This document shows, in pieces, positions 1 to 37,932 of a stretch of 37,932 bases of DNA (the stretch's first letter is position 1; every line of letters begins with the position of its first letter). Source of the DNA: Candidatus Staskawiczbacteria bacterium RIFCSPHIGHO2_02_FULL_43_16 (lineage in GTDB: Bacteria > Patescibacteriota > Minisyncoccia > Minisyncoccales > Staskawiczbacteraceae); contig MHOU01000012.1 in NCBI GenBank assembly GCA_001821935.1, positions 16,113-54,044 of the forward strand, in the 5' to 3' direction. A program made the position numbers and the translations under genes. Below the pieces are notes generated by a model. That model did no database searches. It saw nothing but the letters and a program-made list of their open reading frames with translations, and was not told the DNA's origin.

Positions 1-1558
1 CCCCGCGGCCAGCCATGTTGGTGGCAATGGTTACCGCCCCCCTTTTGCCGGCCTGGGCGATAATTTCTCCCTCCTTTTCGTGATTTTTGGCATTGAGAAT
101 TTGAAATGGCACGCCGCTGACTTCCAGTAATTTTCCCATGTATTCGTTTTTTTCAACGGACCGGGTTCCCACCAGCACCGGCTGGCCTTTTTGGTGCAAT
201 TCTTTGATTTGCGCCACCACGGACTTTAATTTTCCCGCCTCGGTTTTATATATTTTATCGGGCTGGTCTTTACGCAACATGGGCCGGTGCGTTGGCACCA
301 CCATCACTTGCAATTTATACACCTTATCAAACTCTTCGGCCGAAGTTAACCCGGTTCCGGTCATGCCGGAAATTTTTTTGTATAACCGGAAATAATTTTG
401 GAAGATAATGGTTGCCAATGTTACCGATTCGGCCTGGATTTTCACCCCTTCTTTAGCCTCAACCGCCTGGTGCAACCCGGCAGACCAGCGCCGCCCGGCC
501 AGCATTCGACCGGTGAATTCATCAATGATGACCACTTCCCCATTTTTTACCACGTAATCGCGATCTTTTAAAAACAAGGTTTTGGCGCGCAGGGCGCTTT
601 CCAACTGGTGCGTTGCGGCAATATCATTTTGGCTCCAAGGGTCATTGCCCAAATGTTTGACCACCTTTTCCTGGCCTTCTTCCGTAAAAGTGGCCGTTTT
701 TAACTTTTCATCAATGGTGTAATCAATATCTTTTTGCAATGGCGCCACCACTTTGGTAAATTGATGATATTTTTCGCTGGCGTCTTCAGCGGCCCCGGAA
801 ATGATAAGCGGCACGCGGGCCTCGTCAATTAAAATGGAGTCCACTTCATCAACAATGCAAAAATTAAAGCCGCGCTGGACTTGCTGGGCCAGGTCGTAAG
901 CCATATTGTCACGCAGATAATCAAAGCCGAATTCGTGGTTGGTGCCATAGGTAATATCGGCCGCGTAAGCTTCTTTGCGGGAAACCGGTTTTAAGTAATC
1001 TTCAACCACCTTAAAGGCGCCAATAGAATCTCTCTGCTGGTCTTGCTGGGTATTTTTATATAAAGCGTCATACACAAAACCGCTCTGGTTGGTAATGCAA
1101 CCCGTGGCCATGCCCAGCGCCCCGAAAATCTGCCCCATCCACACCATGTCGCGTTTGGCCAGGTAATCGTTGACGGTAACAATGTGCACCCCTTTGCCTT
1201 CTAAGGCATTCAAATAAGCCGGCAGGGTGGCCGACAGGGTCTTGCCTTCTCCGGTGCGCATTTCAGCAATATTGCCTTTGTGAAGCACCATGCCGCCCAT
1301 CAATTGCACGTCAAAGTGGCGCTGGTTGAGGGTGCGTTTTCCGGCTTCGCGGACGGTGGCGAAAGCTTCGGGTAAAAGATTGTCCAGCGGCTCGCCCGAG
1401 GCGAGCCGCTGGCGGAATTCTTTGGTCTTTTCTTTTAACTGCTCATCTGAAAGTTTTTGTAATTCAGGCTCAAAAGCATTTATTTTTTCAACCAAAGGCT
1501 GTAGATTTTTTATCTGTTTTTGACTGGTCCCGCCAAAGATTTTTGAGAAGATTGACAT
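1..1558 (-). CDS. secA: Preprotein translocase subunit SecA, N-terminal part; C-terminus lies beyond the window edge
   Basis: Manual minus-strand translation from ATG at 1558: [15 protein letters not shown]...[32 protein letters not shown]...[20 protein letters not shown]...[12 protein letters not shown]...[13 protein letters not shown]...ATNMAGRG. Absent from the ORF track because it runs off the window. Confidence 0.96.
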
Positions 1559-1591
1559 ACTACTACTTTATATAAAAATGAGGTGTTTGTA

Positions 1592-1626
1592 AACCAAAAA
1601 TCGGGCCGCGGCCCGATTTTTGGTTT
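1592..1626 (-). terminator. Intrinsic terminator-like hairpin between the HPF and secA genes
   Basis: Near-perfect palindrome AACCAAAAATCGGGCCGCGGCCCGATTTTTGGTTT; GC-rich core with A/T tracts on both sides, just downstream of the HPF stop. Confidence 0.8.
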
Positions 1627-1984
1627 AGAATATTTCTTTTCCCATCTCTTTACGAATCTTGCGGCGGGGCAGTTCAATCACTTTCAATTTATGTTTTTTA
1701 ATTTCTATTTCCAGTTCGTCTTTGGCATCAATAATGGCTTTTTGTAAATCCTCACCATGGGCTTTTGCCATCAAGTTTTTTCCCGGCAGCTGGATTTGCA
1801 GATGGGCAATAAAGAGATCTCCTTTGCGGTGGTGGTTAGTTTCTTTTTCAACCTCCACGAAAATTTCCATGGAATCTTTACCTAGTGTTTTAGCAAATTT
1901 TTCCAGCTTGCCGATTTTATCGTTGATGAATCTTTCCAAAAACCCCGTGAGTTCAAAGTTTTTTGTTTTTATTATTATTTTCAT
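1625..1984 (-). CDS. hpf: Ribosome hibernation promoting factor HPF/RaiA family (short form)
   Basis: 119 aa: MKIIIKTKNFELTGFLERFINDKIGKLEKF...VEVEKETNHHRKGDLFIAHLQIQLPGKNLMAKAHGEDLQKAIIDAKDELEIEIKKHK; typical RaiA/HPF pattern. Confidence 0.9.
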   Translation of the reverse strand: MKIIIKTKNFELTGFLERFINDKIGKLEKFAKTLGKDSMEIFVEVEKETNHHRKGDLFIAHLQIQLPGKNLMAKAHGEDLQKAIIDAKDELEIEIKKHKLKVIELPRRKIRKEMGKEIF

Positions 1985-1990
1985 TTTGCT

Positions 1991-2074
1991 AGGGTTTAGG
2001 GGTTAGGGTCTAGGGGCTAGTCAACGCACCGACGTACGTTTTTACTATACCCTATCCCCTAGACGCTAGACCCT
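1991..2074. repeat. Degenerate G-rich intergenic repeat with imperfect inverted arms
   Basis: Two tandem 14-mers AGGGTTTAGGGGTT / AGGGTCTAGGGGCT (1991-2018). A partly complementary arm CCCTATCCCCTAGACGCTAGACCCT lies about 30 nt downstream (2050-2074). Confidence 0.6.
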
Positions 2075-2077
2075 TTT

Positions 2078-3040
2078 TTATTCTAAATATTGCACCTCCA
2101 TTTCCAACACTATCCCGTATTTATTTTTGACGTTATTCTTTACCATATCTATCAAGGCCAGCACATCTTTGGCTTTGGCGCCCCCTAAATTCACGATATA
2201 GTTTGAATGCTTTTGGGAAATTTGCGCCCGCCCCACTTTTTTGCCCGCCAACCCCGCGCCGATAATAAACCAAGCGGCCGGAACAATAGGAAAGGGGTCT
2301 TGTTTTACTTTGTCGGCGAATTCACTTTGGAATATGGGGGCCAAATCTTTGACCGCCACATTTTTAAATACGCTGCCGGCGTTGGGATATTCCAGGGGAT
2401 GCTTTTCTTTGCGATAGTCTTTGCGCGAATTGGAAATTTCTTTCAGTTTTTTCTTATTGCCCTTTTTCAGTTTCACTTGAGCCGATAATACTACCCAATT
2501 TTTACGCTTAAAAATAGAAGACCGGTAAGAAAACCCAGATTCGCCATTAGATAATTTTCGCAAGTTAAACTGATCATCTAAAGCCCGGACGCTGACAATA
2601 GTATCTTTCATTTCTCCGCCAAAGGCTCCGGCATTTCCCCGAATACCACCGCCAAAAGTGCCAGGCAGCCCGCCAGCCCATTCCAGTCCTTGCAAAGATT
2701 TGCTGATGGAAAAATCTATCACCTTGCCCAACACCGCCCCGGCCGGCGCTTCAACCACGTTATTCTTTTTCAAAACCACGGGACTAGTTACCTGGTTTTT
2801 CACCACCAATCCCCTAACCCCGCTGTCCGAAACCAGCAAATTACTGCCTCCGCCCATGACAAACACGGGAAGCTTTATTTTTTTGGCGGTTTTTATGGCG
2901 CGCAGTATTTCTTTCTGGGTGGTGGCCGGTAAAAAATATTCAGCCGGACCGCCGATGTTAAAGGTAGTGTGGGCCGCCAACGGCACCTGTTTTTTTACGC
3001 CCGGCAGTTCTTTTTTTAACATTTCAAATGTCTTATCCAT
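2078..3040 (-). CDS. murB: UDP-N-acetylenolpyruvoylglucosamine reductase MurB
   Basis: 320 aa: HTTFNIGGPAEYFLPATTQKEIL...VMGGGSNLLVSDSGVRGLVV...GLEWAGGLPGTFGGGIRGNAGAFGGEM...YRSSIFK...NAGSVFKN. Confidence 0.94.
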   Translation of the reverse strand: MDKTFEMLKKELPGVKKQVPLAAHTTFNIGGPAEYFLPATTQKEILRAIKTAKKIKLPVFVMGGGSNLLVSDSGVRGLVVKNQVTSPVVLKKNNVVEAPAGAVLGKVIDFSISKSLQGLEWAGGLPGTFGGGIRGNAGAFGGEMKDTIVSVRALDDQFNLRKLSNGESGFSYRSSIFKRKNWVVLSAQVKLKKGNKKKLKEISNSRKDYRKEKHPLEYPNAGSVFKNVAVKDLAPIFQSEFADKVKQDPFPIVPAAWFIIGAGLAGKKVGRAQISQKHSNYIVNLGGAKAKDVLALIDMVKNNVKNKYGIVLEMEVQYLE

Positions 3041-4721
3041 TCGTTTGCAAAAGAGCGTTTATTTTTGTCCGCGTTAAAATCCCCACAAATCCGGTTTGCA
3101 AAATACTGTATTTTTTTTGAAAGCGGATGGCCGCGGCTTTGGTGAAACTACCAAAAGTTCCCGTTACCAGGCCCTGGGGGTAAATGTCGGCTCCCTGCAA
3201 GGTTAAAAATTCCTGCAAGCAACGCACTTGGGCATTATTTAAAACTCCCACATACAAGTTGGCCGTCAGGGCGGCGCAAGAAACCGAAACAGAACTGCCT
3301 GATTGCAGGGCTTGCAGTGTTGCAATTTGCTTTTTGAGAGATTCAATTTGATTCAGCAATTGCTGGATCAAAACCGAGTCTTCTTCTTGAATCTGGCCGG
3401 AAATGGAGACTTTGAACGTGTACGGATAAGTAAATTCCGCGCTGGAAAAGCCGGCAGTTTTATTTTGCAGTAACGGAATAATAATCAGCGAACTGTATTG
3501 CTCGCCAAAATTTTCAATGGAAATTTTGCCTTTTTGGTTTTTATCCAGCGCCAAAAACTTTACCGTATAATTATTATTCTTGTCAAAAATAATATAGGGC
3601 ACCTTGAAATTCACGCCCGGCAAACCGGAAAATTCCAATGTTAAATTACCGTTCCCACCAATGATTTTTTGCCAATTGCCCGCCCAGTTTTTGATCACAT
3701 TGGTTACCGAAAGCGAACTATTGCCCGTTAACGGCAAAAAATTCAAGGTGGGGCTTACCCGTAAATTCTGGAGGTTTTGGCTCAGGTAACAATACTTGGT
3801 ATTGCCAGAGCAATTATTAACAATATTAGCTATCGTCCAATGGGTAAAAATGTCGGCGAACGTTTCTTTATAACCGTTTGCCGCCAATATTTCATTGATA
3901 CTGGCAATGCCCGTAGATTTTGATTGCAACGAATCCGACAACATATTGATGCCGTAATGATCAACCAGGTAATGCATAAAGACCGTGGCAACGCCATAAT
4001 CATATTTATTTTCCTGCCATTCGGTAATGGAATCGGAGGGGTTGGCCAAAAAGTCCCGCACCCTTTTTTGCAAATTACTGCCCTCATAAACACTATCGTA
4101 CCCCAAAATGGTCGGGGCATAATCGGCCCGAGCTTCGTTAAGCCACGTGTCTTCAGTAACTCCCTGGAGGCGGTCTTTTTGATTGAAGGTAATTAAATGG
4201 GTGAACTCATGAGCCAGAAAGTGTTTTGCCCGGGGGTTTTCAATGTGGGACAAAGAAAGATACATCATTTCCCGCTCATTGGAACTGGGGACTTGGAGTT
4301 TCAGATATTCGTCGGCTGAACGAAAATACCCGGCCGACCCATCTTTCATGGCATGAAACAACACGGTAATTTTACTATCTCCGTCAACACCGGGACGCCA
4401 CTCTGATCCGAACACCGAAGTCAGCGTAGGGTAAATATTGTTATTAAATTCCGAGGCCAGAAAATCCAAATTGGCCAAAATTTCAGTTTGTTTTGCAAAT
4501 ACCTGCGCATCCCACCAGCCTTTCTCAACATAAATATAAAGATTTTGGGTATTGCGCACTAAAACAGCTTGAACTCTGCTATTTTCAAAAACCTCAAATT
4601 TTTGCTCAACATTAAAAGTGGCTGTGTCTCCAACAGTAGCGGCAAAAACACCTGGCGCAAAAACCAGGGATAAAAAAATCCCTAAAAAGAGGATGCTATT
4701 TTTTACACGTTTACTATTCAT
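3033..4721 (-). CDS. Secreted HExxH metallopeptidase-like protein with C-terminal peptidoglycan-binding domain
   Basis: Signal peptide MNSKRVKNSILFLGIFLSLVFAPGVFA; HEFTHLI followed by WLNEARADYA; coiled-coil stretch; C-terminal PG_binding_1-like repeat (VRCLQEFLTLQGADIYPQGLVTGTFGSFTKAAAIRFQKKY). Overlaps the murB start by 8 bp. Confidence 0.8.
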   Translation of the reverse strand: MNSKRVKNSILFLGIFLSLVFAPGVFAATVGDTATFNVEQKFEVFENSRVQAVLVRNTQNLYIYVEKGWWDAQVFAKQTEILANLDFLASEFNNNIYPTLTSVFGSEWRPGVDGDSKITVLFHAMKDGSAGYFRSADEYLKLQVPSSNEREMMYLSLSHIENPRAKHFLAHEFTHLITFNQKDRLQGVTEDTWLNEARADYAPTILGYDSVYEGSNLQKRVRDFLANPSDSITEWQENKYDYGVATVFMHYLVDHYGINMLSDSLQSKSTGIASINEILAANGYKETFADIFTHWTIANIVNNCSGNTKYCYLSQNLQNLRVSPTLNFLPLTGNSSLSVTNVIKNWAGNWQKIIGGNGNLTLEFSGLPGVNFKVPYIIFDKNNNYTVKFLALDKNQKGKISIENFGEQYSSLIIIPLLQNKTAGFSSAEFTYPYTFKVSISGQIQEEDSVLIQQLLNQIESLKKQIATLQALQSGSSVSVSCAALTANLYVGVLNNAQVRCLQEFLTLQGADIYPQGLVTGTFGSFTKAAAIRFQKKYSILQTGFVGILTRTKINALLQTNG

Positions 4722-4748
4722 GAGTTACATTCTATCACATGCCCGCCA

Positions 4749-6599
4749 TTATTTGTAGTATGGAATAATCTGCTTCAAAGCAACCACTAATTCTTCTGGT
4801 TTGCCATTTTGTAAAATCCCCCTTAATCCTATCATGTGTTTTTCCATATCAGAAAAATTACTCTTGGACATTTTCGCCATGAATATTTTTTTGTTTTGAG
4901 TAACCATGGTTCCCTCTTCAGCCGTCAGGATTTCTTCAAACAATTTTTCCCCGGGGCGCAGGCCGATAAAGGTGATGGCAATATCCACATCCGGCTTAAA
5001 GCCGGATAGGCGTATCATGTCTTTGGCCAAATCTAAAATCATAATTTGCTTGCCCATGTCTAAAACAAACACTTCCCCACCCCGACCCATGGCCGCAGCT
5101 TGCATGACTAATAGGCAGGCCTCTGAGGTCAGCATGAAATACCTTTGCATATCCCGATGGGTAACTTCCACCGGCCCGCCTCGTTTTATCTGTTCCCGAA
5201 AAGTCGGGATGACGCTTCCGCGACTATCTAACACATTTCCAAACCTTACCGATATGAATTTGGTCTGATTTTTTACATTATATGCCTGACATATCATTTC
5301 TCCCAGGCGCTTAGTAGCACCCATGACGGAAGTGGGATTAACAGCTTTATCCGTGGAAATAAAAATAAAGGTTCCAACGTGGTGCTCAACCGAAGCCTTA
5401 GCCAATACTTCGGTCCCGAAGACATTATTTTTTACCGCCTCTTCCGGTTGTGCTTCCATTAATGGAACATGCTTGTAGGCGGCCGCGTGGAATACGATAT
5501 CGGGCCGGTGTTCTTTAAAAACCATTCCCATTTTTTCAGCATCATTTACGTCCGCCACTAGCGACTGAAGGCAGAGCTCCGAAAAACTGTGCTTTAATTC
5601 TTTTGAAATATTGAATATTCCGGTTTCATCCTGATCAAGGCATACCAGCAGCGATGGCTTAAATTTTGCCACCTGGCGAGCCAATTCAGAACCAATGGAA
5701 CCGGCCGCCCCGGTGATAAGCACCACGTTATTTTTTATGAATTGATCTATCTGTTTTTTATCCAAATCTATCGCAGACCGCCCCAATAAATCTTCTGCGT
5801 CAACATTTTTCAAATTTTTAAAAGAAACTTTTCCGCTGATAATCTCATGGATGGGCGGCGCCATTTTAATTTTACGCAGCCCCGCACTCCGGCCCAATTC
5901 AACTACCTGCCGGATAACCTTGTTACCAGCCGAAGGGATAGCAACAATTAACTGCTTTATTCCTTCATGCCGCACAATTTCCGGAATTTGCGAAAGCTTA
6001 CCCAACACCTTAACCCCATGTATTTTTATGCCTTGTTTCATTTTGCTGTCGTCTACAAAGCCAACAGGGACATAAGGGGAAGCGGCAAGCGAAAGCATGC
6101 TGCGCAGAATCTGTTCACCAGCATCGCCTGCCCCCACAATCAATGTTTTTTCTTTATTTGCTGTTATGTTGGATTGAAAAAGTCGCAAGTAAATTTTTTT
6201 AGAGAAACGCACACCGGCACAAAGTATAAATACCAACCCATAGCTGACGAAAATGGTTGATCGAGGAAAATCCTTAAATCCCGAAAAATCTTTTGACAAG
6301 TAAATCGCGATGGCCAAAAAAACAAAAGAGGCAGTAGTGGCGCGAAAGAGTGAAATAATTTCACTGGTACTGGCGTATGATAATGAAAAAAAGTATAGTT
6401 TTTGCAGATAAAATATGGGAATGACAAAAACGATTGCCAAGCCAATCATAGTGAAAATAAATGAGGAATACTGCGCAGGCAAATGCCCGTCAAAGCGAAT
6501 TAAAAAAGATAACCATACAGAAAGCGCGATGACAAGCATGTCAACCGTTACAAAAAAAATCAAGCGAGTGGTTGCGGTCTTTTTAAAAGGATTAAACAT
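4749..6599 (-). CDS. Membrane-bound nucleoside-diphosphate sugar 4,6-dehydratase, CapD/FlaA1/PglF/WbpM family
   Basis: 616 aa: N-terminal TM helices, CoA-binding-like Rossmann domain (LIVGAGDAGEQILR), then VLITGAAGSIGSELARQ...AAYKHVPLMEAQPEEAVKNNVFGT...STDKAVNPTSVMGATKRLGE...LRPGEKLFEEIL. Confidence 0.93.
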   Translation of the reverse strand: MFNPFKKTATTRLIFFVTVDMLVIALSVWLSFLIRFDGHLPAQYSSFIFTMIGLAIVFVIPIFYLQKLYFFSLSYASTSEIISLFRATTASFVFLAIAIYLSKDFSGFKDFPRSTIFVSYGLVFILCAGVRFSKKIYLRLFQSNITANKEKTLIVGAGDAGEQILRSMLSLAASPYVPVGFVDDSKMKQGIKIHGVKVLGKLSQIPEIVRHEGIKQLIVAIPSAGNKVIRQVVELGRSAGLRKIKMAPPIHEIISGKVSFKNLKNVDAEDLLGRSAIDLDKKQIDQFIKNNVVLITGAAGSIGSELARQVAKFKPSLLVCLDQDETGIFNISKELKHSFSELCLQSLVADVNDAEKMGMVFKEHRPDIVFHAAAYKHVPLMEAQPEEAVKNNVFGTEVLAKASVEHHVGTFIFISTDKAVNPTSVMGATKRLGEMICQAYNVKNQTKFISVRFGNVLDSRGSVIPTFREQIKRGGPVEVTHRDMQRYFMLTSEACLLVMQAAAMGRGGEVFVLDMGKQIMILDLAKDMIRLSGFKPDVDIAITFIGLRPGEKLFEEILTAEEGTMVTQNKKIFMAKMSKSNFSDMEKHMIGLRGILQNGKPEELVVALKQIIPYYK

Positions 6600-7728
6600 T
6601 TTTAAAAAAACTTTTAACTTGTGCGACCATATAATCCATTTCTTTTTTGGTTAAATCGGGATACATGGGCAGGCTCAACACTTTATCGCAAATAGCTTCA
6701 GTAGCCGGCAAATCCCCTTTTTTATAACCGAATGTTTCCTGGTAGAAACTGGTCAGGTGAACCGAGTCATAATATACTTTAGCAAAGATGCCATTTGCGT
6801 TAACGTGTTTTTTGAGTGCATCACGCACGGTTTTTCCGCCGGTCAGGATAATGGTGTAGGTTTGATACATGTGAAAATAAGGGCTGGGGACTTCCGGCAC
6901 CACAACGCCGTCAATGGCAGATAATTTTTTATTCAAATATTGGACATTTTTCCGCCTCATAGCAATAACCTTTCCTAATTTTTTAAACTGGGCTATGCCC
7001 AGAGCCGCCGTAATGTTAGACATCCTAAAATTATATCCCAACATAACATAATCCATATACTTGGTGGAAGAAAAATAATTTTCCGTTTCCAAGCGGCCAT
7101 GAGATCTTATAAGTTTTAACTTTTCAAAAATATCTTTATTATCGGTCACCACCATTCCACCTTCTCCGGTAGTAATTACTTTTGAACCACAAAAACTGAA
7201 GACGGCCGAGTCTCCAAAGCTGCCGGCTTTTTTGTTGCCTATTTTGGCGCCCAACGACTGGGCAGCGTCTTCTATAAGCAGAAGCTTATGTTTTTTGGCT
7301 ATTTTTTTAATTGCTTCAATTTGGCAAGCACAGCCACCGTAATGTACGGGCATGATGGCCTTGGTTTTTTTGGTTATTTTCTTTTCCAGCAAAGCCGGGT
7401 CTATACCAAAGTGCTTTTCTTCTATTTCAGCAAACACCGGCTTGGCGCCAACCATCACCACCGCGTTAGCCGTGGCCACAAAAGTATCTGAGGGCACAAT
7501 AACTTCATCTCCCGGACCGAATCCGTACGCAATCATGAGGGCGTGCAGGGCCGAAGTTCCGGAATTTACCGCCACGGCATATTTCCGGCCAATATATTTT
7601 GCCACCATCTTTTCTAACTCCTGAACCTTCGGCCCAATCGCCCAATTCATACCGCTTTTAATCACTTCGCTGACAGCCTTTATATCATCGGCATCCGTAT
7701 AAGTTTTAAATAAAGGAATGTTAGGCAT
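6592..7728 (-). CDS. DegT/DnrJ/EryC1/StrS-family PLP aminotransferase (PglE-like)
   Basis: 378 aa: YAVAVNSGTSALHALMIAYGFGPGDEVIVPSDTFVATANAV...IEDAAQSLGAKIGNKKAGSFGDSAVFSFCGSKVITTGEGGMVVTD (Lys present). Confidence 0.93.
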   Translation of the reverse strand: MPNIPLFKTYTDADDIKAVSEVIKSGMNWAIGPKVQELEKMVAKYIGRKYAVAVNSGTSALHALMIAYGFGPGDEVIVPSDTFVATANAVVMVGAKPVFAEIEEKHFGIDPALLEKKITKKTKAIMPVHYGGCACQIEAIKKIAKKHKLLLIEDAAQSLGAKIGNKKAGSFGDSAVFSFCGSKVITTGEGGMVVTDNKDIFEKLKLIRSHGRLETENYFSSTKYMDYVMLGYNFRMSNITAALGIAQFKKLGKVIAMRRKNVQYLNKKLSAIDGVVVPEVPSPYFHMYQTYTIILTGGKTVRDALKKHVNANGIFAKVYYDSVHLTSFYQETFGYKKGDLPATEAICDKVLSLPMYPDLTKKEMDYMVAQVKSFFKNV

Positions 7729-8125
7729 TTTTTATATTTCGAATTACTTTCGCTGGAATGCCAAATGCCACCACATTAGCCGGGATATCTTTATTAACAA
7801 AACTGTGAGCGCCGATAATGGAATTCTCTCCGATGGTTACTCCGGGCATAATAGTAGAGTGGGTTCCAATCTTACAATTTTTTTTCAAGGTAACCGTCCC
7901 CTTTTTATCATCAATGGTAGAGATAGAATAAACAGAACAGTGTGACCCTATTTGGACAAAATCCTCAATAATTATGCCATGATTGGCGGCAATAAATGTA
8001 AATGCTCCGATGTCCGTTTTTTCTCCCATAGTAAAATTTTCCACATGGCTCACCATCCAACCATATTTAGTTGGTTTCATATTTTCAATAACTGGTCTTT
8101 GCCAGTTTTTAAATCTATTTTCCAT
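7721..8125 (-). CDS. Left-handed beta-helix (hexapeptide repeat) acyltransferase
   Basis: 134 aa with hexapeptide pattern: IGAFTFIAANHGIIIEDFVQIGSHCSVYS...KIGTHSTIMPGVTIGENSIIGAHSFVNKDIPANVVAFGIPAKVIRNI. Confidence 0.88.
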   Translation of the reverse strand: MENRFKNWQRPVIENMKPTKYGWMVSHVENFTMGEKTDIGAFTFIAANHGIIIEDFVQIGSHCSVYSISTIDDKKGTVTLKKNCKIGTHSTIMPGVTIGENSIIGAHSFVNKDIPANVVAFGIPAKVIRNIKNA

Positions 8126-8130
8126 TGAGA

Positions 8131-8739
8131 TTATACGAAAGAGTCATTCACGCCATCTTTGCCGTAAACTCCTTCGTGGGTAATTAGTATTATATAAAAT
8201 GTTTTAAGAATAATTTTTATATCTAGCCATAGCGACCAATTTTCAACATACCACACGTCCAGTTTTATCCTTTCCTCCCATGAAATTGCGTTTCTGCCAT
8301 GAATTAATGCCCAGCCTGCCAGCCCGGGCCTCACTAACAGCCGCTTTTTCTGAAAATCATTATATTTTTCAATTTGATACATCATGGTTGGCCGAGGACC
8401 AACGATGCTCATTTCTCCCTTGAGAACATTGACCAATTGGGGAAATTCATCTATGCCCCATTTTCTTAAAAATTTTCCGACACGGGTGATTCTCTCGTCG
8501 TCACTTGCAACCGTATAGCCCAATCCCTGGTTAATCGCGCCATGAACCATCGTTCTAAATTTAAGCGGGTAAAAAGGTTTTCCATTTTTACCGCCTCGCT
8601 CATACCCAAAAAAAACCGGGCCATCAGAATCATTTTTAATCAAAATGGCAACCACAACAAATAAAGGGAATAAAACAATTAATCCCGCAAGAGCGATGCA
8701 AATATCAAAAATCCTTTTTATAATTACTTTAATTTCCAT
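8131..8739 (-). CDS. Undecaprenyl-phosphate sugar-phosphate transferase (PglC/WcaJ C-terminal family)
   Basis: 202 aa: KRIFDICIALAGLIVLFPLFVVVAILIKNDSDGPVFFGYERGGKNGKPFYPLKFRTMV...RVGKFLRKWGIDEFPQLVNVLKGEMSIVGPRPTM...RPGLAGWALIHGRN. Confidence 0.93.
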   Translation of the reverse strand: MEIKVIIKRIFDICIALAGLIVLFPLFVVVAILIKNDSDGPVFFGYERGGKNGKPFYPLKFRTMVHGAINQGLGYTVASDDERITRVGKFLRKWGIDEFPQLVNVLKGEMSIVGPRPTMMYQIEKYNDFQKKRLLVRPGLAGWALIHGRNAISWEERIKLDVWYVENWSLWLDIKIILKTFYIILITHEGVYGKDGVNDSFV

Positions 8740-9869
8740 GCAAGCTGTTGCTCCATCTTATCAAAAACTAGCCTTTCGTCAAACTCGCATTCGGCTTTTT
8801 CCCGACCGGCCAGCCCCATAGCCTGCGCTTTTTGGGGGTCTGCAAGAAGATTGATTATGGCTTCTGCTAATTTTTGGGAATTTTTGACGGAAACCAACAA
8901 CCCGGTTACCCCCGGTTCTACCGCACCCCGACAGCCCCGGATATTGCTGGCAATCACCGGCAACCCCATGGCCGATGCCTCCAGAATGCTATGAGAGAAA
9001 CCTTCCCGATGGCTGGGTAGCACAAAAATATCCATAACCGCAAAAATTTCGTCAATATCAGTACGCTCGCCCAAAAAAATAATATGTTTGCCCTTGGCGG
9101 CGGCAATATCAATGCTGTCTTTCTTTTTTACATCATCTGATCCAGCGATCAAAAGCACGGTTTCAGGAAATGCTGCCAATACCATGCTGAATGCTTCAAA
9201 CAATTCGGTGTAGCCTTTTTCTTTTACCAATCTGGCGACGATGCCAATTACTGTTTTCCCCTGTCCAATACCCAAGGCTTCTTTTTTTACCCGGATAAAT
9301 TCTGGACTGAATCTGGCAGGGTTAAAACGTTCAATACTAATTCCATCACCAATATAATCGGCCCAACCAGGTTTAACAATCCGCTCTTTTTGGGCGGTTT
9401 CAAAATCTTCAATATTCCAGAAAAATACAAAATTAGAACAACTGGCCGCGATTTTTTCCACCCACACAAAAAACCTTCTTTTCAAAGGTGGCGTATTTTC
9501 ATGAAAGTAAAATCCGAAGATAGTATTGAGTACCACGGGCGTGCCCGCCAAACGCGCGGCCAACTGTCCCAAAAGGCCGGGCTTGGGGGTAAAGGTAAAC
9601 ACCGCATCAAATTTTTGTTGCTTAAAATAAAAAAACATCCTAATCAGAGAAACTAAATCCGAAAACGGAGTAAAAACACCACGGTTAATTTTTATTTCTT
9701 TTATAACAATCCCCTCCTTTCTTAACGGCTCAACCCAAAAACCCGGAGAGCAAATGGTTTGCACCTCATATCCCTTTTCCTGCCAATACCTTATTTGAGG
9801 AAGTAAAATGAATTTTAACGTAATATCAGCCGCCGCCACCAAACAAATTTTAGTTTTTTTCTTTTGCAT
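8724..9869 (-). CDS. Glycosyltransferase family 4 (PglA-like position)
   Basis: 381 aa: GT-B fold motifs GIVARLVKEKGYTELFEAF...LPSHREGFSHSILEASAMGLPVIASNIRGCRGAVEPGVTGLLV. Confidence 0.9.
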   Translation of the reverse strand: MQKKKTKICLVAAADITLKFILLPQIRYWQEKGYEVQTICSPGFWVEPLRKEGIVIKEIKINRGVFTPFSDLVSLIRMFFYFKQQKFDAVFTFTPKPGLLGQLAARLAGTPVVLNTIFGFYFHENTPPLKRRFFVWVEKIAASCSNFVFFWNIEDFETAQKERIVKPGWADYIGDGISIERFNPARFSPEFIRVKKEALGIGQGKTVIGIVARLVKEKGYTELFEAFSMVLAAFPETVLLIAGSDDVKKKDSIDIAAAKGKHIIFLGERTDIDEIFAVMDIFVLPSHREGFSHSILEASAMGLPVIASNIRGCRGAVEPGVTGLLVSVKNSQKLAEAIINLLADPQKAQAMGLAGREKAECEFDERLVFDKMEQQLAWKLK

Positions 9870-10728
9870 AAAAATTAACTGCCTGACGCAATCCTATTTC
9901 AAGTGAAACCTGGGGCGCCCAGCCAATATCTTTTTTTATTTTTTGAATATCTAAGGCACTCCGTTGGCTTTCCCCGCTTTTTGCTTCTTTATGTATGGGC
10001 ACCATAGAGCTGACGCTGATTTTTTTAACAAGGCTAAAAAGAGTATTGAGACTTATTTCTTTTCCACTGGCAATATTATATGTACTATTGCTTCCTTTCT
10101 CCGCTAGCTTAACTAACGCATCCACCACATCATCTATGTAAATGAAGTCGCGCGTCTGGTTGCCATCGCCATAAATAATAGGTGGCTGCTCGGCCAGTAT
10201 TTGCGTAACAATGGCAGGCACAATACCGCTTTTCCACTGCCTTTCTCCATATACATTGCTCAAGCGCGCAATGGCATATTGCAGGGACGAATCTTTGTAA
10301 AAATTTTCTATGTATTTTTCCACCATTAAGCTCGCTAGCGCATACAAAGAATCTGGCCGACCGACACAGCTTTCGGGCGTGGGAATAACATCCGCCTTGC
10401 CATACACCGCCCCACTGGATATAAAAATGATTTTTTTAACCCCGTATGTTTTACAAGCTTCTAATATGGTGTATGTCCGCTGCATAAACCCCAAATCTTT
10501 AATAAATAGCGGGTCGGTTACTGGGAGGCGCAAATTAATCACGCCAGCCAAGTGAAAAACAATATCGGGTTTTTCTTTTTTGAAAACCGCGGCCAACTGC
10601 TTGGCATCATCAACGTCTATACCGTCACTCTTATCAGCAATAGTCACTTTACTGCCCTGCTTTAAAAGGACTTCTGATAAATGGGAGCCGATAAACCCCG
10701 CGCCGCCAATAAGGAGATACTTTTTCAT
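9850..10728 (-). CDS. NAD-dependent sugar epimerase/dehydratase (extended SDR)
   Basis: MKKYLLIGGAGFIGSHLSEVLLKQG...VFHLAGVINLR...ISSGAVYG...YALASLMVEKY...RLSNVYGERQ...GDGNQTRDFIYIDDVVDA. Track start is 10740; MKKYLL at 10728 is the likelier start. Confidence 0.9.
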   Translation of the reverse strand: MKKYLLIGGAGFIGSHLSEVLLKQGSKVTIADKSDGIDVDDAKQLAAVFKKEKPDIVFHLAGVINLRLPVTDPLFIKDLGFMQRTYTILEACKTYGVKKIIFISSGAVYGKADVIPTPESCVGRPDSLYALASLMVEKYIENFYKDSSLQYAIARLSNVYGERQWKSGIVPAIVTQILAEQPPIIYGDGNQTRDFIYIDDVVDALVKLAEKGSNSTYNIASGKEISLNTLFSLVKKISVSSMVPIHKEAKSGESQRSALDIQKIKKDIGWAPQVSLEIGLRQAVNFYAKEKN

Positions 10729-12193
10729 AAATTTGTTCAATGGGACCGCTTAACGCAATTGACATGACAGCAAAGAGCGCCATGAAAACTGGAATGCGGA
10801 TCCTGGTGATAATGCCGTAGTTATTGATAAATAATGTTAAGGAGCCCATGGCCAATAAACTAAACAGTAGCAAGGGAACGGCAAACCGGTGCAAACCCAA
10901 GGCATGCTTGGCACCCCGTTGCCGAACCAACCGCACCAGGCTCACCAGGAAAAATGCTATCATAACATACCAAGGAAACGTTTCCAACAGCGCCACCCTT
11001 TGGCGGGCATAGCGTATCTGCCACGGGAAGGGCCCCAATAAGCCATACGTGAACGACAGCAGAGAATTCTTGATAAACACCAGCGGACCCTTGCCAAGCC
11101 CCGTTTCTATGACAAATGACGAGCCTTCGCCCGACAGCATATTTTGGGAGTAGGGCGATGCGGGCGCTGGTTGAGGCTGGGGAACGGGAGCGGGTTGGGG
11201 CACAGGCACAGGTGTCGGGATTGGAGCCGGCTCCGGCGCTAAAACCGGCACTATAGCCGTGGAATTATACGTCACTTCCCGGTAAGCAGTTATTTTTTGG
11301 GCGTTGAGAAACTCTTTAAAATTATCAAACCCGTAATAACCGCTGCCTGCAATCTGAGGGGCAAATCCCAAAAGAAATACGATGGCAAAGCCATAGACAA
11401 TCTTATTACGCGCCCCAAAAGAAGCAATGAGAAACCAGCTGATGATAAAACTGAACATAAGCGCCAACCCCACATAAAAACGAAGATGGGTCAATGCAAT
11501 CAAGAGTGTAAAAAAAGCTAAAAAATACCACCGCGAAAAATATTTGAGCATTTTCGCGGATAACAAGATACCCGCTAACGCAAGGGGAGTAACCATGGTA
11601 TCTTTTAATAAGACGCTACCAAAGTATAAGTAGCTAGGATAAAAAACAGCAGCTATCCCCGCCAAAAAAGCCGCTTTTTGAGAACCGCCAATTTCAAGAA
11701 TAATATAATACAACAATAATATAGAAAGAGCGGCCAAAAAAGCGGTGAAGAGCTGCCCCACTATCATTGCCGGAGTGGTGATCATATAGACAATGGCGAT
11801 GGCTACCGGAAAATCATTTAAAAGCCCCGCCTCGTCTAAAGAAAAGTTTCCCTGTGAAAACCTATCTGCTATTAAAACGGCGCTTTTATGGTACCCTTCA
11901 AAGTCTGCCCCTCCGCCAAGGCGAAAACCCGTATATTGAATAACCAAAACAGCTGCCACGTGAACCAACAAGGCCAAAAGAAATAACCCGTAGATTTGTT
12001 TAGAATGCACGCCGGCAATAAGAAGAATAAGAAAAGTAATTGCCGTTAAACATACTATAAAGAATAGACCAATAGCCATTGGCGCATCAAAAAGGGAAAT
12101 GGCACTGATAAAAATTAATACGTACGCAATTACCGCAACGTATGTTTTTTTCTCATCGCATAACCGGCGGATTTTTTTTAACATGATATTCAA
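10649..12193 (-). CDS. Multi-pass membrane protein, possibly a GT-C-fold (ArnT/PMT-like) glycosyltransferase or surface-polysaccharide membrane enzyme
   Basis: 514 aa with about 10 hydrophobic segments; GGGADFEGYHKSAVLIADRF and FYPSYLYFGSVLLKDTMVTPLALAG; Pro-rich loop PEPAPIPTPVPVPQPAPVPQPQPAPASP. Family assignment is tentative. Confidence 0.6.
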   Translation of the reverse strand: MNIMLKKIRRLCDEKKTYVAVIAYVLIFISAISLFDAPMAIGLFFIVCLTAITFLILLIAGVHSKQIYGLFLLALLVHVAAVLVIQYTGFRLGGGADFEGYHKSAVLIADRFSQGNFSLDEAGLLNDFPVAIAIVYMITTPAMIVGQLFTAFLAALSILLLYYIILEIGGSQKAAFLAGIAAVFYPSYLYFGSVLLKDTMVTPLALAGILLSAKMLKYFSRWYFLAFFTLLIALTHLRFYVGLALMFSFIISWFLIASFGARNKIVYGFAIVFLLGFAPQIAGSGYYGFDNFKEFLNAQKITAYREVTYNSTAIVPVLAPEPAPIPTPVPVPQPAPVPQPQPAPASPYSQNMLSGEGSSFVIETGLGKGPLVFIKNSLLSFTYGLLGPFPWQIRYARQRVALLETFPWYVMIAFFLVSLVRLVRQRGAKHALGLHRFAVPLLLFSLLAMGSLTLFINNYGIITRIRIPVFMALFAVMSIALSGPIEQIYEKVSPYWRRGVYRLPFIRSPFKAGQ

Positions 12194-13320
12194 AGTAATT
12201 CTGCAAATACTTTTTGGTATTCTGCGACGCTTTTTTCCACCAAAAAATCTTGGGCGCGTTTTTTCCCCGCAAAAGACAACATATGAGCAAGTGCGGAATC
12301 GTGCAAAACTTTAAGCATAGATTCTGCTAAGGCGGAGGGATTGCCCACCGGCACCAATAATCCGCTTACTCTTTGTGTGATAATTTCGCCGGGACCAGCC
12401 GGGCAGTCAGTTGAGACTACGGGAGCACCGCAGGCCATCGCTTCAATTATCACATTTCCAAATCCTTCCTGCAAGGAAGATAACACAAACAATGAAGCCC
12501 CTGCCATATACTTAAAAGGATTTTCTTGGAACCCCAAAAAATCAGTGTTTTTTACAATGCCAAGCTCGTCAGCCATTTTTTTTAGCCGATGTTCTTCCGT
12601 CCCTCTGCCTAAAATAACAAGACGAACCGGTTGTTTGGCCAACACTAAGCTAAAAGCCTTTAATAGGGTGGGATAGTCCTTGCATGGAACCAAGCGCCCC
12701 GCGGCAACAATGACTGGCACATTTTTGTTTGTAAACCACGGATGGCCAACTACTTCTTCTGCCAACCTGAAAATGTCATCGCTAATAATGGGATTATAAA
12801 TAACCCTCATGTCCCGGGACGTAATAATCTTTTTTAAATCATCAGCAATTCCCTGCGAGACGCAAATAATGGCATCTGCTTTCGGATATACAAAACGGGC
12901 AATATTGGGCATAAAAAAACGGGCGAACAGCCTGCGCAAGGGAGTTTTAGCGATGACCGGCAAAAAAGAAAACACCGAGTGCTCGGTGATCACTACTTTA
13001 GTGCCAACCCGTGACCATATTTTTGCCAGCACACATATAACGTTAATGCGCGCAAATGCGGAAACAAAAATATCGGGCTTTTCTTTTTTAAAATATCCTG
13101 TCAATGCGAAAAATAAACCCAGGCTGCCCGATGCGTGTAAATTAACCACCGGGATATCTCGGTTAATATTCTTGAGAAAATCCCCCTCCGCTTTTTGAAG
13201 CACCAGGGTAACCGCATAAAATTTTTTGTCAATGGCGTTTACCAAGTTGACCACATTCCGCTCGGTTCCGCCCGGTTCTAATGACGGCAGAAAAAAAGCC
13301 ACTGTTATTTTTTCTTGCAT
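12190..13320 (-). CDS. Glycosyltransferase family 4 (PglH/PglJ-like)
   Basis: 376 aa: FFLPSLEPGGTERNVVNLVNAI...VAAGRLVPCKDYPTLLKAF...LSSLQEGFGNVIIEAMACGAPVVSTDCPAGPGEII. Confidence 0.92.
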   Translation of the reverse strand: MQEKITVAFFLPSLEPGGTERNVVNLVNAIDKKFYAVTLVLQKAEGDFLKNINRDIPVVNLHASGSLGLFFALTGYFKKEKPDIFVSAFARINVICVLAKIWSRVGTKVVITEHSVFSFLPVIAKTPLRRLFARFFMPNIARFVYPKADAIICVSQGIADDLKKIITSRDMRVIYNPIISDDIFRLAEEVVGHPWFTNKNVPVIVAAGRLVPCKDYPTLLKAFSLVLAKQPVRLVILGRGTEEHRLKKMADELGIVKNTDFLGFQENPFKYMAGASLFVLSSLQEGFGNVIIEAMACGAPVVSTDCPAGPGEIITQRVSGLLVPVGNPSALAESMLKVLHDSALAHMLSFAGKKRAQDFLVEKSVAEYQKVFAELL

Positions 13321-13369
13321 TTTAGGATAATTTGTTATATTATTTAACCATTAAAAAGACAAAAAATCA

Positions 13370-14155
13370 ATGGAGCAAAACATCAAAACCATTATCCTGT
13401 GCGGAGGCATGGGCACCAGGCTGCGGGAAGAAACCGAATACAAGCCAAAACCCATGGTAGAAATTGGGAACAAACCGATTTTGTGGCATATCATGAAAAT
13501 ATATAACCATTACGGTTATCGTGATTTTGTATTGGCATTAGGGCACAAGGGCAGTTACATCAAAGATTATTTTTTAAAGCAGAAACACCATGCTAGTGAT
13601 TTCTCATTTAATGTTGGGGAGGGAAAGATTACCAACTTTTTTGAAAATGAAAAAACCCAGGATGATTTTAATATCACCTTTGCGGAAACGGGTCTGCAAA
13701 CCGCCCACGGAGAGCGGGTGTTAAAAATAAAAAAACATATTCCGGAAGATATGTTTATGGTTACCTATGGAGACGGTGTAGCCGATGTGGATATTAAAAA
13801 ACTGGTTGAATTTCATAAATCTCACGGCAAGATAGCAACTATTACCGGCGTGCATCCGGAATCACGCTGGGGGCTGGTCAATGCAGACACTAATAATGTA
13901 GTAACTGAATTTGCTCAAAAACCTATGCTCTACGACTACGTCAATGGCGGATTCATGGTGTTTAATAAAGAAATTTTTGACTATATCAAACCGGGCGATA
14001 TGATAGAAGATGCGGCCATGCGGCTTATCCCCCAAAAACAACTGGCGCTGTATAAGCACGAAGGTTTTTGGTATGGCATGGACACCCATAAAGATTTTTT
14101 ACATTTAAACGAACTCTGGGAAAAAGACCCTAAGTGGAAAATATGGAAAAGCTAA
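13370..14155 (+). CDS. rfbF: Glucose-1-phosphate cytidylyltransferase (RfbF-like)
   Basis: 261 aa: IKTIILCGGMGTRLREETEYKPKPMVEIGNKPILWHIMKIYNHYGYRDFVLALGHKGSYIKDYF...YGDGVADVDI...NGGFMVFNKEIFDYI...YKHEGFWYGMDTHKDFLHLNELW. Confidence 0.94.
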   Translation: MEQNIKTIILCGGMGTRLREETEYKPKPMVEIGNKPILWHIMKIYNHYGYRDFVLALGHKGSYIKDYFLKQKHHASDFSFNVGEGKITNFFENEKTQDDFNITFAETGLQTAHGERVLKIKKHIPEDMFMVTYGDGVADVDIKKLVEFHKSHGKIATITGVHPESRWGLVNADTNNVVTEFAQKPMLYDYVNGGFMVFNKEIFDYIKPGDMIEDAAMRLIPQKQLALYKHEGFWYGMDTHKDFLHLNELWEKDPKWKIWKS

Positions 14156-15087
14156 CCGGTAAAAAAATCTTGGTAACGGGAGGAGCTGGTTTTATCGGCT
14201 CTCATTTAGTTGACGATTTAATCGCTCTGAAAAACAGGGTGGTAGTGGTTGACAATCTTTCTTCCGGGAAAAAAGAGTATGTGCATCCCAAAGCTGTATT
14301 TTACAAGATCGATGTTAGAGACAAAAAAATTTCCGGCATTTTTAAAAAGGAAAGACCACGGGTTGTTTTTCATTTTGCCGCCCAGCCCCTAGTGGACGAA
14401 GCGCGCAAAAACCCGGCCGAAACATTTGAAGCAAACATTATGGGCACCGTCAACATTCTGGAAAACTGCCGAAAAGCAAATAATATTGAATCTATTGTCA
14501 TCATATCCTCTGACAAGGCGTATGGAAAATCAGATACCATGCCCTACACCGAAGAAACCCCCCTGCGAGGAGATCACCCCTACGACGCTTCAAAGTCAGC
14601 TGCCGATCTGATTGCTATGACGTATTTTAAAACGTACGGCTTGCCGGTTGTCATTACGCGTTTTTCCAATGTATACGGCCCCAAAGATACTAACTTTTCC
14701 CGCATCATCCCCGGAGTCATGGAGGCCATTATAAAAAATAAGGAGTTCTTAATCCGCAGTAATGGTAAAATGGTGCGCGAATACACCTACGTAAAAGATA
14801 TATCAAATGCCTGTGTTGTATTGGCGCAGAAAACTTCAAAAAATAAAGGGCAGGCTTTTAATTTTGGCAGCAATAACGTGTTCAGCGTTATTGAAACCGT
14901 AAAAAAAGTCCAAGATATTTTAGGTAAAAAAATCCCCTACAAGATCTTAAACATTGCCAAAAATGAAACTCCCGACCAATACCTTGACTGGTCAAAAGCC
15001 AAAAAAAAATTAGCTTGGCAGCCAAAAATCAGTTTTGAGAAAGGCGTTAAAGAAACCTTTGCCTGGCACCAAAGTTTATTGAAATAA
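14134..15087 (+). CDS. Extended-SDR nucleotide-sugar dehydratase, likely CDP-glucose 4,6-dehydratase-like (RfbG-like)
   Basis: 317 aa: VTGGAGFIGSHLVDDL...HFAAQPLVDEARKNPAETFEANIMGTVNILE...ISSDKAYG...PYDASKSAADLIAMTYFKTYGLPVVITRFSNVYG. Overlaps rfbF by 22 bp. Confidence 0.8.
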   Translation: MENMEKLTGKKILVTGGAGFIGSHLVDDLIALKNRVVVVDNLSSGKKEYVHPKAVFYKIDVRDKKISGIFKKERPRVVFHFAAQPLVDEARKNPAETFEANIMGTVNILENCRKANNIESIVIISSDKAYGKSDTMPYTEETPLRGDHPYDASKSAADLIAMTYFKTYGLPVVITRFSNVYGPKDTNFSRIIPGVMEAIIKNKEFLIRSNGKMVREYTYVKDISNACVVLAQKTSKNKGQAFNFGSNNVFSVIETVKKVQDILGKKIPYKILNIAKNETPDQYLDWSKAKKKLAWQPKISFEKGVKETFAWHQSLLK

Positions 15088-15609
15088 CCGGGCAGCTTCT
15101 GGAATAACGATTTTTTTATGATGTTCGATAATATTTTCGGGCAGTTGGCCAAGCGCAAACCACTCACCCCGCCCCACACCCTCATCCAATATACAAAGAT
15201 AGACTAATGAAAAGAAATGACCGCGCTCTTCTTTGGGATTGTTAAAATGGAAGGCAAATTTTTTTGACAAAATTTTCAAACCGATTTCATTGTTTTCCAA
15301 TCGCTTAAAAACATCATCAATTTCTTCTTGTGGGCGCATAGCGGAGCCGGGCAAATGCCATTGACCAGGGTAAGCGGTGTCGTCTAGCGCTCGCTGGATG
15401 AGGTATATTTCAACATCGTTAGTTTGATGATTGCGCCGCAGGCACGCCGCTTCGGGAGTTAGGGTGACCGCCAGTCGCGCAATAGCATTAAACAACTCTC
15501 TTCCTAATCCTTTTTCCGGATGCAAAACCCGATTCAACAATAAAACCGCCAGATTTTTAATTTCCTCTTGTGAAAGGTTTGGAATATCAATACTGTTTTT
15601 TGATTCCAT
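15076..15609 (-). CDS. NUDIX-superfamily protein with a degenerate Nudix box
   Basis: 177 aa: EIYLIQRALDDTAYPGQWHLPGSAMRPQEEIDDVFKRLENNEIGL in NUDIX context; tail-to-tail 12 bp overlap with the preceding plus-strand gene. Confidence 0.65.
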   Translation of the reverse strand: MESKNSIDIPNLSQEEIKNLAVLLLNRVLHPEKGLGRELFNAIARLAVTLTPEAACLRRNHQTNDVEIYLIQRALDDTAYPGQWHLPGSAMRPQEEIDDVFKRLENNEIGLKILSKKFAFHFNNPKEERGHFFSLVYLCILDEGVGRGEWFALGQLPENIIEHHKKIVIPEAARLFQ

Positions 15610-15641
15610 ATACTAAAACTATACTATACTTTCAGTAAAAA

Positions 15642-15671
15642 CAAAAAGGATGCCTGCGATTGCAAGCATCC
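15642..15671 (-). terminator. Intrinsic terminator for the NUDIX gene 15687-16472
   Basis: Minus strand: GGATGCTTGCAATCGCAGGCATCC then TTTTTGTTTTT. The stem has an A.C mismatch on plus but a U.G wobble on minus, matching minus-strand transcription. Confidence 0.82.
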
Positions 15672-15686
15672 ACGAACACAAAAGAA

Positions 15687-16472
15687 CTATTTTAATTTGA
15701 CGATTTTCACCTCTTCCACTGCCAGATACCCGTCTTCCCTGAGGGTCTTTTCGTAGGCAGGGTCAATGCGAGCTCGTCTGACCTCCTTGTAGAAAAACCA
15801 CTGCAGAAGCGCCGCCTGACCCGACCGAATGACTCCCTTGTGAATGTTGTATTCAACCTCGTCTTTGTTGAGCGCGAAGACTTGCAGGCCGCCGTCTTCG
15901 GCAACGTAGGGCTCATACTTGAATCCCGAAAGAAAGACAACTCCGAAGTATTGCTCCAGTGCCAAATCGGAGCCGTACGGGCAGATTGGACGGAGGCAAG
16001 AATACCACAGAGCCGACTGGTCGGGAATGCCCGTTTCGTCGGTCAATTCGGCGATGAAACCAGATTTCAGTCCTTGGCCGGGCTCCACTGCGCCGCCAGG
16101 AAATTCCAGAGAACTGTGCGGACCGAACGCCCGCAAATCCACTTCCCTGCCAGCGATCTTGGCGACTGTTGGACGTACCGGAAATCGGCTCTGTGCCGGC
16201 CTCTGCTCGACCACCATGATGAAACGATTGTCAGGTAGCACCGGTACCATGCCGGCGCCCTGCTTAATCCATTCGTCCTTGGCGTTGACGAATTCAAAGT
16301 AGCCGGCGTACTTATGCTCCTGGCCGTCGGCAAACACCGCTTTTTGGCGGCCACCTTCGGTGCAGTGAATCACGAGCCGATGCCTGTACGATCCTTGGGC
16401 GACAGTAACAACTTTACCCTCCTCCCATGAAATCTCATGGAGCGACTCTTTCATTTCCTGCTGGCTTTTCAT
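15687..16472 (-). CDS. NUDIX hydrolase
   Basis: About 260 aa: SLEFPGGAVEPGQGLKSGFIAELTDETGI (near-canonical Nudix box). ATG at 16472 preceded by AGAGGGGG; the track starts at an upstream TTG (16478). Confidence 0.85.
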   Translation of the reverse strand: MKSQQEMKESLHEISWEEGKVVTVAQGSYRHRLVIHCTEGGRQKAVFADGQEHKYAGYFEFVNAKDEWIKQGAGMVPVLPDNRFIMVVEQRPAQSRFPVRPTVAKIAGREVDLRAFGPHSSLEFPGGAVEPGQGLKSGFIAELTDETGIPDQSALWYSCLRPICPYGSDLALEQYFGVVFLSGFKYEPYVAEDGGLQVFALNKDEVEYNIHKGVIRSGQAALLQWFFYKEVRRARIDPAYEKTLREDGYLAVEEVKIVKLK

Positions 16473-16523
16473 TGCCAACCCCCTCTAGTGTGTGTCTGGT
16501 TTATAGTAAAGAACACTGATTAC

Positions 16524-16552
16524 TTACTAGCATAAACTAATAAAAAAGTCAA
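16524..16552 (-). promoter_or_regulatory. Putative sigma70-type promoter for the NUDIX gene
   Basis: Minus strand TTGACT, 17 bp spacer, TAGTAA (weak -10). Confidence 0.35.
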
Positions 16553-16578
16553 TGATTTGATGGTTTGCATGATTCAAG

Positions 16579-16606
16579 AAAAAAGGCGACCCATCAAGAA
16601 TCGCCC
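16579..16606 (-). terminator. Intrinsic terminator for the HAD gene
   Basis: Minus strand GGCGATTC-TTGAT-GGGTCGCC then TTTTTTCTT; stem includes G.U wobbles. Confidence 0.78.
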
Positions 16607-16629
16607 TTGGTCAGTAATTTAGTGAACCT

Positions 16630-17289
16630 TTACGGCGCACTAAATCCCAGTTTTAATAGCGCCGCTTCAAGTTCTTCAACGCCTTGTTTGCTACCGTCAA
16701 ACCGAATGCTGGGGATGCCAAGTGTTTTGGCGGCATTGACATAAGGTATCAGGTCATCAATGAAAACGCAGTCGGAAAGGCTGACACCCTGTGAGCGCAC
16801 GAAAGCAGCCACATCCTCTAAAAGTCCCGGCTTCTTGCGTCCGCATTCCCCAGAGATGAATACCTCCCGAAACTTGAGGCCGTGGCTACCAATCAGATGA
16901 TAGACAAAATGGCGAACCCCCTCGGCGTCCCCATTTGACACTACCACCAACTCAAACATTTTCTGCAGTTGGCTATAGAGTTTCACCACGCCTTCGATCG
17001 TTTGAAGGTGGCGGCACCATAGAGAAAAGAACAGCGGATAAGATAATATTTTTTCAGAAACACCATGGTGTCCAATCAACTTTTCCCACAGATCACGAAC
17101 CTGGATTTTGCCAATATCAAGGTCATGGTAGTAGTCTTCATCGCTGGCTTTTGATGTGTTGGACTGGAAAATACCACTTAAATCCAAGCCAGTAATGCCA
17201 ACGCCAAGCATAATCTCTTGAACCAGGTGAGCACGGAACTTGAACGTGGCCATGATGTTGCCAACATCTGTCAGAATGTAACGAGGCAT
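16630..17289 (-). CDS. HAD-superfamily hydrolase (HAD-IA/YihX-like)
   Basis: 219 aa: ILTDVGNIM (motif I), VVVSNGD (II), GRKKPGLLEDVAAF (III), CVFIDDLIPYVNAAKTLGI (IV). Strong SD AAGGAG upstream of ATG. Confidence 0.82.
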   Translation of the reverse strand: MPRYILTDVGNIMATFKFRAHLVQEIMLGVGITGLDLSGIFQSNTSKASDEDYYHDLDIGKIQVRDLWEKLIGHHGVSEKILSYPLFFSLWCRHLQTIEGVVKLYSQLQKMFELVVVSNGDAEGVRHFVYHLIGSHGLKFREVFISGECGRKKPGLLEDVAAFVRSQGVSLSDCVFIDDLIPYVNAAKTLGIPSIRFDGSKQGVEELEAALLKLGFSAP

Positions 17290-17336
17290 TTTTTACTCCT
17301 TAAAGGTTGATGGAACAAAGCCCGAGAAATATATAC

Positions 17337-17365
17337 AACATACATCTTTTAATTGCGAATGTCAA
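17337..17365 (-). promoter_or_regulatory. Sigma70-type promoter for the HAD gene
   Basis: Minus strand TTGACA (17360-17365), exactly 17 bp spacer, TATGTT (17337-17342). Confidence 0.65.
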
Positions 17366-17407
17366 TATTTTCTGACATCGAAAAATGTATTACAATTATG
17401 TAAAGAA

Positions 17408-17965
17408 ATGACCATCAAAGAACTTGCGATAAACGGCGTGTTTGAAATCCAGTTGGAAGCCAAAGAGGATTTTCGCGGTTTTTTTATGCGCACCTATGAA
17501 GATGCGGCTTTTGCAAAATATGGCCTTAATAAAAACTGGGTGCAGGAATACCACAACTTATCTTTGAAAAAAGGAACGATTCGGGGCCTGCATTTTCAGC
17601 TTCCACCCTACAGCGAAGCAAAGCTGGTGCGGTGTATTGCGGGAAGCACGCTTGACGTGTTTGTTGATTTGCGCAAGGACTCCCCCACGTTCGGAAAGTA
17701 TGGCAGCATCACTCTTTCGGCAGATAATAAAAAAATGCTGTTTATTCCTCCCGGATTCGCTCACGCCCTCTGTGCATTGGAAGATAATACGATGGTCATA
17801 TGCAAACTAGACAAAGCCTACGCGCCAGAATCAGAATGCCAAATACGGTGGAACGATTCGGATTTAAATATTGATTGGCACATTGAGAGCCAACCCATTG
17901 TTTCAGAAAAAGACGCCAACGCTACAAGTTTTAAAGAATTTACCCAAACTTATGGAGCAATATAA
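17408..17965 (+). CDS. dTDP-4-dehydrorhamnose 3,5-epimerase-family (RmlC/AscE-like) nucleotide-sugar epimerase
   Basis: 185 aa: DFRGFFMRTYEDAAFAKYGLNKNWVQEYHNLSLKKGTIRGLHFQLPPYSEAKLVRCIAGSTLDVFVDLRKDSPTFGKY...FIPPGFAHALCAL. Confidence 0.9.
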   Translation: MTIKELAINGVFEIQLEAKEDFRGFFMRTYEDAAFAKYGLNKNWVQEYHNLSLKKGTIRGLHFQLPPYSEAKLVRCIAGSTLDVFVDLRKDSPTFGKYGSITLSADNKKMLFIPPGFAHALCALEDNTMVICKLDKAYAPESECQIRWNDSDLNIDWHIESQPIVSEKDANATSFKEFTQTYGAI

Positions 17966-18980
17966 CATTTTATTGAGCATTGCTATCCCCACTTACAACC
18001 GCGCCGACTATTTGAAGCGTTGCCTGGACCATATTGTTGTCCAATTTGGCGGTGAACAGGTGAGAAATTCGGTGGAAGTGGTTATTTCCGACAATGCCAG
18101 CCCAGACAATACCCAAGAGGTTGCCAAAGAATACCAAGCGCGATTTCCTAATATAAAATATTTCCGAAACGAAAAAAATGTCGGCTTTGACTTAAACGTC
18201 ATTAATGCCGTTGAAAAATCCACCGGTAAATATTGCTGGCACATCGGTGATGATGATTTTATTCAAAATGGCGCCTTAAAATTTGTGCTTGACTTTTTGG
18301 CAAAAAGAGAGCCAGCGTTGCTCACATTCATCTTTCATCCTTTTTTTGACGACACAAAATCCCTAACAATGGTTTCTGATATCAGTGAAAAAAACATCAA
18401 ATATGGCACATCAGCTGAAGACTTTTGGAGAAAGGAATACTGCCAAGGTACCTTGGCGCTTTTCGCTTTTAGGCGCGACTTGTGGCTGAAGGCAAAAACG
18501 GCAGTAGCAGAATATGAATTGTTTTGGGCGTATTACGAAATTATCCTTAAAATGATGCTTGGACCCAATCTAACCCTCGCATACTTAGACTACCCTGTCA
18601 TTTACATGGGGCAAGATTTTAGGTGGAACAGCGGGCCCAACACCCACGCCCCCAAAATTCAGCGGGGCGTGGCCCTCTTTACCCTCATCCGGTGGCGTAA
18701 AGTCTTACAGCGGCTTAAACAGTACGGTTACAGCGAAGAGTTCATCAACTACAAAATTAGAACCACCGTACGCGACGGCCTCATCAATAATTTATTAAGC
18801 GCCAAAACTTTCGGTCTGGATGTTTCCTTGGAAAATTTGAGAATCCTTTTACAAGAATTTTACATGCACCCCTTCCACCTTGCCATTGCCCTGCCGCTTT
18901 TTTTCATCCCAAATTCATGGCTTCGGCTGGCAAAAAACCTGAAAAATTTACGGCGTATTAAAAAGGGTAGTGGCGCTTGA
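17952..18980 (+). CDS. Glycosyltransferase family 2
   Basis: LLSIAIPTYNRADYLKRCLDHI...VEVVISDNASPDNTQEVAKEY...YFRNEKNVGFDLN...YCWHIGDDDFI. Start moved to the Met before EQYNILLSIAIPTYNR; overlaps the upstream gene by 14 bp. Confidence 0.9.
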   Translation: MEQYNILLSIAIPTYNRADYLKRCLDHIVVQFGGEQVRNSVEVVISDNASPDNTQEVAKEYQARFPNIKYFRNEKNVGFDLNVINAVEKSTGKYCWHIGDDDFIQNGALKFVLDFLAKREPALLTFIFHPFFDDTKSLTMVSDISEKNIKYGTSAEDFWRKEYCQGTLALFAFRRDLWLKAKTAVAEYELFWAYYEIILKMMLGPNLTLAYLDYPVIYMGQDFRWNSGPNTHAPKIQRGVALFTLIRWRKVLQRLKQYGYSEEFINYKIRTTVRDGLINNLLSAKTFGLDVSLENLRILLQEFYMHPFHLAIALPLFFIPNSWLRLAKNLKNLRRIKKGSGA

Positions 18981-19018
18981 ACTCAACCGCAATTTGATGT
19001 ATTATTTATTGATAAAAG

Positions 19019-20083
19019 ATGGACACCATCATCAGCCAAGATGTTGAAAATATCGCCAGCCGAATCAAAGATGATGCGGCGATTTTAGAAGGAAAAAATA
19101 TCTTGGTAACAGGGGGCAGCGGCTTTTTAGGGGGATATTTTTTAGACGTTATCGCCTTCTTCAACGAACATCATTTTACCGAGCCCTGCAAGATTATTTG
19201 TCTTGATAATTTAATCGTGGGTGACCAAAAAAGAATGGCCGGACTTTTGGAAAAAGACTATTTTGAATTTATCAAGCACGATATTTCAAAGCCTTTTTCC
19301 TACGATGGCCCGATAGATTTTATTGTCCACGCGGCTTCCGTTGCGTCACCTACCTATTATCGGCAGTATCCGTTGGAAACGATTGATGCCAATGTGCTAG
19401 GAACCCGCTATTTACTTGAATTGGCCAAGGAGAAAAAAACCCGGAGCTTCCTTTTTATGAGCACTTCTGAAACCTATGGCGACCCAAGCCCAGAGAACAT
19501 TCCCACACCCGAAACGTACCGCGGAAATGTATCATTCACCGGTCCGCGTGCCTGTTATGATGAATCAAAAAGATTAGGCGAAACGCTATGCATGGCCTTC
19601 TGGCAACAATATGGCCTGCCCGTTAAAATCGCCCGGCCATTTAATTTTTATGGGCCGGGATTACGATTAGACGATAAACGGGTCTTGCCTGATTTTGTAA
19701 ATAACGTTCTGCACAACAAACCGATTGTAATACACTCTGACGGTAAGGCCACCCGAACCTTCTGCTACATTTCCGACGCAATAGCCGGCCTGTTTAAAAT
19801 ACTACTATCGGATTTTAATGGCGAGGCGTTTAACGTAGGGAACGACACTCAAGGAGAAATTTCCATGCTGGACCTGGCAAAAATGGTCCAAGATATCTCC
19901 GGAAAAAATGTTGGAATACTTCACAAAGCTTCTCTGGATAAAAACTACGTGACCGACAATCCGCAAAGGCGCGCCCCCGATCTTTCTAAAATTCGCCGGA
20001 TGCTTAACTATCAACCGAGTATCGACCTAAAAACCGGGCTCCAAAAAAGCATCGCCTGGTATAAAGATAACTACCACTTGTAA
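19019..20083 (+). CDS. UDP-glucuronate decarboxylase (UXS)-like extended SDR
   Basis: 354 aa: ILVTGGSGFLGGYFLD...HAASVASPTYYRQYPLETIDANVLGTRYLLELA...MSTSETYGDP...GPRACYDESKRLGETL...IARPFNFYGPGLRLDDKRVLPDFV...DGKATRTFCYISDAI. Confidence 0.82.
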   Translation: MDTIISQDVENIASRIKDDAAILEGKNILVTGGSGFLGGYFLDVIAFFNEHHFTEPCKIICLDNLIVGDQKRMAGLLEKDYFEFIKHDISKPFSYDGPIDFIVHAASVASPTYYRQYPLETIDANVLGTRYLLELAKEKKTRSFLFMSTSETYGDPSPENIPTPETYRGNVSFTGPRACYDESKRLGETLCMAFWQQYGLPVKIARPFNFYGPGLRLDDKRVLPDFVNNVLHNKPIVIHSDGKATRTFCYISDAIAGLFKILLSDFNGEAFNVGNDTQGEISMLDLAKMVQDISGKNVGILHKASLDKNYVTDNPQRRAPDLSKIRRMLNYQPSIDLKTGLQKSIAWYKDNYHL

Positions 20084-21462
20084 TGAAAATTTCTATCATT
20101 GGCACAGGGTATGTGGGACTGGTCACAGGAGTGGGTCTGGCCTCAAAAGGACACCAGGTGGTTTGCGTTGACGTTGATAGTGAAAAAATAAAAAAAATCA
20201 ACGCGGGCCAAAGCCCCATCCATGAAAAAGGATTAGAGGCGTTGCTGAAAAAAGCTTTGGCAAAAAAGCTCTTTTCTGCCACCGCTGACTTAGCTTTTGG
20301 GGTGCAACAAAGCGCCGTAACGTTTATTGCCGTTCCCACCCCCAGTAAAAAAAATAATGACATTGACTTGTCGTATGTGAAAAAAGTTTCCCAGGACATT
20401 GGATTAGCTCTCGCAAACAAAAAGGAATATCATGTGGTAGCGGTAAAAAGCACCGTCACTCCTGAAACAACACTCAAGATAGTACTGCCATTGCTTGAGC
20501 AGTATTCCAAGAAAAGAGCCGGCACTGAATTTGGCCTGTGCATGAATCCGGAATTCTTACGGGAAGGAAGCGCCGTTGATGATTTTACTAATCCCGACCG
20601 GATTGTCATCGGCCAATTAGATGCAAAGAGCGGCGATGCCTTGGTTGATATTTACAAAAAATTTAAAACGGATTTGGTGCGCACATCTTTAAATAACGCT
20701 GAAATGATAAAATATGCCAACAACGCATTGCTGAGCACCCTCATTTCTTTTTCCAATGAAATTGCCAATATCGCTGAAAAAATTCCGGGAGCTAACGCCT
20801 TTGAGATATTAGAAGGAGTGCATTTAGACAAACGACTCAACCCCATTCATAGCGGCGCTCGAATCAACCCGGAAGTATTAAGCTATATTTATCCGGGCTG
20901 CGGATTCGGCGGCAGCTGTTTTCCCAAGGACGTAAAAGCCTTGGCCGCTTTTGCAAAAAAGAAAAAATACCAGGCTCCGCTTTTGGCCGCCGTCTTAGAC
21001 ATTAATAAGCGCCAGCCCTTGCGCATGCTGGATTTAGCCGAACAAAAAATCGGCAGCTTAAAAAACAAGCATATTGCCGTTTTGGGTTTGGCCTTTAAAC
21101 CGGAAACCGATGATACCCGAGAATCTGCTGCTATCCCCATTATCAAAGAGCTAATTGCCAGGAAGGCCAAGGTGTTTGCCTATGACCCGGTGGTTAACGT
21201 AAACAGCAAAAATTCCCACTTTAAAAGTCTGGCTATTGAACTGCCAGGTTCTCTCCATGAAACCGTGAAAAACAAACATGCCTGCCTCATTGTCACCAAC
21301 TGGAAGGAATTTGAAAAGTTAACGCCAGAATTCATCCAAAAAGAAATGGCTAACCACTTATTCATAGATGGCCGAGGCTTTTTTAGGGGTAAACAGAATG
21401 AAGAAATCAACTACCTGGGAATCGGGTTGGGCAAGGATAAAAAATCTACCCACCTTTCGTAA
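20083..21462 (+). CDS. UDP-glucose/GDP-mannose dehydrogenase family (UDP-glucose 6-dehydrogenase-like)
   Basis: 459 aa: MKISIIGTGYVGLVTGVGLASKGHQVVCVDVD...NPEFLREGSAVDDFTNPDRIVIG...NALLSTLISFSNEIANIAE...YPGCGFGGSCFPKDVKAL...LGLAFKPETDDTRESAA. TAATG coupling with the upstream gene. Confidence 0.93.
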   Translation: MKISIIGTGYVGLVTGVGLASKGHQVVCVDVDSEKIKKINAGQSPIHEKGLEALLKKALAKKLFSATADLAFGVQQSAVTFIAVPTPSKKNNDIDLSYVKKVSQDIGLALANKKEYHVVAVKSTVTPETTLKIVLPLLEQYSKKRAGTEFGLCMNPEFLREGSAVDDFTNPDRIVIGQLDAKSGDALVDIYKKFKTDLVRTSLNNAEMIKYANNALLSTLISFSNEIANIAEKIPGANAFEILEGVHLDKRLNPIHSGARINPEVLSYIYPGCGFGGSCFPKDVKALAAFAKKKKYQAPLLAAVLDINKRQPLRMLDLAEQKIGSLKNKHIAVLGLAFKPETDDTRESAAIPIIKELIARKAKVFAYDPVVNVNSKNSHFKSLAIELPGSLHETVKNKHACLIVTNWKEFEKLTPEFIQKEMANHLFIDGRGFFRGKQNEEINYLGIGLGKDKKSTHLS

Positions 21463-21475
21463 TTCAAAGTAACCT

Positions 21476-22648
21476 ATGAAATCTTTTTCAGATATTGCAG
21501 AACATATGGAGGGCAAGCCGACGTTCAAAAGCGCCAAGAAGGCAAAAGCGCTGGAAAGTCTTGGTAAACGCATTATCCACTTTGAAATTGGCGATCCGGA
21601 GTTTGCCACGCCACCCCATATTATAGAAGCCGCTTACGGAGCCATGAAAAGCGGCCAAACCCACTACGCCGACTCCATGGGCCTGCCTGATTTGAGAAAA
21701 GCTATCCAAACCTACAATCAGGCCTCACGGGGATTCAAGCCTAATATTGATCAAGTACTGGTGACCCCGGGCGCTAACATTATCTTGTACCTTGCCATTT
21801 TAAGCCTGGTGAATCCAGGAGAAGAAGTTATCATCCCAGACCCCGGGTTTGCCACTTTCCACCAAATCATTAAATTATGCAAAGCTAAAACTGTCCGGGT
21901 TCCCCTGCGAGAAAAAAATAATTTCAGCATGTCGGCCCAAGACCTGGAAAAAGCTATTACTAAAAAAACACGACTCATTGTGGTAAACTCCCCCAGCAAC
22001 CCCACGGGCGCAATAATGCAAAAGCAAGAATTAGATGAGCTTTACCGCGTTGCTGAAAAACACCACGTCTACCTTTTGCTCGACGAGATTTATTCAAGAA
22101 TTATCAATGGCCAACATGCCTTCTACAGCCCTTCTGCAAATGACAAATGCCTGCACAGCTGCATTGTCGTCAATGGATTCAGCAAAGCCTTTGCCATGAC
22201 CGGCTGGAGACTGGGATTTGCCATTGGCCCCAAAAACGTGATTGAAAAAATGGGCATGCTGGGAGAAACGCTCTATTCGTGCGTGCCGCCCTTTATCCAG
22301 TACGCGGGAATCGCCGCCTTGCAAGGAGACCAATCAAAGGTGAATGCCATGATGGCTCAAGACCAAAAAAAGCGCAATCTGCTGATTGAAGGCCTTAACG
22401 CCATTCCGAGGATTTCCTGCCTAAAAAATGAGGGGGCCTTCTATATTTTTGCCAACATAAAAAAAACCGGCATGAGCAGCCAACAGTTTTCCGATGTGAT
22501 GCTCAAGAAAGCGGGTGTTGCTTTGTTGCCGGGGACAGACTTTGGCAAACACGGCGAAGGATATGTCAGGATCGCTTACGCCGCTGTCAATATTGATACT
22601 ATTAAAAAAGGGCTTGCCAACATGGAAAAAGCCCTTAAAAACCTATGA
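21476..22648 (+). CDS. Class I/II PLP-dependent aminotransferase
   Basis: 390 aa: GDPEFATPPHIIEAA...YADSMGLPDLRKAI...VTPGANIILYLAILSLVNPGEEVIIPDPGF...VNSPSNPTGAIM...LLDEIYSRI...VVNGFSKAFAMTGWRLGFAIGP. Confidence 0.92.
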   Translation: MKSFSDIAEHMEGKPTFKSAKKAKALESLGKRIIHFEIGDPEFATPPHIIEAAYGAMKSGQTHYADSMGLPDLRKAIQTYNQASRGFKPNIDQVLVTPGANIILYLAILSLVNPGEEVIIPDPGFATFHQIIKLCKAKTVRVPLREKNNFSMSAQDLEKAITKKTRLIVVNSPSNPTGAIMQKQELDELYRVAEKHHVYLLLDEIYSRIINGQHAFYSPSANDKCLHSCIVVNGFSKAFAMTGWRLGFAIGPKNVIEKMGMLGETLYSCVPPFIQYAGIAALQGDQSKVNAMMAQDQKKRNLLIEGLNAIPRISCLKNEGAFYIFANIKKTGMSSQQFSDVMLKKAGVALLPGTDFGKHGEGYVRIAYAAVNIDTIKKGLANMEKALKNL

Positions 22649-23958
22649 GCGAAGAAAGCATACGGAAAGAAATATTTAAAAAAGTTGAGGAATTTCACCG
22701 ATCGAAAAAACCGCGCCCTTTTGTGCCTGGCAAAACGCCGGTACCTTACGGAGGCAGGGTGTATGATGAGAAAGAAATGGTCGGCTTGGTTGATGCTTCG
22801 CTTGATTTTTATCTGACAGCGGGCAGATTCGCCAAAAAATTTCAAGAGGAATTTTCCAAATTTCTGGGAGTTAAGCACTGCGTTTTGACTAATTCCGGAT
22901 CATCGGCAAATTTACTGGCCGTCACCGCTTTAACTTCTCAAAAACTTGGGAAAAGGAGGCTCGTACCGGGCGATGAAATCATTACCGTGGCCGCCGGCTT
23001 CCCGACTACCCTAAACCCCATTATACAAAATGGATTGGTACCGGTGTTTGTTGATGTGGAGTTAGGAAACTACAATATTGACATTGTCAAACTCAAAAAA
23101 GCCATTACTAAAAGGACCAGAGCTATTTTCATCGCCCATACTTTGGGAAACCCGTTTAATCTTGATGAAATTTTAAAACTCAAAAAAAAGCACAAGCTAT
23201 GGCTGATTGAGGACTGCTGTGATGCCTTAGGGGCAAAGTATCAGGGCAAATACGTGGGAACATTCGGCGACATGGGCACCTGCAGTTTTTACCCGGGCCA
23301 CCAAATTACCATGGGTGAAGGCGGAACGGTCACTACCAACAATCCCCTGCTGTACACTATCCTTGTTTCCCTGAAAGATTGGGGAAGGGACTTTATCAAC
23401 GACCCCAAAAAAAATACTGAAAAAAAGCGCTTCTCCTATAAATTCGGCAAGCTACCGTTTGGCTATGACCACCGGTACGTTTATTCGCACATCGGCTACA
23501 ACTTAAACGTTACCGATATGCAGCCGGCTATTGGTTTAGCCCAATTGAAAAAACTGCCTGCCTTCATGCAAGCCAGAAAAAAAAATGCCGCCCGATTGCA
23601 AAAATTCCTTGCAAATTACGAACCTTATTTAATGCTCCCAACAGTGTTGCCAAAATCTGCCCCATGCTGGTGGGCGCTGCCTCTCTTGGTAAAAAAGAAC
23701 CCCCACTTTACCAGAAATGACATGGTGCTTTACTTAGAAAAAAATCTCATTGCTACCCGCCCCTTGTTTGGGGGAAACTTGCTCAAACAGCCCGCCTACG
23801 GACACATTAAGCATCGTGTTGCCGGATCGTTAGAAAACAGCGATACGGTCATGCATTCGGTATTCATGGTGGGAGTATACCCGGGAATAAAAGAGGCGCA
23901 AATGCAACACATCATCAATACCCTTAAGAGATTCTTTTATGCGCATCGGATTTTATAG
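22645..23958 (+). CDS. rfbH: RfbH/E1-type CDP-6-deoxy-4-keto-glucose-3-dehydrase (DegT fold, His replacing the PLP Lys)
   Basis: 437 aa: VLTNSGSSANLLAVTAL...IEDCCDALGAKYQGKYVGTFGDMGTCSFYPGHQITMGEGGTV; the aligned PLP-lysine position is His, as in E1/RfbH. Confidence 0.9.
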   Translation: MSEESIRKEIFKKVEEFHRSKKPRPFVPGKTPVPYGGRVYDEKEMVGLVDASLDFYLTAGRFAKKFQEEFSKFLGVKHCVLTNSGSSANLLAVTALTSQKLGKRRLVPGDEIITVAAGFPTTLNPIIQNGLVPVFVDVELGNYNIDIVKLKKAITKRTRAIFIAHTLGNPFNLDEILKLKKKHKLWLIEDCCDALGAKYQGKYVGTFGDMGTCSFYPGHQITMGEGGTVTTNNPLLYTILVSLKDWGRDFINDPKKNTEKKRFSYKFGKLPFGYDHRYVYSHIGYNLNVTDMQPAIGLAQLKKLPAFMQARKKNAARLQKFLANYEPYLMLPTVLPKSAPCWWALPLLVKKNPHFTRNDMVLYLEKNLIATRPLFGGNLLKQPAYGHIKHRVAGSLENSDTVMHSVFMVGVYPGIKEAQMQHIINTLKRFFYAHRIL

Positions 23959-24964
23959 CAGTTATTCCGTTTATAATAAAAACCGGATGTTTTTAGACCC
24001 AAGCTCCCCTATCGGGGACAATTTAATGTACCCGTTTTTTTATTTGGGCAAACAGCTGGAAAAAATGGGCCATTCGGCTGCTACCATTGACACCGATGAT
24101 TTAAAAAATTTTGACACGGTTGTTTTTTTGGAATTTCCAACATTTAAAAATAAGTACTTTAAGCACTTGGTAAAAAATAAATTTGAAAAATTATATTTAA
24201 TGGTTATGGAGTCTCCCATTGTAAGACCAAATAACCTGGATCTTAAAAATCATGTGTATTTTAAAAAAATTTTCACCTGGCAGGATAATCTGGTAGACAA
24301 CAAAAAGTACTTTAGAATCAATTATGCTCACGGTCTGCCTGCCCACTATCGGGTTGATACCGATAAGAAAGAGAAACTTTGCGCACTTATAGCTTCAAAC
24401 AAGGGTGGACATGCTCCGGGGGAATTATATTCGGAAAGAAGGAGAGCTATTCGTTGGTTTGAGGCCAATCATCCCGAAGATTTTGACCTCTACGGGAAAA
24501 ACTGGGACAGATTCAATTTTAGCGATATTCTTTTAGGGGTCAATCTGGCTCGGTTGAACCGATTAACGTTTTTAACTAAATTATTGGCCCCTCATTATCC
24601 ATCATACCGAGGCCAGGTTATATCAAAAAAAACCACCTATCAAAATTACAAATTTTCCCTTTGTTATGAAAACGTAAGTGGATTCCCGGGATATATTACC
24701 GAAAAAATCATGGATGGTTTTTTGGGTGGCACCATTCCCATTTACCTTGGTGCCCCTAACATTACCGACCACATTCCCAAAGAAACTTTCATTGATAAAA
24801 GAGATTTTAAAACGTATGGAGAACTTTATCACTACATTAAGCATATGCCCGAAATTGAATACCAAAATTATCTTGGTGCTATTAAAAACTTTTTAGAAGG
24901 GCCGAATGCTTATCCTTTCAGCGCCGAATGTTTTGCCAACACTATTATTAAAGAAATCACATGA
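23939..24964 (+). CDS. Glycosyltransferase family 10 (alpha-1,3-fucosyltransferase-like)
   Basis: 341 aa: YKFSLCYENVSGFPGYITEKIMDGFLGGTIPIYLGAPNITDHIPKETFIDKRDF, the GT10 C-terminal signature. 20 bp overlap with rfbH. Confidence 0.88.
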   Translation: MRIGFYSSYSVYNKNRMFLDPSSPIGDNLMYPFFYLGKQLEKMGHSAATIDTDDLKNFDTVVFLEFPTFKNKYFKHLVKNKFEKLYLMVMESPIVRPNNLDLKNHVYFKKIFTWQDNLVDNKKYFRINYAHGLPAHYRVDTDKKEKLCALIASNKGGHAPGELYSERRRAIRWFEANHPEDFDLYGKNWDRFNFSDILLGVNLARLNRLTFLTKLLAPHYPSYRGQVISKKTTYQNYKFSLCYENVSGFPGYITEKIMDGFLGGTIPIYLGAPNITDHIPKETFIDKRDFKTYGELYHYIKHMPEIEYQNYLGAIKNFLEGPNAYPFSAECFANTIIKEIT

Positions 24965-25998
24965 CAAAAACCCCGCCGGTAACCGTAGTGGTTACCACAT
25001 ACAACAACGAAAAAACCATTGGCGAAACTTTAAAGTCGGTTCTGGCGCAAACCTACCCTAATTTTGAAGTGTTAGTCTCTGACAATGGCTCTGTTGATAA
25101 AACGCTAGAAATAGTGAGCTCCTTTAAAGACCCCCGGATTACAGTACGCCACAACATCAAAAAAATAAAATCAGACAAGTGGTATATCGGCGGCTACGAC
25201 AACTACAATGGCTGTTTGGAATCCGGATTAATACGCGGAGAATTGGTGGCCTTTTACCATTCAGACGATGTGTATGAAAAAGATATCGTCAAAAAAGAAG
25301 TGGAATTTTTAATGAGAAACCCTGAGGCCGGAGCCGTATTTGCTATGGGAAAAATTATCAACAAAGACGGCCGGGTTACCGGACAACACCGGGTATCTGG
25401 AAGATTGTCAGCAAAAAGCACCTACGGCCTCCAAGACATGGTTGAAGACCTGCTCATGGACGGAAATCTGTGCCTGCTCACTCCTACCTTTATGGCCAGA
25501 ACTAATATATTTGAAACCACGGGATTGTTCGTAGAAGAAAATTTTGAAACTTCAGCCGATGTTCAAATGTGGCTGCGCATCCTGCAGCACTACCGAATTG
25601 GCATTGTCAACGAAAACCTAATTTTACGCCGAGTGGGAGGCGTAAGCACAACCTACAATACTCTACGTACTAAACCGTCTGACCATTTTACGGTCATGGA
25701 CGATTTTCTGGCAAAAAAGCCAGCCGGACTATCTATTACAAAAAAAATGTTACGCCAGTACTGCTACCAAAAAACCTTTGACCGGATTTTATGCGCCTTT
25801 CATTTTTCAATCCAGGGGAACATTCCAAAAGCAAAAGACATTATCAACACCTCTTTTTCTCAATACTATTTTTTGGCGCTTTTTGAAAACATGAAACTGT
25901 TGCGCTTAAAAATGCTGGCCTTGCACGTAGCACTCTTTTTTGGCATTAACTTGGGGCTAGGCAAGCCCCTGGGAAAAATGCTCTATAAACTTAGGTAG
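24961..25998 (+). CDS. Glycosyltransferase family 2
   Basis: 345 aa: [45 protein letters not shown]...[16 protein letters not shown] overlap with the upstream gene. Confidence 0.92.
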
Positions 25999-26929
25999 TT
26001 TCTATATACCAGGCAATAGTTTTTTTGAGGCCTTCAGTAAAGTCAGTTTCCGCCACAAAACTAAACTCTTGTTTGGCGCGGGTAACATCCAAACTGCGGC
26101 GCGGCTGGCCGTCTGGCTTTACGCTGTCCCACCGGATCTCTCCTTTAAAATCCATCAACTTACAGATTAATTCTGCCAAATCTTTAATAGAAATTTCCAG
26201 GTTTGTCCCTAAATTTACCGGTTCTGATTTGTCATATTTTTCTGTGGCTAACAAAATGCCTTCAGCCACATCTTCAACGTATAAAAATCCTCGGGTGGCT
26301 TTGCCCGTGCCCCACACCTCAATATGGTCTTTTCCATCACGCTTAGCCTCGTAGACTTTTTTAATCAAGGCCGCCACCACATGGGAAGATTTCAGGTCAA
26401 AATTATCTCCTGGCCCGTATAAATTCAGGGGCAGCAAAAAAATAGAATTAAAGCCATACTGCTGGCGATAGGCCTGGCTTTGCGTAAGCAACATTTTTTT
26501 GGCCAAGCCGTACGCGGCATTGGTTTCTTCCGGATACCCGTTCCATAAATCTTCTTCACGAAACGGCACAGGAGTATGTTTGGGATAAGCGCATACCGTG
26601 CCAATGGCCACAAATTTTTTAACCCCCGCCTGGCGGGCTGCTTCCATTAACTGCACCCCCATCATGATATTGTCATAAAAAAGTTCACCGGGCTTTTCTT
26701 GATTGAATCCAATCCCCCCAACTTTAGCCGCCAAATGGATTACTATATCTTGCCCCGCAACGGCTTTAACGCAGTTTTCCCATTTGGTTAAATCCAAATC
26801 TTGAGCTGTAGGTAAAAAAAGATGCTCCTTTGGAACATTTCTTTTTTCAAGCAAATTGGCAACCAAGTGCTTGCCCAAAAATCCATCCGCGCCGGTAACT
26901 AATATTTTTTTGTCTTTAAGATTAATCAT
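25991..26929 (-). CDS. fcl: GDP-L-fucose synthase
   Basis: [22 protein letters not shown]...[35 protein letters not shown]...[40 protein letters not shown]...[24 protein letters not shown]; start trimmed to MINLKD. Confidence 0.94.
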
Positions 26930-27983
26930 TAACCCACCATTTATTTGAAAACCGTTCTTTAATAATAGTATCACCTTTGCCGGGCGCCTGCAAATTTAAT
27001 TGTTTTATCACTTGGCGCATATCACTGTCCACCATGATTTTGCATAAATCAGAAAATCCGACTCTTGGTTCCCAACCCAGTTTTTCTTTTGCCTTGGCGT
27101 TATCCCCAATCAGTGATTCAACCTCTGCCGGCCGGAAATACCGCGGATCAATTTCCACGTATTGGGTGTAGTCGCCCAAGCCGGCGTAGGCAAATGTTTC
27201 TTGCAAAAATTCCTTGACCGAATGGGATTGTCCCGTAGCAATAATATAATCATCGGGCTTTTCTTGTTGGAGCATTAACCACATGGCCTCCACGTATTCT
27301 GGGGCAAATCCCCAATCGCGCCTGGCATCTAAGTTCCCCAAATAGATTTTTTTATCCAACCCAGCTTTAATGCGGGCAATGCCCCGAGTGATTTTCCGGG
27401 TGACGAATGTTTCTCCCCGGCGCGGTGATTCATGGTTGAAAAGCACCCCATTGCAGGCGAACATCCCATAAGCCTCCCGATACAATCGAGTTATGTCATA
27501 AGAAAAAACCTTGGCCACTGCATAGGGGCTACGGGGGTGGAATGGCGAAGAATCACTTTGCGGAGGCGGTGTCGATCCGAACATTTCTGAACTTCCCGCA
27601 TTATAAAACTTTATGGGCAAGCCGGAGTTCCGAATTGCCTCCAAAAGCCGCAAAGTTCCCATAGCCACAGTATTGGCGGTGTATTCTGGCATATCAAAAC
27701 TGACCCGCACATGAGACTGCGCCCCCAAGTGATAAACTTCATCTGGCTTAATTTTATTGATCAATCTCTCAATATTACTGCCATCCGTTAAATCCCCGTA
27801 GTGCAAAAAAAGCTTTACCCCATTAACATGGGGATCTTGATACAAATGATCTATTCGAGAGGTATTAAACGTGCTGGCGCGGCGGATAACCCCATGCACC
27901 TCATAATCTTTAGACAACAAAAGCTCGGCCAAATATGAGCCGTCCTGCCCCGTTATTCCGGTAATAAACGCCTTCTTTACCAT
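26922..27983 (-). CDS. gmd: GDP-mannose 4,6-dehydratase
   Basis: 353 aa: [45 protein letters not shown]...[35 protein letters not shown]...SSEMFG...[18 protein letters not shown]. Confidence 0.96.
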
Positions 27984-28017
27984 AATGGGATTATACTACC
28001 TCAAGTCACCACTTTTT

Positions 28018-29049
28018 TCAAGGCACCGGGACCGGCCGGTGGCGGAAACGGTCAATAGGGTCGCCAATGAATTTTAGTAAAAGATATGAAAAGGCTACAG
28101 TTAATACGGCTGTTACCAACCCTAAATTTTGGGGGGCAATATGAAAAACGGGCATAACCGCCGCCTTGGCGATTGCCAAAACAAAAATGTGGCAAATATA
28201 CACGGGGTAAGAAAAGTCCCCGATACGCCGAACGACAGCGCTGTTTCTGGTAAGTTCAAAAACGAATGGCAGGGCGACAATCAACAAAACGTAATATGCC
28301 CATTGTTTAAAATATTCACCCGGAATGTATTGATAAAATAGCGTTGCCGCGATAACTGCCACAAAGGCAAGGTAAGATACTTTTTTAAAAAGCAGCCCAT
28401 AAAGATTGAAGATTTGGTAAAGCCGAAAGGTTAAGACCCCCGCGAGGAAAAATGCCAGTTCGGCAGGGAAGAATCGGTAAGTCCATGGATCATAATCAAA
28501 ACCGGCACGCCAAAGCGCCAAGCGCAAACCAAAACTCGCGACAATCAATAGAAGCAACACCCAGGTTTTTCGTTTTACAAAAAACGGGGCAAGAAGATAA
28601 AACACCATTTCCAAGGACAGCGCCCAACCCTGGGGGACCAGCAGAAAATTGGTGTGCCCGGTGAATACCAAAATGTCTTGTCCGAATAGTATAATATGAG
28701 CTAAGACCAAGTAAATGATAAGCCAAATACCCAAGGGCTCATGCGGGCCGAACCAGGGAAGGTTGAATTTTCCGGGCAAAAAAAACTGAACCGTAATCAA
28801 AATAACCAATGTGGCGGCCAGCACCGCCCAATATATCGGATAAATACGCAAAATTCGGTTCCTCAAAAAAAGTTGATATCCTTGCCATCCGCTCTGGTAT
28901 TTTTCTGAAAGAATCAGCGCCATGTAAAAACCGGAAATAATAAAAAAACTCTCCACGGCCACCCGGCCGCCAACAAGCGATAAGCCGAAAATCGGAGTTG
29001 AATGGTTTATGACTACCGACAGCGCTAATAAGAAGCGTAATATGCCCAT
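28018..29049 (-). CDS. Acyltransferase 3 (OafA/YrhL-like) membrane O-acyltransferase
   Basis: 343 aa: MGILRFLLALSVVINHSTPIFG...GGRVAVESFFIISGFYMALIL...RILRIYPIYWAVL...WALSLEMVFYLLAPFF. Confidence 0.9.
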   Translation of the reverse strand: MGILRFLLALSVVINHSTPIFGLSLVGGRVAVESFFIISGFYMALILSEKYQSGWQGYQLFLRNRILRIYPIYWAVLAATLVILITVQFFLPGKFNLPWFGPHEPLGIWLIIYLVLAHIILFGQDILVFTGHTNFLLVPQGWALSLEMVFYLLAPFFVKRKTWVLLLLIVASFGLRLALWRAGFDYDPWTYRFFPAELAFFLAGVLTFRLYQIFNLYGLLFKKVSYLAFVAVIAATLFYQYIPGEYFKQWAYYVLLIVALPFVFELTRNSAVVRRIGDFSYPVYICHIFVLAIAKAAVMPVFHIAPQNLGLVTAVLTVAFSYLLLKFIGDPIDRFRHRPVPVP

Positions 29050-29093
29050 AATGATTCACTTTAGCAATAGTGGATTTTTTGTTCAACCTAAAT

Positions 29094-29122
29094 TTGACAA
29101 ATAATTATAAAAATAGTATCAT
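29094..29122 (+). promoter_or_regulatory. Sigma70-type promoter upstream of the TIM-barrel gene
   Basis: TTGACA (29094-29099), exactly 17 bp, TATCAT (29117-29122). Confidence 0.75.
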
Positions 29123-29171
29123 TTTTATAGTGTAGGAATTTTTGCGAGCTCCATTCTAAAAGAGGTGTCCT

Positions 29172-30170
29172 TTGAAAAACCAAGTGTTTGTTCCGACCGT
29201 GGCCAAGTTTCCCAACGACATTTTGGGAAGCTGGCGCATCCAGGAACCGTTTGTGCAAGCGAGCTACCAACGCGGGCTGATGCTCGTGGAACTTGGCGGT
29301 ATCAAGGCCGTTACCGATGAAGCCGGTATCCAGATCAAAAACCTGGAAACGCTCAAAGACGAATACGGCGACACGCCAATTGTTACCATGCTCTCCAACA
29401 CTCCGTTTGAAGAAATGGACTGGCTTCATAACGCCGCGCTTGCTGCCAACCATGTCAGGTGTGGTATCCATTTTGCGGCCGTGATTCCTATCGGCGGTCG
29501 CAAGATTGTCACCTTCCACCTCAATTCGCTGGTAACGGAAGAAACATTCCTTTCCAAATCCGCCGAAGATTGGCGAGAATTGTTCGACTTTAGAATTGCT
29601 CCAATGCTTAAAGATGTCGCCCAATACGCGGCAAGTAACGGAGTAGAATTGAAAGTTGAAACGGTTCCCGTTCCTGAATACGGGGATTGGACTCAAGAAA
29701 ATGACTTGTCGTATCTTGGCAAGAAAGTGCGCCACCTGCGTAACCCCTTTTACCTGACCACTTACTGGGGTTTCCAACAACTGCGCCGGCTGGGCCTGGG
29801 CATCTGCCTGGACCTGTGCCACAACCGCACTATTTACCGAGCAGCAGGCCAGCTCGAAAGCCATGGCATCATCTTTGATGATGACAAATACATGTTGTCG
29901 TCTCCCAGCCATGACCTCATGACCGATGTCTTGGGACTCTTACCCACCGATCTGGTGCACTTAAACGACGGGCTGGGAGACTTTACCCAACAAGGCGATG
30001 TTTTCAAAGAAGGTGTTCCCCTTGGACAAGGAGATATTGAAGATCTTCGGGAAATCATCAACCACCTCAACCACAGGAAGATTCCTTTCGTCATTGAAGT
30101 GGATGAGGGCGGCGACTTCAAAAACCGCCCCGGAACCAAAGCTTCAATTGAGTATCTTTTGAAGCAATAA
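29172..30170 (+). CDS. Sugar phosphate isomerase/epimerase-like TIM-barrel protein (xylose isomerase-like/AP endonuclease 2 superfamily)
   Basis: 332 aa, TTG start with AGAGGTG SD: LKVETVPVPEYGDW...LGLGICLDLCHN...TDLVHLNDGLGDF...GVPLGQGDIEDLREII...PFVIEVDEGGDF. Confidence 0.7.
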   Translation: MKNQVFVPTVAKFPNDILGSWRIQEPFVQASYQRGLMLVELGGIKAVTDEAGIQIKNLETLKDEYGDTPIVTMLSNTPFEEMDWLHNAALAANHVRCGIHFAAVIPIGGRKIVTFHLNSLVTEETFLSKSAEDWRELFDFRIAPMLKDVAQYAASNGVELKVETVPVPEYGDWTQENDLSYLGKKVRHLRNPFYLTTYWGFQQLRRLGLGICLDLCHNRTIYRAAGQLESHGIIFDDDKYMLSSPSHDLMTDVLGLLPTDLVHLNDGLGDFTQQGDVFKEGVPLGQGDIEDLREIINHLNHRKIPFVIEVDEGGDFKNRPGTKASIEYLLKQ

Positions 30171-30179
30171 CAACAAACA

Positions 30180-30211
30180 CGGCGAAAGGATTACCCTTTC
30201 GCCGCTTTTTT
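30180..30211. terminator. Bidirectional intrinsic terminator overlapping the 3' end of the convergent GT4 gene
   Basis: CGGCGAAAGG-ATTA-CCCTTTCGCCG followed by CTTTTTTAT on plus; the GT4 stop codon (TTA at 30191-30193) sits in the loop region. Confidence 0.82.
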
Positions 30212-31405
30212 ATATGAATCTACAAAATTTACAATCTTTTTTTGCCATTGCAGACTCCCCATTTGCTTTGCGCTATTTTGAATATTTTCTTGGCGCAGCT
30301 TTTCATCGGTTACCATAGCATTAATTTTTTCAGCCATATCTTCGGGTTTGTGCGGATCGAAAATAAATCGCGCGTCACCCCCAATCTGTTCTGGCAACAC
30401 AGTGGCACTTGAACAAACTACGGGCGCCCCGAGAGCCATCGCTTCTATTAGCGGGATGCTTTCGGCTTCATATAGCGTGGGAATAATCACCGCGGCTGAT
30501 TTTTTCAGTAGAATTTTCAAATCCGTTTCGGGGATAAATCCTGTCCAAATGACAAACTTTTCCAATCCTAATTTTTTAATTTCCGTTTCAATCACCGGAT
30601 AAAAATCATTCTTTGAGCCGGTGCACACCAGAGTAATTTTCCGCCCATAAGTTTTGTGCAGCAATTCCAACGCCCGCACCAAATTAATATGGTTTTTGTG
30701 CTTCCAGGTTACCGATGGATAAATCAAGTACTCTCCAAAAATGCCATATTTTTTCTGGATAGCAGGAAACTCCGCCGTATCAATGGCTGATTCATTATCA
30801 TACCCCAAACCGCAAATGTCTATTTTTTCAGGCGTAATGCCGTAAAATTTCACGATATCTTCTTTAATATGCATAAACGAGGCCATAATGCGGGTGGCAA
30901 GTTCGGCCGATTTTTTCCCATAAATATCGCGTTTTTTTATATCTTCTTTCGTAAAAAATTCAGGGAAAATCTTGTGCTGTAAATCGTGTAGCGATATGAC
31001 GGTGGGAATGTTAAAATCATACCTGTCTAACGCTTGGTATGGGAAATGGATTACATCCACACTTTTTTCAATACATCTTTTGTAATCTCCCGCCGTATGC
31101 AAAAGCCATGGGTAAAACTTGGTTTTTAACAGCCAATCCCACACCGCAGAAAGCAATGAGCTTTGGCGGATGTATTTGTTGGTCACAAAAAACCGCAGAT
31201 ACTTGCACCGTCTTGATAAAACTACCAAAGAAACTTTTGAGCTCTCATACACTTCAAACAGCTTTTTATTATCCGCAGAACAAAATACTTTTACCTCAAC
31301 ATCACTATAGTTACCTAAAGCGTAAATCAGCTGCTGGGCATACTGCTGTACGCCGCCGGACTTGCCTTCCGGCATAAAATAGACAAAAATTCCCACGCGC
31401 ATCAT
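30191..31405 (-). CDS. Glycosyltransferase family 4
   Basis: 404 aa: FVYFMPEGKSGGVQQYAQQLIYAL...YPSVTWKHKNHINLVRALELL...PTLYEAESIPLIEAMALGAPVVCSSATVLPEQIGGDARFIFDP. Confidence 0.92.
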   Translation of the reverse strand: MMRVGIFVYFMPEGKSGGVQQYAQQLIYALGNYSDVEVKVFCSADNKKLFEVYESSKVSLVVLSRRCKYLRFFVTNKYIRQSSLLSAVWDWLLKTKFYPWLLHTAGDYKRCIEKSVDVIHFPYQALDRYDFNIPTVISLHDLQHKIFPEFFTKEDIKKRDIYGKKSAELATRIMASFMHIKEDIVKFYGITPEKIDICGLGYDNESAIDTAEFPAIQKKYGIFGEYLIYPSVTWKHKNHINLVRALELLHKTYGRKITLVCTGSKNDFYPVIETEIKKLGLEKFVIWTGFIPETDLKILLKKSAAVIIPTLYEAESIPLIEAMALGAPVVCSSATVLPEQIGGDARFIFDPHKPEDMAEKINAMVTDEKLRQENIQNSAKQMGSLQWQKKIVNFVDSYKKAAKG

Positions 31406-32499
31406 AGATTTTTTAGCGTATTACAAATATATCTGATTTCTTTTTCGGTTAATTTGGTACTTGATGGCAATGACAGTCCTTGGTAAGCTGTTTTTTTTGA
31501 AACTTCTAAATATTTGCCGGTAAACTTTTTATAGGGAGGCATATCGGAAATGGGGTAAAAAATCACCCGACTGTCAATGCCTGCTTCTTTTAATTTTTTC
31601 ATAACCGTGTCTCGGCTATAGCCCATCCCCTCTTTTATTAAAATAGAAAACATCCAATAACTATGCTTAGCATACGATTTTTCCACCGGCAAGATAATCC
31701 ATGGAACATCTTTCAATAACTTTTTATAAAGGGCGGCATTTTTTATTTTAATTTTTAAAAATGCTTCCAGACGCTCCAATTGAGCACAACCAAGCGCTGC
31801 CTGCAAATTAGTAATGCGATAGTTATAACCCACCACTTCATGCCAATACTTTTTCTCTTTTCTCATGCCATGGTCGCGCAACAGCAGCATTTTTTTGTTT
31901 ATTTTTTCATCATTGACCAGACACATCCCCCCTTCTCCGGTAGTAATGGTTTTGTTGCCATAAAAACTGAAACAGGAGATATCACCAAAGCCTCCCACTC
32001 TTTTATTTTTATATTTAGCGCCATGGGCTTCGGCCGCATCTTCAATCACTTTCAGTTGATGTTTTTCGGCTATTTTCATAATGGCGCCCATATCGGCCGG
32101 ATGACCGTAGGTGTGCACCACGATAACCGCTTTGGTTTTTTTGGTTATTTTTTCTTCCAGTTTTACCACGTCAATGTTAAGGGTGTCAGACTCAATATCA
32201 ACTAAAACCGGCGTGGCTCCTGTGTACAGCACAGAGTTTACCGTAGCCACAAAAGAAAAATTCGGCACGATCACTTCATCTCCCCTGCCAATATCCAGCG
32301 CCAACAACGCCAAGTGAAGCGCCACCGTGCCATTGGAAACGGAAACACCATGTCTGCGCCCGCAATATTTGGAAAAATCTTTTTCAAACTTTTCCACAAA
32401 GTAACCCAGTGAAGACACCCAGCCGCTGCGCACCGCTTTATTCACATAGAATATTTCTTTGCTACCGATATTGGGCTCAAAAATGGGAATAAACTTCAT
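31402..32499 (-). CDS. DegT/DnrJ/EryC1/StrS aminotransferase, GDP-perosamine synthase-like
   Basis: 365 aa: IPIFEPNIGSKEIFYVNKAVRSGWVSSLGYFVEKFEKDF...SNGTVALHLALLAL...IEDAAEAHGAKYKNKRVGGFGDISCFSFYGNKTITTGEGGM. Confidence 0.88.
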   Translation of the reverse strand: MKFIPIFEPNIGSKEIFYVNKAVRSGWVSSLGYFVEKFEKDFSKYCGRRHGVSVSNGTVALHLALLALDIGRGDEVIVPNFSFVATVNSVLYTGATPVLVDIESDTLNIDVVKLEEKITKKTKAVIVVHTYGHPADMGAIMKIAEKHQLKVIEDAAEAHGAKYKNKRVGGFGDISCFSFYGNKTITTGEGGMCLVNDEKINKKMLLLRDHGMRKEKKYWHEVVGYNYRITNLQAALGCAQLERLEAFLKIKIKNAALYKKLLKDVPWIILPVEKSYAKHSYWMFSILIKEGMGYSRDTVMKKLKEAGIDSRVIFYPISDMPPYKKFTGKYLEVSKKTAYQGLSLPSSTKLTEKEIRYICNTLKNL

Positions 32500-33887
32500 G
32501 ATTTTTTGAAGATGAAAAGTTGTTGGTTAATACGGTTTTTGTTGATGTTTCCTACGATGGCAAGATACGCACCACGTAATGCCATGGGAATCACTTTTTT
32601 ATACATGGGTATATTAGCAAAACCTTTAACGGAAACCACCCGTGAGACAACTGGCAAAAACCCGTACTTACCCATAAATTCCACCAGGTTTTTGGGCGAA
32701 AAAAAGAACGGGTCATGGCTGTTCATGGGCATGGAAACTACTAAGAAAGCGGTGGGATCTATTTTTTGCGATAACGTTTCCATGAAAACATGTTTGTCGT
32801 GGCTATCCAAGTAATACAGGGTTTCCATGAGTAACACCAATCCGTACTTTTTAATATCATGATTTTTAATAAAATAGGCGGCCGGGCTTGCGTAAAAATC
32901 AACATTACCCAAATCCAGATTTTTTGCCCTGGCAATAGCCGTTTGGGAAATATCAACCGCGTCAACCATATAGCCGCTGCTAGACAAATGTTTGGTAAAA
33001 TTGCCCTCGGCGCACCCTAATTCAAGGACGTGATTTTTGGCTAATGGAAGTTTTTCAATAGCTTGAAGGGTAATATGGTAACGAGTTTTTTCCGCTTCGT
33101 CTTTTTCTAAGTTCCACGGGTCTGACTTTTTAAAAAAATCATCAAAGGCGCCCTGGCTTCCGCCTAATAGGGCGTGGTCTTGAGTTGTTGACGCATACCC
33201 CACCGCCACCAAGTCTGTGGTAAAAGCAAATTCATTGGTAAATGCCAACAGGTAGCCGGCCAGCTTCCTGATAATTTTTTTAAAAATATTTTTATCCGGT
33301 TCTTTAAAGATGCCCGTTTTAGCAAAACCGGCCAATTGAAAAAGTTCTTTGACCAGATAATCGGTAAAGGCAATTTCGTGCGTTAAGTCTGAATTAAAAA
33401 TATATAAACCCGACAAGCTTCCCCCGTTGGGAACCTGCATAATAAACCGGCCATTCTTTTTCAATTTTTTACGGATGAGAGTCAGCACCCCCATGATTTC
33501 GCTCTTGGTAAAATGCTCCATGACATCAAAGGCCGTAATAATGTCAAAACTTTCGTCAACGGCAGATTCCAAAAAACTTTGAATCTCCCCGCAAACAACA
33601 TTCTTGACCCCCATTTGTTCTTGGGAAAATTGGACAAACTTCTCGGCCACTTCCACGCCAAAAACATTAGCATACCCCTCGTCTAGGCAGGATTTTAAAA
33701 AAATCCCCCAGCCCGAGCCCAAATCTAAAATGGCAATGTCTTTTTGGGCCGGAAAAAAACGTTTAATAAAAAAATCCCTGTAGCGCCGCGATTTGACGCG
33801 CACAGATTCTTCGCTGGGCTTGGGAAAGGTGGCCACGTCATGTTCAGACCATAGACGGTACATTTCTTTTTTATAATCTGGTATCAT
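32496..33887 (-). CDS. Tandem two-domain SAM-dependent methyltransferase
   Basis: Two class I MTase motifs in one ORF: IAILDLGSGWGIFLKSCLDEGYANVFGVEVAE...ITAFDVMEHF and HVLELGCAEGNFTKHLSSSGYMVDAVDISQTAIARAK...LLMETLYYLD. Start taken as MIPDYKKEM. Confidence 0.88.
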   Translation of the reverse strand: MIPDYKKEMYRLWSEHDVATFPKPSEESVRVKSRRYRDFFIKRFFPAQKDIAILDLGSGWGIFLKSCLDEGYANVFGVEVAEKFVQFSQEQMGVKNVVCGEIQSFLESAVDESFDIITAFDVMEHFTKSEIMGVLTLIRKKLKKNGRFIMQVPNGGSLSGLYIFNSDLTHEIAFTDYLVKELFQLAGFAKTGIFKEPDKNIFKKIIRKLAGYLLAFTNEFAFTTDLVAVGYASTTQDHALLGGSQGAFDDFFKKSDPWNLEKDEAEKTRYHITLQAIEKLPLAKNHVLELGCAEGNFTKHLSSSGYMVDAVDISQTAIARAKNLDLGNVDFYASPAAYFIKNHDIKKYGLVLLMETLYYLDSHDKHVFMETLSQKIDPTAFLVVSMPMNSHDPFFFSPKNLVEFMGKYGFLPVVSRVVSVKGFANIPMYKKVIPMALRGAYLAIVGNINKNRINQQLFIFKKS

Positions 33888-34632
33888 AGCCGGCTTTTTG
33901 CATTTCCTTGCCGCAAATGGCAATAAAAATAAAATGCTCTAATTTGGAAAAATAATTTTTGTAGTCTCCAATCACCCCCTTCCTAAAATCAATGCTCTGG
34001 CGATTTTCCTGGCCCTTTTCGCGGCCGCTCAAGCGCTTGAATGAAAATGTTTCCACCGCCTCGTTAACCAGGGCATCAGAAGCAGGCTCCCCCGCATAAT
34101 TCAAAATTCCCTTCACCACTTGCGCCGTATTAGTTGAAAGATTTTCGTATGTAATATGGTGCGACGCGATTCTTTCCCATCCCTGATAATGCTTGCTCCA
34201 CTCAAGGGCGGTAATAATGTAATTTACCGGTCGGATGCCGTAGAATAAGTATGCCAAGCGCCTTTTGAAGGTTTTATAGTTATCTTGCTTAGCTAAATAT
34301 AGCTGCCGAAAATACCGTGAAACGGCCGCGTCTCTGGGATCGCGGGTTAAAAAAACCACTTTATCGGTCAGATTGAATTTGTTGGCGGGAAAGCTATGGG
34401 TTTTCACCACCATGGAGTACTTTGTTTTTTGGCGCCCGGGCAAATTACCGCTGGTCAGCCGGATAATTTCTTTATCGCCCGAAAAATACAAACTGCCTTG
34501 CGCCAAATCGTAAGGCTCAATAAACTGGGCATTCAGAATATAACAAAGCATGCAGGTCAACCAGCCCTGTCCCGATCGACCGTAATCGGAAATTAAAATA
34601 ATGTTATCATGGGGATTAGAATTTGATTCCAT
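33871..34632 (-). CDS. PAPS-dependent sulfotransferase domain protein
   Basis: 253 aa: ISDYGRSGQGWLTCMLCYIL (5'-PSB-like), VVKTHSFP, VVFLTRDPRDAAVSRYFRQ (3'-PB-like), ITYENL, FRKGVIGDYKNYF. Confidence 0.87.
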   Translation of the reverse strand: MESNSNPHDNIILISDYGRSGQGWLTCMLCYILNAQFIEPYDLAQGSLYFSGDKEIIRLTSGNLPGRQKTKYSMVVKTHSFPANKFNLTDKVVFLTRDPRDAAVSRYFRQLYLAKQDNYKTFKRRLAYLFYGIRPVNYIITALEWSKHYQGWERIASHHITYENLSTNTAQVVKGILNYAGEPASDALVNEAVETFSFKRLSGREKGQENRQSIDFRKGVIGDYKNYFSKLEHFIFIAICGKEMQKAGYDTRL

Positions 34633-35143
34633 AACTTTCTTGTAATTTAGCGGTGATTTTTTTTATTGACTGTGCCACGGTTAATTCGTTGGTTTTTATT
34701 TCCAGATCCGGGTTCTTGGGAATTTCATACGGAGAGCTTTCATGAAAACCAATAAAATCTTTTATTTCTCCGGCCGCCGCCTTTTCATACAGCCCCTTCA
34801 CGTCACTTTTGACCAATACTTCCAGCGGACAATTGAGAAAGATTTCCAAGTAGTTTTTGCCAAACACTTGGCGAGCTTTATCACGCGTTTGCCGGTAGGG
34901 AGAGATGACTGCCACGATCAAAAAATCATAGTCTTTTTCAATTTTTTGACAATAATCAATGATACCAAGATTGTTTTCTATAATATGCTCCCGGGAAAAT
35001 TTGTCGTGCGTTTTATTTTTTTGGCGCACCACATCCCCATCTACCTGACAAACGGAAAACCCCGCCACCTCCAGCGCTTTTTTTAAGTAGTCCGATAATG
35101 TAGACTTCCCCGACCCCGATAGGCCGGTAAACCAAATAATCAT
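34616..35143 (-). CDS. cysC: Adenylylsulfate (APS) kinase
   Basis: MIIWFTGLSGSGKSTLSDYLKKALEVAGFSVCQVDGDVVRQ...VISPYRQTRDKAR...EIFLNCPLEVLVKSDVKGLYEKAAAGEIKDFIGFHESSPYEIPKNPDLEI; start trimmed from the track ORF. Confidence 0.93.
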   Translation of the reverse strand: MIIWFTGLSGSGKSTLSDYLKKALEVAGFSVCQVDGDVVRQKNKTHDKFSREHIIENNLGIIDYCQKIEKDYDFLIVAVISPYRQTRDKARQVFGKNYLEIFLNCPLEVLVKSDVKGLYEKAAAGEIKDFIGFHESSPYEIPKNPDLEIKTNELTVAQSIKKITAKLQESYGIKF

Positions 35144-35144
35144 A

Positions 35145-37337
35145 TTAATTTCCCTCTTCAAAGAGTTTTTCTTTGGGGTTTTTGTACATGGCAAAAAGCA
35201 TATCAGAAATTTCCTTGCGCATGACGTATTCGGGGATTTTTTTGTTTTCCAATAATGAAGTGCGGGCCAGGGTACCACTGATTTTCATTCTCTTGTTTTC
35301 CGCGTGGCCACAATCTACAGCTGTTGTGCCGCAGGCATTGCACCAGTAGGCCTCGCCAAACATGAGTGGTTGAATGCCAATATCCCCCACTTTCTGAAAA
35401 ATTTCCTGGCTGGCGTTGGGTGCGTAAAAGTTTCCCACGCCGGTGTGGTCGCGGCCGATAACAAAGTGACTGCAACCAAAATTTTTCCGACACAAGGCGG
35501 TAAATACCGCTTCTCGCGGTCCGGAATATCTTGAATAAGTGGCAAAAGGGCCGATGACTGCCGGGTACGGAGCGTAATAGCCACTTTGAATCATTAAATT
35601 ATAGGCAGCCAAAATGGGTTTAGCTTTAAAATCATTTTTCTTTTTAGGGCCGATAACCGGACTAATAAACAAGGCGTCTGCGCCCGCTCTTTTTAACGCC
35701 TCTTTTTGAATGTGTTCATGACCGCGATGAATAACGTTGCGGGTATGAAATCCCACAATCCTTTTCCAATTAAAATTACGGAAAATTTCCCGGGTTTGCC
35801 GGGGCGTCAAATTGGCGTGTCCCGCAAAAAATGGAGGCTTTTTCATCAACCAGATTTTCCCGCCAATAATATGGTCGCCTGAATCTAAAAAACGCTTCAC
35901 TCCGGGGTGATTTTGACCTACGGTACCAAACCATTTTTGGGCAGTAGCCTGTTGGTCAACTTTTTTGATTTCAGAAACTTCCATAAGAGCATACACATCA
36001 CTGCCTGCTTCCGCTTGCAATAAAATGTGCCCGCCTTGCTTAAAATTGATTTTTTCAGCGGGCAATTGCAATAAAATGGGCAGCGTCCAGACCACGCCAC
36101 TTGGCAGTCGGTATTCATCTAATACAGACATTAAATGCTGGTAATCCATAAACCCCTCCAGGGGTGAATAAACGCCCTCGGCAATTTGAACCACATCTAG
36201 CAGTAAATTATTGGAAACCCGTAATTTGGGAAGCTTAGAAAAATCTTTAACGTCTTTTTTATGGATAAATTGCTGGACCAATTTGCCGCCATGGGGCTCA
36301 ATAACACGGTGTTCGTACACCGAATCCAGGTAATTCGGATTTTCCTGGTAGCGCTCCACTTCGTCAATAATTCCCTGCACCATCTTGACGCTTTCAACGG
36401 GATGCTTACCAATGGCCGTTTCGGCCGCCAGCACCAAACCTTCCGCACCGGCCAGCAAGGTGTTGGTAATGTCGTTAATTTCCGCCCGGGTGGGTTGGAA
36501 ATTAACCATCATGGTTTCCAACAAATTCGTGGCCACGTAGACCGGTTTTTTAAGAGTTTTGGCTGTTTCTAAAATATGTTTTTGAGCCAAACCGATTTTT
36601 TGCAAAGGAATGTCGCGGGAAAGGTCACCCCGGTCAATGAGCAGGGCGTCGCTGGCCTTGGCAATTTCCACCAAATGCTCCACCCCACTTTTGCATTCTA
36701 TTTTACTGATGACAAACACCTTATAAGGAAACAGCTTTCGCAACTGCTGGACATCTTCTTTTTTTAAGGCAAATGAAAGCGCCACGTGGGTCACTTTTTG
36801 GCGAGCAGCCATCCTGAAAATCTGCAAATCTTTTTTGGTAAATGCCGGTAAATCAATGGCGCGATTAACGTTTACCCCCTTATTGGAACCAACCTGACCA
36901 CCCTCAAGAACTATCGCTTTAACGGTTTTACCGGTAATTTCTACAACTTTAATGATAACGCGATGAAAATCCAAATATATAATATCACCCTCTTGCAAAA
37001 CCCTTTCTGGCTGAATCGGATACAAGGGAATGTGCTTGGCATCACCCAAATAGTTTGCGCCAACCAGAAAAATAACCTCTTGCTTCTTAACCGTGGCGTG
37101 ACCTTTTTTAAAAGTTCCCGTGCGAATTTGCGCCCCCTCCGAATCTACACAAACGATCTTTTTGGTCCCCGCCCGGATTTTCTTTAAAACAGCCAAAAAA
37201 TCAGCCACCTTGGTGTGCGACAAATTAATCCTAAAAATATCCACGCCCGCTGAATCCATTCTCTCAAGGACTGACTTTTCAATAGAAGCAGGCCCCACCG
37301 TGGCCAAGATTTTTATTTTTGAATAATTTTTTTCCAT
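35145..37337 (-). CDS. Fusion protein: N-terminal pyruvate-kinase-like A/B domains plus C-terminal ATP sulfurylase (Sat)
   Basis: 730 aa. PK-like: KILATVGPAS...DIFRINLSH...VISKIECKSGVEHLVEIAKASDALLIDRGDLSRDIP...KPVYVATNLLETMMVNFQPTRAEINDITNTLLAGAEGLVLAAETAIGKHPVESV. Sat: EPHGGKLVQ...SPLEGFMDYQHL...FHTRNVIHRGHEHIQKEAL...VIGRDHTGVGNFYAPNASQEIF...CNACGTTAVDCGH...ISGTLART. Confidence 0.93.
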   Translation of the reverse strand: MEKNYSKIKILATVGPASIEKSVLERMDSAGVDIFRINLSHTKVADFLAVLKKIRAGTKKIVCVDSEGAQIRTGTFKKGHATVKKQEVIFLVGANYLGDAKHIPLYPIQPERVLQEGDIIYLDFHRVIIKVVEITGKTVKAIVLEGGQVGSNKGVNVNRAIDLPAFTKKDLQIFRMAARQKVTHVALSFALKKEDVQQLRKLFPYKVFVISKIECKSGVEHLVEIAKASDALLIDRGDLSRDIPLQKIGLAQKHILETAKTLKKPVYVATNLLETMMVNFQPTRAEINDITNTLLAGAEGLVLAAETAIGKHPVESVKMVQGIIDEVERYQENPNYLDSVYEHRVIEPHGGKLVQQFIHKKDVKDFSKLPKLRVSNNLLLDVVQIAEGVYSPLEGFMDYQHLMSVLDEYRLPSGVVWTLPILLQLPAEKINFKQGGHILLQAEAGSDVYALMEVSEIKKVDQQATAQKWFGTVGQNHPGVKRFLDSGDHIIGGKIWLMKKPPFFAGHANLTPRQTREIFRNFNWKRIVGFHTRNVIHRGHEHIQKEALKRAGADALFISPVIGPKKKNDFKAKPILAAYNLMIQSGYYAPYPAVIGPFATYSRYSGPREAVFTALCRKNFGCSHFVIGRDHTGVGNFYAPNASQEIFQKVGDIGIQPLMFGEAYWCNACGTTAVDCGHAENKRMKISGTLARTSLLENKKIPEYVMRKEISDMLFAMYKNPKEKLFEEGN

Positions 37338-37344
37338 TCTTAAT

Positions 37345-37379
37345 AGGGTATTTATACCCTAAATTTGAGTGATTTACAA
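37345..37379 (-). promoter_or_regulatory. Promoter of the sulfation operon with a palindrome over the -10
   Basis: Minus strand TTGTAA (37374-37379), 17 bp, TATAAA (37351-37356); the -10 lies inside the inverted repeat AGGGTA-TAAA-TACCCT (37345-37360). Confidence 0.6.
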
Positions 37380-37383
37380 GGTT

Positions 37384-37410
37384 AAAAAAGGCGAAACGGA
37401 CAGTTTCGCC
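37384..37410 (-). terminator. Intrinsic terminator downstream of the right-edge gene
   Basis: Minus strand GGCGAAAC-TGTCC-GTTTCGCC then TTTTTT. Confidence 0.85.
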
Positions 37411-37419
37411 TTGCAATAA

Positions 37420-37932
37420 TTACCATCTTTTATCCAACGGGCAATGCGCCCAGAACCAAGAAATATAATCCTTCAACTCCTGGTAGGTGGCCACATCCCC
37501 GACTACTTGGTACTTGTCCATACGTACCAATTCACCCGCAACTGAAGCCCATGCATCAGCCCCCGATTCGGGAATGATTCTGTCAGGAGAAACGACGACC
37601 GGAGCGGGAATCAGGAAAATCTCCCTGCCAGCCTTCAAAAATGCTGACAGCACCGTGCAATACGCTCGCAACAGATGGTAAGGCGACACAAACAAAGCCA
37701 TACTGGAAATGTCCAACTCCTGCGCCTTCTTCAAAAGCCAGCGCGCCTGCAAATTGGTGCCATTACCCCCTTCAGGGCGCATGTCCACATGAACCCCTTC
37801 TGTCCGCCTCAAGCCAACCGGAGGCTTTTGCAGATTTTCCACTGAAAGATCAGCCCAGGTTTTTTCCGCCTGGTTATGGCCAGCGATTAATAGGTAGTTA
37901 TGTTTGCCGCGTCCCCGTTCCCAGGTAGAGAT
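37420..37932 (-). CDS. Partial ORF open at the window edge; possible YdcF/DUF218-like protein
   Basis: Frame stays open from the edge (ISTWERGRGKHNYLLIAGHNQAEKTWADLSVENLQ...GGNGTNLQARWLLKKAQELDISSMALFVSPYHLLRAYCTVL). Resemblance to the DUF218 pattern is weak. Confidence 0.45.
   Translation of the reverse strand: MSTWERGRGKHNYLLIAGHNQAEKTWADLSVENLQKPPVGLRRTEGVHVDMRPEGGNGTNLQARWLLKKAQELDISSMALFVSPYHLLRAYCTVLSAFLKAGREIFLIPAPVVVSPDRIIPESGADAWASVAGELVRMDKYQVVGDVATYQELKDYISWFWAHCPLDKRW

Follow-up and report, generated by a model that had tools for sequence, protein, structure and literature searches.

A gene on the minus strand at positions 35,145 to 37,337 of the window (the whole 37,932-nucleotide stretch of Candidatus Staskawiczbacteria DNA analysed here) encodes a 730-amino-acid protein in which a short pyruvate kinase (PK) is fused to a complete ATP sulfurylase (Sat). 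From its sequence and surroundings, the fusion rather likely acts as the opening enzyme of a sulfation module that produces PAPS, and its own PK part would regenerate the ATP. Cells of many phyla probably use PEP in this way to keep PAPS synthesis supplied with ATP. The proposal builds on direct observations, namely the architecture, its distribution, the conservation of catalytic residues, the gene context, and the absence of a PAPS reductase.

The fusion gene and its neighbourhood

The open reading frame starts with ATG, and three Pfam domains exceed their cut-offs: the PK barrel (PF00224, residues 7–317, 221 bits, cut-off 30), PUA_2, which is the N-terminal domain of ATP sulfurylase (PF14306, residues 346–499, 132 bits; positions 35,841–36,302, minus strand), and the ATP sulfurylase catalytic domain (PF01747, residues 509–715, 228 bits; 35,193–35,813, minus strand). 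The latter carries the HTRNxxHxxHE and GRDH motifs and matches the structure 8a8g. The PK part comprises the A barrel and the B lid (residues 7–332; 36,342–37,319, minus strand), as identified by Pfam and by Foldseek matches to PykF and PKM structures; the C-terminal domain PK_C was not detected by Pfam in the window protein. These results bear out the sequence-only reading, which had described a PK-like region lacking the PK C-terminal domain, followed by a complete ATP sulfurylase in a single frame. All PK motifs quoted there are present, including DSEGAQIRTG (residues 65–74; 37,116–37,145, minus strand), which stands where canonical enzymes have D(T/L)(K/Q)GP(E/K)IR(T/x)G. The alteration from DTKGPEIRTG is real and wider than had been noted, since it is a signature of the entire family described below.

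Structural modelling, proposed earlier as a check, yielded a PK and an ATP sulfurylase half (AlphaFold2, 38-sequence alignment, mean pLDDT 92.1, pTM 0.83). In Foldseek searches, the Sat half matched 8a8g with a target TM of 0.93 (range 0.92–0.93 for 8a8g and 1v47), and the PK half matched pyruvate kinases such as PykF and PKM2. The protein resembles Sat of the archaeal/bacterial type (8a8g, 1v47) in its full PUA_2 and catalytic domains and in the HxxH and GRDH motifs, whereas it differs by its N-terminal PK domain and by scores slightly under the NCBIfam cut-offs (295.3 against 322.95 bits for the equivalog_domain model TIGR00339; 381 against 387 in a second Sat comparison). The cut-off of the PK equivalog TIGR01064 was not reached (275 against 306.4 bits), in part because the C domain is missing.

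The ATG of cysC (34,616–35,143, minus strand), which encodes an APS kinase of 175 amino acids (PF01583, 140 bits; TIGR00455, 155 bits, over cut-off), begins 1 nt past the stop codon of the fusion; Sat and APS kinase are thus encoded on separate polypeptides in the window. A gene for a PAPS-dependent sulfotransferase (Sulfotransfer_1, PF00685, 74 bits; 33,871–34,632, minus strand), the only PF00685 match in the genome, overlaps the end of cysC by 17 nt. The region 25,991–33,923 (no strand assigned) represents a surface-polysaccharide context with genes for a methyltransferase, a DegT aminotransferase, a glycosyltransferase, an acyltransferase, a GDP-mannose 4,6-dehydratase, and an epimerase, and polysaccharide-export genes also surround the set of fusion, cysC, and sulfotransferase genes. 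The genome (740 kb, 95% complete) encodes a soluble pyrophosphatase (PPase) and enolase. PAPS_reduct had no match in it, while all of 14 control genomes were positive, which leaves assimilatory sulfate reduction unsupported as the purpose of the module. The absence of a PAPS reductase, the single Sulfotransfer_1, and the surface-polysaccharide surroundings indicate that the module most likely serves sulfation and not sulfur assimilation. A surface polysaccharide is most likely the sulfotransferase substrate.

A predicted open reading frame just beyond the right-hand end of the window (L038, 4,532–5,179) holds a run of X. Immediately upstream of the fusion gene there is thus a stretch of N, either masked bases or a gap in the scaffold, which makes the promoter of the fusion gene and its neighbour on that side unreliable to read.

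Distribution and genomic linkage of the PK clade

The fusion was detected in four further genomes among 148 relatives (56–63% identity), and a frame of approximately 730–760 amino acids is uninterrupted in 5 of the 247 genomes of the order as well as in dozens of genomes beyond. Going by the named matches, close relatives fall in Candidatus Staskawiczbacteria and Nealsonbacteria. When the 247 genomes were scored with the family model, the five fused PKs reached 453–473 bits and all other PKs at most 277; in most relatives across the order, the PK is of another kind or missing. PK-Sat fusions of 726–736 amino acids, one of them adjoining cysC, are also encoded on closed plasmids of Ensifer adhaerens and Sinorhizobium chiapasense. 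The earlier concerns that the assembly might be mis-joined or frameshifted, or the architecture absent from all relatives, did not materialize: relatives carry the fusion. The likelihood that an assembly or frameshift artefact joined two genes is vanishingly small, and this explanation was ruled out by the closed plasmids and the many independent assemblies in which the same fusion occurs. A scan of viral_contigs with the window protein gave no relative; the matches in phage records were all below 60% identity and mostly unannotated fragments.

A scan of the genome collection with the PK domain resulted in 80 loci from 250 relatives, ranked by similarity to the fused PK, and 67 of these share the motif D[ST][EQ]G[AS]Q[ILVM]R. 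The 67 loci originate from Patescibacteria, Nitrospirae/Nitrospina, Planctomycetes/anammox bacteria, Verrucomicrobia, Gemmatimonadetes, Elusimicrobia, Omnitrophota, Chloroflexi, NC10, Ignavibacteria, Alphaproteobacteria including SAR11, and Desulfovibrio, and among the archaea from Thermoplasmata and DPANN. In the tree, the family PKs formed one clade set apart from the canonical PKs with 100/100 support and marked by D[ST]EG[AS]Q and DRGDLS; no NCBIfam model is specific for it. The Pfam domains of 69 members amounted to 69 PK, 41 PUA_2, 38 ATP-sulfurylase, 8 APS_kinase, and no PK_C. The Sat domains of the fusions are separated from Sat-CysC proteins and fall into two large clades that correspond to those of the PK domains.

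Other shortened PKs were encountered. PK-like open reading frames of about 230 amino acids in G113, G560, G561, G590, G591, and G595 match positions 2–61 and 175–325 of the model only; the middle is skipped, so the B (lid) domain is apparently missing. Relatives of the window organism (L009, L017, L018, L019, and L021) encode standalone PKs of about 340–370 amino acids that carry canonical ARGDLG motifs and seem too short to hold PK_C.

The 67 family loci comprise 33 PK-Sat fusions, 7 PK-Sat-CysC fusions (916–940 amino acids), one PK-CysC fusion without Sat (L101), and 26 PKs alone, 13 of which have cysC within 2 kb. In Desulfovibrio (L062), cysC, PK, and sat are successive unfused genes. Altogether, the PK is fused to Sat or CysC or has cysC within 2 kb in 54 of the 67 family loci versus none of 11 canonical PK loci of the same scan (Fisher p ~3e-7), a comparison that is indicative and not an unbiased rate, because the sample was ranked by similarity to the fused PK and the controls, mostly Weeksellaceae, are few and related. 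Since both the PK-CysC fusion and the adjacency to cysC occur without Sat, the shared partner appears to be the ADP-producing step. The HxxH and GRDH motifs of Sat are intact in nearly all fusions. In 17 of the 33 PK-Sat loci, cysC was not found in the stretch fetched (some lie on short contigs), which weakens the ATP-regeneration reading.

PF00224 matched a single protein in the window genome, the fusion, which may therefore also serve glycolysis; this, too, weakens ATP regeneration as the function. It could even be the organism's glycolytic PK that happens to be joined to Sat in a reduced genome, and PF00224 is single-copy in many small family-bearing genomes as well: in SAR11 and most small genomes among the 38 inspected, the family member is the only PK. 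However, at least 11 of the 38 also hold a separate canonical PK (open frame of approximately 473–527 amino acids), so the family PK is a dedicated paralog there and dispensable for glycolysis. A chance fusion is also difficult to reconcile with the repeated joining to Sat or CysC that is missing from the canonical loci, and with the different or absent PK in most relatives of the order, and is considered quite improbable.

A separate pairing of PK and Sat, with a canonical-type PK, is found in L036 (7,636–10,121), where a standalone sat is preceded, at a distance of 5 nt, by an ordinary PK_C-bearing PK of 469 amino acids that falls outside the new clade; this pairing speaks for the ATP-regeneration reading. 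In G482, the PK-Sat-CysC gene is followed by a gene of the inositol-monophosphatase family (L039, 8,786–9,607); its product may be a PAP phosphatase, with which the sulfation cycle would be complete.

Active site of the PK domain

For the residue comparison, 69 family members were aligned against PykF, and rabbit-muscle numbers were transferred from the PykF alignment. R36, N38, S40, H41, D65, R72, S188, K212, E214, R236, G237, and D238 are invariant in all 69 members and match PykF; K169 and T270 do so in 68. The PEP/Mg catalytic set (R32, N34, S36, D66, K220, E222, D246, and T278 of PykF) is thereby invariant or conserved in 68 of 69 members. The family differs from PykF by D235 (A in PykF), S240 (G), and N271 (Q); E67 is present in 68 and Q70 in all 69 members. 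In rabbit-muscle numbering, the consistent changes are K114E, E117Q, D177F in the lid, A292D, and Q328N. Nucleotide contacts of the rabbit enzyme are R119 (beta-phosphate), K206 (ribose), H77 (adenine pocket), and D177 of the lid (PMC8835810). The equivalents of the first three belong to the conserved residues listed above and are retained in the family; that of D177 is F in 65 of 69 members. Dependence on K+ is indicated by T113/K114/E117/T120 and independence by L113/Q114/K117/(L,I,V)120 (PMC8835810, PMC4374775); the family, with S or T113, E114, Q117, and T120, fits neither signature.

As the catalytic and most nucleotide-contacting residues are kept, PEP phosphotransfer looks intact, with ADP as the likeliest acceptor, whereas ion use or lid closure probably differs from canonical PK. 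Of the PEP- and ADP-binding residues, whose loss would have spoken against the sequence-only reading, the PEP set and three ADP contacts are kept, and the lid aspartate is replaced in most members. A pseudogene or decayed PK was rejected on account of the residue conservation.

With its consistent changes, the active site may take another acceptor or use ions differently, which weakens the ATP-regeneration reading. The domain might act as a PEP-dependent phosphotransferase on an acceptor other than ADP, for instance another sulfation or nucleotide-activation intermediate, given that the changes shared by the family gather around the hinge, the lid, and the K+ site (E67, Q70, F124, D235, N271) and that the solo PK of SAR11 occurs without Sat beside cysC, at some loci with a tiny nucleotidyltransferase. 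The retention of the R119, K206, and H77 equivalents argues against this, as does the behaviour of rabbit PK, in which K114Q stays active and E117A is active, albeit K+-dependent (PMC8835810, PMC4374775), so that we regard a different acceptor as unlikely.

Dead enzyme domains normally lose some of their catalytic residues. Across the 69 members of the PK family, including solo forms that are not attached to Sat, the catalytic Lys, Arg, Glu, Asp, and Thr show no or almost no variation, which weakens the alternative raised in the sequence-only reading, an APS/PEP-sensing regulatory domain. In a broader form of this alternative, a weak or dead PK domain would sense PEP or a nucleotide, or act as a scaffold, and thereby regulate Sat, similar to the inactive APS-kinase-like domain of fungal Sat. 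Pseudo-enzyme regulatory domains on Sat and APS kinase have precedent (PMC13213808), and the active-site loop and the lid are altered; in view of the conserved catalytic residues, a regulatory role nevertheless appears improbable.

Proposed function and relation to known systems

Sulfate activation is strongly uphill, and APS kinase is trapped by ADP together with APS, which is why biotechnologists add pyruvate kinase. In the proposed module, the Sat part would convert ATP and sulfate to APS and PPi, the adjacent CysC would form PAPS and ADP from APS and ATP, and the fused short PK would transfer the phosphate of PEP to ADP, yielding pyruvate and ATP beside the ATP-consuming enzymes. Regeneration of ATP would cut the cost of the APS kinase step, and the removal of ADP would free this enzyme from its dead-end complex with APS. 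Together with the separate pyrophosphatase, the PK would pull the unfavourable Sat reaction, and the PAPS would be used by the neighbouring sulfotransferase, whose most likely substrate is a surface polysaccharide. In this scheme, we infer that the enzyme is active, that it phosphorylates ADP and channels ATP, and which product becomes sulfated. Regeneration of ATP from PEP and the ADP of APS kinase, as suggested by the sequence-only reading, stands as the best-supported explanation, favoured by the several ways in which the same PK is joined to Sat and CysC and by the catalytic residues kept; it is qualified by the changed lid and K+-site residues.

In vitro, a PAPS synthase clearly yielded PAPS when PK was present and practically none when it was left out, an effect ascribed to the dead-end complex of APS kinase, APS, and ADP (PMC9885120). 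The proposed regeneration of ATP from the ADP of APS kinase is the same, but that system is an engineered mix of separate enzymes, whereas here the fusion or operon is genetically encoded. Bifunctional PAPS synthases (Sat-CysC) and trifunctional PPase-containing forms (PMC2275785, PMC13213808) are alike in that a partner of Sat helps to pull sulfate activation; they differ in the partner, which in the fusion is a PK forming ATP from ADP instead of CysC or PPase. In comparison with PK (EC 2.7.1.40; E. coli PykF, rabbit/human PKM), the A-barrel and B-lid fold, the PEP/Mg residues, and most ADP contacts are shared, whereas the absence of PK_C, the E114/Q117 loop, the exchange of the lid Asp for Phe, DRGDLS, N271, and the position in a separate clade (100/100) set the fusion PK apart. 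The fusion partners of Sat named in the literature consulted comprise APS kinase, APS reductase, and pyrophosphatase (PMC2275785, PMC13213808), plus a histidine phosphatase in a single archaeal case (PMC11237513). In the open-licence literature searched, fusion surveys included, neither a PK-Sat fusion nor the trifunctional PK-Sat-CysC form was described, in agreement with the earlier statement that no characterised PK partner of Sat is known. Both enzyme families are known; no description of their combination, of the PK clade, or of its spread seems to exist within that literature.

If the proposal is true, cells use the same PK trick as biotechnologists, and a branch of a textbook family that had not been told apart gains a function. 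Sulfated surface glycans would then be indicated in Patescibacteria, DPANN archaea, and SAR11, and PAPS could be produced with a single protein that nature already supplies. Through the copies in Ensifer and Sinorhizobium, the proposal can be tested in cultured bacteria.

The ATP-regeneration reading is further weakened by SAR11, whose solo PK, often accompanied by cysC, is found in genomes in which Sat was not detected (PF01747 in none of 13 genomes) and CysD is mostly missing (absent from 12 of 13). A nucleotidyltransferase of about 118 amino acids (CTP_transf_like, GRFQPFHNGH) is located near cysC and/or the solo PK at SAR11-type loci (L097, 9,629–9,985; L111, 886–1,245; also L071, L103, L112, and L084), and its weak match to the ATP-sulfurylase Pfam model makes it a candidate for a minimal ATP sulfurylase. 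Tentatively, and as a rather doubtful extension, the entire PK lineage might be a dedicated PEP-powered supplier of ATP for activated sulfate, with ATP channelled between the active sites of the fusions; in SAR11, the solo PK would cooperate with CysC and with the small nucleotidyltransferase, the latter taking the place of ATP sulfurylase. A 256-amino-acid protein of L063 (8,344–9,114) combines an APS-kinase/AAA_33-like N-terminus with a CTP_transf_like C-terminus that matches the SAR11 nucleotidyltransferase, and its gene adjoins a Sulfotransfer_1 gene and a solo PK of the clade.
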